Positions 1 to 64,000 of a stretch of DNA of 64,000 nucleotides are shown here, one piece after another (position 1 is the first letter of the stretch; each line of letters begins with the position of its first letter). The stretch covers positions 1 through 64,000 of the forward strand of contig RFTJ01000002.1 of assembly GCA_009923495.1 (NCBI GenBank), in the 5' to 3' direction. The stretch comes from Actinomycetota bacterium (GTDB taxonomy: Bacteria; Actinomycetota; Actinomycetes; S36-B12; UBA5976). The notes beneath the pieces were generated by a model. That model was not told where the DNA came from. It did not search any database and saw nothing but the letters and a program-made list of their open reading frames with translations. A program made the translations under genes and the position numbers.

Positions 1-78
1 CAAGGAGCCGCGGATTTGGCCGTGCCATTGGATGTCTCAGTTGGAGTGGGCAGGAGTTGGTCCGACGCTGGCCATTGA
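1..78 (+). CDS. polA: DNA polymerase I, C-terminal end (partial)
   Basis: The window opens inside a reading frame of 25 codons ending in TGA. The peptide contains VPLDVSVGVGRSW and ends in AGH, which matches from memory the extreme C-terminus of actinobacterial DNA polymerase I, the repair and Okazaki-fragment polymerase. In Mycobacterium and Streptomyces polA lies just upstream of rpsA on the same strand, and rpsA follows here after about 3 kb, which supports the call. Everything else in the protein lies outside the window. The 257 bases after its stop show no gene and no convincing terminator. Confidence 0.8.
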   Translation, partial: QGAADLAVPLDVSVGVGRSWSDAGH

Positions 79-335
79 TTTTGGATCCTTTATCAGAATA
101 AGATACTTCAACCCCTTGGGAGAGCCGTTGTTAATCGCAAACTAGCTTTAGAGCCAATTTTCTTGCTTCATATCTAGATCAATGCCAGGTAATCAAGGTT
201 CGTTGTCTTAAAAGATTCTGAGCCGAAATCCTAGACATCCCGAGTCCCCCAGAGTAAATTTATGCAGGTAGCGGCATATAGCCGATTACAGTGCTCAACT
301 CACTTAGCAGGATAAGTGAAAATTTCGGAGGAAAA

Positions 336-647
336 ATGATTTGCAAAAACTGCGGTTCTACCATTCAGCAGGGACTATCTTGCTCGAATTGCGGAGCAAG
401 CGTAATTACTGCCTCTAGGCAGATGCCAGTTGCGTCAGGTAATACTTTGTCAACTGTGGCAATTGTTCTGGGTATCGTTGCGGTTTTTCTTGTTCCCATT
501 CTTTTCGGCGGCATCGGCATTGTTTTAGCTTTTGTTGCCAAATCAAAGGGTGAACAGAGGGCCGGAGTTGCCGTTACTGTTTCAATTGTAGGAACCTTAG
601 TCGGTCTGCTCTTCGGTGCAATTGTAGGAGCTACTCTCTTCGGGTAG
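336..647 (+). CDS. Zinc-ribbon protein with two membrane segments (DUF4190-like)
   Basis: 103-residue protein of unknown function. The N-terminus is a zinc ribbon with two CxxC pairs (CKNC and CSNC, about residues 3-18), then a short polar linker, then two hydrophobic stretches (about 38-63 and 75-102) joined by a short basic loop (KSKGEQR). This resembles the DUF4190 architecture, a tail-anchored hairpin in the membrane with a cytosolic zinc ribbon. The start was chosen for the strong Shine-Dalgarno CGGAGG 3-4 bases before ATG; an in-frame ATG 45 bases upstream lacks one. It is the first gene of a four-gene cassette, two members of which carry zinc ribbons. No enzymatic motif is visible. Confidence 0.7.
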   Translation: MICKNCGSTIQQGLSCSNCGASVITASRQMPVASGNTLSTVAIVLGIVAVFLVPILFGGIGIVLAFVAKSKGEQRAGVAVTVSIVGTLVGLLFGAIVGATLFG

Positions 648-793
648 CAGGCTCTAGCCGGCCTTTCGGTAAGACTATGAAAGAGTTTGACCCAAAAGTG
701 GTAGAGGAATTTTAACGAAATCGGCAAAATGTCTGCCTGCTAATGAATAATACTTAACAGCAATAATTTCTGTTCATCAGAGAAGGAATCTTA

Positions 794-1957
794 ATGGGAC
801 TTATCAAATCAACAGTTAGCTCCATAGGTGGGACCCTCTCAGACCAGTGGAAAGATTTTTTGACGGTTCCGCAAGGCATTTCTTCCACTGCTGCATTGTT
901 CCCGGCAGTTCGCAGCGGGACTAACTCAGGTAGAGGGTCAAATACCCAAGCATCTCAGGCCGTTATCACTAATGGGTCACAAATCGTTGTCCCTGAAGGG
1001 TATGGCCTCTTGTTATTTCAGGAAGGCGAGCTCACCGCGGTAACGACTGAGCCGGGAGGCTACACCTGGAACACTGAAGACATTAATTCCCAGTCAATTT
1101 TCGCTGGTAATTCCGCCAGTTCATCTTTGATAAAGCAGTCTTGGGAAAGGTTCAAATTTGGTGGCCGACCAGGTTCTCAGCAGTTGGCGATCTTTGTTTC
1201 GCTAAAGGAATTGCCAAATAATAAGTTCGGCACACAATCTGAGATTTACTGGGATGACGCATATTTCAATGCTCAAGTTGGCGCGTTAACTCACGGAACC
1301 TACAGCATGACAATTGTTGACCCAGTTACTTTCGTTAAGCAGTTTGTTCCTGCGAACTATCTCCAAGCTCAGGACGTTTTCGACTTTACGGACATTTCGA
1401 ACGCTCCAGCAAATCAATTGTTCGCTGAGGTTGTCGGCTCTTTGTCCGCCGCTTTTAGTCTGTATTCAAACGACAGCGGTCGCGAAAATCGAATCACAAA
1501 GATCCAGCAGGACTCTATTGGCTTTGCCAAATCACTTTCGCAGGCGGTTGAAGATGCCTACGCATGGAGAAGTACTCGAGGACTTGAGATCTCAAAAGTA
1601 ACAATCGTTGGCATTGAATACGATAGTGATACCAAGGAATTGCTCAAGACGGTCCAGCGTGCGGATGCACTATCAGGATCGAGGGGCAGTGCGAATCTGC
1701 AGGCCTCTGTCGCTGAGGGAATCCAATCAGCAGGACAGCAGGGGGGCAGCGACGGAATTCTGGGCATTGGCCTTGCCGCTGGCTCCATCGGAGTTGGCGC
1801 ATTGATGCAGACTGGAACACCAACGACAACTACGCCAAATCAAAACGAACAGGATTTGGTCGCGAATTTAGAAAAACTAAAGCGGGCTCTTGAATCCGGA
1901 CTAATTACACAGGAAGACTACGATGCCGCGAAAGCAAAAGCACTCGGTCTGGCATAG
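794..1957 (+). CDS. SPFH-domain protein with C-terminal SHOCT motif (YdjI-like)
   Basis: 387 residues. About residues 60-290 resemble the SPFH/virion-core-like family of Bacillus YdjI: an early 'VPEGYGLLLFQEGEL' strand pair, a KFGG segment, then alternating beta strands and a long helix. Residues 300-345 are Gly/Ser/Thr-rich linker. About residues 353-385 form a SHOCT motif (LEKLKRALESGLIT...YDAAKAKAL), a short helical C-terminal module. YdjI relatives usually end in a zinc ribbon; here that module appears to be a separate gene immediately downstream. SPFH proteins assemble into membrane-associated rings and scaffold other proteins. This one has no obvious transmembrane segment. The start has a Shine-Dalgarno (AGAAGGA) 6 bases upstream. 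The family assignment is by motif recognition, not alignment. Confidence 0.7.
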   Translation: MGLIKSTVSSIGGTLSDQWKDFLTVPQGISSTAALFPAVRSGTNSGRGSNTQASQAVITNGSQIVVPEGYGLLLFQEGELTAVTTEPGGYTWNTEDINSQSIFAGNSASSSLIKQSWERFKFGGRPGSQQLAIFVSLKELPNNKFGTQSEIYWDDAYFNAQVGALTHGTYSMTIVDPVTFVKQFVPANYLQAQDVFDFTDISNAPANQLFAEVVGSLSAAFSLYSNDSGRENRITKIQQDSIGFAKSLSQAVEDAYAWRSTRGLEISKVTIVGIEYDSDTKELLKTVQRADALSGSRGSANLQASVAEGIQSAGQQGGSDGILGIGLAAGSIGVGALMQTGTPTTTTPNQNEQDLVANLEKLKRALESGLITQEDYDAAKAKALGLA

Positions 1958-1975
1958 TGATTTTAGGGAATTGAA

Positions 1976-2233
1976 TTGAAATCAATTGATTGCGCACGGT
2001 GCGGAAGTAACGAGCTGACAGAAATTGAAGGCTTTCTTGTGTGCAATTACTGTAGATCTAAATTTGTCCCCGAATCCAGCGATTTACCTCCAATCGAAAC
2101 AAACATTGAACTCAATGCCGACGTACAGAGACTTTTAGACATGTGTGAGAAAGATCCAGTAAACAGGCATCGTTATGCAAGTCTGATTCTTGATATTGAT
2201 CCGACTAACCAAATCGCACGACGGTACTTCTAA
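1976..2233 (+). CDS. Small zinc-ribbon protein
   Basis: 85 residues starting at TTG, with AGGGAA 5 bases upstream; no ATG or GTG gives the intact ribbon. Residues 6-26 form a zinc ribbon with two CxxC pairs (CARC and CNYC). The rest is an acidic helical tail (LLDMCEKDPVNRHRYASLILDIDPTN) resembling a tetratricopeptide-like helical pair. It lies 18 bases after the SPFH gene and 15 bases before the YbjQ-like gene, so co-transcription is likely. It may supply in trans the zinc ribbon that YdjI-type SPFH proteins usually carry at their own C-terminus. Function unknown. Confidence 0.6.
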   Translation: MKSIDCARCGSNELTEIEGFLVCNYCRSKFVPESSDLPPIETNIELNADVQRLLDMCEKDPVNRHRYASLILDIDPTNQIARRYF

Positions 2234-2248
2234 GAGAAAGGTAATGAA

Positions 2249-2845
2249 ATGAAAGCAAGGGATATTGCTAGACAGTATGGAATTGATGGTTCCTTATTTG
2301 AACGGTGGCTAGCTAGTTCTAACCACAATTACACGCAAGGTGCTTTTGGTGGACTCGTAGTACCCGACGAATCCGTTGAAAGTGTTGTAGCTGACTTCAA
2401 TGCTCAATACGAAGCGGAAATGAACAGATTGTCCGCTCAGCAAGCAAAGGATGAAGCCGCTGCAAAAGAAAAGCAGCAGGCACTAGCAGGAATTTTGATT
2501 ACTTCAGGTTACAGCTTTGATGGCTACACAATTACTCGCTACTCTGGCTACATATCCGGCGACGATGTGGTGCAGGTTGACCGTGGCACCGTTGGATGGT
2601 TTTCTAAAGGAACGAATGTCGGTGCTACCCTGATGGAGTCACTCTCGGTAATCCGCCGAAATGCCCTAACGGAGTTAAAGGAAGCTGCGTATGCGCTCGG
2701 GTGCAATGCAGTGATTGGCGTCGATTTTGATTACTTAAATCTTGAACCGGAGACTGCAAACGCTCAAGGTGGCACTACATATTTACCTTATGTATTCGGT
2801 GTGACTGCAAACGGCAACGCAGTCATTATTGAGAAAAATAATTAA
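2249..2845 (+). CDS. YbjQ/UPF0145-domain protein with N-terminal extension
   Basis: 198 residues. The C-terminal half (about 85-195) matches the YbjQ (UPF0145) fold: GYSFDGYTITRYSGYISG, then an R.NAL.ELKEAAYALGCNAVIGV core and a closing VTANGNAVII strand. The N-terminal 55 residues form a separate small domain of unknown type, followed by a charged Ala/Lys/Gln helix (55-80) likely to be coiled coil. YbjQ proteins are pentamer-forming and often called heavy-metal-binding, but their role is not established. Shine-Dalgarno GAAAGG lies about 7 bases before ATG. It is the last gene of the cassette. The 273 bases after it hold only the rpsA promoter and leader. Confidence 0.7.
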   Translation: MKARDIARQYGIDGSLFERWLASSNHNYTQGAFGGLVVPDESVESVVADFNAQYEAEMNRLSAQQAKDEAAAKEKQQALAGILITSGYSFDGYTITRYSGYISGDDVVQVDRGTVGWFSKGTNVGATLMESLSVIRRNALTELKEAAYALGCNAVIGVDFDYLNLEPETANAQGGTTYLPYVFGVTANGNAVIIEKNN

Positions 2846-2968
2846 CGCCACACTCAGTATTAGTAACCAAGCAAGAGAGTAGATCCTCGGTTTTAGCTGG
2901 TTTATCGCTACAAGCTTTGCAATTTAACCGTGAATTTTGGCAATGAGTCTTGGGCAAACCACCCAATA

Positions 2969-2997
2969 TTGACCAACTCCTGCACCCTCTCTATCCT
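2969..2997 (+). promoter_or_regulatory. Likely rpsA promoter (sigma-70/SigA type)
   Basis: TTGACC and TATCCT are separated by exactly 17 bases, close to the housekeeping consensus on both sides. The predicted transcript start is near base 3004, giving an untranslated leader of about 115 bases before rpsA. Unlike many genes here, this promoter therefore makes a leadered message. Confidence 0.6.
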
Positions 2998-3118
2998 TAG
3001 AAGGTTGAGTTTTGCCTGTTTTCAGACAGAGGATCTCAGGTGGATGCGCGTCCCAATGTCGCGGATTCAAGAAACCCAACATCCGCACTACAAGTATCCG
3101 TCTCGAGGCAATTAATTA

Positions 3119-4438
3119 ATGACTGTCATTTCTGACAAGCCAAACTCAATCACTGTAAATGATTTCGCATCAGCCGAAGATTTCATGGCTGCAATCGAAT
3201 CAACAATCAAGCCTTTCAATGATGGCGACATCGTTGAAGGCATCATCGTAAAAGTAGATCGTGATGAAGTCCTACTAGATATCGGTTACAAGACCGAAGG
3301 CATCATTCCATCACGCGAACTATCGATTAAGCACGATATCGATCCAAACCAAATCGTAAAGGTTGGCGATCGCGTTGAAGCTTTAGTCCTTCAGAAAGAA
3401 GATAAAGAAGGACGCCTTATTCTTTCCAAGAAGCGTGCGCAGTACGAACGCGCTTGGGGCGACATCGAAAAGGTCAAGGAAGAAGATGGCGTTGTGCTCG
3501 GCACCGTCATTGAGGTCGTCAAGGGCGGCCTAATCATGGACATCGGTCTGCGCGGCTTCTTGCCAGCGTCGCTCGTTGAAATGCGTCGCGTTCGCGACCT
3601 AGGTCCATACCTTGGCAAGCAGATTGAAGCCAAAATCATCGAACTCGACAAGAACCGCAACAATGTTGTGTTGTCTCGTCGCGCATTCCTTGAAGCATCG
3701 CAGAGCGAAGTTCGTCACGGCTTCCTTAATCAACTTGAAAAGGGTCAGATCCGCAAGGGTGTTGTCTCGAGCATCGTTAACTTCGGTGCCTTTGTTGATC
3801 TTGGTGGCGTAGACGGCCTAGTCCACGTTTCCGAACTTTCATGGGAGCACGTCGATCACCCAGCCAAGGTTGTTGAAGTTGGCCAAGAAGTAACTGTTGA
3901 GGTTCTCGAAGTTGATTTCGAGCGCGAGCGCGTATCGCTATCGCTTAAGTCAACTCAGGAAGATCCATGGCAGCACTTTGCTCGTACCCACCAGTTGGGT
4001 CAGGTTGTGCCAGGTGAAGTTACCAAGCTGGTTCCATTCGGTGCCTTCATCCGCGTACTATCAATCCGTCAGGCAAATGACGATGTTGATACCGAAGCAG
4101 TCGACTCATTCGATGCATCGCTTTACGGCATGAGTATCTATGACGAAAACGGTAACTACATCTACCCAGAAGGCTTCGATCCAGAAACCAACGAATGGTT
4201 GCCGGGTCATGAAGAGCAGAAGGCTGAATGGGAGCGTCAGTACGCTGAAGCTCACGCTAAGTGGGAAGCTCACAAGGCTGCGGTTTCCGAAACCAAGAAG
4301 GCCGATGCCGAAGCTGATGCAGCTGCTCAGGCTGAAAACCCAACTTCATTTAGCTCGGACACACCAGTCGAAACCGGACTGGCTGCCGACGAAACTTTGC
4401 AGGCTCTCAAGGATCAGCTGTCTGCTGACGAAGCATAA
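3119..4438 (+). CDS. rpsA: 30S ribosomal protein S1, fourth S1 domain truncated
   Basis: 439 residues; actinobacterial S1 is normally about 480-500. S1 delivers mRNA to the 30S ribosomal subunit through repeated OB-fold RNA-binding domains. Domains 1 (about 33-105), 2 (122-188) and 3 (207-277) are complete. Domain 4 begins normally (GQVVPGEVTKLVPFGAFIRV, 294-313) but jumps at once to LSIRQAND, which normally lies after its last strand. Roughly 40-45 residues (three strands of the OB fold) are missing, in frame. The conserved tail after the domain (YDENGNYIYPEGFDPETNEW) and an Ala/Glu/Lys-rich end are present. ATG was chosen by alignment to the family N-terminus; a GAGG lies about 10 bases upstream. 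A terminator follows. Confidence 0.95.
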   Translation: MTVISDKPNSITVNDFASAEDFMAAIESTIKPFNDGDIVEGIIVKVDRDEVLLDIGYKTEGIIPSRELSIKHDIDPNQIVKVGDRVEALVLQKEDKEGRLILSKKRAQYERAWGDIEKVKEEDGVVLGTVIEVVKGGLIMDIGLRGFLPASLVEMRRVRDLGPYLGKQIEAKIIELDKNRNNVVLSRRAFLEASQSEVRHGFLNQLEKGQIRKGVVSSIVNFGAFVDLGGVDGLVHVSELSWEHVDHPAKVVEVGQEVTVEVLEVDFERERVSLSLKSTQEDPWQHFARTHQLGQVVPGEVTKLVPFGAFIRVLSIRQANDDVDTEAVDSFDASLYGMSIYDENGNYIYPEGFDPETNEWLPGHEEQKAEWERQYAEAHAKWEAHKAAVSETKKADAEADAAAQAENPTSFSSDTPVETGLAADETLQALKDQLSADEA

Positions 4439-4455
4439 ATTTAGTTAGGCCTATG

Positions 4456-4494
4456 AGCGGGGTCACTGCCTTTGTTGTGGTGGCCCCGCTTTTA
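4456..4494 (+). terminator. Rho-independent terminator after rpsA
   Basis: An 11-base-pair stem (AGCGGGGTCAC with GTGGCCCCGCT, one G-U pair) with a 13-base loop is followed by TTTT. It sits 18 bases after the rpsA stop and isolates rpsA from coaE. Confidence 0.85.
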
Positions 4495-4516
4495 TGTTGG
4501 GTGGCTTGATGAGCAT

Positions 4517-4522
4517 TAGGCT
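4517..4522 (+). promoter_or_regulatory. -10 element (TAGGCT) of a leaderless promoter for coaE
   Basis: TANNNT hexamer ends exactly 6 bases before the coaE ATG, so transcription should begin at or next to the A of the start codon. No Shine-Dalgarno is present. It lies just after the rpsA terminator. Confidence 0.6.
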
Positions 4523-4528
4523 CAGAAC

Positions 4529-5113
4529 ATGATCGTTGCGCTCACTGGCGGCATCGGAGCCGGCAAAACCACTGTTGCTCAGTTGTTTGCGTCTCTCGGC
4601 GCTTTCGTGGTTGATGCTGACGATCTAGCTCGGCAGGCATTACTGCCAGGTAGTCCACTAATCCCTGAAGTTGCGCAGCGATTTGGTGCAGAAGTTATTG
4701 TCGATGGGGAAGTTGATCGACAAGCCCTTGCCAACATCGTGTTTAATGACGAGCAAGCACTGCGTGACCTTGAAGCCATGATTCATCCCGATGTTGCACG
4801 CCGGCTGCAGGCGATTCATACACAATTAAACGGCGAGCAAATTCTGATCTACGCTATTCCACTATTGACCGAACTTGGCTTGAAGGAAAGTTTTGATGCC
4901 GTAGTCGTGGTTACTTGCGATTTGCAAATTCGAAAAGACCGATTGTTAGCCAGGGGCATGAATTCTGCAGATATTGAGGCGCGAATTGCTGCGCAGGCTA
5001 CAGATGAGCAGCGGAACGCGCAGGCAGACTTCCTTTTAGATAACTCCGGGGATATTGCCGGACTCGAGCGACAAGTAGCGGATGTGTGGGACAGTCTCAG
5101 CGCGTACGCTTAA
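4529..5113 (+). CDS. coaE: Dephospho-CoA kinase
   Basis: 194 residues. Catalyses the last step of coenzyme A synthesis, ATP-dependent phosphorylation of dephospho-CoA. The P-loop GGIGAGKT lies at residues 7-14, followed by the DADDLAR substrate motif (about 29-35) and the helical lid with IHPDVARR. It is the short single-domain form; the C-terminal GrpB-like domain found in mycobacterial CoaE is absent. It follows rpsA and precedes uvrB, the usual actinobacterial order. The message is probably leaderless. Confidence 0.93.
   Translation: MIVALTGGIGAGKTTVAQLFASLGAFVVDADDLARQALLPGSPLIPEVAQRFGAEVIVDGEVDRQALANIVFNDEQALRDLEAMIHPDVARRLQAIHTQLNGEQILIYAIPLLTELGLKESFDAVVVVTCDLQIRKDRLLARGMNSADIEARIAAQATDEQRNAQADFLLDNSGDIAGLERQVADVWDSLSAYA
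5105..5110 (+). promoter_or_regulatory. -10 element (TACGCT) inside the coaE end, driving leaderless uvrB
   Basis: TACGCT lies within the last codons of coaE and ends 6 bases before the uvrB ATG. uvrB could thus be transcribed on its own as well as by read-through from coaE. No Shine-Dalgarno precedes uvrB. Confidence 0.5.
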
Positions 5114-5116
5114 GAC

Positions 5117-7180
5117 ATGACCCGGCCAGTAACTGACTTACAGCGCACTGTTGCGCCGTTCGAGGTCATCAGCGAGTTTGTGCCCGCCGGGGATCAGCCA
5201 ACAGCAATAGCCGAGATTGAACGACGAATCCTTGCAGGCGAAAAAGATGTGGTGCTACTGGGTGCGACTGGCACAGGTAAAAGTGCGACAACCGCCTGGT
5301 TGATAGAGCGCCTACAGCGCCCAACGCTGGTGCTTGCCCCAAACAAGACTTTGGCGGCTCAGCTGGCCAACGAGTTCCGGGAATTGCTTCCAAATAATGC
5401 GGTTGAGTATTTTGTTTCCTATTACGACTATTACCAGCCCGAGGCTTACATTCCACAAAGCGATACCTTCATCGAAAAAGATTCGTCCATCAACGAAGAG
5501 GTTGAGCGCCTGCGTCACAGCGCTACTAATAGTTTGTTAACACGCCGCGATGTGGTGGTGGTGGCCAGCGTTTCCTGCATCTATGGGTTAGGCACACCAC
5601 AGGAGTATGTCGATCAGATGATTAGGTTGCGCGTCGGCGAATCTGTAGATCGCGATACCTTGCTCCGCAAACTCGTAAACATTCAGTACAGTCGCAACGA
5701 CATCGCCTTTACTCGCGGTACTTTTCGGGTACGGGGTGACACCGTGGAGATTTTCCCGGTGTATGAAGAACATCCAGTGCGAGTCGAGATGTTTGGGGAC
5801 GAGATTGAGCGGCTGATGTCACTGCACCCAGTCACTGGCGAAATTTTGACCGACGACCAAGAGCTGCATGTATTTCCGGCCACACATTACACAGCAGGCC
5901 CAGAGCGCATGGCTCAGGCAATTCGTAGCATTGAGGATGAACTTCGAGTTCGACTCCAAGAATTCAACAGTCAGGGCAAACTGCTGGAGGCACAGCGGAT
6001 TCAAATGCGCACTCAATATGACATCGAAATGATGCAGAACCTTGGATTCTGCTCGGGCATTGAGAACTATTCACGACATATTGACGGGCGAGAACAGGGA
6101 TCGGCACCCAATTGTTTGCTGGATTATTTCCCTGAAGACTTCCTGTTAGTAATTGACGAGAGTCACGTAACCGTCCCGCAGGTTGGAGCGATGTATTCGG
6201 GCGATGCATCGCGCAAGCGCACTTTGGTGGAGCATGGCTTTCGGCTGCCAAGTGCAATGGATAACCGGCCACTGACATTCGATGAATTTAACGAGCGAAT
6301 TGGCCAAACGGTTTATCTGTCTGCAACTCCTGGCCCTTATGAACTCGCTAAGGTCTCTGGTGATGTTGTAGAGCAGGTGATCCGACCAACAGGGTTGGTT
6401 GATCCGGAAATTGTAGTTAAGCCAACTAAAGGTCAAATAGATGATCTGATGCATGAGATCAAGATTCGGGCGGCCAAGGATGAACGTGTGCTTGTAACCA
6501 CGCTCACCAAGAAGATGTCCGAAGATTTGACCGACTATTTCCTTGAGCAGGGGATTCGGGTGCGGTATCTGCATAGTGAAGTTGATACCTTGCGTCGAGT
6601 TGAACTGCTCCGTGAATTGCGCCTTGGCGAATACGACGTACTCGTCGGCATTAACTTGTTACGCGAAGGTTTAGACTTACCCGAGGTTTCACTAGTTGCA
6701 ATTTTGGATGCTGACAAAGAAGGATTCCTGCGTAGTGAGCGCAGCCTGATTCAGACTATAGGCCGGGCAGCTCGAAATGTCTCTGGTCAGGTGCACATGT
6801 ATGCCGACAAAATTACCGACTCAATGCGCGTGGCTATTGATGAAACCAATCGTCGCCGCGAGAAGCAAATTGCCTACAACAGTGAACGGGGAATTGACCC
6901 ACAGCCACTTCGCAAAAAGATTGCCGACATCACTGATTTGATTGCTCGAGAGGATGACGACACCGAGGTATTCCTTGCCAGTATGAACCAGGCAAAGGCA
7001 GTAGCGACCCAGTACCAATCACTGCCGGCTCGGGATTTGGCAGACTTAATTTCCCAACTGACTGAGCAAATGCACAATGCGGCGGCCGAATTGCAATTTG
7101 AGTTAGCAGCTCGCCTGCGCGATGAGGTTTCCGACCTCAAAAAAGAACTGCGCAACATGACTGAGGCTGGTCACTCATAA
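5117..7180 (+). CDS. uvrB: UvrABC excinuclease subunit B
   Basis: 687 residues, full length. UvrB is the damage-verifying helicase-like subunit of nucleotide excision repair; it is loaded on DNA by UvrA and then recruits UvrC. The Walker A motif GATGTGKS lies at residues 49-56, the Tyr-rich beta-hairpin ([12 protein letters not shown]) near residue 100, a DESH Walker B-type motif near 345, helicase motif VI (QTIGRAARN) near 550, and a C-terminal UVR domain (about 645-680) that contacts UvrC. It starts 3 bases after the coaE stop. Confidence 0.97.
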
Positions 7181-7239
7181 TCCACAGGCAGAGTTATCCA
7201 ATACCCTGCTAATCTCGGGCGGACTGTCAGTGCGACAGG

Positions 7240-7245
7240 TACGCT
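7240..7245 (+). promoter_or_regulatory. -10 element (TACGCT) of a leaderless promoter for the TerC gene
   Basis: Ends 6 bases before the GTG start of the TerC-family gene. No Shine-Dalgarno is visible in the 71-base gap after uvrB. It is the same hexamer as at uvrB. Confidence 0.55.
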
Positions 7246-7251
7246 AGACAT

Positions 7252-8304
7252 GTGACCGTCTCCTCAACTTTATGGACAGTGTCACTTGCCACATTCATAT
7301 CAATGTTTGTTCTCGAATTCATTATCATCGAACGACGAGCCCATGCCTTCACTTTTAAAGAAGCAATTTCGTGGGTGATTTTTTATGTGTATGCAGCTGT
7401 TGGTTTTGGTTCTTACATCTGGTGGCATTTTGGCCACACTTATGGTCAGCAGTTTTTTGCCGGTTGGCTAACTGAATACAGCCTGTCGGTCGACAACCTA
7501 TTCGTCTTTGCCGTAATTTTGTCGTCGTTCGCTGTCCCCGCTGAACTGAAACATCGTGTTCTCTCAATCGGCATTCTCATTGCCATTGGATTAAGGGCGA
7601 TACTAATTTTGGTTGGCGTCAAGGCGATTCAGCAGTTTGAATCGTCGTTTTACCTGTTTGGCGTATTTCTGCTGTATCTGGGCTGGCATGTTTGGCGCTC
7701 ATCAGATGAGGAACCCGATCCAGATGGCAATGCGTTCATTCGCTGGGTTGAGCGTCATTTTCGGACAACGCGTCATTACGACGGCCACAAATGGTTGACA
7801 AAACTCGACGGGCGCCGAGTGATCACTCCGATGTTGTTGGTAATTCTCGCCATTGGAACAACTGACTTGATTTTCGCAATCGATTCGATTCCGGCCGTTC
7901 TGGGACTTACGCGCGAATACTACTTAGTAGTAGCGGTTAACGTTTTCGCCCTTTTTGGTTTACGCCAATTGTTCTTCATCTTGGATGGCTTACTGGGTAA
8001 GGTTCGCTACTTAACCCATGGGTTAGCAATCATCCTTGCCCTGATTGGCGTAAAACTGATTTTGGAGGCGGTTCATGCCACTACACACTTAAATGTGCCA
8101 CAAATTACCAGCGAGGCCTCTCTAGCAGCGATTGTGACTATTTTCCTAGCCACCGTTGGTCTAAGCCTCTATCGGGAAAAGCGCGATCCACTTGCGATTA
8201 CTGCCGAGCGGGCGACTCAGGCCATTATTGAGGCCGATGCTGGAGTGGCGCTGGAAGAACTTTCCGACGACGATAGTGTTCAGGACACAGACCAAAACAG
8301 CTAA
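7252..8304 (+). CDS. TerC/Alx-family integral membrane protein
   Basis: 350 residues with about eight or nine hydrophobic segments and an acidic C-terminal tail. The TerC signature acidic membrane residues are visible (TEYSLSVDNLFVFAVI near 75-90 and GTTDLIFAIDSIPAVLG near 204-220). Members of the Alx branch export or handle Mn2+ and some are linked to tellurite resistance or to metalation of secreted enzymes. The GTG start agrees with the leaderless promoter; the overlapping ATG two bases upstream runs straight into a stop. It lies between uvrB and uvrA without an obvious functional tie to repair. Confidence 0.88.
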   Translation: MTVSSTLWTVSLATFISMFVLEFIIIERRAHAFTFKEAISWVIFYVYAAVGFGSYIWWHFGHTYGQQFFAGWLTEYSLSVDNLFVFAVILSSFAVPAELKHRVLSIGILIAIGLRAILILVGVKAIQQFESSFYLFGVFLLYLGWHVWRSSDEEPDPDGNAFIRWVERHFRTTRHYDGHKWLTKLDGRRVITPMLLVILAIGTTDLIFAIDSIPAVLGLTREYYLVVAVNVFALFGLRQLFFILDGLLGKVRYLTHGLAIILALIGVKLILEAVHATTHLNVPQITSEASLAAIVTIFLATVGLSLYREKRDPLAITAERATQAIIEADAGVALEELSDDDSVQDTDQNS

Positions 8305-8357
8305 AACTCGACTTTCCGCTGAGTAGCTAGATCGCATTGATGAGGCGTTGATAACAA

Positions 8358-11333
8358 GTGAGGGATCGGCTGATTGTTCGCGGTGCTCGTGAACATAATC
8401 TGAAGAACATCAATGTTGACCTGCCGCGCGATGCCATCATCGTTTTCACTGGACTCTCTGGCTCTGGTAAATCTTCGCTAGCATTCGACACCATCTTTGC
8501 CGAAGGGCAGCGTCGCTATGTTGAGTCACTGTCTGCGTATGCTCGGCAATTCCTTGGCCAAATGGATAAACCTGATGTCGATTTCATTGAGGGGTTATCG
8601 CCGGCAGTTTCCATTGACCAGAAGTCAACCAATCGAAATCCACGCTCAACCGTGGGTACAATCACCGAGGTCTACGACTACCTGCGCTTGCTGTTTGCTC
8701 GCGCTGGCGATCCACACTGCCCCGACTGCGGTAGACCAATTGCTAGACAGTCACCGCAGCAAATTGTGGACCGCGTTTTGGAAATTGACGAAGGTTCGCG
8801 GTTTCAGGTGCTCGCGCCAATTATTCGCGAGCGCAAAGGGGAGTACGCCGAACTTTTTCGTAATTTGCAAAGCCAAGGATTCTCGCGCGCCCGCATAGAT
8901 GGCGTGGTCTACAACCTCGAAGAAGCGCCAAAGTTAAAGAAACAAGAAAAGCACACAATTGAAGTTGTAGTTGATCGATTGGCCGTCAAGCCTGATGCCG
9001 CCCGCAGACTAACTGACAGCATTGAGACCGCACTGCGCCTTTCCTCGGGACTAGTCACACTCGACTTTGTTGATTTGCCCGAAGATGATCCGCAGCGCGA
9101 ACGCATGTTCAGCGAACATTTGGTGTGTTTGTATGACGGGAATCAGTTTGAAGAACTTGAGCCTCGTTCGTTTTCATTCAATTCACCCTTTGGTGCGTGT
9201 CCGGAATGTACTGGACTAGGCACCCAGCTTGAAGTTGACGAAGAGCTAGTAATCCCAGACCCGAGTCTGACCATTAACGAAGGCGCTATTGCCCCATGGT
9301 CCAGTGGTCACATCATGGACTATTTTCTGCGTTTGATAAAAGCTCTGGCTAATGAGATTGATTTCTCATTAGATGTGCCATGGAACAAACTGCCAAAGCG
9401 CGCCAAAGACGCGCTGCTGCACGGCCACGATCATGAAGTGCATGTTCGTTATCGCAATCGTTACGGACGCGCCCGAAACTATTCAACCGGGTTTGAAGGT
9501 GTGGTTGATTACGTCAGTCGCAAATATCAAGAGACTGAGAGCGATGCCAGTCGCGAGAAGTTTGAAGGATTTATGCGCGAGGTGCCGTGTCCTGAATGTG
9601 ATGGCAGGCGCTTGAAACCACTTTCTCTGGCGGTAACGCTAAGCGGCAAAAACATCGCCGAGATAGCACAATTGCCAATTGGCGAATGCGCACAATTTCT
9701 CAAGGAACTAAAACTTAGTGACCGTCAGCGGGCAATTGCCGATCGCGTACTCAAAGAAGTAAATGAACGCCTAGCTTTCCTGGTTGATGTCGGCTTGTCC
9801 TATCTTTCATTAGAACGACCAGCAGGCTCGCTAGCCGGTGGCGAAGCGCAGCGTATCCGCCTAGCCACGCAGATTGGCTCAGGACTCGTTGGTGTGCTGT
9901 ATGTGTTGGACGAACCAAGTATCGGTTTGCATCAGCGCGACAATCACCGCTTGATTGAAACTCTGGTTCGCCTGCGCAATCTGGGTAACACCCTAATTGT
10001 GGTCGAGCATGATGAAGATACCATCGCGATGGCCGACTGGGTTGTTGACATTGGGCCGGGTGCCGGTGAACACGGTGGTCAAGTTGTAGTTAGTGGCTCG
10101 GTAAGCGAACTGATGGCCAGCGAAGATTCAATTACCGGGCAATACCTTTCAGGTAAGCGATCGATTGAAGTACCAAGTAGCCGCCGTAAACCTGATGGCA
10201 AGCGCCAGTTAACTATTAAGGGTGCACGAGAGCACAATCTAGATAATGTCACAGTATCTTTGCCACTAGGTTGTTTTGTCGCGGTCACGGGAGTTTCTGG
10301 TTCCGGCAAGTCCACATTGATTAACGACATTTTGTACAACGTGCTGGCTCGAGATTTAAATCGTTCGCGTACGGTACCCGGACGACACACTCGAGTAGAT
10401 GGCATTGAACACCTAGACAAAGTGGTTCACGTTGACCAAAGTCCAATAGGTCGCACGCCGCGGTCAAATCCAGCTACCTACACTGGAGTTTTTGACCATG
10501 TGCGCAAACTGTTTGCCGAAACTCCGGAAGCCAAAATGCGTGGCTATCAGCAAGGACGATTCTCGTTCAATGTGAAAGGCGGCCGCTGCGAATCTTGTTC
10601 GGGCGATGGCACGCTGAAGATTGAAATGAACTTCTTGCCTGATGTTTATGTGCCATGCGAAGTGTGTCACGGTGCTCGTTACAACCGTGAAACTCTTGAA
10701 GTGCATTACAAAGGTAAGACCATAAGTGACGTGCTGAACATGCCAATCGAAGAAGGTTTGGAATTCTTTGCCGCAATCCCACCGATTGCGCGGCACTTGC
10801 AGACGCTAGTTGATGTTGGCCTGGGATATGTTCGCCTTGGTCAGCCCGCTACAACTCTCTCTGGCGGTGAGGCTCAGCGCGTGAAACTCGCGAGCGAACT
10901 GCAGAAACGATCAACTGGTCGCACGGTCTATGTGCTAGATGAGCCGACTACTGGATTGCATTTTGAGGATGTGCGCAAACTATTGGCAGTTCTGCATTCG
11001 TTAGTAGATAAAGGCAATTCAGTGTTAGTCATCGAACATAACTTGGATGTAATCAAGACCGCGGATTGGATTATCGACATGGGTCCTGAGGGTGGCTCTG
11101 GTGGAGGCCGAGTAATTGCAGAGGGCACACCAGAACAAGTAGCTGCCACAAAGGTAAGTCACACTGGCAGATTCCTGCAGCCCTTACTGGCCGGCGCAAA
11201 AACAAAGTCAACGGCTAAAGCTTCTGGTGCCGCAAAAAGCTCTGGCGCTACGCCAGTCAGCAAGTCGTCAGTGACCCAGCCCGTGAAGAAAGTGGCTAAC
11301 AAACCGAAGTCGGTTAAGTCCACGAAGGCTTAA
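8358..11333 (+). CDS. uvrA: UvrABC excinuclease subunit A
   Basis: 991 residues, full length. UvrA is the dimeric ABC-type ATPase that first recognises bulky DNA lesions. It has two ATPase modules: Walker [10 protein letters not shown] near residue 32 and GVSGSGKST near 640, with signatures LAGGEAQR and LSGGEAQR. It carries Cys zinc modules (CPDC near 120, CPEC near 277 and 413, CESC...CEVC near 750). The last 45 residues are a low-complexity Lys/Ser/Ala tail beyond the conserved core. The GTG start lacks a Shine-Dalgarno and a well-placed TANNNT, so the exact start is less sure than the gene. Confidence 0.96.
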
Positions 11334-11335
11334 AC

Positions 11336-13207
11336 ATGAAATCAGCCGACAAGCCCAACGACATCCCAATTTCACCTGGTGTCTATCGGTGGCGGGATGC
11401 CACTGGCAAAGTTATTTATGTTGGTAAGGCAAAAAACTTAAAGAACCGTATCTCAAGTTACTTTGGCACCGGGCTACAACCGAGGACCAAGGCGATGGTC
11501 TCAACCGCACAAAGCCTGGACTGGGTGATCGTGCGCAATGAAGTCGAGGCACTGCAACTTGAATACGAGTGGATTAAAGAATTTGATCCTATCTTCAATG
11601 TCCGGTTTAGAGACGATAAGTCTTATCCGTACTTGGCCGTCTCCGTTAAAGATGAGTTTCCTCGGGTTTTTGTTTATCGAGGAGTGCGCCGCAAAGGGAT
11701 AAAGTATTTTGGCCCATTCGTTAAAACTTGGTCTATCCAGAATTCGCTAGATCATCTGCTGCGCGTGTTTCCAATGCGTAGCTGCACCGCTGGTGTATTC
11801 AAGAATGCAAAGTCAGCAGGTCGGCCATGTTTGTTAGCCGACATAAATCGCTGCAGTGCACCATGCGTTGGGCGAATTTCTGCGGATGACCATCGTCAAA
11901 TCGTCCGACAATTAACCGACTTCATGGCCGGCGATACCAAGAAGATTATGCGCGAGCTAGCCGAACGAATGAAACAAGCATCTGACATTCAAGACTACGA
12001 ACGCGCTTCAGTACTGCGCGACGATTTGGCGGCACTCGAGGCAGTGATTCAAAAGAGTGCGGTGGTATTCGCCGTTGAGACAAATGCTGATTTGGTTGCT
12101 GTAGCAAATGATGAATTGCAATCCGCAGTGCAGATATTCAGAGTCCGCGCAGGTCGCATAGTTGGTCAGTTTGGATTCATAATGGAAAATCCCGTTGAAT
12201 CATCACCGAGCTCTTTAGTTGTGGATGCCTTGATGCACATCTACGAAGATTTGCCTCCTGGTGACATACCATCTGAAGTCATGGTCAATTTTGAACCTGA
12301 TGAAGTGGCCAGCGTTGAGGCAGTTTTAAGCGCCGCTCGTGAAGCAAGAGTGCGAATTCGAGTGCCAGAGCGCGGTGACAAGAAGACACTTTTGGAAACG
12401 GTGTATGAAAACGCTCGACAAGCATTGGTTTCACATAAGAGTAAGCGATCAACAGATTTGGTTGCTCGTTCACAGGCACTATCTGAAATCCAACAGGCTC
12501 TGGACTTGCCAGATGCATTACTTCGAATCGAATGTATCGATGTTTCACACATTGCGGGCTCACAAGTAGTTGCTTCACTTGTGGTGTTTGAAGATGGCTT
12601 ACCGAATAAAAAAGAGTATCGACATTTCATTATTGATAATCCGCGTGACGACACTGCCTCCATTCACCAGGTAGTTACCCGCAGGTTTGGCAAAACTATC
12701 GGCGAGGAAGTTCCCGTTCGTCGCTACAAGTCATCGTTACTGGTGATTGACGGGGGACAGCCGCAGGTCAACGCCGCGGCTCGGGCGTTAGCTGAAATCG
12801 GCGTTACCGACCTGCCAGTGATTGGCTTGGCTAAACGGATGGAAGAAATTTGGTTGCCAGGGGCCAAATATCCTGTAGTCCTGCCACGAACTAGTGAAGG
12901 ACTTTTTATGATGCAGCGCTTACGGGATGAAGCGCACCGTTTTGCCATCAACTTCCACCGAGAAAAGCGGTCAAAAGCTATGACCGACAGTGTGCTAGAT
13001 GACATTGCGGGCTTGGGCCCAGTGAGAAAGAAAGCGCTGCTGAAAAAATTTGGCTCAGTTAAGCAAATTAAGTTGGCTTCTGCAGAGCAATTATGTGCTG
13101 TTGCCGGAATCAACCCCGCATTGGCACAGCACATCGTGGAGCAACTTGCCAATACTGGCCATGAGATGATGGTCAACACCACAACAGGCGAGATAATTGA
13201 TTTATGA
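11336..13207 (+). CDS. uvrC: UvrABC excinuclease subunit C
   Basis: 623 residues. UvrC is the dual-incision nuclease of excision repair. Domains in order: GIY-YIG nuclease (about 12-95, with GVY and VIYVGKA) for the 3' cut, a Cys cluster (CTAG...CLLADINRCSAPC), a UVR domain (about 200-235) that binds UvrB, an RNase H-like 5' nuclease domain (IECIDVSHIAGS near 400, DGG near 473), and C-terminal helix-hairpin-helix pairs (about 560-605). It starts 2 bases after uvrA, so the two are an operon, and its stop overlaps rapZ. Confidence 0.96.
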   Translation: MKSADKPNDIPISPGVYRWRDATGKVIYVGKAKNLKNRISSYFGTGLQPRTKAMVSTAQSLDWVIVRNEVEALQLEYEWIKEFDPIFNVRFRDDKSYPYLAVSVKDEFPRVFVYRGVRRKGIKYFGPFVKTWSIQNSLDHLLRVFPMRSCTAGVFKNAKSAGRPCLLADINRCSAPCVGRISADDHRQIVRQLTDFMAGDTKKIMRELAERMKQASDIQDYERASVLRDDLAALEAVIQKSAVVFAVETNADLVAVANDELQSAVQIFRVRAGRIVGQFGFIMENPVESSPSSLVVDALMHIYEDLPPGDIPSEVMVNFEPDEVASVEAVLSAAREARVRIRVPERGDKKTLLETVYENARQALVSHKSKRSTDLVARSQALSEIQQALDLPDALLRIECIDVSHIAGSQVVASLVVFEDGLPNKKEYRHFIIDNPRDDTASIHQVVTRRFGKTIGEEVPVRRYKSSLLVIDGGQPQVNAAARALAEIGVTDLPVIGLAKRMEEIWLPGAKYPVVLPRTSEGLFMMQRLRDEAHRFAINFHREKRSKAMTDSVLDDIAGLGPVRKKALLKKFGSVKQIKLASAEQLCAVAGINPALAQHIVEQLANTGHEMMVNTTTGEIIDL

Positions 13208-14070
13208 CAAGTAGCGAACTCGAAGTACTGCTGGTAACTGGCATGTCTGGCGCCGGCCGCTCTACCGCTACTAAAGCTTTGCAAGATCTCGGTTGGTACA
13301 CCGTGGACAACATTCCAGCGCCGCTGCTTGTGCAGGTAAGCCAAGCAATCGCTGAGCTCGACCAAGTTTCAAAGATTGCGATTTCGGTTGATGTGCGAAG
13401 TGCCCGTCAATTGGACGAACTAAATGCAGCCCTAGCTGAGTTGGCCGATAGTGGCGTTACTCTGCGAATTTTGTTCCTGAAGGCAAGTGACGAGATTGTG
13501 GTTCGTCGATACGAGTCTTCGCGACGCCCACACCCAATGCAACGCGAACAGAACCTTTTGGATGCGGTGTCTGCTCAGCGCGAACTACTCGCACCCCTGC
13601 GCGGCCAAGCTGATCTGATCATCGACACCAGCAACCTGAATGTGCATGAATTACGGCGAGCCATTGAAAATGCATTCGGCGACGAATCTTCACTTGCCCT
13701 TCGAATATCGGTTCTTAGTTTTGGCTTCAAATACGGAATACCAGTGGATGCCGACCTAGTAGCGGATATGCGGTTCCTGCCAAATCCATTCTGGGAAGAG
13801 TCACTCAGAGAGCAGAGCGGTCTGGATGTCGCTGTGAGTGATTATGTGATGGGCCAGCCAGAAACTGAGAAGTTTTTGAACAACTATCTTGGCCTAATCG
13901 AGTTGGTGCGCGAAGGCTACCTACGAGAGGGTAAGCGTTTTGTCACTATAGCAATTGGTTGCACCGGTGGTAAGCATCGCAGTGTGGCAATAGCCGAAGA
14001 ACTAGTTAAGCGCTTAGTCGAGAGCAACATCGAAACTCGAGTAGTTCATCGCGATTTGGGACGCGAGTAA
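13204..14070 (+). CDS. rapZ: RapZ/YvcJ-family nucleotide-binding protein
   Basis: 288 residues. P-loop GMSGAGRST near residues 14-22 (Arg in place of the usual Lys, common in actinobacterial members), YTVDNIP motif, and a C-terminal domain with IGCTGGKHRSV (about 258-268). In enterobacteria RapZ is an RNA-binding adaptor controlling glmS via small RNAs; in Gram-positives YvcJ binds and hydrolyses ATP/GTP with a looser link to cell envelope and competence. The start overlaps the uvrC stop by ATGA. It forms the conserved trio with yvcK and whiA. Confidence 0.93.
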   Translation: MTSSELEVLLVTGMSGAGRSTATKALQDLGWYTVDNIPAPLLVQVSQAIAELDQVSKIAISVDVRSARQLDELNAALAELADSGVTLRILFLKASDEIVVRRYESSRRPHPMQREQNLLDAVSAQRELLAPLRGQADLIIDTSNLNVHELRRAIENAFGDESSLALRISVLSFGFKYGIPVDADLVADMRFLPNPFWEESLREQSGLDVAVSDYVMGQPETEKFLNNYLGLIELVREGYLREGKRFVTIAIGCTGGKHRSVAIAEELVKRLVESNIETRVVHRDLGRE

Positions 14071-15036
14071 ATGAATTCGCCAATTCGACCACCTGATGTA
14101 GTTGCACTAGGCGGTGGACATGGCTTAGCAGCTTCGCTCAGTGCACTGCGCCAAGTAACACCTCATCTGACAGCGGTTGTTGGCGTTAGTGATGATGGTG
14201 GCAGCAGCGGAAGATTGCGTAAACAATTTGATGTTGTTCCGCCAGGTGATCTGCGTATGGCATTAGCCGCACTGTGTGGCGACGATACCTGGGGTTCAAC
14301 CTGGGCTCGTGTGTTGCAACATCGTTTCCAAAGCAATGGCGATCTTGATGGACATGCCTTAGGCAACCTATTAATAGCGGCGCTCTGGCAAGAGACAGGT
14401 GACGTAGTTGCTGGACTTGATTGGGTAGCCAAGTTATTGGACGCGCAAGGTCGGGTACTGCCACTAAGCACTGAACCGTTGGACATTGTGGCAACGGTCG
14501 TTAACGCTCAAGGTGCTACTCGCCAGGTTCAAGGACAATCAAAGGTAGCCGTAGTTACCGATGACATCGAGTCGATTCGCCTCATCCCCGAAGCGCCCAG
14601 TGCCTGTCAGCAGGCGATAGATGCCGTTATCCAAGCCGACGTTGTCGTACTGGGGCCAGGCTCATGGTTCACTAGTGTGCTGCCACACTTTTACTTGCCT
14701 CAGATGCGTGATGCTTTGCATGCTACTCGGGCTAAGCGGATTCTGGTGCTGAATTTGCAACCACAAGTTGGTGAAACCCATGACTATCAAGCGGCTCACT
14801 ATTTGCGCGACCTAGCAACGGCTCAACCTGAATTCAGAGTTGATTTGGTCCTTGCTGATGCCCAGCAGGCCCCCAATAAGCACATCCTGACCGAGGCAGC
14901 TGCGGTGATTGGCGCAGAGGTGCTATTTGGCGAAGTGGCCAATGATGAACCTCCGTTTGATCGTCACGACGGAAAAAAATTGGCTAGTTTGTTCCGTTCG
15001 GCCCTAAAACATGGCAAAATTGGCTCATGGCAATGA
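14071..15036 (+). CDS. yvcK: GlmR/YvcK-family gluconeogenesis factor (CofD-like)
   Basis: 321 residues. It opens with [18 protein letters not shown], the phosphate-loop signature of the family, then [11 protein letters not shown] and [12 protein letters not shown], and [12 protein letters not shown]. YvcK (GlmR) binds UDP-N-acetylglucosamine and adjusts carbon flow towards cell wall precursors, activating GlmS in Bacillus. It begins directly after the rapZ stop with no gap and overlaps whiA by 10 bases, so the three genes are translated as one unit. Confidence 0.93.
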
Positions 15037-16007
15037 CGGATGCAGTTAAAGACGAACTTGGTCGCCTGCCCGTAAAAAAGATCTGTTGTCGAAAAGCCGA
15101 AGTTTCAGCTATTGCCCGGTTCTGCGGTCGGATTCTTTCCGAGGACGGCCAAATCCGAATTGAATTCGAGCTAGATACCCTGCAGGCAGCCCGACGCTTG
15201 GCTAAAGATTTAGAAGAAATCTATGGGCATAAGTCACACATCAATCGCGTTGAAGGCTCTGGGTTACGCAAGGGTAGTCGGCATGTTGTGGCGGTTTCAG
15301 AGGAAGCAGCGAACTTAGCCAAGCAGGTTGGTCTGGTTGATGGGGCTGGACGACTTATTCGAGGTCTACCCAATGCTGTTGTTAATGGACCTTTATGTGA
15401 CGCTGAAGCCGCTTGGCGTGGCGCATTCTTGGCTCATGGCTCACTAACTGAGCCCGGTCGATCCTCTTCACTTGAAATTTCCTGCCCAGGCCCAGAGGCT
15501 GCACTTGCTCTAGTTGGTAGTGCCCGTAGGTTGCAGATAGCTGCCAAGGCGCGCGAGGTGCGTGGGGTAGATCGAGTAGTTATTCGCGATGGTGATGCCA
15601 TCAGCGCTTTGCTGACGCGCTTAGGTGCGCATCAGTCGGTTTTGGACTGGGAAGAACGCCGAATTCGCAGAGAGGTGCGGGCAACGGCCAATCGCTTGGC
15701 AAACTTTGATGATGCCAACTTGCGCAGGTCGGCCCGGGCTGCCGTTGCAGCCGGCGCCAGAGCCCAACGGGCCATTGAGATTTTGGGCGAGGAAATCCCT
15801 CAACACCTGCTTGAAGCCGGCAATTTACGCGTTACCCACCAGCAGGCCAGCCTTGAGGAATTAGGCGCACTAGCCAACCCACCGATGACCAAGGACGCGA
15901 TTGCTGGCCGGATTCGCCGTTTGTTGGCAATGGCAGACAAACGAGCCACAGAATTGGGTATTCCCAATACCGAGGCGGGTCTGACCCCTGACATGCTTGA
16001 TGCCTAA
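15027..16007 (+). CDS. whiA: WhiA-family DNA-binding protein
   Basis: 326 residues. N-terminal LAGLIDADG-like homing-endonuclease fold that has lost nuclease activity (about 15-200), followed by a helix-turn-helix C-terminus ([15 protein letters not shown]... and [25 protein letters not shown]). In Streptomyces WhiA works with WhiB to switch on cell division genes at sporulation; non-sporulating actinobacteria keep it for division control. The start [11 protein letters not shown] matches the family N-terminus; a second ATG two codons on overlaps the yvcK stop as ATGA. Confidence 0.95.
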
Positions 16008-16030
16008 TATCTACTAGGATTAGGTAATGC

Positions 16031-16075
16031 TGCACCGGCGCAGCGCCCAAGTCGTCGACTCGGGCTCGCGGTGCA
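16031..16075 (+). terminator. Long hairpin between whiA and gap
   Basis: An outer perfect stem (TGCACCG with CGGTGCA) encloses a second pairing (GCGCCC with GGGC) and an apical AGTCG/CGACT palindrome, forming one long interrupted stem. It has no T-run after it, so it may be a factor-dependent terminator, a processing site or a regulatory structure in the gap leader. It starts 23 bases after the whiA stop. Confidence 0.5.
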
Positions 16076-16124
16076 AAGGCTCCGCGAAATCAGAAAATCT
16101 GTATCAGCAGACTTATTTTCGTAG

Positions 16125-17138
<1,014 letters not shown>

Positions 17139-17143
17139 TCACT

Positions 17144-18340
17144 ATGGCAATCCGCGGAATCGATGAATTAGACGTTGCTGGCAAGACCGTTTTAGTCCGT
17201 AGTGACCTAAACGTGCCACTTGATGGCAGCATAATCACCGACGATGGTCGTATCAGGGCGAGTATTCCAACAATCAAAGCGCTCCTGGATAAGGGTGCCA
17301 AGGTTGTGGTTCTAGCTCACCTTGGCCGACCAAAGGGTGAACCAGATGCGAAGTATTCACTTGCCCCAGCAGCAACCCGTCTAGGGGAGTTGCTGGGCGC
17401 ACCTGTGGCACTTTCGCCTGTTACCAGTGGCCCAGAAGCTGCTGCAACTGTTGCCGGTATTGACTTTGGTCAGGTAGCAATGCTGGAGAATGTGCGTTTT
17501 GATGCACGCGAAACCAGCAAAGTTGCCGAAGAGCGTGCTGCCCTAGCTGCTGAATGGGCACAGCTTGGCGACCTTTACGTCAGCGACGGTTTTGGTGTTG
17601 TGCACCGCGAACAGGCATCGGTTACCGATCTTGCGCGCGCATTACCACATGCTGCTGGTTACTTGGTTGAGGCTGAGACAAAGGTATTCACCAAGGTTCT
17701 CACTGATCCAGAGCGTCCATATGCAGTTGTGCTGGGCGGCTCAAAGGTTAGCGACAAACTTGGCGTTATCAAGAACCTGTTGAAGTCTGTCGATCGTCTA
17801 ATTGTTGGTGGCGGTATGGCCTACACATTCTTGGTGGCTCAGGGCTACTCAGTCGGTAAATCGCTTCTTGAAGTTGATCAGGTTGAAACGGTTAAAGGTT
17901 TAATCCAGACGGCTGCAGCAACTGGTGTTGAACTCGTTCTGCCTGTTGATTTCGTTATCGCTGACGATTTCGCACCTGATGCCAACACCCAGATTGTTGC
18001 TTCTGACTCCATCCCAGATGAGTGGGAAGGCCTGGACATCGGTCCGGCTACCCGCGAACTTTTTGCTAGCAAACTTGCTGAAGCAAAAACCGTTGTTTGG
18101 AATGGTCCACTTGGCGTATTCGAAATGCCAGCATTCGCTGCTGGTACTCGCGCAATCGCAGAGGCAATCACCAAAGTTGATGGCATGACAGTTGTCGGCG
18201 GCGGCGATAGTGCTGCTGCTGTGCGCTTACTTGGTATTGACGAAGCTGGATTCAGTCACATTTCAACTGGCGGTGGCGCAAGCTTGGAATTCCTAGAAGG
18301 TAAGAACCTGCCGGGTATCGCTGTACTAGAGGAGAACTAA
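17144..18340 (+). CDS. pgk: Phosphoglycerate kinase
   Basis: 398 residues, usual length. Transfers phosphate from 1,3-bisphosphoglycerate to ADP. The signature [11 protein letters not shown] (about residues 18-28), substrate-binding HLGRPKG, the FSD-type segment [16 protein letters not shown], the hinge region with LGGSKVSDK, and the C-terminal nucleotide loop [10 protein letters not shown] are all present. It starts 5 bases after gap without its own Shine-Dalgarno, so it probably relies on coupling from gap. Confidence 0.97.
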
Positions 18341-19117
18341 ATGTCACGCACGCCATTGATGGCCGGCAACTGGAAGATGAATGTTAATCATCTAGAAGCC
18401 ATTGCACTTGTGCAAAAACTTGCATACATGCTTAATGACGAAGACTACGCAAACCTTGATGTAGCTGTATGTGCCCCGTTCACTGATCTGCGATCCGTGC
18501 AGACCTTGATTGACGCCGACAAGTATTCAATCAAGTACGGCGCTCAGGATTTGTCACAGCATGACAAGGGTGCGTACACAGGCGAGATCAGTGGTGTGAT
18601 GTTGGCAAAGCTTGGCTGTTCATTCGTAATTGTTGGGCACTCGGAGCGTCGCCAGTACCACGGTGAATCAGATGAAATCGTAAACGCAAAAACAGTTGCG
18701 GCACTTCGTAACGAAGTGACCCCGATTGTTTGTGTTGGCGAAGGTCTAGACATCCGCAAGGCTGGCGATCAGGTTTCGTACACATTGGCTCAGGTTGATG
18801 GCGCACTCGCTGGTTTAACAAGCGAGCAGGTAGCAGGTTTGGTTATTGCCTACGAACCCGTCTGGGCGATTGGCACGGGCGAGGTTGCAACTCCTGAAGA
18901 TGCTCAAGAAGTGTGTAGTGCTATCCGTGCCCGCGTTGCCGAGCTTTACGATCAGACAACTGCTGATGCAGTTCGTGTGCTGTACGGCGGTTCAATGAAG
19001 TCGGACAATGTGGCCTCAATCATGGCTCAGCCAGATGTTGATGGTGGTCTTGTCGGCGGCGCATCCCTTGATCCTGATGAGTTTGTGGCTGTTTGTCGCT
19101 ACCGATTGCACGGATAG
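18341..19117 (+). CDS. tpiA: Triosephosphate isomerase
   Basis: 258 residues. Interconverts dihydroxyacetone phosphate and glyceraldehyde 3-phosphate. Catalytic Lys in GNWKMN (residues 9-14), electrophilic His in VGHSERR (about 98-104), catalytic Glu in [11 protein letters not shown] (about 170-180), and phosphate-gripping YGGSMK near 215. It starts immediately at the pgk stop, with Shine-Dalgarno GAGGAG in the pgk end. Last of the glycolytic trio. Confidence 0.97.
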
Positions 19118-19129
19118 TCCGAGAGTTGG

Positions 19130-19152
19130 CCCGACTTTGTCATAAAGTCGGG
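19130..19152 (+). other. Perfect hairpin between tpiA and secG
   Basis: CCCGACTTT and AAAGTCGGG form a perfect 9-base-pair stem with a 5-base loop, 12 bases after the tpiA stop. The bases that follow are TAAAAT rather than a T-run, so it may end the glycolytic message weakly or act as a processing or regulatory site. TAAAAT itself could be the -10 of a secG-rbpA promoter. Confidence 0.5.
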
Positions 19153-19166
19153 TAAAATGAAGAAGT

Positions 19167-19182
19167 TGCCCGAAACTGGGCA
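19167..19182 (+). other. Short hairpin in the secG leader
   Basis: TGCCC and GGGCA pair across a 6-base loop, ending 4 bases before the secG Shine-Dalgarno AGGAGA. A small structure so close to the ribosome site could modulate secG translation; no ligand or known riboswitch form is recognised. Confidence 0.3.
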
Positions 19183-19197
19183 GTTCAGGAGATACGA

Positions 19198-19425
19198 ATG
19201 ATCGCGGCATTACAGGTTGTTTTGGCCATCACCAGCTTTTTACTGATTGTGCTAATTCTTTTGCACAAAGGTAAAGGTGGCGGTTTATCCGATCTTTTCG
19301 GCGGCGGCGTAAGCAGTTCTCTTGGTGGCTCATCGGTTGCCGAGCGAAATCTGGACCGCATCACGATTGCACTTGCTGTCATTTGGGTGGCGGCTATCGT
19401 AACTCTTGGTCTTTTGCTCAAGTAA
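19198..19425 (+). CDS. secG: Preprotein translocase subunit SecG
   Basis: 75 residues with two membrane helices (about 2-22 and 53-74) joined by a Gly-rich cytoplasmic loop (KGKGGGLSDLFGGG), the standard SecG layout. SecG is the accessory subunit of the SecYEG channel. Shine-Dalgarno AGGAGA is 5 bases upstream. Position after tpiA and before rbpA is the conserved actinobacterial arrangement. Confidence 0.93.
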   Translation: MIAALQVVLAITSFLLIVLILLHKGKGGGLSDLFGGGVSSSLGGSSVAERNLDRITIALAVIWVAAIVTLGLLLK

Positions 19426-19463
19426 TTCTTGATTAACTTTTAATTCGAAAGGGATAGTGCCTT

Positions 19464-19796
19464 ATGCCAAGTGGTAGTGCAATTCGTGGAAGTCGAGTAG
19501 GCGCTGGACCTATGGGTGAAGCTGAGCGTGGTGATGCCGCTCCTCGGATTCTGATTTCCTACTTCTGCGCCCAAGGTCACGAGACTTCGCCAAGTTTCGC
19601 TCACGATGCAGAATTCCCAATCGAATGGGACTGCCCAAAGTGTGGTCTACCAGCTGGCCTAGATCGTGAAAACCCACCGCAGGAAATCAAGACCGAGCCT
19701 TACAAAACTCACTTGGCCTATGTTGAAGAGCGTCGTAATGAAGAAGACGGCCTTGAAGTTCTAGTAGAGGCAATGGCTCGCTTGCGCGGCAACTAA
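19464..19796 (+). CDS. rbpA: RNA polymerase-binding protein RbpA
   Basis: 110 residues. Actinobacteria-specific transcription factor that binds sigma-A and RNA polymerase and stabilises open promoter complexes. The N-terminal tail ends in RGSRVGAG, the core domain holds C..GH and CPKCG (a zinc-binding form; mycobacterial RbpA has lost some of these residues), and the C-terminal sigma-interaction helix is EERRNEEDGLEVLVEAM. Its N-terminal tail is known to contact promoter DNA downstream of the -10, relevant here because many promoters seem to rely on the -10 alone. Confidence 0.93.
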   Translation: MPSGSAIRGSRVGAGPMGEAERGDAAPRILISYFCAQGHETSPSFAHDAEFPIEWDCPKCGLPAGLDRENPPQEIKTEPYKTHLAYVEERRNEEDGLEVLVEAMARLRGN

Positions 19797-19806
19797 CAAA
19801 CTTTTG

Positions 19807-19840
19807 AAGTGGCTCTGGGGAAACTTGGGGCCACTTTTTT
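19807..19840 (+). terminator. Rho-independent terminator after rbpA
   Basis: AAGTGGC pairs with GCCACTT across a 16-base loop, the second arm running directly into TTTTTT. It starts 11 bases after the rbpA stop and closes the gap-to-rbpA region. Confidence 0.85.
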
Positions 19841-19995
19841 GTTTGCGGTGGGGGATTTGCCAGACGGATTACATCCAACCGACAGGGTGAACTCCCAGTA
19901 GGCAACTCCAAAGCCTGTGGATGAGTGACTTTCATATGGTTCTATAAGCAGTACTACTCTGAAATGCCTTTAATTCATAAGATTGGATCAGACAA

Positions 19996-20361
19996 ATAGC
20001 GACTAAGAAAAAACAAGCCGTAGCAGTTCAGGCAGATCATTACACATATCGAATCTCTTGGTCGGCTCAAGACAGTGAATACATTGCAACAGTCATTGAA
20101 TTCCCATCTTTGTCCTGGTGTTCTGATTCACGGGAATCTGCGCTCAATGGCCTCACCTCGGTAGTGGAAGAAGTATTGCGAGACCTGATTTCTGGAGGTG
20201 AGGAGATACCCAAGCCATGGGATGAACGAACATTCTCAGGCAAATTCAATTTGCGACTCGGTCCAGATCTGCACAAAAAGGTTGCCTTTGACGCCGCAGA
20301 GCGTCAGGAATCCATCAACACATACATCGTCAAACAACTTGGACAAGCAACCGCAGGGTAA
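19996..20361 (+). CDS. Orphan HicB-family protein with no canonical start codon
   Basis: The open frame covers a typical actinobacterial HicB antitoxin: YTYRISWSAQDSEYIATVIEFPSLSW, then a helix and GEEIPKPW, then a ribbon-helix-helix end (KFNLRLGPDLHKKVAFDAA...SINTYIVKQL). The first ATG, GTG or TTG in frame is TTG at 20110, which would delete the first strands of the domain. The frame is open back to a stop at 19978-19980. The most plausible start is ATA at 19996, giving M-A-T-K-K-K-Q, but a decayed start or sequence error is equally possible. No HicA toxin gene lies on either side, so if expressed it is probably a stand-alone regulator. Confidence 0.5.
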   Translation: MATKKKQAVAVQADHYTYRISWSAQDSEYIATVIEFPSLSWCSDSRESALNGLTSVVEEVLRDLISGGEEIPKPWDERTFSGKFNLRLGPDLHKKVAFDAAERQESINTYIVKQLGQATAG

Positions 20362-20405
20362 GGCGAATTGGGTCCTGCCAATTATTCTCGAACGACCGAA
20401 GTTGA

Positions 20406-21137
20406 TTAATTAGCGGCGAAGTCAGTTATGAGGCGAGTTTCAAATTTGCCATGCACACCACAAGCTGGAGTTTGAGCAATCATCTGCTCCGTAATCGGTT
20501 CATCGACCAGAATGTTGGCAACGGCCTGGGACTTAGCTTCGCCACAGGCCACAATCCAAACTTGGCGTGATGCATTGATAGTTGGGTAAGTCCAAGACAC
20601 TCGAACTGGCGGTGGTTTAGGACTATCTGTAACTCCGACAACTGCTTCCGTTGAATACAGCGTATCTGAATGCGGGAAAATTGAGGCGACATGTCCATCT
20701 GGACCAAGTCCGATGATTGAGACATCCATCAACGTATTGTCGGCACAAAATCGCGTGGTGGTAGCAAGATGAAGTTCCTGCGCGTAAGCCGCTGCTGAAG
20801 CCTGAACATTTTCACTGGTTTCCGGACCAGCAACATGATGAACTTTGCCCAGGAAACTTTCAAGCAGTGGCTCCAAATTCAAATCGTTACGATCTTCGTG
20901 CCCGCGCGGAACATAGCGCTCGTCGCTGAACCAAAGGTGAAGTGTGCGAGTTTTTTGAACTACTGGGTTTGATAGTAAGGCGGCGTTGATAGCCACGCCA
21001 ACTGTGCCACCGGTGAGTGCGATGTGCACATCCGCGCCCGCTGTCGACTTCGCGGAGATCAATTCAACCAGGTCAGCAACAACTGCATCGACAACTTCGT
21101 CAGGCGTTGGCAGGGAAGTGACTTGGATGTCGCCCAT
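20406..21137 (-). CDS. pgl: 6-phosphogluconolactonase
   Basis: 243 residues, DevB/SOL type. Hydrolyses 6-phosphogluconolactone in the oxidative pentose phosphate pathway. Motifs: IALTGGTVG (about 40-48), WFSDERYVP (about 70-78) and the signature GLGPDGHVASIFP (about 144-156). It lies 2 bases after opcA at the end of the tkt-tal-zwf-opcA-pgl operon. No clear terminator follows before the convergent HicB-like gene. Confidence 0.94.
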   Translation of the reverse strand: MGDIQVTSLPTPDEVVDAVVADLVELISAKSTAGADVHIALTGGTVGVAINAALLSNPVVQKTRTLHLWFSDERYVPRGHEDRNDLNLEPLLESFLGKVHHVAGPETSENVQASAAAYAQELHLATTTRFCADNTLMDVSIIGLGPDGHVASIFPHSDTLYSTEAVVGVTDSPKPPPVRVSWTYPTINASRQVWIVACGEAKSQAVANILVDEPITEQMIAQTPACGVHGKFETRLITDFAAN

Positions 21138-21139
21138 GA

Positions 21140-22189
21140 CTACTTTGATTTCTTCTTCGGTTTTGCTGATGATGTAGCAGGTTTAGCTTTAGCCGAATCG
21201 GTCTTTGTCTTACTGCTAGCAGACTTAGCACTCGTCTTCGATTTGATTGGTGCTTTTGCTTTCTTCGCTTCACTCTTTGGCGTTGGATGCAACACAGCAT
21301 CAACACCACGCAAGGCCTGCAAGTAAATCTCGTCAGGATCTAGTCGGCGAAGTTCCTCAGCCAAAAGTTCGGCCATGTTGCGTCGAGGCAGTGCAACAGG
21401 TGACTCCGGCGCGTTAGGAATAGAGAGTTGAGCCACGCGACCATCGGGACGAGACAGTGAAACCTCGCCCTGTGTGGTTTTTAGAACAACTTTTGTAATA
21501 CCCGGCCCTTTGTCGTGCACAATTTTTGTCGGCACATGCAGGCGCTTGCGTAACCAACCGGCAAGTAACAAGGAACTCGCTAACCGTGCTTCGGAATGCA
21601 CAACCACTTCTTGAACGCGACCAACAGGCTGATCTAACGCAGCGGCCAGCATTGATCGCCAAGGGGTTGTGCGGGTCCAGGCAATGTCGGTGTCACCTGG
21701 TTTGTAGTTGGATAACCGAATGCCAAGCTCTTGAATGTAGCTCGCTGTGTTGTTGGTGTCGGTAATGCGGCGCTGAGCGTGCATGCCAATGGGATCGGAT
21801 GATGGGTTATCTGGTGCTTCACCCGGCCACCAGGCAACAACAGGTGTGTCAGGAAGCAATAGCGGAATAGCCACTGACCCTGCATGTTTAGCAAGCTCTC
21901 CATGTAGGCGGCAGGCTATAAGTTCGCCAGGACCTTCATCGCCACCAACTTGAATCTGGGCATCAAGATGAGCCGTGTCTCGACCAGGGCGTTCAATCAA
22001 AGCAATCACACGCATCGGATGCTCACGCGCTGCGATACTTGCCGCTGACAGAGCTTCGGCTTGGTGCATTTCGTCAGTCAGTATCAGCAGTGTGAGAACC
22101 ATACCAACTGTAGGGCTACCCATACGGCGTCGCTCTTCGTTGATAGCCGCCGCAACAGCATTTGCTTGAGTGTTCTCTAAATTGATCAT
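21140..22189 (-). CDS. opcA: Glucose-6-phosphate dehydrogenase assembly protein OpcA
   Basis: 349 residues. OpcA is a redox-sensitive helper needed for G6PDH activity in actinobacteria and cyanobacteria. Family features include the VLTLLILTDE helix, the LPDTPVVAWWPGEAP motif and a DIAWTRTTPWR segment. The last 55 residues are a Lys/Ala/Ser-rich low-complexity tail beyond the conserved part. The ATG chosen overlaps the zwf stop as ATGA; a frame-open extension 60 bases upstream lies inside zwf and is unlikely to be used. Confidence 0.92.
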   Translation of the reverse strand: MINLENTQANAVAAAINEERRRMGSPTVGMVLTLLILTDEMHQAEALSAASIAAREHPMRVIALIERPGRDTAHLDAQIQVGGDEGPGELIACRLHGELAKHAGSVAIPLLLPDTPVVAWWPGEAPDNPSSDPIGMHAQRRITDTNNTASYIQELGIRLSNYKPGDTDIAWTRTTPWRSMLAAALDQPVGRVQEVVVHSEARLASSLLLAGWLRKRLHVPTKIVHDKGPGITKVVLKTTQGEVSLSRPDGRVAQLSIPNAPESPVALPRRNMAELLAEELRRLDPDEIYLQALRGVDAVLHPTPKSEAKKAKAPIKSKTSAKSASSKTKTDSAKAKPATSSAKPKKKSK

Positions 22190-23703
22190 GGTCGGCGCCA
22201 CATCCGACCATCGCGGGCCATCATTTCGTAAGCGCTTTGTGGGCCCCAACCACCGCTGTGATACTGCTCGGGTTGGCCACGCTTTGCCCAGCGTTCCAAA
22301 ATTGGATCAAGAATTTTCCATTGAAGCTCAACTTCTGAATGACGCGGGAACAGCGGTGGGTCACCTAAAAGTACATCCAGAATCAAACGCTCGTACGCCT
22401 CTGGGCTTGCCTCGGTGAACGTGTCGCCGTAGGCAAAATCCATGTTGACGTCACGAACTTCAAGGGCGGTACCCGGAACTTTAGATCCGAATCGCACTGT
22501 CATGCCCTCATCTGGCTGAATCCGGAACACAATCACATTGTTACTAAGTTCCTGTGTTGCAGTTGAGCTAAACGGCAAATGCGGAGCACGTTTGAAAGTT
22601 ACTGCTACTTCAGTCACACGCCGGCCCAATCGCTTGCCAGCACGCAAGTAGAACGGGACGCCAGCCCAGCGACGGTTATCGATATCTACGCGAATTGCAG
22701 CATAAGTTTCAGTGATCGAGTTGGGGTCAATGCCATCTTCTTCAAGGTAGCCTTTAACTTCAACTCCACCTTGCCAGCCGGCAGCGTACTGCCCGCGCGC
22801 ACTATGTTTTTCGATGTCACGAGGGAGCACCAGAGCGCTGAGCACTTTTTCCTTCTCGATTCGTACCGAATCGGCGAGGAAAGAATTCGGTTCTTCCATC
22901 GCAGTAAGCGCTAGAAGTTGAAGTAAATGATTTTGGATTACGTCACGAGCTGCGCCAATCCCATCGTAGTAGCCAGCTCGACCACCGATGCCAATGTCTT
23001 CGGCCATTGTGATCTGCACGTGGTCTACATAGTTTGAATTCCAAATAGGTTCGTACATGGCATTGGCAAAGCGAATCGCCAACATATTCTGCACAGTTTC
23101 TTTGCCAAGGTAGTGGTCAATGCGGAAGACCGAGCCACTGTCGAAAACTGTGCCAACAACTTTATTTAGTTCGCGAGCACTCTGAGTGTCGTGACCAAAC
23201 GGTTTCTCAATCACAACTCGCCGCCAGGCATCTTTGGCTGCATTTGCCAGTCCTGAGCGGCGAAGTTGATTAATCACATCTGGAAAAAGACCCGGCGGAA
23301 TCGAAAGATAGAAAGCATGATTACCTTGGGTGCCACGAGTGGCGTCTAATTCGTCAACAACTCTGCGTAACTCGTCGAATGATTCATCACTGTGAAGATC
23401 CCCAGCAACAAAACGAATGCCTGATGCCAGTTGCTGCCAAACCTCCTCACGAAACTCAGTGCGGGCATGATCACGAACTGAGTCATGCACGATTTGCGCG
23501 AAGTCCTGGGTTTCCCAATCGCGTCTGGCAAAACCCACCAGGGCAAACCCTGGTGGCAGCAGCCCACGATTTGCAAGATCGTAGATTGCAGGCATCACTT
23601 TTTTACGAGCAAGGTCGCCAGTAACACCGAAAATGATTAGCGAACAAGGGCCAGCAACTCGGGGGAGCCTTCGGTCGTTTACATCACGTAATGGGTTGTT
23701 CAC
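22186..23703 (-). CDS. zwf: Glucose-6-phosphate 1-dehydrogenase
   Basis: 505 residues. Oxidises glucose 6-phosphate to 6-phosphogluconolactone, feeding NADPH production. Coenzyme-binding [13 protein letters not shown] near the N-terminus, active-site RIDHYLGKE (about 203-211), and VIEKPFGHD just before it. The GTG start was preferred because it overlaps the tal stop as GTGA and lies right before the conserved N-terminus; the frame stays open 48 bases further up into tal. Sits between tal and its assembly partner opcA. Confidence 0.96.
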
Positions 23704-24812
23704 TTGGCACCCTGCAGCGCAGTTTCGATACTTGCAAGTAGCTGCTCCCAAGCAGCAATGAACTTACTTACTCCGTCAGTTTCAAGTTCTGTGAATACTG
23801 CGTCGGCTGAGACTCCAAGTTCAGCTAAATCAGCCCAAACTTGACGAGCAGTAGCGCTTGTGCCGGTTACAGTGTCACCACGCACAACGCCATGATCTGC
23901 CACGGCATTCAATGTGGCTTCGGGCATGGTGTTCACGGTGTTAGATGCAACAAGTTCAACAACATAACGAGTGTCTTCGTAAGTTGGGTCTTTTACGCCG
24001 GTTGAGGCCCAGAGTGGTCGCTGCACGTGGGCACCTTTACTTTGTAAATCCTTCCAGCGTTGCCCAGCGGTTACCTCTAGGAATGCCTGCCAAGCCAGGT
24101 GGGCGTTAGCAATCGCTGCTTTTCCGCGGACAGCTGCAGCCTGGGGTGTACCAAGTGCATCAAGTTCTTTGTCGACAAGAGTATCTACTCGACTAACAAA
24201 AAATGAAGCAACAGATTCGATCAAGCTAAGGTCGTGGCGATTAGCTTCGGCTTTCTCTAGGCCAGCTAGCCAAGCATCTAGCACTTGGAGGTAACGAGCT
24301 TGGGAGAAGATCAGAGTTACATTAACGCTGATTCCCGCAGCTAGAGTCTCTGTGATTGCTGGCAAACCTGCTCTGGTTGCGGGAATCTTGATCATGAGAT
24401 TTGGTCTGTTTACTGCCAGCCAGAGTTCTTGTGCTTGCGCAATGGTGCCAGCGGTGTCATTAGCCAATCTCGGATCAACTTCAAGAGAAACACGACCGTC
24501 AACATGGCCAGACTTTTCCCAGACCGGTAGAAAGATATCGCAGGCTGCGCTCACATCATGCACTGTCAAGGCTCGTACTGCTTCCTCGGCTGATGCCCCG
24601 GAGATTGCAAGTTCTGCCAGTTGTGGCTGATATTCGGCCAAACCAGAAGTCATGGCCTTTTCAAATATGCTCGGGTTGGTTGTAACGCCGACAACACTCT
24701 TTGTATCGATTAGTTGTTGCAGGTTGCCAGACTCAATCCGGTGGCGATCTAGATCATCAATCCAAATAGATACTCCCGCTTCATACAGCGCGGCCAGTCG
24801 TTCATTTTGCAT
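23700..24812 (-). CDS. tal: Transaldolase
   Basis: 370 residues, the long actinobacterial form. Transfers a dihydroxyacetone unit between sugar phosphates in the non-oxidative pentose phosphate pathway. The [14 protein letters not shown] motif (about 40-53), the MIKIPAT segment with the Schiff-base Lys (about 139-145), NVTLIFS, and [12 protein letters not shown] (about 267-278) are present. It lies 3 bases after tkt with a weak GAAG ribosome site in the tkt end. Confidence 0.95.
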
Positions 24813-24815
24813 TTC

Positions 24816-26876
24816 TTACTTCGATTCATTAGTTACTAGTGCGGTTGCCGTTGCAACGATTGCTTCAGCGGTTAGTCCAAATTCACTGTAAAGCTTGCCT
24901 GCCGAAGCGGAGGCGCCAAAATGTTCAATACTGATTACCTCGCCACTATGGCCAACATATTTCCACCAGCCCTGTGCGATACCGGCTTCGATAGCCACTC
25001 GTGCCGAGACATAACTTGGCAAAACAGATTCGCGATATTCAGCGCTCTGTTCGTCAAACCACTCCAAACATGGTGCTGACACAACACGTGTACTAATGCC
25101 ATCGGCTTCAAGCAGTTCGCGTGCTGCAATTGCGATGCTAACTTCGGAACCCGTTGCAATTAACACAACCTGTGGTGCAGACGAGCCATCAACGATTATG
25201 TAGGCTCCACGCTTAACTAGTTCGACATTTGTTGTGTGCGCGCTTTCTAAAACCGGCAGGTTCTGACGCGAAAGCGCTAAGGCGGCCGGCTTGTTGTTCT
25301 CGATTACCGCCTGCCAAACGCTTGTCGTTTCGTTGGCATCAGCTGGGCGAATAACCGCAAGGTTTGGAATCGCGCGAAGTGCCCAAAGGTGTTCAATCGG
25401 CTGATGGGTTGGACCATCTTCACCGACGCCAATTGAGTCGTGAGTCCACACATAAGTCACGGGCAAATCCATCAAGGCGGCTAGGCGGACAGCGCCACGC
25501 ATGAAGTCGCTAAAGACCAAGAATGTCCCACCAAATGGGCGAGTTAGCCCACTAGTGGCAATTCCGTTCAAGATTGCACCCATTGCAAATTCGCGAATAC
25601 CAAAATGCAGAATTCGCCCATGCGTGCTGGCATCAGGCATATCGCTAGATGCGGGCAAGAAAGACTTTCCACCCTCGATAACTGTTAGATTGCTCTCGCC
25701 CAAATCGGCGGAGCCACCCCAGAATTCTGGAAGGGCAGCAGCTATAGCCTGAATGACCTCGCTAGAAGCCTTACGAGTAGCAATCTCGGTACCAGAAGCG
25801 AACTTAGGCAAATCTTCGTGCCAGTTGGCAGGCAAGATTCGTGCTTTAAGGCGTTCAAGTAAAGCAGCTTTATCTGGGTTATCCGCTTGCCAGTGCACAA
25901 ATCGTTCTTCCCAAGCAAGGCGCAATACCTGACCGCGGTCTGCAACGCTTCGAGTGTGCGCTAGAACTTCGGCCGGTACCACAAAACTTTCTGCTGGATC
26001 TACACCAAGCAGTGACTTAGTTGCGGCAACTTCAGCCTCACCCAACGCTGAGCCATGTACTTTTCCAGTGTTCTGCAAATTGGGAGCTGGCCAACCAATT
26101 ATGTTTCGCACTCGAACAATGGTCGGACGGTCAGTTACTGCTGTTGCTCGGGTTAAGGCTGCATCGAGGCTTTTAATGTCTACGCTGCCATCGCTTGCCA
26201 TGTCTACATGGTCCACATTCCAGCCGTAAGCGGTGTAGCGCGCTAACACATCCTCGCTAAATGACACCGCCGTGTCACCTTCGATTGAAATGTGATTGTC
26301 ATCGTAAATCACTACTAGATTGCCAAGTTCTTGATGGCCAGCAAGTGAAGAAGCCTCAGAGGTAATACCTTCTTGCAAACAACCATCACCTGCAATTACC
26401 CAAATGCGATGATCAAAGATGCTGGTTCCAGTCGGTGCCGAATCATCAAGCAGGCCGCGTAGGTATCGGGCTTCCATGGCCATCCCAACGGCGCTGGCTA
26501 AGCCAGTGCCAAGCGGACCAGTTGTTAGTTCAACTCCTGCAGTGTGTCCAAATTCCGGATGACCGGGAGTTTGGCTATTCCAGGTACGAAATGACTTCAG
26601 ATCATCCAAGTCAAGTCCATACCCAGAAAGGAAAAGCTGAATGTAAAGCGTCAGACTGCTGTGGCCATTTGAGAGCACGAATCGATCACGGCCAAGCCAG
26701 TGTGGATCAGTTGGATCGTGGCGGAGAAACTTTTGAAAGAGCAGGTAGGCAACTGGGGCTAAGCTCATGGCCGTGCCTGGGTGGCCGTTGCCAACCTTTT
26801 GCACACTGTCCATTGCCAGACATCGGGCGGTAACTACCGCTTGGTCATCAATTGGTTGCCACGAGAATTCGGTCAC
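24816..26876 (-). CDS. tkt: Transketolase
   Basis: About 686 residues. Thiamine diphosphate enzyme moving two-carbon units in the pentose phosphate pathway. Motifs: [13 protein letters not shown] near the N-terminus, the ThDP motif [13 protein letters not shown]...N (about 160-190), and the pyrimidine-binding part [16 protein letters not shown] (about 470-485). Two starts are possible: GTG at 26876, 7 bases after a TACGCT -10 element, and TTG at 26894, which lacks any signal. The GTG is preferred. First gene of tkt-tal-zwf-opcA-pgl, divergent from ctaB. Confidence 0.95.
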
Positions 26877-26883
26877 ACCCTTT

Positions 26884-26889
26884 AGCGTA
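26884..26889 (-). promoter_or_regulatory. -10 element (TACGCT) for the tkt operon
   Basis: TACGCT on the minus strand ends 7 bases before the preferred tkt GTG, giving a leaderless message. It would make the upstream TTG (26894) untranscribed from this promoter, which is why the GTG was chosen. Confidence 0.45.
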
Positions 26890-26983
26890 GTCAATAGGTC
26901 GCGCAGAATTACGGTGACATTGCCAAAGTTTGCCGGTCTTGGTCAGCGGTGAAGGTAAAGGGGACTGCCACTCAGAGCGAAGG

Positions 26984-26989
26984 TAGACT
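26984..26989 (+). promoter_or_regulatory. -10 element (TAGACT) of a leaderless promoter for ctaB
   Basis: Ends exactly 6 bases before the GTG of ctaB. The AAGGAG that abuts the GTG is too close to act as a Shine-Dalgarno, supporting leaderless translation. Confidence 0.6.
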
Positions 26990-26995
26990 GAAGGA

Positions 26996-27940
26996 GTGTC
27001 AGCGGCTTCCACAAACAGTTCTTCCGAAGTTCGCGCATCGGCAAAATCTAGTCGGCTAGGCCGAATTGGTGCCTATGTTGCACTTACGAAACCCCGAATC
27101 ATTGAACTGCTTTTAGTAACAACTATTCCCACGATGTTTCTTGCCGCCGACGGCTTTCCGCCTCTGGCACTTGTCTGCTGGACAGTATTCGGTGGTGCTT
27201 TAGCTGCTGCCGGCTCGAATGTACTCAACTGTTATTGGGATCGGGACATAGATGCGCTTATGCATCGCACCGAGAATCGTCCATCGGCTACGGGCGAGAT
27301 TTCAGGAGCCAAGATTTTGACGTTTGGTGCACTGCTGTCTATTGCCTCCTTTGGGGTACTTTGGCTTAAAGTTAATTCTTTATCAGCTTGGCTCGGCTTA
27401 GGGGCGATTACCTTTTATGTTGTTGGCTACACGATGGTGCTGAAGCGCCGGACTGCACAAAACATCGTGTGGGGTGGGGCAGCAGGTTGTATGCCGGTGC
27501 TAATCGGTTGGGCAGCTGTTCAGAACAAATTGACCGTAGTGCCCTTGGTTCTTTTTCTCATCATTTTCTTTTGGACTCCGCCACACTATTGGCCGCTATC
27601 ACTGCGCTATCGCGAAGACTACGCGCGAGCAGATATTCCGATGCTGCCAGTGGTTGCCAGCGATGAAAAAGTTGCAAACCAGATCATCGCTTACTCCTGG
27701 GTGATGGTTGCTGTTTCTTGGACTCTAAACTTGGCCGCCGACATGTCAATCGTTTATGACCTGGTAGCAATGACATTGGGTGGCTTCTTTTTGGCCGAGG
27801 GATATGCGCTTCGCACAAGAGTCAAAAATGGTGTAGCTGACCTTAAACCAATGCGACTATTTCACTGGTCCATAACATATCTCTCGCTGTTGTTCTTGAT
27901 GATCGGATTAGATCCATTTATCAAGCAACTTCTGCCTTAG
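26996..27940 (+). CDS. ctaB: Protoheme IX farnesyltransferase (heme O synthase)
   Basis: 314 residues, an integral membrane UbiA-type prenyltransferase with about eight helices. Adds a farnesyl group to haem B to make haem O, precursor of haem A for cytochrome oxidase. The first Asp-rich motif is [15 protein letters not shown] (about 80-94); the second region [13 protein letters not shown] is near 200-212. Its 3' end overlaps that of the convergent ctaA by 20 bases. Confidence 0.95.
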
Positions 27941-28853
27941 CTGGTAACTTTGGCGAAACTGTTAGAGCTAACAGGTGCAAAGTGCTAAGCCATAATACGC
28001 AAGCGCCCAAGACATGCAATGCCACTAGCACCCAAGGTAAGCCGGTGAAGTATTGGATGTAACCAATAGCGCCCTGAGCTAAACCAACAGCTAGCAAAAT
28101 CAGTGAGCGCCTCAAGAAAATCCGATTCGAGTTGTTAGCCAGTACCGCCACAATTAAACCAATCAGAAGCCCAAAGAAGAGCTGCACAGCAGTTGCATGA
28201 ACATGAGAGACGGTAACTGGGTCAAGGCCTAAGCGCGGAACATCTGCATTATCGCCAGCGTGCGGCCCAGTGCCGGTGACTAATGTGCCCAGGACAATGA
28301 TCACAAGTACTAGCGCAGTGATTGCTTGGATCAAATACTTAACGGGCTTGGCGGTTGCATTACTTACTGCTTCATTTGCTTCACTGGCTCGAAGTAGGAG
28401 GAAGTAGGAAACGCAGATCAGGCCAGTCGAGACCAAAAAGTGAGCAGCAACAGTCAACGGGTGCAAACCAGTTAGAACTGTGATGCCACCAAGTACGGCT
28501 TGGAACAAAATCCCAGCAACCACCCCGAAGGCTAATTTGGTTAAATAAGGTCGGGTCGGTAACCCACCTGCCCTGCGCTGACGATTGATAAGTAAAACCG
28601 TGACAAGCGCCGCCAGTGCGATCAGCATCAGCACGCCAGTTAGTAATCGATTGCCAAACTCAACGTACTTGTGCCAAGACTCGGTTTGCGCGCTCGTAGG
28701 GGTAATCGAACCTGGGACACATTCGGGCCAGGTTGGGCAGCCAAGCCCCGAGGAGGTCACCCGGACAAGCGCCCCGGTAACCACAATTGCAGTCTGGGCA
28801 ATCAAATTGGCACGCAAAATTCCACGCTGCCAGGCGGTTAAAACAAGAGGCAC
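27921..28853 (-). CDS. ctaA: Heme A synthase (CtaA/COX15 family)
   Basis: 310 residues with about eight membrane helices. Oxidises haem O to haem A. The first external loop has the Cys pair CPTWPEC (about 39-45) seen in Gram-positive CtaA, and haem-ligand His residues occur in helices ([10 protein letters not shown] region and [21 protein letters not shown]). GTG start, leaderless. Pairs functionally with ctaB, with which it is convergent. Confidence 0.93.
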
Positions 28854-28859
28854 AGAGCA

Positions 28860-28865
28860 AGCCTA
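28860..28865 (-). promoter_or_regulatory. -10 element (TAGGCT) of a leaderless promoter for ctaA
   Basis: Minus-strand TAGGCT ends 6 bases before the ctaA GTG. It lies in the 88-base divergent space shared with sufR. Confidence 0.6.
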
Positions 28866-28941
28866 CTGACTAACTTGCTCGGTCAAATCAGGCTAATGCC
28901 CTTAATTGGCGGTAATTCGGGAAATACGCAACAATGGAGTT

Positions 28942-29610
28942 GTGAAAATAACTAATTCAGGTGCCGGCAATGTAGCCCAGGCGCTCCTGCAACACGGAGC
29001 TATGACTCCGGTTGCTTTGGCTGAATTATTGAACCTGACAAGTGCAGCAATCCGGAAGCATCTGGATACCTTGACCGAGCAGGGTCTAGTTGAATTCAGC
29101 GAGCGAGCTCCGTACGGGCCAGGCGCATTGAATTCAAGTCGCGGTCGCGGTCGTCCGGCTCGAGTATTTTCGCTAACTGCAAAAGGTCGAGCTACTTTTG
29201 GTAAGCGCGAGGAGAGTATCGCACTTGCAGCCGTGAAATTCTTAGAACAAAAAGGCGGCGAAGCAGCAGTAATCGAATTCGCCGAGCAGCTAGCTGCCAC
29301 ATTTGCAGCAAATCATCCAGAAATAACTGCACAAAATTCGATGACCGATCGGGTGCACGCCTTGGTTGAAGCGTTGAACTCAGATGGCTACGCCTCCGAC
29401 ATCACTAAGGGCGCTGGGAATGCGGCACAAATTTGCCAGCACAACTGCCCAATAGGTGATGTAGCCGAACAGTACCCACAGATTTGCGAGGCCGAGCGGG
29501 CCATGTTCTCCGAGTTACTCGGTGTACATGTGACCAGACTTGCCACGATTGCAAAAGGAAATCCGATTTGTACCACCATGGTGCCAAATACCCGAAGGGA
29601 AACCGCATGA
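28942..29610 (+). CDS. sufR: SufR-like iron-sulfur-sensing repressor
   Basis: About 222 residues. The N-terminal winged helix ([31 protein letters not shown] is its core, here interrupted in description) is followed by a basic wing with GRGRPAR. The C-terminal third has clustered Cys (ICQHNC, QIC, PIC) that in SufR ligate a [4Fe-4S] cluster. SufR represses the suf operon when clusters are plentiful. The GTG start sits 2 bases after GGAG; a TTG 36 bases upstream is the only alternative. Its stop overlaps sufB as ATGA. Confidence 0.88.
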
Positions 29611-31016
29611 CGACCCAACAAGAACAATTAGATGCGCTAGGCAATTATGAGTTCGGCTGGCACGATGCCGATGTCGCTGGTTCCAATGCAAAGCGTGGCA
29701 TCAACGAGGAAGTCGTTCGAAACATCTCAGGTCTCAAAAGCGAGCCAGATTGGATGCTAGATTTACGCCTTCGCGGTCTTAACCTCTTTGGCAAAAAGCC
29801 AATGCCAAACTGGGGAAGTGACCTAACTGGTATTGATTTCGACAATATTAAATATTTTGTGCGCTCTACAGAGAAGCAGGCTTCAAGTTGGGAAGATTTA
29901 CCAGACGATATCAAAAACACTTATGACCGTTTGGGCATCCCAGAAGCCGAGAAGCAGCGTCTGGTTGCAGGTGTTGCAGCTCAGTATGAAAGTGAAGTTG
30001 TTTATCACAAGATCCGCGAAGACTTAGAAGAACAAGGAGTCATCTTCGTCGACACTGATACCGGCTTGCGTGAGCACGAGGAATTGTTCCGCGAGTATTT
30101 TGGCACGGTAATTCCGGTTGGTGACAATAAGTTTGCTGCATTGAATACCGCCGTGTGGTCAGGCGGCTCATTTATTTATGTGCCGAAGGGTGTTCATGTC
30201 GAGATTCCACTTCAGGCCTATTTCCGAATCAACACCGAAAACATGGGACAGTTTGAGCGCACGCTGATCATTGTTGATGAAGACGCGTATGTGCACTACG
30301 TAGAAGGCTGCACCGCACCGATTTACAGCAGTGATTCATTACATTCCGCAGTTGTTGAGATTATCGTGAAAAAGGGTGCGCGTTGTCGTTACACCACAAT
30401 TCAAAACTGGTCTAACAATGTTTACAACTTGGTAACCAAGCGGGCAGTAGCTCACGAAGGTGCAACCATGGAATGGGTTGACGGCAACATTGGTTCAAAG
30501 GTCACCATGAAGTACCCAGCCATTTGGTTACAAGGCCCGCATGCAAAAGGTGAGACGCTCTCTATCGCTTTTGCTGGTGAAGGTCAGCATCAAGATGCGG
30601 GGGCCAAGATGGTGCACGCAGCACCGTTTACCTCTTCGTCAATTATCAGTAAGTCTGTTGCTCGTGGCGGTGGTCGCACTTCATACCGTGGCTTGATTCA
30701 GGTTCTTGAAGGTTGCCATGGTTCAAAGAGCACGGTTAAGTGTGACGCGCTACTCGTTGACGACATCTCACGTTCAGACACCTACCCATACGTAGATGTT
30801 CGTGAAGATGATGTATCGCTAGGTCACGAAGCTTCTGTATCCAAAGTTTCCGAAGACCAATTGTTCTATTTGATGTCACGCGGCATGAATGAGGACGAAG
30901 CAATGGCCATGATTGTTCGAGGCTTCGTTGAGCCGATTGCACGCGAACTTCCAATGGAATATGCCCTCGAACTAAACCGGTTGATCGAGCTTCAAATGGA
31001 AGGCGCGGTCGGATAA
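29607..31016 (+). CDS. sufB: Fe-S cluster assembly scaffold SufB
   Basis: 469 residues. SufB, with SufC and SufD, forms the scaffold on which Fe-S clusters are built in the cytosol. The [21 protein letters not shown] region and the long beta-helix ([27 protein letters not shown]) are typical, as is the C-terminal [16 protein letters not shown] helix. ATG at 29607 overlaps the sufR stop; the frame stays open upstream into sufR but that segment is not SufB-like. Confidence 0.96.
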
Positions 31017-31018
31017 TC

Positions 31019-32152
31019 GTGACTGCTGTAACTGAACACGAAGTTTCGCTGGTCCCCGCTACGGACCATTCACCAGCCATTGTTTCGCTAGAGGTCACTG
31101 ATTTTCCGGTTCCAACAGGACGGGAAGAAGAGTGGCGCTTCACTCCACTTAAACGCTTGGCTGGTCTGCACGAGTTAGTCACGCCAGAAGGCACAACTAT
31201 TTGTGTTGTAGCTGATGTGTCTGATGGGGTTACCTTCTCGCCGACTGCAGTTAAATCGGATGAACGCCGAGGGTTTACTGATCGTGTTTCGGCGGCCGCC
31301 TGGAACAAAGTTGCTAGTGTTGCCCGCCTCGACATCGCAAAAAATGTCGAAGTAGATGCTCAGATAATCACCATTACTGGCAATGGTAGTTATCAATACG
31401 GGCAGCTCGACATCAACGCTGCCGCATTCTCAAAAGCGGTAGTAATCATCAATCATGTTGGTTCTGGCACAAATGTAATCAACTTAGATATCAACGTGGC
31501 TGACGGAGCAAACTTAACCGTTGTATCACTGCAGGACTGGGCTGACGATGCGGTACATGCTGGTCAGCATCGCATCTCAGTAGGTCGAGACAGTTCAGTC
31601 AAACATGTGGTGGTGACGCTCGGCGGTGATCTTGTTCGAATTCTGCCGAGTGTTCATTACACAGCGCCCGGTGGTTCTGTGGACCTGATTGGCCTGTATT
31701 TTGCCGGACCAGGACAACATGCTGAACAACGGCTTTTCGTTGATCACAGTGTGGAAAATTGTCGAAGCAATGTGATGTACAAAGGTGCGCTGAACGGCAA
31801 AGATGCCCACACTGTTTGGGTGGGCGATGTTTTAATTCGCTCGAATGCAATTGGAACTGACACCTATGAAATCAATCGCAATTTGGTACTAAGCGATGGC
31901 GGCCGGGCAGACTCAGTACCAAATCTGGAAATTGAAACTGGTGAGATTGCTGGCGCAGGGCATGCAAGCACTACTGGTCGCTTTGATGACGAGCAATTGT
32001 TCTATCTAGAATCTCGCGGTATTCCTGCCGACGAAGCTCGTCGCTTAGTACTGCGCGGGTTCTTTGAAGACCTGTTGAATCAGATTGCAGTTCCGGAAAT
32101 CAATGACACTGTGCGTGAACGTTTGGAAACCAAGTTGGCAGGTGGTGCCTAA
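31019..32152 (+). CDS. sufD: Fe-S cluster assembly protein SufD
   Basis: 377 residues. Paralogue of SufB that completes the SufBC2D complex and helps iron entry. The N-terminal EEEWRFTPLKRL signature is followed by a beta-helix and the C-terminal FYLESRGIPADEARRLVLRGFFEDLLNQI, close to the SufB ending. GTG start 2 bases after the sufB stop; its TAA shares one base with the next ATG (TAATG). Confidence 0.95.
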   Translation: MTAVTEHEVSLVPATDHSPAIVSLEVTDFPVPTGREEEWRFTPLKRLAGLHELVTPEGTTICVVADVSDGVTFSPTAVKSDERRGFTDRVSAAAWNKVASVARLDIAKNVEVDAQIITITGNGSYQYGQLDINAAAFSKAVVIINHVGSGTNVINLDINVADGANLTVVSLQDWADDAVHAGQHRISVGRDSSVKHVVVTLGGDLVRILPSVHYTAPGGSVDLIGLYFAGPGQHAEQRLFVDHSVENCRSNVMYKGALNGKDAHTVWVGDVLIRSNAIGTDTYEINRNLVLSDGGRADSVPNLEIETGEIAGAGHASTTGRFDDEQLFYLESRGIPADEARRLVLRGFFEDLLNQIAVPEINDTVRERLETKLAGGA

Positions 32153-32484
32153 TGTCACACAGTTCAATTGTAGGTAGGCTATCCGACTTTGCTGATGGAA
32201 AGCCACACAGAGTAACCGTGGATGATCTAGATGTTTGTGTTGTGCAGGTTGATGGGGAACTTCATGCCATTGACGACATCTGCACGCACGCTGAAGTTTC
32301 ACTTAGTGAAGGCGATGTCATTAATTGCACCATTGAGTGCTGGATGCACGGAGCAATTTTCGATCTAAAGACCGGCGCGCCACTAGGCCCGCCTGCAACA
32401 ACCCCAGTGCAGGTGCACACTGTCACACTTGCCGAAGGTGATGACCCAGAAGTTCAAATTACCCTCAACGAAACTAGGAGATAG
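32152..32484 (+). CDS. Rieske-type non-haem ferredoxin of the suf operon
   Basis: 110 residues. Rieske [2Fe-2S] ligands are CTH (residues 42-44) and CWMHG (about 61-65). Such a small ferredoxin lies between sufD and sufC in many actinobacteria and may deliver electrons for cluster assembly, though this role is inferred from context. It resembles the ferredoxin components of ring-hydroxylating dioxygenases, but no dioxygenase genes are nearby. Confidence 0.92.
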   Translation: MSHSSIVGRLSDFADGKPHRVTVDDLDVCVVQVDGELHAIDDICTHAEVSLSEGDVINCTIECWMHGAIFDLKTGAPLGPPATTPVQVHTVTLAEGDDPEVQITLNETRR

Positions 32485-32486
32485 CC

Positions 32487-33239
32487 ATGTCCGTACTAGA
32501 AATCAAAAATCTTCAGGTGCAAGTCAGCACTGATGATGGACCTAAGGACATCCTGCGCGGCGTAGATCTAACAGTGCGAGCTGGTGAAACTCATGCGCTG
32601 ATGGGCCCTAATGGTTCTGGCAAGTCCACACTTGCTTATGCCATAGCTGGACATCCAAAGTATGACATCGTTGGCGGCACCGTAACTCTAGACGGCGAAG
32701 ATGTCTTGGAGATGAGCGTGGACGAACGGGCGCGCGCCGGCATGTTCCTAGCGATGCAGTATCCAGTTGAAGTTCCAGGCGTATCTATGTCTAACTTCTT
32801 GCGCACGGCTGCAACCGCAATTCGCGGCGAAGCTCCTAATCTGCGCAACTGGATTAAGGAAGTAAAAGGGGCAATGGCCGATCTGCAAATCGATGAAGTA
32901 TTTGCAGAACGAAGCGTTAACGAGGGATTCTCAGGTGGTGAGCGTAAGCGAGCCGAGATTTTGCAGCTTGAGCTTCTGCAACCGAAAATCGCAATTTTGG
33001 ATGAAACGGATTCGGGTCTAGATGTCGACGCCCTTCGAGTGGTGTCTACCGGCATAAATCGAGTTATCGAATCCGGCGACACAGGCGTGTTGCTGATCAC
33101 CCACTTCACTCGGATTCTTAGTTATGTTAAGCCTGATTTCGTTCATGTGTTCTACGATGGTCGAATCGTTCGTGAAGGTGGACCAGAGTTGGCTGCCGAG
33201 ATCGAAGAGAACGGTTACGCGCAGTACGTCACTGCTTAA
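32487..33239 (+). CDS. sufC: Fe-S cluster assembly ATPase SufC
   Basis: 250 residues. ABC-type ATPase that powers conformational change of the SufBCD scaffold. Walker A GPNGSGKST (about 39-47), signature FSGGERKR (about 150-157), Walker B IAILDETDSGLD (about 169-180) with the SufC-typical ETDSGLD, and the H-loop THF. It has no membrane partner, as expected. Shine-Dalgarno AGGAGA precedes the ATG inside the end of the Rieske gene. Confidence 0.96.
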   Translation: MSVLEIKNLQVQVSTDDGPKDILRGVDLTVRAGETHALMGPNGSGKSTLAYAIAGHPKYDIVGGTVTLDGEDVLEMSVDERARAGMFLAMQYPVEVPGVSMSNFLRTAATAIRGEAPNLRNWIKEVKGAMADLQIDEVFAERSVNEGFSGGERKRAEILQLELLQPKIAILDETDSGLDVDALRVVSTGINRVIESGDTGVLLITHFTRILSYVKPDFVHVFYDGRIVREGGPELAAEIEENGYAQYVTA

Positions 33240-33241
33240 AT

Positions 33242-34528
33242 ATGTCGGTGCTTGATGTCGCAGCTATCCGCAAAGATTTTCCAATCTTGGCGCGGACAGT
33301 TCGTGATGGCAAAAAACTTATTTATCTAGACAGTGGAGCAACTTCCCAGAAACCTACTTCAGTACTAGATGCCGAGCGCAATTTCTATGAAACACACAAT
33401 GCTGCAGTTCACCGAGGAGCTCATCAGCTAGCAGAGGAAGCAACTATAGCCTTTGAAAAAGCTAGGCAGAACATTGCCGCATTTATCGGCGCACAAGCAA
33501 ACGATCTAATCTTCACTAAGAACGCTACTGAGGCAATCAACCTAATCGCCTACAGTTTTGTGAATGCAACTTTGAAGCAACTCAGGGGAGAGACGCTTCC
33601 GGCAGGTGCTGAGCGGTTCGTTTTAGTCGAAGGCGACGAAGTTGTTGTCACTGAAATGGAACATCACTCCAACCTGGTGCCATGGCAAGAGTTATGTGCA
33701 AAAACTGGTGCAGTACTGAAATGGATTGGTCTAACAGATGATGGTCGGTTGAACTACTCTGACTTAACTACGGTTATCACGCCCCGCACCAAAGTTGTCA
33801 GTTTTACTCATCAATCTAATTTGTTGGGGTCAATCAACGACGTTGCCAAAATAACTGCCGCTGCCCGGGCAGTCGATGCCATAGTCGTATTGGACGCCTG
33901 CCAAAGCATTCCGCATATGCCAGTTGCAGTTTCCGAACTCGATGTTGATTTCATTACATGGAGTGGACACAAGATGCTCGGGCCCATGGGTATTGGCTGT
34001 TTGTGGGGACGATCTGAGTTGTTAGCTAGCCTTCCACCTTTTATTTCTGGTGGGTCAATGATCGAGACAGTAACAATGGAGGCCTCTACATTTGCGCCAC
34101 CTCCACAGCGCTTTGAGGCTGGCGTTCCAATGGCTGCCCAAGCTGTAGCACTCTCGGCAGCGGTCGATTATCTGCAAGCTATCGGGATGGATAAAGTTGC
34201 TTCCCACGAGCACGAATTAACAAAGGTTGCACTCGCTACTTTAGGCGACATCGACGGGGTGCGGATTCTCGGACCTACTGATTTCACTGATCGAGGGTCA
34301 GCGGTTTCATTTGTTGTCGAAGGAATCCATCCGCATGATGTAGGCCAAGTGCTAGACAGCCTTGGAATCGCAGTAAGAGTTGGCCATCACTGTGCTTGGC
34401 CAGTGTGTCGCCGTTACGAGGTCCCGGCAACCACGCGAGCAACTTTTTATGTTTACAACGATTTAGCAGACATCCATGCACTTGCAGACGGAATTAGGCA
34501 AGCTCAGGAATTTTTCGGGAGTAATTGA
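33242..34528 (+). CDS. sufS: Cysteine desulfurase SufS (group II)
   Basis: 428 residues. PLP enzyme that takes sulfur from cysteine for cluster assembly. PLP Lys in TWSGHKMLGP (about 240-249), catalytic Cys in VGHHCAWPVC (about 380-389), and early YLDSGATSQKP. An insertion of about 15-20 residues near 110-130 (ETLPAGAERFVLVEGDEV) is usual in actinobacterial members. Its TGA shares bases with the sufU ATG (TGATG). Confidence 0.95.
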   Translation: MSVLDVAAIRKDFPILARTVRDGKKLIYLDSGATSQKPTSVLDAERNFYETHNAAVHRGAHQLAEEATIAFEKARQNIAAFIGAQANDLIFTKNATEAINLIAYSFVNATLKQLRGETLPAGAERFVLVEGDEVVVTEMEHHSNLVPWQELCAKTGAVLKWIGLTDDGRLNYSDLTTVITPRTKVVSFTHQSNLLGSINDVAKITAAARAVDAIVVLDACQSIPHMPVAVSELDVDFITWSGHKMLGPMGIGCLWGRSELLASLPPFISGGSMIETVTMEASTFAPPPQRFEAGVPMAAQAVALSAAVDYLQAIGMDKVASHEHELTKVALATLGDIDGVRILGPTDFTDRGSAVSFVVEGIHPHDVGQVLDSLGIAVRVGHHCAWPVCRRYEVPATTRATFYVYNDLADIHALADGIRQAQEFFGSN

Positions 34529-34989
34529 TGCAGTTAGAACAGATGTATCAGGAAATTATTCTGGATCATTACAAACATCCCCATGGCAAGGGGCTAGCCG
34601 ATAATTTCACCGCCCAAGTCCACCATGTGAATCCAACCTGTGGGGATGAGATTACGCTCCAAATAACCCGAGATCCCGCGGATGGGCAAAAACTCCTAGT
34701 CAGTTATCAAAATCAAGGGTGTTCAATCAGTCAGGCCTCTGCCTCGATTTTGTTTGATCAGCTCAATGGTCAAACTCTGCCAACTGGTGAACTCGCTGTC
34801 GGACATCTGGTGGCTATGTTGCAGCGGATGGAGGAGCCAAATGAAGAGATTTTGGGCGACGGGATTGCCTTGGTGGGAGTTGCCCAATATCCCGCTAGGG
34901 TTAAATGTGCGCTACTTGCGTGGATGGCATGGAAAGACGCCGCCATTCAAGCTTTAGGTCAAAACCAGGCAACAGTGGGGGAAAAATGA
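34528..34989 (+). CDS. sufU: Zinc-dependent sulfurtransferase SufU
   Basis: 153 residues. SufU accepts persulfide sulfur from SufS in Gram-positive SUF systems. Zinc ligands are visible: Cys38 and Asp40 in NPTCGDE, Cys65 in QGCSIS and Cys in RVKCALLAW near 128. A TTG one codon upstream is in frame, but ATG at 34528 overlapping the sufS stop is more likely. Its stop overlaps the next gene as ATGA. Confidence 0.94.
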   Translation: MQLEQMYQEIILDHYKHPHGKGLADNFTAQVHHVNPTCGDEITLQITRDPADGQKLLVSYQNQGCSISQASASILFDQLNGQTLPTGELAVGHLVAMLQRMEEPNEEILGDGIALVGVAQYPARVKCALLAWMAWKDAAIQALGQNQATVGEK

Positions 34990-35306
34990 CGATGGAACCA
35001 ATGAACTCCGAGGATGTACTGGAGTTGATGCGTGATGTAGTCGATCCTGAGTTGGGCATCAATGTTGTTGACCTTGGATTGGTTTATGACGTCGAGGTTG
35101 ACTCTGCAAATGTTGCGACTATCAACATGACGCTCACCTCAGCAGCCTGTCCATTAACCGATGTTATCGAGGATCAAACTCGCGCAGCACTCGATGGTCA
35201 TCTTTCCGATTTCAAATTGAACTGGGTTTGGATGCCTCCTTGGGGTCCAGACAAGATAACAGATGACGGCCGAGAAATGCTTCGTGCCTTAGGGTTCAAT
35301 ATCTAA
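34986..35306 (+). CDS. sufT: SufT/MIP18-family Fe-S assembly factor
   Basis: 106 residues, DUF59 (MIP18) fold. Members help mature or deliver Fe-S clusters. The family pattern is present: VVDPELGINVVDLGLVYDV (about 18-36), MTLTSAACPLTDVIEDQ with the conserved Cys (about 56-64), and WMPPWGPDKIT near the C-terminus. ATG overlaps the sufU stop. Last gene of the suf operon, followed by a terminator. Confidence 0.92.
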   Translation: MTMEPMNSEDVLELMRDVVDPELGINVVDLGLVYDVEVDSANVATINMTLTSAACPLTDVIEDQTRAALDGHLSDFKLNWVWMPPWGPDKITDDGREMLRALGFNI

Positions 35307-35334
35307 AATGCTGAACCTCTTTATGCCTCTACTG

Positions 35335-35361
35335 AACTAATGCGATCACATTAGTTGTTTT
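35335..35361 (+). terminator. Terminator of the suf operon
   Basis: AACTAATG and CATTAGTT form a perfect 8-base-pair stem around a 6-base loop, followed by GTTTT. It is AT-rich, so moderately strong, and sits 28 bases after sufT. Confidence 0.7.
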
Positions 35362-35386
35362 CCATTTTCTATCCTCAGAGGTATTT

Positions 35387-36985
35387 ATGATTCAAGTCAC
35401 TGATATTGAGTTGCGTGCGGGCGCAGAGCTTTTGCTCGCTGGCGCTACTTTTCGAATTGATGCCGGCGATAAAGTTGGCCTAGTTGGCCGCAACGGCGCA
35501 GGCAAAACAACCCTGACTAAAGTCCTTGCCGGTCAGAGTCAACCGGCAGCTGGGCAGGTTGTCGCTGGCGGCACCGTGGGCTATTTGCCACAAGACCCGC
35601 GCACCGGCGACCTTGATGTTATTGCGCGGGACCGAATACTAAGCGCTCGTGGATTAGATCAGATTATTTCTAGGATGCGTCAACTTGAGATCGACATGGC
35701 TAGCGATGACGAGGCCATTCGTGAAAAGGCTATGCGCAAGTACACAACAGCGGAAGCGCAGTTTCAAACGGCTGGCGGTTATGCTGCCGAAAGTGAGGCT
35801 GCTGCACTGGCTGGAGCACTCGGTCTTTCACCTGCGGCTTTGACGCAGACTTTGAACACCCTTTCGGGCGGTCAGCGGCGACGGATTGAATTGGCTCGAA
35901 TTTTGTTCAGTGGTGCAGACACCTTGCTCCTGGATGAGCCGACTAACCACTTAGATGCCGATTCAATCGTCTGGTTGCGCTCATTTCTTGCTAATCATTC
36001 TGGTGGACTGATTGTGATAAGTCACGATGTCGAACTTTTGCAAGCCACCGTAAATAGAGTATTTCACTTGGATGCCAATCGTCAGGTTCTGGATGTCTAC
36101 AACGTTGGCTGGAAGAAATATTTGGAAGCTCGAGAATCGGACGAACGACGGCGAAAACGTGAGCGGGCTAATGCAGAACGAACTGCTAGTGCCCTGCAAT
36201 TCCAGGCAGACAAAATGCGAGCGAAAGCCAGCAAGGCTAAAGCCGCCCAAAGTATGCAAAAACGAGCCAATAAATTACTTGAGGGTCTAGAAGCTGAGCG
36301 GGCGTCAGATCGAGTAGCGAAACTCAGATTTCCAACGCCAGCTCCTTGCGGTAAAACTCCACTGATGGCCACTGGCCTCAGTCGCTCATATGGATCACTC
36401 GAAATATTTACCGATGTTGATCTGGCCATAGACCGCGGATCTCGGGTAGTGGTACTTGGATTAAACGGAGCTGGAAAAACTACACTGCTTCGGATTTTGG
36501 CAGGGGTAGACCAACCTGATACCGGACAACTAGAACCTGGCCACGGTTTGAAGATTGGCTACTACGCCCAAGAGCACGAAACTCTGGATGAAGATCGCAC
36601 AGTCCTGGAGAACATGACATCAGTTGCAGCCAATCTTTCGGATGCACAAATTCGAAGTGTGCTTGGTTCTTTTCTTTTTTCTGGAGACGCGGTGAGTAAG
36701 CCAGCTGGCGTACTCTCAGGCGGTGAAAAAACGCGATTGAGTTTGGCAATGTTAGTTGTCGGGTCAGCTAATGTGTTATTGCTCGATGAGCCAACCAACA
36801 ACTTAGACCCAGCTAGCCGAGCCGAGATTTTGGATGCGCTAGGCACATTCGAAGGAGCAGTTGTCTTGGTCACACACGATGAGGGAGCGGTAACCGCACT
36901 CAAACCAGAACGCGTGCTTCTCCTGCCAGATGGCGTAGAAGATTTGTGGAATGAAGATTATTTAGACTTGATTGCCTTGGCCTAG
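35387..36985 (+). CDS. ABC-F family ATPase
   Basis: 532 residues with two ABC domains and no membrane part. Walker A motifs are GRNGAGKTT (about 34-42) and GLNGAGKTT (about 353-361), signatures LSGGQRRR and LSGGEKTR. Between them lies a long charged linker (about 235-305) that in ABC-F proteins reaches the ribosomal P-site tRNA. ABC-F proteins act as translation factors or ribosome-protecting antibiotic-resistance proteins; which applies is not decidable here. Shine-Dalgarno AGAGG is about 6 bases upstream. Confidence 0.92.
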   Translation: MIQVTDIELRAGAELLLAGATFRIDAGDKVGLVGRNGAGKTTLTKVLAGQSQPAAGQVVAGGTVGYLPQDPRTGDLDVIARDRILSARGLDQIISRMRQLEIDMASDDEAIREKAMRKYTTAEAQFQTAGGYAAESEAAALAGALGLSPAALTQTLNTLSGGQRRRIELARILFSGADTLLLDEPTNHLDADSIVWLRSFLANHSGGLIVISHDVELLQATVNRVFHLDANRQVLDVYNVGWKKYLEARESDERRRKRERANAERTASALQFQADKMRAKASKAKAAQSMQKRANKLLEGLEAERASDRVAKLRFPTPAPCGKTPLMATGLSRSYGSLEIFTDVDLAIDRGSRVVVLGLNGAGKTTLLRILAGVDQPDTGQLEPGHGLKIGYYAQEHETLDEDRTVLENMTSVAANLSDAQIRSVLGSFLFSGDAVSKPAGVLSGGEKTRLSLAMLVVGSANVLLLDEPTNNLDPASRAEILDALGTFEGAVVLVTHDEGAVTALKPERVLLLPDGVEDLWNEDYLDLIALA

Positions 36986-37019
36986 TAGGTATGGCTACGT
37001 ATTCACTAGGCCAAGGCAA
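36972..37019. terminator. 14-bp inverted repeat between convergent genes
   Basis: TTGCCTTGGCCTAG and CTAGGCCAAGGCAA are perfect reverse complements separated by 20 bases. The left arm contains the last codons and stop of the ABC-F gene; the right arm ends 5 bases before the stop of the convergent BI-1 gene. No T-run follows on either strand, so it may be a bidirectional terminator of unusual form or an mRNA-end-protecting structure. Confidence 0.5.
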
Positions 37020-37024
37020 AGTAG

Positions 37025-37780
37025 TTAATCGCGGTTGAGAATTGCCAATAAGCGCAGAAGTTCGGTGTAAAGCCATACCAGAGATACGGTAAGTCCGAAG
37101 GCCAAGCGCCATGATTCCCGCTGCTCCACGCCCTGGGCTAGGGCATTAGTGATGACTTCAAAGTCGACCACGAGGGAAAAGGCCGCTAATCCAACACCAG
37201 CAACACACAGGAGTAGGCCAATCTGACCAACTCCATTGAAACCCCAACCTTGCCCGACGCCAAAGAAACTGGCTACGAGTGATCCGATCGCAATGGCGAA
37301 ATAGGAGAACATAGCAATACTGAACATCTTCATGAACTTGCCGTTCACTTTGATGATCTTTGACTGATACAGCCCCAACATGATGGCAAATACTGTCATG
37401 GTGCCTATGAGTGCCTGCTGTGCGATTCCTGGCCCGTAGGCAGTGTCCATCCAGCGGCTAATTCCACCCAGAGCCACACCTTCAACCGCGCCATAGAGTA
37501 AAACTAAGGCGGGGGAAACTTGCTTCTTGAAAGTGTTTACCAGCGAAAGGACGAGGGCGAGGGCGAAGGACCCTAGGACGATAATTGGACTGTTCGCCGC
37601 CTGCACCCAGCCGAAAACTGCGCCTACGATGACCAAGCCGAAAACCTTGGCGCTATTCGTGATGACATCCACGAGTGTGGCTTGTCCGGCTAACTGGCCG
37701 CCATTTACAATGCGGGCTAATTCTTCATCGGATACGACTGGGGCCTTAATTTTTTTCAAGACAGGATTACGTGAATCCAT
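37025..37780 (-). CDS. Bax inhibitor-1/YccA-family membrane protein
   Basis: 251 residues with a 45-residue cytoplasmic N-terminus (NPVLKK, VSDEELARIVN) and seven hydrophobic helices. This is the actinobacterial branch of the BI-1 superfamily (LLYGAVEGVALGGIS, DFEVI). BI-1 homologues are proton-sensitive calcium-leak channels in the studied Bacillus protein; the role here is unknown. Shine-Dalgarno TAGGAG is about 8 bases upstream of ATG. Confidence 0.9.
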   Translation of the reverse strand: MDSRNPVLKKIKAPVVSDEELARIVNGGQLAGQATLVDVITNSAKVFGLVIVGAVFGWVQAANSPIIVLGSFALALVLSLVNTFKKQVSPALVLLYGAVEGVALGGISRWMDTAYGPGIAQQALIGTMTVFAIMLGLYQSKIIKVNGKFMKMFSIAMFSYFAIAIGSLVASFFGVGQGWGFNGVGQIGLLLCVAGVGLAAFSLVVDFEVITNALAQGVEQRESWRLAFGLTVSLVWLYTELLRLLAILNRD

Positions 37781-37846
37781 CTAATTGACTCCTAAGAGGG
37801 TTGAGAACTTGTGTTTACTTTACCCAGAAATGCAGGTTTTACACCT

Positions 37847-38602
37847 CTAGTCGTGGGCCGTTTTGTTACGATCTTGTAATTCTTTACGAACCAAAATAGC
37901 CCAGCCAATTAGAGTCATAATGGCGAAGAATATCCACTGCCAGGCGTAAGAGCGGTGCGGTCCCTCAGAGATTTCTGGGGCAAGGATTGGCTGGAGATCT
38001 GGAGTAAGTGCTTGCGGCGTGCTCGCTGTTAATTCCAGATAGGCATTGGACACAAGATTAGCACCGTCTAAGACTTCATCGGGTTGAATGCCATCCACCT
38101 GGCCAGTAGGTAAATCCGTGGGCTTGTCGGATTTACGATCTTTGGTCAATCTAACTCGCCCTAGTAGTTCGCAAGATCCAACAGGTGGTCGTTGCACTAT
38201 TGGGCTATCAGTAGCGGAACCTGATGCCGGTATCCAGCCGCGGTTGACCAGTACTTGCACCCCGCTGGTGGCTACAAATGGGGTGAGGACCCAGAATCCC
38301 AGATTCGATTCATAAGATTGTTTGCGAACCAAAACCTGCTTGTCTGTTAGCCAAGTACCGACCACATCTACTGTGCGCCACTGGTAGCTAGCGTCAATTG
38401 TCGTAGTTGAATTTGAGACAGTTACCAAATCTTCTAGGGCCACTGGATCCAGTCTCTGATTTTTCACAATGATGGAATTGCTCTGCTCTCGTTGGTGCAA
38501 GCGTCGCCATTGCCACTGCGAGAGTTCCCAAAAAGCGGGCTGTAATAGCAACGCGACAAGGGTGACTGCCAGCCACTTGGGCGCGAGCAGAAACCGAAAC
38601 AC
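37847..38602 (-). CDS. SURF1-family cytochrome oxidase assembly protein
   Basis: 251 residues. N-terminal membrane helix (about 10-30, ending in LSQWQWRRLHQR), external domain, and C-terminal helix (about 220-240, preceded by SYAWQWIFFA). The conserved VLVNRGWIP (about 116-124) is present. SURF1 helps insert haem A into cytochrome c oxidase, which fits ctaA and ctaB elsewhere in this window. GTG start, leaderless, 9 bases after the DUF3099 stop. Confidence 0.92.
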   Translation of the reverse strand: MFRFLLAPKWLAVTLVALLLQPAFWELSQWQWRRLHQREQSNSIIVKNQRLDPVALEDLVTVSNSTTTIDASYQWRTVDVVGTWLTDKQVLVRKQSYESNLGFWVLTPFVATSGVQVLVNRGWIPASGSATDSPIVQRPPVGSCELLGRVRLTKDRKSDKPTDLPTGQVDGIQPDEVLDGANLVSNAYLELTASTPQALTPDLQPILAPEISEGPHRSYAWQWIFFAIMTLIGWAILVRKELQDRNKTAHD

Positions 38603-38608
38603 CTAGCC

Positions 38609-38614
38609 AGATTA
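38609..38614 (-). promoter_or_regulatory. -10 element (TAATCT) overlapping the DUF3099 stop, driving SURF1
   Basis: On the minus strand the TAA stop of the DUF3099 gene forms the first three bases of TAATCT, which ends 6 bases before the SURF1 GTG. SURF1 may therefore have its own leaderless promoter besides read-through. Confidence 0.45.
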
Positions 38615-38911
38615 CTGTTCTACATCCGTGGAACTTGTAATTGCCTTACTGCTCGATCGAGAAAAAGCAGTTGGCATTGCAACAAGTCCACGTTCGCGAC
38701 CAGCATTGGCAAGGACCACGCACAGATATGGGAGCAAAATTGCGCCCGCCACCAAAACCCAGCGCAGGGCTCCATCTGCCACTATCGCACCTACGAAACA
38801 AAGAGTGCGCATCCCCATGCCCACTAGATAAGTGCGCTGGCGCCGCTTCTGCTCTTCTGATGTGCCAGACTGCACCTCAGTAATCGCATACACTTCCGGT
38901 TCAGTCGCCAT
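38612..38911 (-). CDS. DUF3099-family membrane protein
   Basis: 99 residues. N-terminal acidic segment containing YAITEVQSGTSEEQKRRQRTY-type sequence, then two membrane helices (about 30-45 and 49-67) and a Ser-rich tail. The ITEV...R..RYL pattern matches DUF3099, a small actinobacterial family of unknown function. Shine-Dalgarno AAGGTG lies 5 bases upstream of ATG. Confidence 0.85.
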   Translation of the reverse strand: MATEPEVYAITEVQSGTSEEQKRRQRTYLVGMGMRTLCFVGAIVADGALRWVLVAGAILLPYLCVVLANAGRERGLVAMPTAFSRSSSKAITSSTDVEQ

Positions 38912-38983
38912 AAGTCACCTTCAAAACAGATTTACTACCTCTAGGCTACGGTCATAAGTAATAAATAGCATCTGGGAGATAGC

Positions 38984-39196
38984 ATGGCTGATCGCACATA
39001 TCGCATCACTGAGATAGTTGGCACATCGCCCGAAAGCGTTGATAAAGCCATCCGCAATGGAATTAATCGAGCTTCACAAACTTTGCGACATTTAGACTGG
39101 TTCGAAGTCACTGAAATTCGAGGCAACATCACTGATGGTGAGATTGCTCACTTTCAGGTCGGCATGAAAGTGGGTTTTCGTCTAGAAGACGCCTAA
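38984..39196 (+). CDS. Dodecin-family flavin-binding protein
   Basis: 70 residues, the standard dodecin length. Forms dodecameric shells storing flavin. YRITEIVGTSPESVDKAI at the N-terminus, W41 in LDWFEV that stacks on the flavin ring, and the closing HFQVGMKVGFRLE strand are all present. Shine-Dalgarno GGGAG precedes ATG by 6 bases. Confidence 0.93.
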   Translation: MADRTYRITEIVGTSPESVDKAIRNGINRASQTLRHLDWFEVTEIRGNITDGEIAHFQVGMKVGFRLEDA

Positions 39197-39232
39197 AGGT
39201 TAGCCAATCGTGGATTTGCTTGCGAGGGCGAC

Positions 39233-39238
39233 TAACCT
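39233..39238 (+). promoter_or_regulatory. -10 element (TAACCT) for fabG-fabI
   Basis: TANNNT hexamer ends 7 bases before the fabG ATG, one base more than most others here. No Shine-Dalgarno is present. Confidence 0.45.
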
Positions 39239-39245
39239 TGTACCT

Positions 39246-39950
39246 ATGAGTCGAATTGTGCTTATTACGGGCGGTAACCGCGGAATCGGCAAATCTATCG
39301 CCGAGAAATTCGTAGCAAATGGTGACACAGTCGTTGTAACTAGTCGCACTGGTGAGCCCATCGCTGGACTTAATGTGGTCAAGTGTGATGTTGCTGACAG
39401 TGCCAGCGTTGATGCAGCCTTCGACCTGATTGAGCAGACCTGGGGTCCAGTAGCAGTTGCCGTAGCCAATGCTGGTATCACTCGTGACGGCCTAATTATG
39501 CGAATGAGCGATGACGATATCAACGATGTATTAAACACCAATTTGGTTGGCGCGATCCGCGTTGCCCGCCGAGCCGCCAGAGCCATGATGAAGGCTCGAA
39601 GCGGTCGAATTATTCTGATGTCCAGCGTCGTAGGCCTCATGGGATCAGCAGGACAAGTTAACTACGCAGCATCGAAAGCAGGTCTGGTAGGCGCAGCTCG
39701 GTCGCTAGCGCGCGAGTTGGGTTCTCGCGGCATCACCTGCAATGTAATTGCACCGGGGTTTGTAGACACTGACATGACCGCTGATTTGTCTGAGGACCGT
39801 AAGAATGAGATTCTCACGAATGTTCCACTAGGTCGCTACGCCTCTCCAGCTGAGGTGGCAGATGCGGTAGCTTTCCTGGCTTCTGACGCTGCAGGCTACA
39901 TTACGGGTGCTGTCATTCCCGTAGATGGCGGACTAGGTATGGGACACTAG
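39246..39950 (+). CDS. fabG: 3-oxoacyl-ACP reductase (SDR family)
   Basis: 234 residues. NADPH-dependent beta-ketoacyl reduction in fatty acid elongation. TGGNRGIG cofactor motif (about 8-15), NAG (about 75-77), catalytic Ser in LMSSVVG and YAASKAG (Tyr and Lys about 143-147). The C-terminal GAVIPVDGGLGMGH is typical. A longer frame with a further ATG 36 bases upstream is open but would cross the -10 element. It is the MabA counterpart of the fabG-fabI (mabA-inhA) pair. Confidence 0.93.
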   Translation: MSRIVLITGGNRGIGKSIAEKFVANGDTVVVTSRTGEPIAGLNVVKCDVADSASVDAAFDLIEQTWGPVAVAVANAGITRDGLIMRMSDDDINDVLNTNLVGAIRVARRAARAMMKARSGRIILMSSVVGLMGSAGQVNYAASKAGLVGAARSLARELGSRGITCNVIAPGFVDTDMTADLSEDRKNEILTNVPLGRYASPAEVADAVAFLASDAAGYITGAVIPVDGGLGMGH

Positions 39951-39957
39951 GACAATC

Positions 39958-40731
39958 ATGGGAATTCTTGACGGAAAAAATTTATTAGTAACAGGCGTGC
40001 TCAAAGAGTCATCAATTGCCTTTAATGTGGCAAAGATTGCCCAAGAAGAGGGCGCCAATGTTGTGCTCTCGTCTTACGGTCGAGTGGCGAGCATCACCAA
40101 GCGTGTCGCTGCCAAGTTGCCAGTCGAGCCGGCCTTAGTTGAACTAGATGTAACGAACGACGACGACTTGGCCAACCTGCCTGCCGCATTAGCGGAATAC
40201 ATGCCACACCTTGACGGCGTTCTGCACTCAATCGCTTTTGCTCCGACTTCTGCTTTAGGCGGCAACTTCCTGAACACTCCTTGGGAGGACGTTCGGATTG
40301 CATTGGAAGTATCTGCTTTTTCATTCAAGTCATTGGCTGTGGCATGCCTGCCAATGATGGAAGGTCGTGCAGGCCAGATTCTAGGTTTAGATTTTGATGC
40401 CACGGTAACTTGGCCGTATTACGACTGGATGGGTGTTTCCAAAGCAGCCCTCGAGGCGACGACTCGGTACTTAGCTCGAGAGCTTGGCCCCAAAGGTCAC
40501 AGAGTTAACTTAGTTGCAGCAGGTCCGTTGCAGACCACGGCGGCAAACGGGATCCCTGGTTTTGAGGACTTCGAGGCATTGTGGCAAAAGCGAGCACCTT
40601 TGGGTTGGGATACCAGCGATACAGTGCCAACAGCAAAAGCTTGCGTTGCGTTGTTTTCAGATTGGTTCCCAGCGACCACTGGAGAAATCATTCATGTTGA
40701 TGGCGGCGTGCACAGTCAGGGCGGACCGTAA
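39958..40731 (+). CDS. fabI: Enoyl-ACP reductase (InhA/FabI type)
   Basis: 257 residues. Reduces trans-2-enoyl chains in the last step of each fatty acid elongation cycle with NADH. The FabI-type active site Y-x6-K appears in YYDWMGVSKAALEA (about 158-171), preceded by GLDFDATVTWP. The cofactor region LLVTGVLKESSIAF is characteristic. Shine-Dalgarno TAGGA lies 6 bases upstream and fabG 7 bases upstream. It is closest in form to mycobacterial InhA; mycolic acid genes are not seen here. Confidence 0.94.
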   Translation: MGILDGKNLLVTGVLKESSIAFNVAKIAQEEGANVVLSSYGRVASITKRVAAKLPVEPALVELDVTNDDDLANLPAALAEYMPHLDGVLHSIAFAPTSALGGNFLNTPWEDVRIALEVSAFSFKSLAVACLPMMEGRAGQILGLDFDATVTWPYYDWMGVSKAALEATTRYLARELGPKGHRVNLVAAGPLQTTAANGIPGFEDFEALWQKRAPLGWDTSDTVPTAKACVALFSDWFPATTGEIIHVDGGVHSQGGP

Positions 40732-40759
40732 GCCTCCGCGACCGTAGGCTTGTCAAACA

Positions 40760-40790
40760 AAAAGTCCCCAGCGTTAAGCCGGGGACTTTT
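40760..40790. terminator. Bidirectional terminator between fabI and the secreted-protein gene
   Basis: AAAAGTCCCC and GGGGACTTTT form a perfect 10-base-pair stem with an 11-base loop. The A-run before and T-run after let it work on both strands, serving the convergent fabI and the minus-strand gene that ends at 40803. Confidence 0.88.
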
Positions 40791-40802
40791 CAATTTGCAC
40801 AA

Positions 40803-41282
40803 TTATGGTTTAGTCGGACGAAGTGATTTAAGTAGCGTCATGTCGCTGTCTCGGGTTGTCGTCGCTTGCGCGATAGCCAACTCCTTAGCCGCCTTAGCCG
40901 CAGCCACAACATCTGCCTGATCCTTCCTGCCCTTTACGGCTGCTCGGTAGGCCTTCTTGGCATCACGAACGGCTTTGTGAAAATTCTTAGCGATTACAGT
41001 TCGCGCGATTCGGTAAGACTTCTTCATCTCTTTTGCGGAACGCTTAGCAGCCTTCGCCAGCACCTTGTCAGTAGGCGCTGCGTCTGCAGCCGCTTTTGCT
41101 GCCGTGAAGGTGAGTACGGCAGTTTGGTAAGCAGTAATCGCCTCTTGCGAAGTAATAGCAACCTTATGCCCGTGCCCTGATTTTGTAACGGCGTTAGTGG
41201 ATTGGGCAAACGCGCCCGATGCACTCGAAAGTGATAGCGCAAATACCGCTACAAGGGCTGGAACTAGTTTTTTGAGTTTCAT
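40803..41282 (-). CDS. Secreted Ala/Lys-rich protein (histone H1-like composition)
   Basis: 159 residues. A clear Sec signal peptide (KLKK, hydrophobic core, then SGAFA-QS; cleavage near residue 26). The mature part is helical and rich in Ala, Lys and Arg (KAAADAAP, AKAAKRSAKEMKKSY, RDAKKAYRAAVKG), with almost no aromatic residues and no Cys. It has no recognised domain. Options include a surface or DNA-binding coat protein or a polyanion-binding protein. Shine-Dalgarno AAGGAG precedes ATG by 7 bases. It lies divergent from a two-component system, which could regulate it. Confidence 0.75.
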   Translation of the reverse strand: MKLKKLVPALVAVFALSLSSASGAFAQSTNAVTKSGHGHKVAITSQEAITAYQTAVLTFTAAKAAADAAPTDKVLAKAAKRSAKEMKKSYRIARTVIAKNFHKAVRDAKKAYRAAVKGRKDQADVVAAAKAAKELAIAQATTTRDSDMTLLKSLRPTKP

Positions 41283-41406
41283 GATGGACTCCTTAGTCCG
41301 CGCTGTTATCTTGCTTTAAGTATTCCACGCTATTTCTTAGAAAATACTGTGAAGCAGACTTGGAATTCCTGCGAATGAATATTCAATAGTTACCATTAGA
41401 GCAGGG

Positions 41407-42102
41407 GTGAGGGCTGTGTCGCTGGGTCGAATTTTGGTTGTTGATGACGAAGAGTCACTGCGAGACATGCTCTTCGATGCGTTAAAAATATCTAACTACA
41501 CACCAACTGTTGCCGATGATGGAGTGCGCGCACTTGAACTATTGCGAACACAGCAATTCGATCTAGTTGTTGCCGATATAAACATGCCTAGATTAAGTGG
41601 GTTCGAGTTACTTGAAAAACTGCGAGAGGCAGAGAATCAAGTTCCGGTGATTCTGCTAACCGCCCAGACAGATAGGAATGATGTAACCCACGGCCTGAAA
41701 TTAGGGGCCGACGATTATGTGAAAAAACCATTCGGGCTTGAAGAATTGATGTTGCGAATCCAGGCTATTTTGCGCAGGACTAGCAGAGTCGATCTGTTAC
41801 CCCAGACTCTTTCCTGTGGACCGATCCAAATTAATCGTGACACATTTACCGTCACTTTTAACGGCGACCTAATGAATCTTTCGCCAACGGAATTTAAGCT
41901 TTTGGATTTGCTGATTACAAACAAAAATAAGGTTGTGCGTAAATCTGAACTTTTATCAGAGGTCTGGGAGATTGATTTTGTGACCTCAACAAATGTGGTG
42001 GATACTTACATCTCATATTTGCGCAAGAAACTGCACCGAGACGGATTCCAAGGTATCCGCACCGTTCGCGGCATCGGATTTACGATAGAAGAACCTGCGT
42101 GA
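41407..42102 (+). CDS. OmpR/PhoB-family response regulator
   Basis: 231 residues. Receiver domain (about 7-120) with acidic pair DDE (13-15), phospho-acceptor Asp57 in VADINMP, Thr in LLTAQ and Lys107 in VKKPFG. Winged-helix DNA-binding domain (about 133-228) with SPTEFKLLDLLI and the recognition part TNVVDTYISYLRKKL. GTG was used as start; a second GTG 9 bases on is possible. The stop overlaps the kinase start as GTGA, so the two form one operon. Confidence 0.92.
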   Translation: MRAVSLGRILVVDDEESLRDMLFDALKISNYTPTVADDGVRALELLRTQQFDLVVADINMPRLSGFELLEKLREAENQVPVILLTAQTDRNDVTHGLKLGADDYVKKPFGLEELMLRIQAILRRTSRVDLLPQTLSCGPIQINRDTFTVTFNGDLMNLSPTEFKLLDLLITNKNKVVRKSELLSEVWEIDFVTSTNVVDTYISYLRKKLHRDGFQGIRTVRGIGFTIEEPA

Positions 42103-43466
42103 AGTTGCAACGCAAACTCACTCTAGTCGCTGGGTTGGTCATTACGGTGGTGGGCGTCTCGGTAGGCGTAGCGGCAGTCTCAAGTAGCTACTTCAATGAG
42201 ATAGCAAAGATTGATCAAAGGCTGAATGCAAACGCTACCATCTTGGGCAAGTCTCTTGATCGGGCGCTTAGTACTGCTCTTCTCCTTGGCAATCAATCAG
42301 ATATCCCAACAAGCGTTTCCTATGTTTCCGAGTCTGGAGAACTTACTAATTTGGTAGAGAACGAATTCCTTCTCAGTAAAACCCCATCCAGAGCAGAATT
42401 GCTGAACTCAAATCAGCAAATAGTTGCAACTTTGGCAAACGAGCCAGGTCGAATTAGATCTGTGAAAATCGGCGATGGCGAGTATGTAATTTTCGCGGCC
42501 AGCACTGCTCAGGTTATAGCCCAACGAAATGCACAAGTTCGGTGGTTCGTCATCGCACTTTTGATTGCATTAGGTGTTGGAATTCTTGCAATCAACCGTT
42601 TGATTAAACGAGACGTTCGGCAAATAGAGCTGCTTGCTGCGAATTCAACATTGATTGCAACAGGGAAGACGGACACTGAGTTGCCAGACAGCCACGGTAA
42701 TTCGGAAGTTGACGAGTTAACTAAATCAATGAAAGTGATGGTTAGCAATCTACTGAACGCAATAGATCGCGAAAAGCAGTCTCACCTCGCTATGCAGAAT
42801 TTTCTTAGTGATGCATCACATGAACTCCGCACGCCATTAACCGCCATTAGGGGATATGCGGAAATAGTTGCTGGCTCGGTCGAGTCGCCAACCGACCAGC
42901 AACAACGGGCCTTTACTCGCATTGCAAGTGAAGTCATGCGTATGGACAAACTCATTGATGATCTACTGCTTTTAGCAAAGCTTGGTGAGTTCCCGAGAGT
43001 TGAGTTCACCGCCGTGAACATGTCGGAGCTGTTAGCGGAACAATTAGCCGATTTAGTTTCATTTCAACCAAACCGGCTTGTCCATTCGAGTGTTCACCCA
43101 AAAACTCTAGTTTTTGGCTCTAATGAATTGTTGCGGGTTCTCGTAAATAATTTGTTCAGCAACTTAAGAAGGCACACGAACGAAGATGTCCATGTACAGG
43201 TCTCGCTAGAAGAGTCTGACGGATTTGCTGTGCTCAAAATCGCAGATGCAGGCCCAGGTCTTCCACAGAAATTTTATACATCACAGGAAACGATCCCGTT
43301 TGAACGATTCGATGAATCAAGATCCAGAGTTTCTGGTGGTGCAGGGCTGGGATTGAGCATCATAAAGGCGGTAGTTGATGCCCACACAGGAACGCTAGTA
43401 TTTCAGCGAAGTGAATTGGGTGGCCACGAGACCTTGATAAAATTACCAATAGCCAAGGACATCTAG
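42099..43466 (+). CDS. Sensor histidine kinase
   Basis: 455 residues. Membrane helix 1 (about 8-28), external sensor region of about 120 residues with no recognised fold, membrane helix 2 (about 149-168), HAMP linker, HisKA with phospho-accepting His in FLSDASHELRTPLTAIRGYAEI (shown here in part; H near 247), then an ATPase domain with N-box NNLFSNLRRH, G1 DAGPGLP and G2 GGAGLGLSI. Partner of the overlapping response regulator; layout resembles the TcrY/TrcS-type kinases. Stimulus unknown. Confidence 0.92.
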   Translation: MKLQRKLTLVAGLVITVVGVSVGVAAVSSSYFNEIAKIDQRLNANATILGKSLDRALSTALLLGNQSDIPTSVSYVSESGELTNLVENEFLLSKTPSRAELLNSNQQIVATLANEPGRIRSVKIGDGEYVIFAASTAQVIAQRNAQVRWFVIALLIALGVGILAINRLIKRDVRQIELLAANSTLIATGKTDTELPDSHGNSEVDELTKSMKVMVSNLLNAIDREKQSHLAMQNFLSDASHELRTPLTAIRGYAEIVAGSVESPTDQQQRAFTRIASEVMRMDKLIDDLLLLAKLGEFPRVEFTAVNMSELLAEQLADLVSFQPNRLVHSSVHPKTLVFGSNELLRVLVNNLFSNLRRHTNEDVHVQVSLEESDGFAVLKIADAGPGLPQKFYTSQETIPFERFDESRSRVSGGAGLGLSIIKAVVDAHTGTLVFQRSELGGHETLIKLPIAKDI

Positions 43467-43498
43467 TGCGGATTTTCTGCACAATTTGACCAGGGAAA

Positions 43499-44722
43499 TT
43501 AGATTGGAACCTCAGGCGCTGGTGTCTCAATGCCTTCAGCTGCATCCGAGCGTTCAATCTGTTCACGAGTAATACCGAGCACATATAGAACGGTATCTAG
43601 ATACGGGGTGTTAACAGAAGCGTGTGCAGCATCGCGAACAAATGGTTTAGCGTTGAAAGCTATGCCAAGAGCCGCTTCATTGAGCATGTCTAGGTCATTA
43701 GCGCCATCGCCAATCGCAATTGTGCGCGACATCGGGATGCCATAATGTGCCGCAAATTCGCGTAAAGCCTCGGCTTTCGCTTGACGGTCAATGATTGGTC
43801 CCTCAAGTTCACCCGTTAAGACGCCATCTGCAATTTCAAGCTTGTTGGCACGAACATTTGTAACTCCCAATGCGTCAGCAAGTGGCTTGACAACCTCAAT
43901 AAAGCCACCGCTGACCAATGCAACCTGAAAGCCAATTCGATTCAGAGTGCGAGTTAGAGTCTTGGCTCCAGGGGTGAAACTGATTTCCGACAACACCTCA
44001 GTCAGTGCAGATTCCGGTAAGCCTCTAAGCATTGCTACTCGTAGCCGTAGCGATTCCTCAAAATCCAATTCACCGTTCATGGCTCGCGCAGTAATGTCAG
44101 CGACCTGAGCTTCAACGCCGGCTCGGGCTGCTAACAATTCGATAACTTCGTGCTGAATGAAGGTTGAATCGACATCCATCACAATTAAGTGAATTCCACG
44201 CCGATCTAGACCAGATTCTTGAACCGCGATGTCAATTTTGTTCTCACGTGCGACTGCGGAAAGCTGGTCACGCAGGGTGCCTTTACTAACGCCACCGACT
44301 TCAAATTCGACAGCAGTGACTGGATAAGTGGCTACCTGGCGAATACGGTCAATGTTGCCACCTGCCTGAGCAATCGTTGCCGTTATCGAAGCAACGGATG
44401 CGGGCAACAGCGGGGCGCCTAGGACGGTAACGATTAAATGTTCGCGCCAACTGGAAAGTTCGTCGTTATGAAGGACTCGAGAAGCTACGCTTAGGTTGCG
44501 CGTTTGAGCGAATTGTTCGGCTAAGGTCGTGGCCTGGGCGAAAATCGCTTGATTATGCGCCTCTCTAGTCATCAGAGAAACTCCCAGAATCAAATGACCT
44601 TGAAGCACAATTTGCTCCAACTGGCGAATGTAGACAGGCAATTCCGACAATGTAGTGGTGAGACCAGCGGTTACACCTGGCTGATCTTTACCACTGACTG
44701 TGAGTATTAGAACATCTGTCAT
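43499..44722 (-). CDS. serB: Phosphoserine phosphatase with N-terminal ACT domains
   Basis: 407 residues. Last step of serine biosynthesis. The N-terminal 170 residues form two ACT-like domains (GKDQPGVTAGL near 11), as in mycobacterial SerB2, which may sense serine. The HAD catalytic domain has DVDSTF at 183-188, SGGF at 271-274, and GDGANDLDML at 338-347. A TAGGCT lies 8 bases before the ATG on the minus strand, giving at most a very short leader. Confidence 0.95.
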   Translation of the reverse strand: MTDVLILTVSGKDQPGVTAGLTTTLSELPVYIRQLEQIVLQGHLILGVSLMTREAHNQAIFAQATTLAEQFAQTRNLSVASRVLHNDELSSWREHLIVTVLGAPLLPASVASITATIAQAGGNIDRIRQVATYPVTAVEFEVGGVSKGTLRDQLSAVARENKIDIAVQESGLDRRGIHLIVMDVDSTFIQHEVIELLAARAGVEAQVADITARAMNGELDFEESLRLRVAMLRGLPESALTEVLSEISFTPGAKTLTRTLNRIGFQVALVSGGFIEVVKPLADALGVTNVRANKLEIADGVLTGELEGPIIDRQAKAEALREFAAHYGIPMSRTIAIGDGANDLDMLNEAALGIAFNAKPFVRDAAHASVNTPYLDTVLYVLGITREQIERSDAAEGIETPAPEVPI

Positions 44723-44850
44723 AAGTGATAAGCCTAGACCGCGAACGCAGCAAACAAGAATTCACAGTCAACTAACCGTCACCTGGACATGAGATAAACC
44801 GTGCCTAAGAGCAGGGTAGAACTTGAGCCACTGCACTACGACATGCTAAG

Positions 44851-44877
44851 CAGCGCACGAAAACGCTGGGTGCGCTG
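44851..44877. other. Perfect 8-bp inverted repeat upstream of the ABC ATPase gene
   Basis: CAGCGCAC and GTGCGCTG are perfect reverse complements with an 11-base spacer, centred about 40 bases upstream of the -10 element of the ABC gene. The spacing fits a regulator binding site; a stem-loop is also possible. It lies in the 191-base space between serB and the ABC gene, which otherwise shows nothing. Confidence 0.35.
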
Positions 44878-44901
44878 TCCCATATCTGTACCTAATGGCG
44901 C

Positions 44902-44907
44902 TACATT
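44902..44907 (+). promoter_or_regulatory. -10 element (TACATT) of a leaderless promoter for the ABC ATPase gene
   Basis: Ends 6 bases before the GTG start. No Shine-Dalgarno is present. Confidence 0.6.
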
Positions 44908-44913
44908 TGCTAT

Positions 44914-45729
44914 GTGGCACAGGTTATTTCACTCAGTGAGGTGACAGTTCTGCGTGGCAATAACCCCATTTTGAATAACTTCAGTTGGCAGGTAAGTGAA
45001 GGTCAGCGTTGGGTTGTTATGGGTCCAAATGGGGCAGGAAAAACAACTTTGATGCAGGTTTGCTCAGGTTACTTGCACCCAACTTCCGGATCAGCAACCA
45101 TTCTCGATGCACAATTGGGCAGCACCGATGTGCGAGAACTTCGTACCCAAATAGGAATTAGCAGCGCTGCGGTTTCGGCACTAATGCCGCCAAAAGAGAC
45201 AGTTCTAGATACTGTTCTCACTGCCGCTCATGGGGTAGTTGGGCGATGGCGCGAACAATACGAAGATTTGGACATAGCTCGTGCTCATGCCATGTTGCGG
45301 GCTTGGGGACTAGAAAATTTAGCGAGCCGCTTAATCGGAACATTGTCTGAAGGGGAACGTAAGCGGGTGCAAATCGCGCGAGCACTTATGGCTGATCCGG
45401 AACTGTTATTGCTTGACGAGCCTGCGGCCGGCCTAGATGTAGCCGGCCGTGAGGATCTAATTGCTCGGTTATCTCGACTTGCTGCCGATCCAACCGCACC
45501 AGTGATCATTTTGGTCACCCATCATGTTGAAGAAATTCCTCCCAACTTCACTGATGCACTGTTAATTGCAAATGGCAAAATTTCAGCCATCGGTCCAGTA
45601 CAAGAGGTAATTGCTACAAGTCCGATGTCTCGAGCCTTTGGCGCGCCGTTGACCGTGGAATTTGTGGATGATCGATGGTATGCCCGTGGTCGGACACCGA
45701 GTAAGGGCAGGCGGGCACGCTCTAACTAA
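44914..45729 (+). CDS. Stand-alone ABC ATPase (ModF/YlmA-like)
   Basis: 271 residues. Walker A GPNGAGKTT (about 37-45), Q-loop QIGISSAAV, signature LSEGERKR (about 144-151), Walker B ELLLLDEPAAGLD (about 162-174), H-loop VTHHVEEIP. The THHVEEIPP segment and RYGL-free form resemble YlmA/ModF ATPases rather than classical importers. No permease or binding protein lies nearby, so its partner is either elsewhere or absent. The last 20 residues are basic (RGRTPSKGRRARSN). Confidence 0.88.
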   Translation: MAQVISLSEVTVLRGNNPILNNFSWQVSEGQRWVVMGPNGAGKTTLMQVCSGYLHPTSGSATILDAQLGSTDVRELRTQIGISSAAVSALMPPKETVLDTVLTAAHGVVGRWREQYEDLDIARAHAMLRAWGLENLASRLIGTLSEGERKRVQIARALMADPELLLLDEPAAGLDVAGREDLIARLSRLAADPTAPVIILVTHHVEEIPPNFTDALLIANGKISAIGPVQEVIATSPMSRAFGAPLTVEFVDDRWYARGRTPSKGRRARSN

Positions 45730-45789
45730 ATACCGCAGTTGCGCTGATGCAACCTTTACTCTGGTAGTAGGTCGAAGGAAAGGTTATCC

Positions 45790-46038
45790 ATGAGCGAGCA
45801 AACTCCTAAGAAGTACGAGATAAATTGGAGCCTAGTTGCCAAACTTTTGGTTACTGCGTTAGTGATTATATTCTTCATTCAGCTCAAGAATATGCAGGAA
45901 ATGACTTGGCAATTCCTGATCTTTGAATTCACTTGGCCGACGTGGCTGGTACTACTTGTTACTTTTTTACTTGGGGCATTTTTTGGTCGGGATGTATGGA
46001 CCTGGCTAATCAGTAAGTTTCGTAAACCCACGGCATAG
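45790..46038 (+). CDS. Small LapA-like (DUF1049) membrane protein
   Basis: 82 residues with two membrane helices (about 15-32 and 50-68) separated by NMQEMTWQFLIFEFTWPTW, followed by a basic C-terminal stub (SKFRKPTA). The pattern of an I.N...V...F stretch, a second helix and LLGAFFG matches the LapA domain family. Function unknown. Shine-Dalgarno AAGGAAAGG lies about 7 bases upstream. Confidence 0.75.
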   Translation: MSEQTPKKYEINWSLVAKLLVTALVIIFFIQLKNMQEMTWQFLIFEFTWPTWLVLLVTFLLGAFFGRDVWTWLISKFRKPTA

Positions 46039-46049
46039 GCAGATTTCTC

Positions 46050-46586
46050 ATGACTGAAATTACCGAGGCCGTCCCATCGTGGCTCAGTTCGGATGAGTTA
46101 GATAGTGCCAGAGCACGACTTCCTATCGTTTATGTTGAGGCCATTCCGGTACGGGTTGATGAGCGCGGTGAAGTTACCAGCGTGGGCCTCTTGCTGCGTG
46201 GCAGACCAGACGGGTCAATAAGTCGCGCTGTTGTCTCTGGGCGAGTTATGTATGGCGAACGAGTACGCGACGCGATTTTGCGAAATGTTGAGAAAGATCT
46301 TGGCCCAATGGCGCTACCGCAAATACCACCGCAGCCAGCCCCCTTTACGGTAGCCGAATATTTCCCAAACCCAGAAGTAACTGGTTTTCACGACCCCCGA
46401 CAACATGCTGTTTCACTTGTATTTATCGTTCCAGTTGCCGGTGATTGTTTACCGAATCAAGACGCTTTGGACTTAGTGTGGCTAACACCCGCCGAAGCAG
46501 TATCCGATCAGGTTCGAGCGGAAATGACGGGTGGGCAGGATCGGTTAGTCCTGTTGGCTTTGGCGCATGCTGGCCGGTTACCTTAA
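46050..46586 (+). CDS. NUDIX-like protein (DUF4916 type)
   Basis: 178 residues. An actinobacterial family with a NUDIX-type fold: PIVYVEAIPVRVDERGEVTSVGLLLR, then GRVMYGERVRDAILRNVEKDLG in the position of the NUDIX box. The usual REUxEE core is altered (RNVEKD), so hydrolase activity is doubtful. Conserved HDPRQHAVSLVF follows. It starts 11 bases after the LapA-like gene, and its 3' end overlaps convergent trmB by 4 bases. Confidence 0.82.
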   Translation: MTEITEAVPSWLSSDELDSARARLPIVYVEAIPVRVDERGEVTSVGLLLRGRPDGSISRAVVSGRVMYGERVRDAILRNVEKDLGPMALPQIPPQPAPFTVAEYFPNPEVTGFHDPRQHAVSLVFIVPVAGDCLPNQDALDLVWLTPAEAVSDQVRAEMTGGQDRLVLLALAHAGRLP

Positions 46587-47236
46587 CTGCCAGCAGGTTT
46601 CAACGTAAAAGTGGAAATTTGATTTCCAAGGTTTATCGCTCTCTGTCTAAAGCGGGTGTGGGGGACATCAACGTCATTTGCCGTCAAATGCAAGCTTGAA
46701 CATTGCGAAGTAATTTGCGAAATATGCTCGGCGTAGCTTTGGTCATCGGTAACTATTACTAATCGGCCATCTCCTGTTAAAAGCGATGCAATCAAGTCAA
46801 GAAAATCTAACTGCACTAGCCGTCGCTTGTGGTGCCTGGCTTTTGGCCACGGGTCTGGAAATAGCACTAAAAAAGTGTCGATGCTCGAACGGGCCAAACC
46901 AGAAGCAAGAGCTGGAATACCGTCGCCGAAGACTAGAGCCAATTTCGCAGATGCCATGGATTCAGCACATTGGGCAATTCGGCAAATGCCCGGGGTATGA
47001 ACATCGACTGCAAGTACCGCATTGCCTGCCCTAAGCAGTGAGATTGTGGCATCACCCATACCGCAACCAAAATCAACAATTACCGAGTCTGAATCTAGGT
47101 AGGTTCGCAGATCTATCTGCTCTTTCGAACTCGGCAACAGAAATTTGGGTACAACGTCCCCAATTAGCTGTAACCGAGTTGATGTCATCCGTCCCCGGCG
47201 GGCGTGAAAAGTCTTGATAGATCGTTCAGTATGCAC
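46583..47236 (-). CDS. trmB: tRNA (guanine-N7)-methyltransferase
   Basis: 217 residues. Makes m7G46 in tRNA using S-adenosylmethionine. SAM motif VIVDFGCGMGD (about 53-63), the family signature FPDPWPKARHHKRRL (about 125-139), and C-terminal TRFRQRAINLGN (about 192-203). The N-terminus KTFHARRGRM is typical. GTG start with leaderless promoter. Confidence 0.94.
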   Translation of the reverse strand: MHTERSIKTFHARRGRMTSTRLQLIGDVVPKFLLPSSKEQIDLRTYLDSDSVIVDFGCGMGDATISLLRAGNAVLAVDVHTPGICRIAQCAESMASAKLALVFGDGIPALASGLARSSIDTFLVLFPDPWPKARHHKRRLVQLDFLDLIASLLTGDGRLVIVTDDQSYAEHISQITSQCSSLHLTANDVDVPHTRFRQRAINLGNQISTFTLKPAGS

Positions 47237-47242
47237 CTGTTT

Positions 47243-47248
47243 AGGCTA
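47243..47248 (-). promoter_or_regulatory. -10 element (TAGCCT) of a leaderless promoter for trmB
   Basis: Minus-strand TANNNT hexamer ending 6 bases before the trmB GTG, in the 32-base gap that separates it from the upstream DoxX gene. Confidence 0.55.
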
Positions 47249-47268
47249 TCTAGCCGACAGCTCGGTTC

Positions 47269-47694
47269 TTAATGGAATAACGGCCAGCCATAAAGTGCTC
47301 CGTGGGTGACTGTGTCGACGCTGGCAGCAATGGCATAGAAAGAAAAGATTGCCAGTGCGCCACCAGCTAGAGCCAGATCCTTCATAAATGCAATCTGTTC
47401 ATTCATTTTGGACATTGGATCTTCTTCGCGCCAAAACGGATGCATCAGAAGGGCCGTTGGAATCAAGAAGGCCAAAAGAAGTAAAGCACCGAGGTCAGCC
47501 CAATAACCGGTGATTAGCAAAATTGAGCCCACTGCCAAAATTACTCCACTCAACAAAACCGCTAACTTTGCTGCAGGCACTCCGCGAGAGGCCGTGTAGG
47601 CGGTCATCCCTTTGATATTTGTGAAGTGATTGATTGCAGAGACGACAAAAAGTAGTGAGAAGAAGATTCGACTGACGAATAATAAAGTTTCCAT
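47269..47694 (-). CDS. DoxX-family membrane protein
   Basis: 141 residues with four hydrophobic helices. LLFVSRIFFSLLFVVSAINHF at the N-terminus and the loop KGMTAYTASRGVPAAK are typical of the DoxX/SURF4-like family, which includes oxidoreductase-associated subunits of unclear role. The ATG was chosen because GGGAG stands 5 bases upstream; a TTG four codons earlier is in frame but overlaps that site. Same strand as trmB downstream. Confidence 0.85.
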   Translation of the reverse strand: METLLFVSRIFFSLLFVVSAINHFTNIKGMTAYTASRGVPAAKLAVLLSGVILAVGSILLITGYWADLGALLLLAFLIPTALLMHPFWREEDPMSKMNEQIAFMKDLALAGGALAIFSFYAIAASVDTVTHGALYGWPLFH

Positions 47695-47788
47695 GAAAGC
47701 TCCCAAGAAGGCTCGGTGGTTACTGCCAAATTAGCAGTCAACTGGTTTGGAATCAGGCAAGGCGTGCGTGTCGGCTCGTTGAGCCCAA

Positions 47789-47794
47789 TATGCT
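47789..47794 (+). promoter_or_regulatory. -10 element (TATGCT) of a leaderless promoter for ung
   Basis: Ends 6 bases before the ung ATG; no Shine-Dalgarno is present. Confidence 0.6.
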
Positions 47795-47800
47795 TTAGGC

Positions 47801-48460
47801 ATGGAGTTGTGGTCACTTTTGCCTAAAGGCTGGCAAGATCAGATGATCGCAATCAGGCCCCAACTTAAGACATTAAATCGCTTGCTAATGACTCAGATTG
47901 AATCTGGTGTTGATGTGGTACCTGCCTTTGCTCAAGTTTTTGCCGCCTTGCCTGAGTCGCCCAACTCTGTGTCTGTACTGATCTTTGGCCAAGATCCCTA
48001 TTCCAACCCGGAATTTGCCACGGGATTGGCATTTAGTGTTCCAACGGGATCTGCAAGCCTGCCGCCAACTCTCAGGAACATTCTGAGAGAAGTGGAGTCT
48101 GACATTGGCCAGACGCAGGTTCGTGATGGAAACCTGGAACCTTGGAAAGAGCAGGGAGTCCTACTGCTGAATTCAATATTGACTACCGAGTCTGGCTTGT
48201 CACTGGCCCATAAAACTTTTGGCTGGCAGCAAATCACGCTTGAGTTGGTTAGAGCTGTCAGTCGGGTTAATCCAGAGGTAATAGCAGTGCTTTGGGGGCA
48301 GCAAGCTCGAACTCTGCGCGCTGAGTTCAAGCCTGGGTTGGTGATTGAGTCAGTGCACCCGAGTCCGCTGAGTGCCTACCGCGGGTTTTTTGGTTCAAGG
48401 CCATTTAGCCAGGTGAACCGGTTGCTGCTAAGCCAAGGCCGTACGCCGATTAACTGGTGA
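47801..48460 (+). CDS. ung: Uracil-DNA glycosylase, family 1
   Basis: 219 residues. Removes uracil from DNA to start base excision repair. Catalytic Asp in LIFGQDPY (about 60-67), uracil-binding LLLNSILTT (about 110-118, Asn), and the DNA-intercalating loop HPSPLSAYRGFFGS (about 187-200). The residue after GQDPY is Ser, where many members have His; actinobacterial members vary at this place, so it is not read as inactivating. Confidence 0.94.
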   Translation: MELWSLLPKGWQDQMIAIRPQLKTLNRLLMTQIESGVDVVPAFAQVFAALPESPNSVSVLIFGQDPYSNPEFATGLAFSVPTGSASLPPTLRNILREVESDIGQTQVRDGNLEPWKEQGVLLLNSILTTESGLSLAHKTFGWQQITLELVRAVSRVNPEVIAVLWGQQARTLRAEFKPGLVIESVHPSPLSAYRGFFGSRPFSQVNRLLLSQGRTPINW

Positions 48461-48504
48461 GGCAACTCTGCCAATTAGCAGGTTAGATTTCGCCTTTCCC
48501 TGGG

Positions 48505-48510
48505 TACAAT
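48505..48510 (+). promoter_or_regulatory. -10 element (TACAAT) of a leaderless promoter for lemA
   Basis: Close to the TATAAT consensus and ending 6 bases before the lemA ATG. Confidence 0.65.
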
Positions 48511-48516
48511 TGGGGC

Positions 48517-49071
48517 ATGGATTTAACCCTAATTGCGCTAGTTGTTGTCGTACTGCTAGCTATTTATTTCATTGCTCAATACAACAAACTGACTCGCTTG
48601 AACGTTCAAGTTGACGAGGCCTTTGCCCAAATCGAGGTACAACTACAACGTCGAGCCGACCTAATTCCGAACTTGGTCGAGACCGTAAAAGGGTATGCAT
48701 CTCACGAGTCCGAAGTGTTGCAAAAAGTCGTTGAAGCGCGTTCTGCGGCAACTGAAGCGCACGGATTCAATGAAGTGGCTGCTGCTGATGGCTCACTCAC
48801 TTCCGCGTTACGCGGCTTACTGGCAATTACTGAGAACTATCCAGATTTAAAGGCGTCAGCAAACTTCATCGCCCTGCAGGAGGAGCTATCAACTACCGAA
48901 AATAAGGTTGGCTTCGCTCGCCAGTATTACAACGACCGGGTTCGTCAATTGAATCAGGCGCTGGTCACTTTACCTACCAACTTTTTTGGTGGGATAGCAA
49001 AGGTTGTAAAGCGAGACTTCTACGAAGTGGATAGTCCAGAAAAGCGTGACGTTCCTAAAGTTTCGTTCTAA
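48517..49071 (+). CDS. lemA: LemA-family protein
   Basis: 184 residues. N-terminal membrane helix (about 3-20), then YNKLTRLNVQVDEAFAQIEVQLQRRADLIPNLVETVKGYA-type helices (given here as recognised family core: V.EAF.QI..QL.RR.DLIPNLV) and C-terminal AR.YYND.VR.LN. LemA is a helical-bundle protein facing the outside or cytosol near the membrane; it is commonly paired with HtpX-type M48 peptidases, as here, but its function is not settled. Confidence 0.92.
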   Translation: MDLTLIALVVVVLLAIYFIAQYNKLTRLNVQVDEAFAQIEVQLQRRADLIPNLVETVKGYASHESEVLQKVVEARSAATEAHGFNEVAAADGSLTSALRGLLAITENYPDLKASANFIALQEELSTTENKVGFARQYYNDRVRQLNQALVTLPTNFFGGIAKVVKRDFYEVDSPEKRDVPKVSF

Positions 49072-49090
49072 TTAGGAACTTAACAAATAG

Positions 49091-49780
49091 ATGTCTTTAG
49101 ACTTTCACGCGCAGCAAGCCAGCAACCAGCGTAAAACTTACGGTCTACTCTTTGGGATGGCCATTGTCACGATCGTTTTGATTTACGCTGTCGGTTTATG
49201 GCTGGGTCAGAGCGGCACAGCCCTTTTTCCAATGGCAGTAATTTTCGCTCTCGTCATGGTTTGGGGCTCCTATTACAACTCGGACAAGTTGGTCATGACC
49301 ATGACCGGGGCCAGAATTATCGATCACGACTCGGCACCGCAACTTTTCAATCTTGTTCAGGAGATCGTGATAGCCGCTGGCATTCCAATGCCGAAGGTCG
49401 CCATTGTCGAGGATCCAGCGCCGAATGCGTTTGCCACAGGTCGCGGTAATGCAATTGGGGCCATCGTTGGCTTAGTTGCCGTTATTCTCGCGCCGATTGC
49501 GGCCCTGTTACTTCGTTCGGCGATTTCCCGAAAGCGTGAATCTCTTGCAGATGCGACTGCCGTTGCCTTCACCCGTAACCCAACTGGTTTACGGCGTGCC
49601 CTAGAAACCCTGGCGCAAGACAGCACAGTGGTAGAGCAGCGATCAAACGCGGTTGCCCACATCTGGATTGAATCTCCGCTTGATAGCAGCACGACCAGCA
49701 AGCTTTTTGCAACACATCCACCTATTGAAGAGCGAATCGCATTATTGCGGCAAATGGAAGGGTCAGGTCCGGCTAAATGA
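49091..49780 (+). CDS. HtpX-like M48 protein lacking the HExxH catalytic segment
   Basis: 229 residues; relatives have about 290-300. HtpX is a membrane zinc protease for misfolded membrane proteins. Two N-terminal helices (about 17-38 and 43-60), YYNSDK, and the conserved SAPQLFNLV and PMPKVAIVEDPAPNAFATGR (91-118 region) are intact. At residue 118 the sequence jumps to GNAIGAIVGLVAVILAP and then AISRKRESLADA with the third zinc ligand Glu150. The intervening ~65-70 residues with HExxH are missing, in frame. The protein cannot bind zinc in the normal way and is probably not a protease. The ending THPPIEERIALLRQM is normal. It is paired with lemA. Confidence 0.85.
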   Translation: MSLDFHAQQASNQRKTYGLLFGMAIVTIVLIYAVGLWLGQSGTALFPMAVIFALVMVWGSYYNSDKLVMTMTGARIIDHDSAPQLFNLVQEIVIAAGIPMPKVAIVEDPAPNAFATGRGNAIGAIVGLVAVILAPIAALLLRSAISRKRESLADATAVAFTRNPTGLRRALETLAQDSTVVEQRSNAVAHIWIESPLDSSTTSKLFATHPPIEERIALLRQMEGSGPAK

Positions 49781-50613
49781 GTTCACGGCTTATCGAGAAT
49801 GGTTGGGGGGCACAGGAACTCGCAATCCCAAGTTCGTCACAGGTTTTTAGCAAAATCTTTTCGGACCATCGAGTTGATGTTTTAGTGCCTGCCGACCTAA
49901 GTCCTAGCACACCAGTGCTGGTTATGCATGATGGTAAAAACTTGTTCTGGGACGAACAATCGTCATTTGGAAACTCTTGGGGCGTCGTTGGGGCTGTTGA
50001 ATCATCGGCCGACAAGCCGGTCGTTATTGGCATCTGGGGACTGGTAAATCCGGACTTCCCGGCAGTGCGAATGTTTGAGCTTGCACCTCAACAAGTACTT
50101 GAAGAGCAACCAAAACTTTGGGGTGAAATCCTGCAGTTCGCCAAAACTGAACAACACGAGGCTTTTGCAGATAAGTATCACGCGATGATTGCTGACCAAA
50201 TAATTCCAGAAGTGGTTCACTTGCTAAACATAGACTTAGCGCCAGAGCGCACCGCGTTAGCAGGTTCCAGCATGGGCGGCATTACAAGTCTGTACGCGGC
50301 CAGCATTTATCCGCTCTTGTACGGAACCGTTCTGTCGTTGTCAACTCACTGGGCTTATTGGGATCCTGAAATTATTCCGGCGGTGATAAATCGGATTTCG
50401 ACCGAGCCGCGCACTCGAATTTGGATTGACCGTGGCGACTTAGAGCTCGATGCCATGTACGAAGGGCTACACGAGCGCGCTGCTGAACTTCTTCGATCGC
50501 GAGGCTGGCAAGATGGCCACGAACTACAGGCACATGTTTTTGAGGGTACGAATCACAGTGAGCCGGCTTGGCGTGAACGCTTGCCACAAATTTTGAATTG
50601 GTGGCTTAATTAG
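49777..50613 (+). CDS. Alpha/beta-hydrolase fold esterase (esterase D-like)
   Basis: 278 residues without signal peptide. Nucleophile elbow GSSMGG (about 161-166), early [12 protein letters not shown] oxyanion region, Asp in [11 protein letters not shown] and a C-terminal catalytic His in [10 protein letters not shown], the layout of the enterochelin esterase/esterase D family. Substrate unknown. ATG overlaps the preceding stop as ATGA; its 3' end overlaps trhO by 8 bases. Confidence 0.85.
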
Positions 50614-51520
50614 TTAGCTGCGGTGATGGCGCTGTTGCTTCGGTGTGATCGCATGGATCGTTGGCTACCTTTGCGCCACAGTCAGTGCACAACAAGATCA
50701 ATTTTCGGCATGCCAAGTTTGCACAGTTAAAGAATGAACTCGTAGGGGATTGGCATTTCTCACAAGTTCCCAAAACCTTCGCGTCCTGGCTGAAATTAAC
50801 GGTCATTCGCTTGTCGAATACATATAGCGCGCCTTCCCAAAAGCCAGCATCACCAAAAGTTTCGCCATAACGAACAATGCCACCCTTGATTTGATATACC
50901 TCTTCAAAACCACGCGAGACCATCAAGGAAGAGAGCACTTCACAACGAATGCCACCGGTGCAGTAAGTAACGACAGGTTTGCTCTTTAGGTGGTCGTACT
51001 TTCCGCTATCTAGTTCGGCAATGAAATCCCGAGTGGTTTCTACATCCGGAACAACTGCGTTCTTGAAACGACCTATTTCAGCCTCAAATGCGTTTCGTCC
51101 GTCAAAGAAAGTGACTTCTTCGCCCCGTTGCGCGACTAACTCGTGAACTTGCTCTGGAGTTAAGTGCTTGCCACCGCCAACAATTCCTTGTTGATTAACC
51201 TCTAATTCGTCGGCAGCATTAAAGGTTACAACTTCATCTCGGACGCGGACCTTTAGCCGAGGAAAGTCATCGCCCAGCCCCTCTGACCACTTGAAGTCAA
51301 TTTTCTTAAATGGGGCAAAATTCTTCGTTTTGGCGATGTACGTTTTCAGATCGTCCATCGAACCACCAAGAGTGCCATTAATTCCGTGCTGGGAAATAAT
51401 GATGCGACCCTTGAGCCCAAGTGAATCGCATAAGGTTTCTTGCCATAATCGAATGGCGTCTGGATCGGCCAAAGGTGTGAACCCGTAGTAGAGAATGATT
51501 TTCGGTAAATCTCTGACCAT
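50606..51520 (-). CDS. trhO: tRNA uridine(34) hydroxylase TrhO (rhodanese domain)
   Basis: 304 residues. Oxygen-dependent hydroxylation of uridine 34 in some tRNAs. N-terminal acylphosphatase-like domain ([16 protein letters not shown]), rhodanese domain (about 120-215) with the catalytic loop YCTGGIRCE (about 187-195), and a C-terminal Cys-rich zinc-binding region ([17 protein letters not shown]). It was formerly UPF0176 (YceA). The message is probably leaderless. Confidence 0.92.
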
Positions 51521-51526
51521 AGCCTG

Positions 51527-51532
51527 ATTTTA
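51527..51532 (-). promoter_or_regulatory. -10 element (TAAAAT) of a leaderless promoter for trhO
   Basis: Minus-strand hexamer ending 6 bases before the trhO ATG, near consensus. Confidence 0.6.
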
Positions 51533-51570
51533 TTACCAATCTGGTAAGAGTTGAAAACGCTGATTTCCTG

Positions 51571-51654
51571 TGTCCGAGGGGGGACTTGAACCCCCATCCC
51601 CTTGCGAGGACTAGCACCTCAAGCTAGCGCGTCTACCGATTCCGCCACCCGGAC
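51571..51654 (-). tRNA. tRNA-Leu (anticodon GAG)
   Basis: 84 bases on the minus strand beginning GTCCGGGTGGCGGAA. The acceptor stem pairs GTCCG with CGGAC; the anticodon stem CTAGC/GCTAG holds the loop TTGAGGT with anticodon GAG (reads CUC and CUU). A long variable arm, as in class II leucine tRNAs, is followed by the T arm with GTTCAAGTC. Discriminator A; CCA is not encoded. No integrase or duplicated tRNA end lies nearby. Confidence 0.95.
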
Positions 51655-51743
51655 CTGTTGGTGTAACTTCGCAAGAATACCTGCAAATGGGAAGTGACTC
51701 AAATGAAGCACATTTTTCACCACGCTTGCACCAAACTTAGGTT

Positions 51744-53063
51744 ATGGCAAACGAATCGAGCGGTGACCTTACTTCCGAAATTGTTGAGATTGTTTCTGAT
51801 CTAATCAAAATTGATACTTCTAACTACGGTGATGACTCTGGTCCTGGTGAGGCCCTGGCTGCTGAGTATGTTGAACACTCGCTGAAATCCGTGGGGATAG
51901 ATGCACTTAGGTACGAAACGACAAGCAGTAAGCGCCAAGGTGTTTATGCCCGAATCCCAGGTAGAGATAGCAGTAGATCTGCGCTTTTATTGCACGGACA
52001 CCTTGATGTTGTTCCAGCCGCAGCCACAGATTGGACATACGACCCATTTGGTGCGGAGATTCATGATGGTTGCATTTGGGGAAGAGGAGCAGTTGACATG
52101 AAGGATGGCGTCGGGATGATCCTGGCGCTTTCAAGGCATTGGGCGCGCAGTGGCTACGTTCCACCCCGCGACATTGTCCTTCAGTTCATGCCAGATGAAG
52201 AGGCTGGAAGTAGGCATGGGTCTCATTGGCTGGTGGACAAACATCCAGAGATGTTTGAGAACGTCTCGCAAGCCGTTGGTGAAGTGGGCGGATTCAGTCT
52301 GACACTAAATGAGAACATTCGGCTTTATCTAGTTCAGACTGCGGAAAAGGGTATTCGTTGGATGAAACTGCGTGCTGAAGGCACCGCAGGACATGGCTCG
52401 TTTTTAAACGATGACAACGCAGTAACCAAGTTGGCTGAAGCCGTGGCGGCAGTAGGAAATCATAAGTTTGAGACTTTATTGACTCCTACGGTTAGAGATT
52501 TCATAAAAGCAGTCTCCGATGCTTTAGCGATTGAATTATCAATCGACGATCCAGAAACACTGCTTGCTCACCTTGGACCTATCGCCCGGATTGTCGGAGC
52601 AACTCTGTCAAACACAGCAAATCCAACCATGCTTAATGCCGGCTACAAACACAACGTGATTCCAGGCGAAGCTTCAGCAATGATTGACGGCAGATTCTTA
52701 CCGGGCTTTGAAGCCGAATTACTTAAGGAAATCGACGACCTATTGCCGTTGGATGTTTACCGTGAGGACGTAATCAACGACATTGCTGTTGAAGCGCCAT
52801 TTCATGGGCAAATCGTTGACGCAATGGACGCAGCAATTCGGGCCGAAGATCCACTAGGTAGGCCTGTTCCATACACGGTTAGCGGTGGCACGGATGCCAA
52901 AGCTTTTAGCACATTAGGGATTGACTGCTACGGATTTCTGCCACTGTTGTTGCCACCAGAATTAGATTTCTCAGCCATGTTCCACGGCGTTGATGAGCGA
53001 GTCCCAGTAGCTGGACTGGAATTCGGCATGCGCGTGATGGACAGATTTATCGAGTTGGCTTAA
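51744..53063 (+). CDS. M20-family metallopeptidase
   Basis: 439 residues. Zinc amidohydrolase of the M20/ArgE/DapE family. First metal His in LLHGHLDVVPA (about 75-85), bridging Asp in WGRGAVDMKDG (about 112-122), catalytic/metal Glu in MPDEEAGS (about 149-156), a dimerisation domain (about 205-330) and a final His in MFHGVDERVP (about 411-420). Substrate is likely a dipeptide or acyl-amino acid. CAAACT stands 6 bases before ATG, a near match to the leaderless -10 pattern. Confidence 0.92.
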   Translation: MANESSGDLTSEIVEIVSDLIKIDTSNYGDDSGPGEALAAEYVEHSLKSVGIDALRYETTSSKRQGVYARIPGRDSSRSALLLHGHLDVVPAAATDWTYDPFGAEIHDGCIWGRGAVDMKDGVGMILALSRHWARSGYVPPRDIVLQFMPDEEAGSRHGSHWLVDKHPEMFENVSQAVGEVGGFSLTLNENIRLYLVQTAEKGIRWMKLRAEGTAGHGSFLNDDNAVTKLAEAVAAVGNHKFETLLTPTVRDFIKAVSDALAIELSIDDPETLLAHLGPIARIVGATLSNTANPTMLNAGYKHNVIPGEASAMIDGRFLPGFEAELLKEIDDLLPLDVYREDVINDIAVEAPFHGQIVDAMDAAIRAEDPLGRPVPYTVSGGTDAKAFSTLGIDCYGFLPLLLPPELDFSAMFHGVDERVPVAGLEFGMRVMDRFIELA

Positions 53064-53091
53064 CCGATTGAGTCAACTCTAAGGTTCAAGA

Positions 53092-53280
53092 TTAAGCAGT
53101 CCGTTGCAGGTGATAGATCTTTCGCCGTAACCGCACCCATCGTCGCCCATCACTAAACACGCGAACCCGGTCAACTTCCCAACGTTCGATCTCAGCAAGC
53201 ATAGTTAGATGCGACTTGATGTCGCCACGACTGACATGGCGACTGAAGTTAAGTTCGGTGTAATCCCATACTGCGCTCAT
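53092..53280 (-). CDS. DUF5703-family small protein
   Basis: 62 residues: SAVWDYTELNFSRHVSRGD, then WEVDRVRVFSDGRRWVRLRRK. A small basic, beta-rich actinobacterial protein without known function. The ATG overlaps the stop of the aldo/keto reductase gene as ATGA, so they are co-translated. In other actinobacteria the family also sits near an M20 peptidase, as here. Confidence 0.8.
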   Translation of the reverse strand: MSAVWDYTELNFSRHVSRGDIKSHLTMLAEIERWEVDRVRVFSDGRRWVRLRRKIYHLQRTA

Positions 53281-54236
53281 GATTGACTCCATCCATACTC
53301 AGGGTAACTCTTTGCCGGCGCTGAAACATCTGAAAGTGCTGATTGAATTCCATCAGGTAGCTCCGATAGATCTGCTGCAACAATGCCACGCATTTGTGCT
53401 GCAGTACGAGCACCAACTACCGCAGTAGCTATTCGTGGTTGGGCTAAGACCCAAGCAAGGGCTGTGTCGAGCATTGGGCGACCCAATCCATCAGCTGCAA
53501 CCGCTAGTGCCTCTACCACACGCTTTGCCCGATCTGTTAGATAGGGAGCAACAAAGTTTGCAAAATGACTAGAAGCGCCCCGAGAATCCGCAGGAGTATT
53601 GTGTCGATATTTTCCCGTAAGTACCCCTCGACCGATTGGAGACCAAGCAGCAATTCCGAGATTGTGGTGTTTACTAGCCGGTATCACTTCACGCTCAATC
53701 CCGCGCTCCAAAAGTGAGTACTCCATTTGGGAAACTACTAACGGAATTTGGTTTTTGGCCAAAGTAGCAACCAAGGAAGTCTGCCAGCCGGTGTAGTTTG
53801 AGATTCCGATGTAGCGAGCCTTACCACTATCAATCACTGACTGACAAACATTCAGAGTCTCTTCTATTGGAGTTAGCGGATCCCAGGCATGCAGATACCA
53901 GATGTCAACATGATTGCGGCGCAATCGACGCAACGAGTTGTCAATAGCGCCTAATAAATGCCGGCGACTAGCGTCGCGCTTCCGAGGATCCGGTACTGCA
54001 ACAGCTTTCGTCGCCACAACTACATCGGGGAAATCACGCAGAAATTCACCAACAATTTCTTCCGATGCACCGTCGCAATAGACATCTGCTGTATCTATCG
54101 AGCGACCACCAGCATCGTAGAAGATGTTGAACTGGTCTCGGGCTTCATAAACATCTGTGTCACGACCCCAAGTCATGGTGCCTAACGTGAGATAGGACAC
54201 GAACAAGCCACTATTACCCAGTGCCCGAACTTCCAT
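53277..54236 (-). CDS. Aldo/keto reductase
   Basis: 319 residues, TIM-barrel NADPH oxidoreductase. Catalytic tetrad residues: Asp and Tyr in IDTADVYCDG (about 47-56), Lys in VVATKAV (about 75), His in IWYLHAWDP (about 114). The phosphate-binding end (AVVGART) is present. It looks like the YajO/Kv-beta-like subgroup; substrate unknown. Confidence 0.92.
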   Translation of the reverse strand: MEVRALGNSGLFVSYLTLGTMTWGRDTDVYEARDQFNIFYDAGGRSIDTADVYCDGASEEIVGEFLRDFPDVVVATKAVAVPDPRKRDASRRHLLGAIDNSLRRLRRNHVDIWYLHAWDPLTPIEETLNVCQSVIDSGKARYIGISNYTGWQTSLVATLAKNQIPLVVSQMEYSLLERGIEREVIPASKHHNLGIAAWSPIGRGVLTGKYRHNTPADSRGASSHFANFVAPYLTDRAKRVVEALAVAADGLGRPMLDTALAWVLAQPRIATAVVGARTAAQMRGIVAADLSELPDGIQSALSDVSAPAKSYPEYGWSQS

Positions 54237-54242
54237 AAACTC

Positions 54243-54248
54243 ACGCTA
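54243..54248 (-). promoter_or_regulatory. -10 element (TAGCGT) of a leaderless promoter for the aldo/keto reductase
   Basis: Minus-strand TANNNT hexamer ending 6 bases before the ATG, in the 71-base divergent space with uppP. Confidence 0.55.
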
Positions 54249-54307
54249 GCGTTGGAGTAACTAAAAGTTGGGTAGAGCATGCGTGTGTCGCAGAAAAGCA
54301 GGTTGCA

Positions 54308-55150
54308 GTGAACCACATTGATTGGATACAAGCCATAGTCCTTGGCGTTGTTCAGGGGCTGACTGAATTTCTGCCGGTCTCGTCGAATGCGCACGTTGAG
54401 ATAGTTTCTCGACTCTTGCACTGGGGGGATCCAGGAGCCGCATTTACAGCTGTCACTCAAATCGGCACTGAGACTGCGGTTATCATCTATTTCTGGAACG
54501 ACATTAAGCACATTATCTCTGCTTGGTTTCGGAGCATTTTCGACCGTGAGGCGCGAAAAATTCCAGAAGCACGGCTTGGTTGGTATGTAATTTTAGGATC
54601 ACTGCCAATCGGGGTTTTGGGATTGGTTTTCAAAAATCAAATTGAAACTACGGCACGAAACCTTTGGTTGGTGGCGGTAGCACTTATCGTCATGGGCATC
54701 GTGCTGGGTCTTGCCGACAAATATGCCAAGCACGCGAAGACTATGGATGATCTGAATTCGACGAATGCTCTCTCTTTTGGCATCGGCCAAGCAATGGCAC
54801 TCATACCTGGAGTTTCGCGATCGGGTGCAACGATATCGTTTGGCTTGCTGATGGGCTTCAAACGTGATGTAGCTGCTAGATATTCATTCCTACTTGCCAT
54901 ACCTGCTGTCTTAGCTAGCGGTTCACTTCAGTTGGCAAGCGTAATTTCCGACCCTGCTGTGCAGTGGCCAGTCACACTTGTTGCCACTGTCGTCGCATTT
55001 GTTGTTGGCTACTGGGTTATTGCAACCTTGATGAAATATTTGGTGACTGGATCATTTATGCCGTTTGTTATTTATCGAATAGGTCTAGGGCTGGCAATTA
55101 TGGCTTGGCTCTATTTCGGAAATCAGCCTGGCATGGCGCCGGCAGGATAG
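54308..55150 (+). CDS. uppP: Undecaprenyl-diphosphatase UppP/BacA
   Basis: 280 residues with about eight membrane helices. Recycles undecaprenyl diphosphate, the lipid carrier for wall precursors, and confers bacitracin resistance when abundant. Family motifs QGLTEFLPVSSNAH (about 18-31, with the catalytic Glu) and PGVSRSGATI (about 164-173, with Arg) are intact. GTG start has no good signal; context and family N-terminus support it. Confidence 0.94.
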   Translation: MNHIDWIQAIVLGVVQGLTEFLPVSSNAHVEIVSRLLHWGDPGAAFTAVTQIGTETAVIIYFWNDIKHIISAWFRSIFDREARKIPEARLGWYVILGSLPIGVLGLVFKNQIETTARNLWLVAVALIVMGIVLGLADKYAKHAKTMDDLNSTNALSFGIGQAMALIPGVSRSGATISFGLLMGFKRDVAARYSFLLAIPAVLASGSLQLASVISDPAVQWPVTLVATVVAFVVGYWVIATLMKYLVTGSFMPFVIYRIGLGLAIMAWLYFGNQPGMAPAG

Positions 55151-55153
55151 TCG

Positions 55154-55159
55154 TACAGT
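55154..55159 (+). promoter_or_regulatory. -10 element (TACAGT) of a leaderless promoter for the phosphatase gene
   Basis: Ends 6 bases before the ATG of the histidine phosphatase gene, just 3 bases after the uppP stop. Confidence 0.55.
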
Positions 55160-55165
55160 TGGATT

Positions 55166-55843
55166 ATGGGAACAGTTCTATTAATTCGGCACGGCCAGTC
55201 AATCGCAAATGCGCAAGGGATTTTGGCTGGGAGAAATCCACAGAATCCTCTGGATGAAGTGGGGGAGAATACTGCCCGGTTATTAGGTGAACAGTTAGCC
55301 AAAATCGCAGTTGCGCATGTTGTCGTTAGTCCCCTAGAGCGCACGAAACAAACAGCTGAACTAGTTTTTGGCACTAGTACTCCTATTGAAGTTGATCAGC
55401 GATTAATCGAATGTGATTACGGAGATTGGCAGGGACGCCTTCTTAGTGAATTGACTACTGAGGCTCAGTGGGAAGTGGTCCAGAAGACACCGGACTTGAT
55501 GCTTTTTCCGAACGGAGAGTCAATGATTGATATGGCTCAACGCGCAGTCTCTGGAATCCGTGAGTGGGATGCGAGGCTTTCCGAACAGCATGGCGATCAA
55601 GTAGTTTGGGCAGCAATTAGTCATGGCGATGTAATTAAGGCCATTTGCGCTGATGCTCTCGATCTGCCCTTGCGCAGTTTCCAACGAATTTCGATTGAGC
55701 CGATTTCAGTCTCGGTCGTTCAGTATTCGAAAGAAGGATCTCGAGTCCACAAACTCAACGACACTGGGCTGCAATGGCTATCCGCCCTGGCGAAGATGCA
55801 GCGGACTGAAAATACAATTGGCGGGGAAGTGAATACCGAATGA
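55166..55843 (+). CDS. Histidine phosphatase, MSMEG_4193 family
   Basis: 225 residues. Phosphoglycerate-mutase-like phosphatase: LIRHGQSIANAQG (about 6-18, catalytic His), Arg in VVSPLERTKQTAEL, Glu in LIECDYGDWQG and second His in AISHGDVIKA (about 151-160). It belongs to an actinobacterial subgroup encoded beside DUF3090 and SCO1664-type genes, as here. The stop overlaps DUF3090 as ATGA. Confidence 0.9.
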   Translation: MGTVLLIRHGQSIANAQGILAGRNPQNPLDEVGENTARLLGEQLAKIAVAHVVVSPLERTKQTAELVFGTSTPIEVDQRLIECDYGDWQGRLLSELTTEAQWEVVQKTPDLMLFPNGESMIDMAQRAVSGIREWDARLSEQHGDQVVWAAISHGDVIKAICADALDLPLRSFQRISIEPISVSVVQYSKEGSRVHKLNDTGLQWLSALAKMQRTENTIGGEVNTE

Positions 55844-56391
55844 CGCGCTTTATCTACCTATTCGATGAGCCGGAACGTTTTGTTGCAGGCACTGTTGGCC
55901 TGCCGGGAGAGCGTGAATTCTTCTTGCAGGCCCGATTAGGAAGTCGCCTCACTACTGTGGCTCTTGAGAAAACTCAGGTTTATGTACTAGCTGATCGCAT
56001 TGGGGACTTACTTGATCAGATTGCTCAAGACGAAGGAATAGATACTAGTTCAACAACAGCAGCAGATCTCGAACCACTAGACAATCCGATACAGCAAGAG
56101 TTCACAGTAGGAGCCCTATCGCTTGGCTGGAATCCACAAGAGTTAAAAGTAATCATTGAAGCCCACGCTTTTACCGAAGATGATGCCGATGTGCCTGAAC
56201 TGGAAGATGATGGAGAGCTCGGACCAGATGTTATGCGAGTGCGGCTAACACCAAAGCAGGCACGCTCATTTTCCACTCGGGCACTAGCGGTAGTGGCCGC
56301 CGGCCGACCCCCGTGTCCACTGTGTGACGGACCGCTGGATGCCAGGGGCCACATCTGTCCTAGAGCTAATGGCTATCGAAGGCGCGGTTAG
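55840..56391 (+). CDS. DUF3090-family protein
   Basis: 183 residues, actinobacterial, function unknown. N-terminal FDEPERFVAGTVGLPGEREFFLQAR is characteristic; the C-terminus is CPLCDGPLDARGHICPRANGYRR in two pieces, a likely zinc-binding knot of Cys and His. The middle is acidic. It overlaps the phosphatase gene start to stop and meets SCO1664 convergently with no gap. Confidence 0.9.
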   Translation: MTRFIYLFDEPERFVAGTVGLPGEREFFLQARLGSRLTTVALEKTQVYVLADRIGDLLDQIAQDEGIDTSSTTAADLEPLDNPIQQEFTVGALSLGWNPQELKVIIEAHAFTEDDADVPELEDDGELGPDVMRVRLTPKQARSFSTRALAVVAAGRPPCPLCDGPLDARGHICPRANGYRRRG

Positions 56392-57120
56392 TTAAAACAG
56401 GGGCCAGGGCAAACTGGGCCAGGCCTGACTTGGCGTTGGAAATTCCCCGATATTGACCAGCTCAGCTATACGTTGGTGGGTCGCGTCGATTTCCTCTTCA
56501 GTTAGCAGCTCACCCAACTCAGTTTCACTCAGATCTTCGGGCAATGAACGCACATCTTGCAGTAAACCTTCTGGAATAGGTTGGCCAGCCCATCCCCAAA
56601 GGACCGTACGCAATTTTGGTTCGGGGTGAAATGTGACACCATGATCAATTCCAGAAGTTTTCCCTGCTTCGTCAGTTAAAAGATGGCCACCTTTTCGATC
56701 CGCATTATTGACAAGTACATCTAGCAGGGCAATCCTTTTGAGAATTTCATCATCTTGATGGACTAGAGAGACTGGTAACCCCGATTCATTTTGTCCCTCG
56801 AGCACCGACAGCCAAGGAGAGGAAATCTCCACACTAGGAATGATATCGACCAAAGTGCATTCGCCAGTAACCCAATCTTGAATACTCCCTACTCCGTGAT
56901 CTGTAGAAATTAGTTCAGTATTTGGAACCAGATTCCAACCCAAAAATTCACTCATTAGAAAAGTTGCACGCTCCCGAAAGACCAAAGTGCCATTCGGAAA
57001 GTCCCAAAGCTCTCGTTCCAAATGGTTTGGCTTGAAAATCACCGGTTTGCCTTCGAGTTCGGCTTTAAACGCTCCATTAGATGCATTGGATAGCTGCTCA
57101 ATTATGGAAAGATTTTTCAC
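56392..57120 (-). CDS. SCO1664-family protein (kinase-fold-like)
   Basis: 242 residues. Actinobacterial family distantly similar to phosphatidylinositol 3/4-kinase or HipA-type folds: FKPNHLERELWDFP (candidate nucleotide Lys and Glu), LFRERATFLMSEFLGW-type helix, DVLVNNADRKGGHLL (catalytic-loop-like NNADRK) and IDHGVTFH (metal-binding-like IDHG). Function unknown. GTG start overlaps the mshC stop as GTGA; the frame is open upstream into mshC but that part is not family-like. Confidence 0.88.
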   Translation of the reverse strand: MKNLSIIEQLSNASNGAFKAELEGKPVIFKPNHLERELWDFPNGTLVFRERATFLMSEFLGWNLVPNTELISTDHGVGSIQDWVTGECTLVDIIPSVEISSPWLSVLEGQNESGLPVSLVHQDDEILKRIALLDVLVNNADRKGGHLLTDEAGKTSGIDHGVTFHPEPKLRTVLWGWAGQPIPEGLLQDVRSLPEDLSETELGELLTEEEIDATHQRIAELVNIGEFPTPSQAWPSLPWPLF

Positions 57121-58337
57121 TTGATGCCTAATAAAGCATCGACGGCCCTTTGCACACGATTTGATGCACTCGCCGAGAGTGCAGATGAACTTGCTAGGGT
57201 TTGCACCGCCCAATTATCAATGAGATTAAGTGCTGCCGGGGTATCCAAATCATTAGCAAGCAGTGCGGCCAGTTCCACCGAGCAGTCCGTTGTTGCATTA
57301 GGGCAGGCAAAGGCACGACGCCAGTTTTCTAGGCGTCTGGCGGCCGCGGCCAAGCCAGCATCTGTCCATTCCCATTCGGTGCGATAGTGGTGAGAAAGGA
57401 TTGCCAACCGGATTGCCATTGGATCGACACCGTCAATGAGCAACTTTGAGACGAAAACCAGATTGCCAAGCGACTTACTCATTTTGTGACCATCTAGCCA
57501 GACCATGCCAGTGTGCATGAAGGTCCGGGCGAACGGTGTGACGCCTGTGGCACTTTGTGCGTGCGCTGCACTCATCTCATGGTGCGGAAACTTAAGGTCG
57601 CTGCCACCTCCTTGAACATCAATAGTTGGACCGAGGTATTCAACGGCTATGGCAGCACATTCAATGTGCCAGCCTGGTCGGCCCGAGCCCAGAGCGCTAG
57701 TCCAAGCAGGATCGCCAGGTTGTTCAGCTCGCCATAACAATGGGTCGAGCGGATCATGTTTGCCGACTCTGTGTGGATCACCACCTCGTTGGCTAAACAA
57801 ATCAATCATGTCGTGGCGACTCAAATGACCGATACTGCCAATTAAGTTGGTCTGATTCGTCCTGTAGTAGAGATCCCCATCAAGATTGTAAACACAATCC
57901 GCCGCAATCAATTCATGCACTGCCGTCTCAACCAACGGAATGGACTCGACGGCTCCGATGTAATGCTGAGGTGGAATGACGCGTAGCGCAACCATGTCAG
58001 ATTTGAAAAGTTCGGTTTGCTCAGTGGCTATGTCCTGCCAGTTGCGTCCAATAAGCGCGGCGCGCTCGATCAGTGGGTCGTCCACGTCAGTGACATTTTG
58101 GGCGTAACTAACATCCGCGCCTGCTGCTCGCCAGATGCGAATTAAGGTGTCAAAGGCCACATAAGTAGCAGCATGGCCCATGTGGGTTGCGTCATAAGGC
58201 GTGATACCACAGACATAAATTTTCACTTCGCGATTGACTGCTAATTGGTGTTCAGCTTGTGAAGCAGAGTCATGAACCAGAGGTGGTGGCGCTAGAAAGT
58301 CTAATTTTGGGACATCAACGTCAGACCAAGGAAGCAC
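57117..58337 (-). CDS. mshC: Mycothiol ligase MshC
   Basis: 406 residues. Joins cysteine to glucosaminyl-inositol in mycothiol synthesis, a thiol cofactor found only in actinobacteria. It is a CysS-like class I ligase: VCGITPYDATHMGHA (about 43-57, HIGH-like), zinc ligands including Cys43, the WHIECAAIA segment, GGGSDLKFPHHE (about 251-262), and KMSKS in GHKMSKSLGN (about 292-301). ITPYDATHMGHA distinguishes MshC from cysteinyl-tRNA synthetase. GTG start with leaderless promoter. Confidence 0.94.
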   Translation of the reverse strand: MLPWSDVDVPKLDFLAPPPLVHDSASQAEHQLAVNREVKIYVCGITPYDATHMGHAATYVAFDTLIRIWRAAGADVSYAQNVTDVDDPLIERAALIGRNWQDIATEQTELFKSDMVALRVIPPQHYIGAVESIPLVETAVHELIAADCVYNLDGDLYYRTNQTNLIGSIGHLSRHDMIDLFSQRGGDPHRVGKHDPLDPLLWRAEQPGDPAWTSALGSGRPGWHIECAAIAVEYLGPTIDVQGGGSDLKFPHHEMSAAHAQSATGVTPFARTFMHTGMVWLDGHKMSKSLGNLVFVSKLLIDGVDPMAIRLAILSHHYRTEWEWTDAGLAAAARRLENWRRAFACPNATTDCSVELAALLANDLDTPAALNLIDNWAVQTLASSSALSASASNRVQRAVDALLGIK

Positions 58338-58343
58338 AGATTA

Positions 58344-58349
58344 AGTTTA
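58344..58349 (-). promoter_or_regulatory. -10 element (TAAACT) of a leaderless promoter for mshC
   Basis: Minus-strand hexamer ending 6 bases before the mshC GTG, in the 43-base gap after gnd. Confidence 0.6.
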
Positions 58350-58380
58350 AGGTACGGGCACTGTCGATGGTATGGTCGAA

Positions 58381-59427
58381 TTAGTCCTTCTTTTCGTGAT
58401 GCCCGCCAAATTGCTTTCGCATGGCGGAAAGAACCTTATTTGCAAATAGCGACCGGTTACGAGATTCAAACCTGCTATTCACTGCAGCTGTCAAGACCGG
58501 AGCAGGAACACCTTCTTCAATGGCTGCTATGGCCGTCCACCGACCTTCTCCCGAATCAGACACCCTGCCAGTAAATTCGTCGAGTTCTGGTGACTCATAC
58601 AAGGCAATTGCCGTTAGATCAAGCAGCCAAGAAGCCACGACACTGCCACGACGCCAAAGTTCTGTGATAGCAGCAATGTCGAATTCGTATTGATAATGCT
58701 CTGGGTGAGCTAGCGGCGCTGTCTCTGCGTCTGCGGTGCGCGGTTTCAATCCTTCATCGGCCGACTTCAGAATGTTTAGACCTTCGGCATAAGCAGCCAT
58801 CAATCCGTACTCGATACCGTTATGTACCATCTTGACGAAGTGGCCAGCGCCACTTGGTCCACAATGTAGCCAGCCCCGCTCCTCAGAGGCTAGATTTCCT
58901 GCTCGGCCGGGAGAGCGCTCAGCTGCATCTGCTCCAGGTGCAACGGCATTCCAAACATCGGACAGTGCCGTGACCACCGGCTTTTCGCCACCGATCATTA
59001 GGCAGTAACCGCGTTCAAGTCCCCAGACACCTCCGCTGGTGCCAACATCGACAAACTCAATACCTTTCTCAGCGGCCTTAGCACTATGAGCAAGGTCGTC
59101 ACGGTAGTAGGAATTACCACCGTCGATGATGATGTCTGAGGGCGAGAGTATGTCAATCAATTCGGAGATTACTGATTCAGTGATGCTACCCGCAGGAACC
59201 ATTACCCACACGGCTCGAGGCCCATTTAGTTGGGAAGAAAATTCGTTCAGAGTCGAGATGGCAGTGATTTGTTCAGGATTTTCGGCAGCTAAATTATGCG
59301 CAACTTCGGGATTGGTGTCATAAACCACGCAGTGTAAGCCGGCTCTAGTTATTCTGCGGACAAGATTTGCTCCCATACGCCCAAGACCGACCATGCCAAT
59401 TTGTGTGATGTTTTCGTAGGTTGCCAC
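58381..59427 (-). CDS. gnd: 6-phosphogluconate dehydrogenase, decarboxylating (short type)
   Basis: 348 residues, the shorter bacterial form. Converts 6-phosphogluconate to ribulose 5-phosphate with CO2 release. Nucleotide motif GMVGLGRMGANLVRR (about 12-26), IDGGNSYYRD (about 100-109), DVGTSGGVWGLERG (about 126-139), and catalytic Lys/Asn in GHFVKMVHNGIEYG (about 196-209). GTG start with GGAG 5 bases upstream. It completes the oxidative pentose branch that zwf and pgl begin elsewhere in the window. Confidence 0.93.
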   Translation of the reverse strand: MATYENITQIGMVGLGRMGANLVRRITRAGLHCVVYDTNPEVAHNLAAENPEQITAISTLNEFSSQLNGPRAVWVMVPAGSITESVISELIDILSPSDIIIDGGNSYYRDDLAHSAKAAEKGIEFVDVGTSGGVWGLERGYCLMIGGEKPVVTALSDVWNAVAPGADAAERSPGRAGNLASEERGWLHCGPSGAGHFVKMVHNGIEYGLMAAYAEGLNILKSADEGLKPRTADAETAPLAHPEHYQYEFDIAAITELWRRGSVVASWLLDLTAIALYESPELDEFTGRVSDSGEGRWTAIAAIEEGVPAPVLTAAVNSRFESRNRSLFANKVLSAMRKQFGGHHEKKD

Positions 59428-59498
59428 ATCTGCTCCAAAACTAGTACGCGTATTCTTAGCGTACAGAACACCTCTTCAGGAAAGTTGGAGCACACCGC

Positions 59499-61127
59499 AT
59501 GACTGGCACACCAGGCTTTAATTGCAATGAATGGAAACACTTAACCTCTCTGGCAGAGCAGCGCAAAAATCAGCACATTCGAGACCTCTTTGCCGGTGAC
59601 TCAGATCGGGTATCCGAACTTACTTTTACTGCTGGTCCGCTGACTATCGACTTCAGTCGACAGCGAGTAGATAGTCAAGTCATTGAGAGTTTGTTCAAGC
59701 TAGCTAGCCAAGTTGGCCTTGCCCAAGCTCGGGACGCAATGTTTGCTGGCGAGCACATAAATAGCACCGAGGATCGTGCCGTCCTGCATACCGCACTACG
59801 ACTGCCGCGGGATGCCAGTCTGACAGTTGATGGCCAAGATGTCGTAGCTGAGGTGCACGAAATTCTTGACCGTATGAGCCTGTTGGCCGATCAGGTGCGT
59901 AGTGGCAATTGGCTCGGTGTTACCGGATTGCCAATAAAAAATGTGGTGAACATAGGTATTGGCGGGTCAGACTTGGGTCCAGTGATGGCGTACGAAGCGC
60001 TACGCGCTTACAGTGCCCGTGATTTGAGTTTCTATTTTGTTAGCAATGTTGATGGCACAGACATAGCTGAAGTACTGCGACAGATCGACCCGCTGGAAAC
60101 CCTTTTTATTGTGGCGAGTAAAACTTTCAGCACGATAGAAACCATGATGAATGCGGCCACTGCGCGCGAAGCCCTTTTGAGTGCAGTAACGAACCAGTCA
60201 ATGGATGCGGTCGCTAAGCATTTTGTCGCCGTTTCGACGCACAAACAACGAGTCGAGGAATTCGGCATTAACTCGGAAAACATGTTTGGATTCTGGGACT
60301 GGGTAGGCGGTAGATACTCGATGGACTCGAGTATCGGACTCTCAACAATGATTGCTATCGGCCCTGAGAATTTTGCTCAGTTACTTGCAGGTTTCCACAC
60401 CCTTGATGAACATTTCCGGAATGCTCCTGATTCCCAAAATGTGCCTCTACTGATGGGTCTGATTGGCATTTGGAATCGCTCGTTCTTAGACATCGAAACT
60501 GTCGCAGTACTGCCATACGACCAGTACCTAAAACGTTTCCCTGCCTATTTGCAGCAACTAATAATGGAAAGTAACGGAAAATCGGTAACCCATTCAGGAG
60601 AGTTGGTGCCTACCCAAACAAGTCCGGTTTACTGGGGAGAGCCTGGAACCAATGGTCAGCATTCGTTCTATCAAATGTTGCACCAGGGCACTTCACTAGT
60701 GGCCTGCGATGTATTAGTTCCCGCCCAATCACAAAATAAATTGGGGGCACACCACGATGTTTTAGTTAGCAATGCACTAGCCCAGGCAACAGTGCTGGCA
60801 TTTGGCCGAACGGCTGATCAAGTGAAAGCGGCGAATACTCCCGAGGCTCTCATTAATCACAAAGTCATGCCTGGCAATCGGCCGACCACATTAATTACTT
60901 TGGACGAAGTCACCCCATTTGCTCTCGGTTCACTTATTGCACTTTACGAACACATGGTATTTGTGCAAGGAATTGTCTGGGGAATCAATTCATTCGATCA
61001 ATGGGGCGTTGAATTGGGCAAAGAAATGGCTACGGCGATTGCACCATTTTTAACTAACGATGCTGAAGTGTCAGATTTTGACGCAGCAACTCAATCCGCA
61101 ATCAGTTGGTATCGCCAAAAGCGCTAA
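59499..61127 (+). CDS. pgi: Glucose-6-phosphate isomerase
   Basis: 542 residues, full length. Interconverts glucose 6-phosphate and fructose 6-phosphate. Motifs: NIGIGGSDLGPVMAYEAL (about 151-168), VSNVDGTDI (about 188-196), GGRYS...SIGL (about 269-280), and catalytic Glu/His in QLIMESNGKSV (about 350-360) and GTNGQHSFYQML. Shine-Dalgarno GGAG lies 8 bases upstream. Divergent from gnd; 3' end overlaps the convergent PAC2 gene by 4 bases. Confidence 0.95.
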   Translation: MTGTPGFNCNEWKHLTSLAEQRKNQHIRDLFAGDSDRVSELTFTAGPLTIDFSRQRVDSQVIESLFKLASQVGLAQARDAMFAGEHINSTEDRAVLHTALRLPRDASLTVDGQDVVAEVHEILDRMSLLADQVRSGNWLGVTGLPIKNVVNIGIGGSDLGPVMAYEALRAYSARDLSFYFVSNVDGTDIAEVLRQIDPLETLFIVASKTFSTIETMMNAATAREALLSAVTNQSMDAVAKHFVAVSTHKQRVEEFGINSENMFGFWDWVGGRYSMDSSIGLSTMIAIGPENFAQLLAGFHTLDEHFRNAPDSQNVPLLMGLIGIWNRSFLDIETVAVLPYDQYLKRFPAYLQQLIMESNGKSVTHSGELVPTQTSPVYWGEPGTNGQHSFYQMLHQGTSLVACDVLVPAQSQNKLGAHHDVLVSNALAQATVLAFGRTADQVKAANTPEALINHKVMPGNRPTTLITLDEVTPFALGSLIALYEHMVFVQGIVWGINSFDQWGVELGKEMATAIAPFLTNDAEVSDFDAATQSAISWYRQKR

Positions 61128-61984
61128 TTTTCCCGCCGCCGCAAATATCGTTCAAACTCGCGTGCTATGGCTTCGCCACTAGCTTCGGGGAGTTCAGCAG
61201 TCTCTATGCCTTCCTCCAGACTTCGTACATAATCGGCAATGTCCTCATCGGCGGTTGCCAAATCATCAGCTCCAGTTTGCCAAGCGCGGGCATTTTCAAC
61301 CATGTCGTCCAGAGGAATGGCAATGTCTAGCACATCCTCAATGCCACGAAGTAGCGCTAGAGACGCTTTTGGACAAGGATCACCAGCAACATAATGGGGT
61401 ATTGCAGCCCAAAGTGAAGCAGATTCAAATCCAAATCCTTCTAACTCGTCTTGTAATACATTCAACATGCTCACGGGGCCTTCGTAACGAGATAGTTCAA
61501 ATCCCGTTATTTCCTGAATCCGAGGGTCAGAGGCATTGCCATGAACATGTATTGGCCGATTATGCAGGACTTCAGCTAGCATGCCGCCAAGAGTAATTAC
61601 CAACCCTGGTGCTTTGGGATTAATGATTGACAACACTTCCGTGCAATATTGCTGCCAACGCAGATTTGGCTCGTCGCCGACAATAATAAAAATTCGAGTG
61701 TTTGGCAGATTCACACATTTAACTTCACTTATGGTCGTGGCTGGCCAGTAAATTTCTCGCCTGCCCTCGGGTGAAATGTAGATTTCGGGTCGATTCTCGG
61801 TGTAACTGTAATAGTCGTCCTGACTAATTTCGTTCACTGAAATCACATCCCAAACTTCCAGGAGATACTCGAGTGCTTCCGAAGAAGCCTCAGCCGCATT
61901 ACTCCAACCTTTGAAGGCGGCCAGTACTAAGGTTGCTGGATCCTTTTGCAGATTGCCCGCTGCAGATTGGCTGTTTTGCTCCAC
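61124..61984 (-). CDS. PAC2-family protein (proteasome assembly chaperone-like)
   Basis: 286 residues. The PAC2 superfamily includes eukaryotic proteasome assembly chaperones; actinobacterial members have unknown roles. Visible: LVLAAFKGWSNAAEASSEALEYL near the N-terminus in parts, the NTRIFIIVGDEPNLRW region, LVITLGGMLAEVLHNRP, and C-terminal acidic helices with YLRRREN. The GTG start follows a TACACT -10 by 6 bases; the frame is open 72 bases further. It lies divergent from trmI and the proteasomal ATPase gene, which fits a proteasome-related role. Confidence 0.88.
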   Translation of the reverse strand: MEQNSQSAAGNLQKDPATLVLAAFKGWSNAAEASSEALEYLLEVWDVISVNEISQDDYYSYTENRPEIYISPEGRREIYWPATTISEVKCVNLPNTRIFIIVGDEPNLRWQQYCTEVLSIINPKAPGLVITLGGMLAEVLHNRPIHVHGNASDPRIQEITGFELSRYEGPVSMLNVLQDELEGFGFESASLWAAIPHYVAGDPCPKASLALLRGIEDVLDIAIPLDDMVENARAWQTGADDLATADEDIADYVRSLEEGIETAELPEASGEAIAREFERYLRRREN

Positions 61985-61990
61985 GTTTTG

Positions 61991-61996
61991 AGTGTA
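61991..61996 (-). promoter_or_regulatory. -10 element (TACACT) of a leaderless promoter for the PAC2 gene
   Basis: Minus-strand hexamer ending 6 bases before the GTG; it also decided the choice of start for the PAC2 gene. Confidence 0.6.
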
Positions 61997-62070
61997 TCGC
62001 CTACGACTGTCGCGCAGCCATGGGAATGCTGACACAATAGAAGCGAAACAAATCATTAAAAGGGTGAAAA

Positions 62071-62949
62071 ATGACTAGCCAAAAAGCGCTATTCGCAATT
62101 GGCGATCGTGTGCAATTAACCGACACCAAAGGGCGAAAACACACAGTGGTTCTTGAGGCAGGCAGGGAATTCCACACTAATCACGGCGCGATTGCGCATG
62201 ATGAACTGATTGGCAAGCCCGAGGGAATCACCGTTACTTCAACTGGTAATTATGTTTACCTGGCACTTCGCCCATTGCTTAGCGATTTCGTCTTGTCTAT
62301 GCCACGTGGCGCTGCCGTGATTTACCCCAAAGATGCTGCGGCGATAGTTGGATTGGCTGACATTTATCCCGGCTCGTCGGTTGTAGAAGCTGGCGTTGGC
62401 TCAGGTGCGCTTAGTTGCTCGCTGCTTCGGGCAATCGGAGAAACTGGACAACTACATAGTTATGAGCGCCGTGAAGAATTCGCAAAAGTTGCTGAAAAGA
62501 ATGTTTCAACATTTTTCGGTACCCGACCAAGTAATTGGAACCTAACGCTAGGTTCGGTCCAGGATGAAACATCCGCATTGGCCGACGAGTCAGTTGACCG
62601 CGTGATACTGGACATGCTTTCGCCTTGGGAGTGCGTGAGAGCAGTCTCTCGAATCACAAGACCTGGTGGTGTTTTCGTTATCTACGTTGCCACCACAACC
62701 CAAATGGCTAAGACGATTGAAGCCATTCGGGATTCAAAATCTTGGACAGATCCTGTTGGCCAGGAACTGATTGCCCGAACCTGGCATGTTGAGGGACTGG
62801 CGGTTAGGCCAAGTCACAAAATGCAAGGACACACTGGATTTTTGGTCGTCGCCCGCAAACTCGCGGCCGGTACCGTGCTACCACCTCGGCGAATCCGACC
62901 CGCAAAAGGATTTGATGCACAAGAATTAGAGCAAGAACAAGATGAGTGA
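62071..62949 (+). CDS. trmI: tRNA (adenine-58-N1)-methyltransferase TrmI
   Basis: 292 residues. Makes m1A58 in the tRNA T loop. N-terminal beta domain, then YPKDAAAIVGLADIYPGSSVVEAGVGSGALS in pieces (SAM motif I about 107-117), DMLSPWE (about 188-194), and ARTWHVEGLAVRPSHKMQGHTGFL near the end. In actinobacteria this gene usually precedes arc/mpa, as here. Shine-Dalgarno AAGGGTG lies about 5 bases before ATG. Confidence 0.94.
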   Translation: MTSQKALFAIGDRVQLTDTKGRKHTVVLEAGREFHTNHGAIAHDELIGKPEGITVTSTGNYVYLALRPLLSDFVLSMPRGAAVIYPKDAAAIVGLADIYPGSSVVEAGVGSGALSCSLLRAIGETGQLHSYERREEFAKVAEKNVSTFFGTRPSNWNLTLGSVQDETSALADESVDRVILDMLSPWECVRAVSRITRPGGVFVIYVATTTQMAKTIEAIRDSKSWTDPVGQELIARTWHVEGLAVRPSHKMQGHTGFLVVARKLAAGTVLPPRRIRPAKGFDAQELEQEQDE

Positions 62950-62964
62950 GTTGGTGACCCAGCT

Positions 62965-64000
62965 GTGACACCGGAAGATCTAGCCACATTACAAAAGCGC
63001 GTCGATGATTTAGTGGCCCACAATGAGTTGTTAGCCAAAACTTTGCGGCAGGCGCGTGCGGAGATCTCTGAACTCCATCAAGAACTTGAGAAATTGGGAT
63101 TACCACCTAATAACTACGGAATTTTCCTTAACCATGAGTCAGATGGCCTTATTAACATTTCTTTTAATTCACGCCAGATGCGGGTAGCTGTCAACACCGA
63201 GTTGGATTACAAAAACCTATCTCGGGGACAACTGGTCGTCCTGAATGATGCGATGAATGTGATTGAATTTGGCGAACTTCCTAAAAGTGGTCAGCTTGCA
63301 ACATTTCTAGAGCCAGTTGGCGATGGCGATCGCATACTGGTGCGTGGCCTGGCTGATGAAATTCACGTGGTTCAGGCGGCCGAGCAGGTTGCAATTAACG
63401 AACTACAGTTTGGCGACAATCTGCTTTGTGATCTTCGTGTGGGCTATGCCTTTGAACGAATTGCCCGCTCCGAAATAGAAGATCTGCTTCTCGAGGAAGT
63501 ACCTGACATCTCGTATGAGGATATCGGGGGACTACAGTCTCAAATTGAGAGCATCATTGACGCGGTTGAGCTGCCCTTTTTGCAAGCAAAACTTTTCGCA
63601 GAATATGCCCTAAAAGCACCGAAAGGCATTTTGCTGTATGGACCCCCAGGCTGCGGGAAGACTTTAATAGCCAAAGCAGTAGCAAACTCAATTGCAAAAA
63701 AGACAAAACAAATTTCTGGGCAGGGAAGTGGGACCAGTTACTTCATCAACATCAAAGGTCCTGAGCTTTTGAACAAATACGTGGGCGAAACTGAGAAACA
63801 AATTCGAACGATTTTTCAGCGAGCACGCGAGCGCGCAGAGGCGGGCAATCCGGTCATCGTATTCTTTGATGAAATGGACGCTCTGTTTCGAACCCGTGGC
63901 TCTGGGGTATCTAGCGATGTAGAGAACACAATTGTGCCCCAACTTTTGAGTGAAATAGACGGTGTCGAGGGCTTGGAGCACGTAATAGTAATTGGCGCCT
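62965..64000 (+). CDS. arc: Proteasome-associated AAA ATPase (Mpa/ARC), 3' end cut off
   Basis: 345 codons are visible before the window ends. Hexameric unfoldase that feeds Pup-tagged proteins into the 20S proteasome. N-terminal coiled coil (about 1-50, RVDDLVAHNELLAKTLRQAR and following), two OB-type domains (about 55-190), then the AAA domain with YEDIGGLQSQI, Walker A GPPGCGKT (about 226-233), KGPELLNKYVGETE and Walker B VIVFFDEMDALF. The GTG start lies 15 bases after the trmI stop without a clear Shine-Dalgarno. The sensor regions and C-terminal GQYL-type tail lie outside the window. Confidence 0.93.
   Translation, partial: MTPEDLATLQKRVDDLVAHNELLAKTLRQARAEISELHQELEKLGLPPNNYGIFLNHESDGLINISFNSRQMRVAVNTELDYKNLSRGQLVVLNDAMNVIEFGELPKSGQLATFLEPVGDGDRILVRGLADEIHVVQAAEQVAINELQFGDNLLCDLRVGYAFERIARSEIEDLLLEEVPDISYEDIGGLQSQIESIIDAVELPFLQAKLFAEYALKAPKGILLYGPPGCGKTLIAKAVANSIAKKTKQISGQGSGTSYFINIKGPELLNKYVGETEKQIRTIFQRARERAEAGNPVIVFFDEMDALFRTRGSGVSSDVENTIVPQLLSEIDGVEGLEHVIVIGA

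Follow-up and report, generated by a model that had tools for sequence, protein, structure and literature searches.

The first kilobases of the window, by which we mean the whole analysed stretch of 64,000 nucleotides (64 kb), raise the question of what four genes are doing between polA and rpsA: whether they belong together, how they came to stand there and what their products might do. The window is the start of a contig in a draft genome of 1.45 Mb that is 97% complete. The four genes of the earlier note were all intact open reading frames (336-647, 794-1957, 1976-2233 and 2249-2845). The features of the locus are as follows.

1-96 (+), 3' end of polA, the last 32 codons; the frame-1 translation ends with VPLDVSVGVGRSWSDAGH and a stop, and the contig begins here
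97-2960 (+), approximate extent of a species-specific insertion; 15 congeners have 141-200 bp here, gene-free
336-647 (+), ZR1, one zinc ribbon (CxxC...CxxC) and two hydrophobic membrane stretches (by hydropathy, in windows that begin at residues 32-53 and 75-85)
794-1957 (+), SPFH (Band_7_1) protein, YdjI-type, with C-terminal SHOCT and no transmembrane segment (Pfam, Foldseek, hydropathy)
956-1357 (+), Pfam-matched part of the SPFH domain, residues 55-188 (PF13421, 34.3 bits, cut-off 24)
1868-1945 (+), SHOCT domain, residues 359-384 (PF09851, 29.4 bits, cut-off 27)
1976-2233 (+), ZR2, a C4 zinc ribbon (CxxC...CxxC) with a conserved TPR-like helical tail; TTG start
2249-2845 (+), YbjQ protein with a predicted MerR/RacA/BldC-like N-terminal domain, a helical linker and a C-terminal YbjQ domain
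2249-2413 (+), predicted MerR-like N-terminal domain of the YbjQ protein, residues 1-55 (pLDDT ~95-97; Foldseek 5i44, 6ama, 6amk)
2492-2746 (+), YbjQ_1 domain, residues 82-166 (PF01906, 37.3 bits, cut-off 23; profile match to 1y2i, E 1e-7)
2969-2997 (+), native rpsA promoter, TTGACC-17-TATCCT, with similar elements in congener leaders; retained 3' of the insertion
3119-4438 (+), rpsA, the native neighbour, its fourth S1 domain lacking 46 residues

The polA end at the contig edge matched the PolA C-termini of congeners at 58-83%. The naming of polA as the cassette's neighbour in the earlier note therefore held for its last 32 codons but not for a full gene, the remainder of which is absent from the assembly. 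The distance from the polA stop to the rpsA ATG was 141-200 bp in 15 congeners, gene-free and with a conserved rpsA leader, so that in the studied species an insert of about 2.85 kb separates polA from the rpsA promoter; this gene-order comparison agrees with the earlier view that the two genes are normally close and are separated here by an insert. The cassette was found in none of the 22 congeners searched, and no SPFH or YbjQ gene was found in these 22 or in 14 family members. One genome of the same order carried an SPFH gene 61% identical to that of the cassette, adjoining a YdjG-like double-ribbon membrane protein. The G+C contents of ZR2 (0.415) and YbjQ (0.459), against a gene mean of 0.50, are consistent with acquisition. 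The studied species has thus gained SPFH, ZR2 and YbjQ between polA and rpsA.

A 19-nt inverted repeat (17/19 matching) at 44-62 and 2971-2989 flanks the insertion, with one arm within the polA 3' end and the other within the rpsA promoter spacer (0 in 60 shuffles). Compared with aligned congeners, rpsA itself carries a clean in-frame 138-nt deletion near 4058, in the middle of the fourth S1 domain, which may be genuine or may reflect a collapse of similar S1 repeats during assembly.

All four genes lie on the forward strand, with gaps of 18 nt between SPFH and ZR2 and 15 nt between ZR2 and YbjQ; ZR1 lies 146 nt 5' of SPFH. By spacing, SPFH, ZR2 and YbjQ look like one operon. Promoter scanning of the locus gave scores no better than those of shuffles, and the terminator scan returned five hits against 2.9 expected. 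Shine-Dalgarno sites, earlier noted at all four starts, were present at ZR1 (GGAGG) and SPFH (AAGGA), but the site was moderate at YbjQ (AAGG) and weak at ZR2 (AGG). The rpsA site was GAGG, and a match of at least 5 nt was found in 8/57 ORFs of the window.

The second gene was correctly described earlier as an SPFH protein ending in SHOCT, both Pfam profiles lying above cut-off. The label "YdjI-type" rests on the PF13421 match and on the YdjG-like and TPM neighbours of same-family genes in Bacillota. The structure model was poor (pLDDT 62), and its Foldseek matches were to HflK/C, stomatin, flotillin, prohibitin and MVP (major vault protein) with probability 0.98-1.00, which supports an SPFH fold; a PDB search using the SPFH profile gave no sequence match. 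According to PMC3581485, the domain that most often accompanies SHOCT is SPFH (PF13421 with PF09851), and SHOCT formed no oligomers in its single published test; the SPFH-SHOCT proteins there have the same architecture as the one studied, and the passages on them do not describe ZR2 or YbjQ neighbours.

The ribbons of ZR1 and ZR2 both fell under every Pfam cut-off. ZR2 was recognisable by its four Cys, invariant across 21 homologues, and by the tail motif LLxKCxxDPxNxxRYAxLILDIDPxNxEAxxYL. For ZR1 the DUF4190 profile scored 19.5 bits, under the cut-off of 35, and no homologue was found at any related locus, with weak partial matches at most in 60 relatives.

When 84,980 species genomes were scanned with the YbjQ protein, 58 loci emerged. 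In 39/49 loci a ZR2 homologue adjoined YbjQ, with both genes on one strand and no more than 65 nt apart. The order was ZR2-YbjQ at 34 loci, one interrupted gene included, and YbjQ came first at six. This core spans Bacillota, Actinomycetota, Chloroflexota, Pseudomonadota and others, and is present in an archaeal MAG too. An SPFH gene of the same family stood in the ZR2-YbjQ cluster at no fewer than 10 loci besides the studied one, in Actinomycetota and Bacillota: Terrabacter, Arthrobacter, an Actinomycetales MAG, Specibacter, Bifidobacterium, Raoultibacter, strain D16-34, two lactobacilli (a partial SPFH ORF in one of them being counted) and a Firmicutes MAG. It lay 5' of ZR2-YbjQ at some of these and 3' at others; the order of genes 2-4 seen in the window was found in Terrabacter, Arthrobacter, the Actinomycetales MAG, Specibacter and lactobacilli. 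When 527 neighbours were clustered, YbjQ, ZR2 and SPFH alone recurred in at least three loci, and the SPFH-adjacent label required several changes on the tree. The earlier note had proposed that its four families should be found together in other genomes. For SPFH, zinc ribbon and YbjQ this was borne out, the three being co-located in 10 other loci in two gene orders, but ZR1 was found with them nowhere; a four-gene unit was ruled out by the lack of ZR1 homologues at related loci, and ZR1 probably lies outside the conserved module. Genes 2-4, by contrast, form a conserved, sporadically distributed module with ZR2-YbjQ as its core and a YdjI-type SPFH protein as the usual third member.

Variants were seen at single loci. 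At one (L016), genes for SPFH, two long zinc-ribbon proteins, ZR2 and YbjQ follow one another in a row, and another (L042) carries, 5' of YbjQ, a Band_7_1 protein of a different kind that has zinc ribbons. This second Band_7_1 type contains several zinc ribbons and occurs beside YbjQ at L042 (3797-5632) and near the YdjI-type SPFH at L129 (4974-6809, reverse strand). In Specibacter cremeus (L026, 1387-4026) the YbjQ gene is apparently split by an opposite-strand ORF of 585 aa, in the manner of an insertion. In several Bacillota (L039, L040, L041, L045 and L047), ZR2 lies 3' of YbjQ, and it has a C-terminal extension beginning GCYVATAVYGSYDCPQVW, which gave no Pfam family match in the one member scanned and which may be of the CFI-box type.

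The three genes were also linked at the level of whole genomes. SPFH profile searches were made in 47 genomes with YbjQ. The 39 that were ZR2-positive (among them L034, in which ZR2 runs off the contig end) gave 30 strong matches, eight weak matches and one genome with none; a match was thus present in 38/39, against 0/8 of the ZR2-negative genomes. Fisher tests of ZR2 against SPFH gave 3e-8 when any match was counted and 8e-5 when strong matches alone were, or 4e-5 and 0.006 with five Micrococcaceae taken as one event. Other SPFH families may account for the weak matches. Four Micrococcaceae with YbjQ alone (L012, L017, L019, L024) form one clade, the sister of which has an SPFH-ZR2-YbjQ locus, and SPFH is absent genome-wide from all four. 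A decayed 3' stub of ZR2 just 5' of the intact YbjQ gave a tblastn match in L017, L019 and L024 and was faintly readable in L012. Together with the sister locus, the stubs indicate that ZR2 and SPFH were lost and YbjQ was kept; the joint loss is suggestive rather than proof, because a single deletion could remove both. Scans of 395 genomes of the class found SPFH in 9/395 and the studied YbjQ in 1/395, too rarely for their adjacency to be chance. In Actinobacteria, SPFH was present in 7/13 YbjQ-bearing genomes and in 8/394 sampled class genomes without YbjQ (p = 3e-8). Distances correlated between ZR2 and YbjQ (r 0.50, p 0.006) and weakly between SPFH and YbjQ (r 0.37, p 0.10), and co-evolution of the whole cassette was rejected on account of the weak SPFH value.

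SPFH genes away from ZR2-YbjQ usually adjoin a YdjG-like protein (two ribbons and a transmembrane segment) and, in Bacillota, often a TPM-domain protein as well. SPFH, YdjG and TPM types are also the genes that make up the ydj operon of B. subtilis (PMC11237479), and experiments in B. subtilis have shown that membrane localisation of YdjI needs YdjG/H and that YdjI is needed for PspA at the membrane (PMC8581546). The cassette resembles pspA-ydjGHI of B. subtilis in that a YdjI-type SPFH protein that has no membrane anchor of its own is encoded with zinc-ribbon proteins. It differs in having neither a TPM gene nor a double-ribbon transmembrane protein, with ZR2 and YbjQ instead, and in carrying SHOCT at the SPFH C-terminus where YdjI has zinc ribbons. 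It is also like the PSP-associated Band-7 operons, in which Band-7 occurs with zinc ribbons, TPM or SHOCT and is proposed to assemble membrane complexes (PMC11237479); YbjQ, however, is unmentioned there. No PspA above cut-off was found in the studied genome at its 97% completeness (best 19.4 bits against 33.9), and a PspA system was rejected for this genome. The tie to pspA-linked ydj genes of Bacillus drawn in the earlier note was thus upheld as far as the SPFH family and its YdjG-like and TPM neighbours elsewhere are concerned, but not in its PspA part.

The reading that we tentatively prefer is that the module is a YdjI-type SPFH scaffold, its usual partners replaced by ZR2-YbjQ, which would assemble or protect membrane-associated complexes. 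The soluble SPFH-SHOCT protein would assemble on the membrane's cytoplasmic face as a ring or cage, as other SPFH proteins do. ZR2, which pairs a single zinc ribbon with a short TPR-like hairpin, may serve as an adaptor that clamps this assembly to a YbjQ oligomer (the YbjQ-family PDB entries 1y2i, 1vr4 and 2gtc have five chains each), and the MerR-like N-terminal domains of YbjQ would project on long helices as binding heads. ZR2-YbjQ would fill the place of YdjG (ribbons and transmembrane segment) and YdjH (TPM) in Bacillus-type SPFH operons, and the complexes would be assembled or protected under envelope stress. This last step, a role in envelope-complex assembly or stress, is likely on the analogy of YdjI, though less certain than the others; direct support for the envelope or metal stress role suggested earlier was not found. 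Membrane anchoring would need a further partner, for which ZR1 is a candidate in the studied genome only. Against a scaffold stand the missing or weakly matched SPFH in 9/39 ZR2-positive genomes, the lack of a transmembrane segment in SPFH and the non-recurrence of ZR1, as do the weak SPFH-YbjQ distance correlation, the poor SPFH model and the SHOCT domain's failure to oligomerise in its published test. The membrane-scaffold idea of the earlier note is nevertheless plausible.

An unlikely alternative is metal handling, with YbjQ binding a heavy metal, the zinc ribbon passing or sensing it and SPFH merely organising the set at the membrane. The Pfam label of YbjQ is "Putative heavy-metal-binding", and C152 of YbjQ is invariant, as are the four Cys of ZR2. 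The label is putative, however, the other invariant residues of YbjQ are mostly atypical as metal ligands (some acidic ones aside), and the recurrent neighbours of the module include neither a metal transporter nor a metal regulator.

Regulation is slightly less probable again. Here the MerR-like domain of YbjQ would bind DNA with the help of the TFIIB-like zinc ribbon, and ZR2-YbjQ would control SPFH or envelope genes. In the YbjQ model, a confidently predicted N-terminal domain is followed by a long helix and then the YbjQ domain. By Foldseek, the first of these resembled the DNA-binding parts of RacA and BldC and, less closely, those of SoxR and CueR (probability mostly 0.94-1.00; for 5i44, 6ama and 6amk 0.96-1.00, with 2.0-2.5 A over 46-56 columns), but the E values were weak (0.1-0.4), there was no sequence match and no target gene recurs among the neighbours. 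The domain is acidic in the studied protein (4 K/R, 8 D/E) and slightly negative in net charge across the family, which makes protein binding likelier than DNA binding. An IF2_N identity was set aside, as it was not among the listed Foldseek matches, which favoured the MerR/RacA/BldC type. These matches also suggest that the fold is not novel, contrary to the earlier note; the domain is widespread, being conserved in most of the 58 loci, and is predicted to be of a known type. Its fusion to YbjQ corresponds to no named family in Pfam or NCBIfam. The C-terminal domain is like YbjQ / UPF0145 / DUF74 (PF01906) in sequence and fold, with structural matches to 1y2i (E 6e-6), 1vr4 and 3qkb; the studied branch differs in its extra N-terminal domain, predicted to be MerR-like, and helical linker, a GCNAVIGVDFDY core with the invariant Cys and the genetic tie to ZR2.

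An anti-phage or other defence module would account for the patchy distribution and the insertion in a single species, and the sporadic occurrence (1/395 class genomes, yet Bacillota, Chloroflexota, Pseudomonadota and an archaeal MAG) fits it; still, it is rather improbable. PADLOC gave no match for three of the proteins and a partial one for ZR1 (E 0.017), a negative result on which a defence identity was rejected. No effector domain and no recurrent defence neighbours were found. Plasmid or phage carriage was likewise rejected, no match being found on plasmids or phages and eight relatives in 2.9 million viral contigs. Accidental adjacency, in which unrelated genes landed in a tolerant intergenic gap, holds for the non-recurrent ZR1, 146 bp from SPFH, but is refuted for genes 2-4 by their recurrence in the same order elsewhere and is very improbable overall.

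The component families of the module are known, and the SPFH-ZR2-YbjQ combination is an undescribed variant of YdjI-type SPFH/zinc-ribbon systems. No description of the module was found in the open-access literature, where mentions of YbjQ were incidental and no YbjQ-mentioning paper was on SPFH by title. This, with the recurrence in unrelated bacteria, makes an overlooked membrane-linked system likely. Somewhat more tentatively than the scaffold itself, ZR2-YbjQ can be put forward as an undescribed, phylum-spanning system, a zinc-ribbon/TPR adaptor with a YbjQ oligomer bearing MerR-like heads, that would dock on YdjI-type SPFH rings and replace PspA-YdjGH as a separate membrane-stress apparatus. 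YbjQ (UPF0145/DUF74) is widespread and has solved structures, and the tight link of one of its branches to a zinc-ribbon adaptor and YdjI-type SPFH proteins offers it a testable context, that of a membrane scaffold. The module also suggests that YdjI-type SPFH proteins may have partners beyond YdjG, YdjH and PspA, which bears on the role of bacterial SPFH rings. Within the YbjQ family of the studied protein, a Chloroflexota member (L008, 5959-6810) has an extra C-terminal zinc finger (Zn_ribbon_GRF, 31.5 bits).
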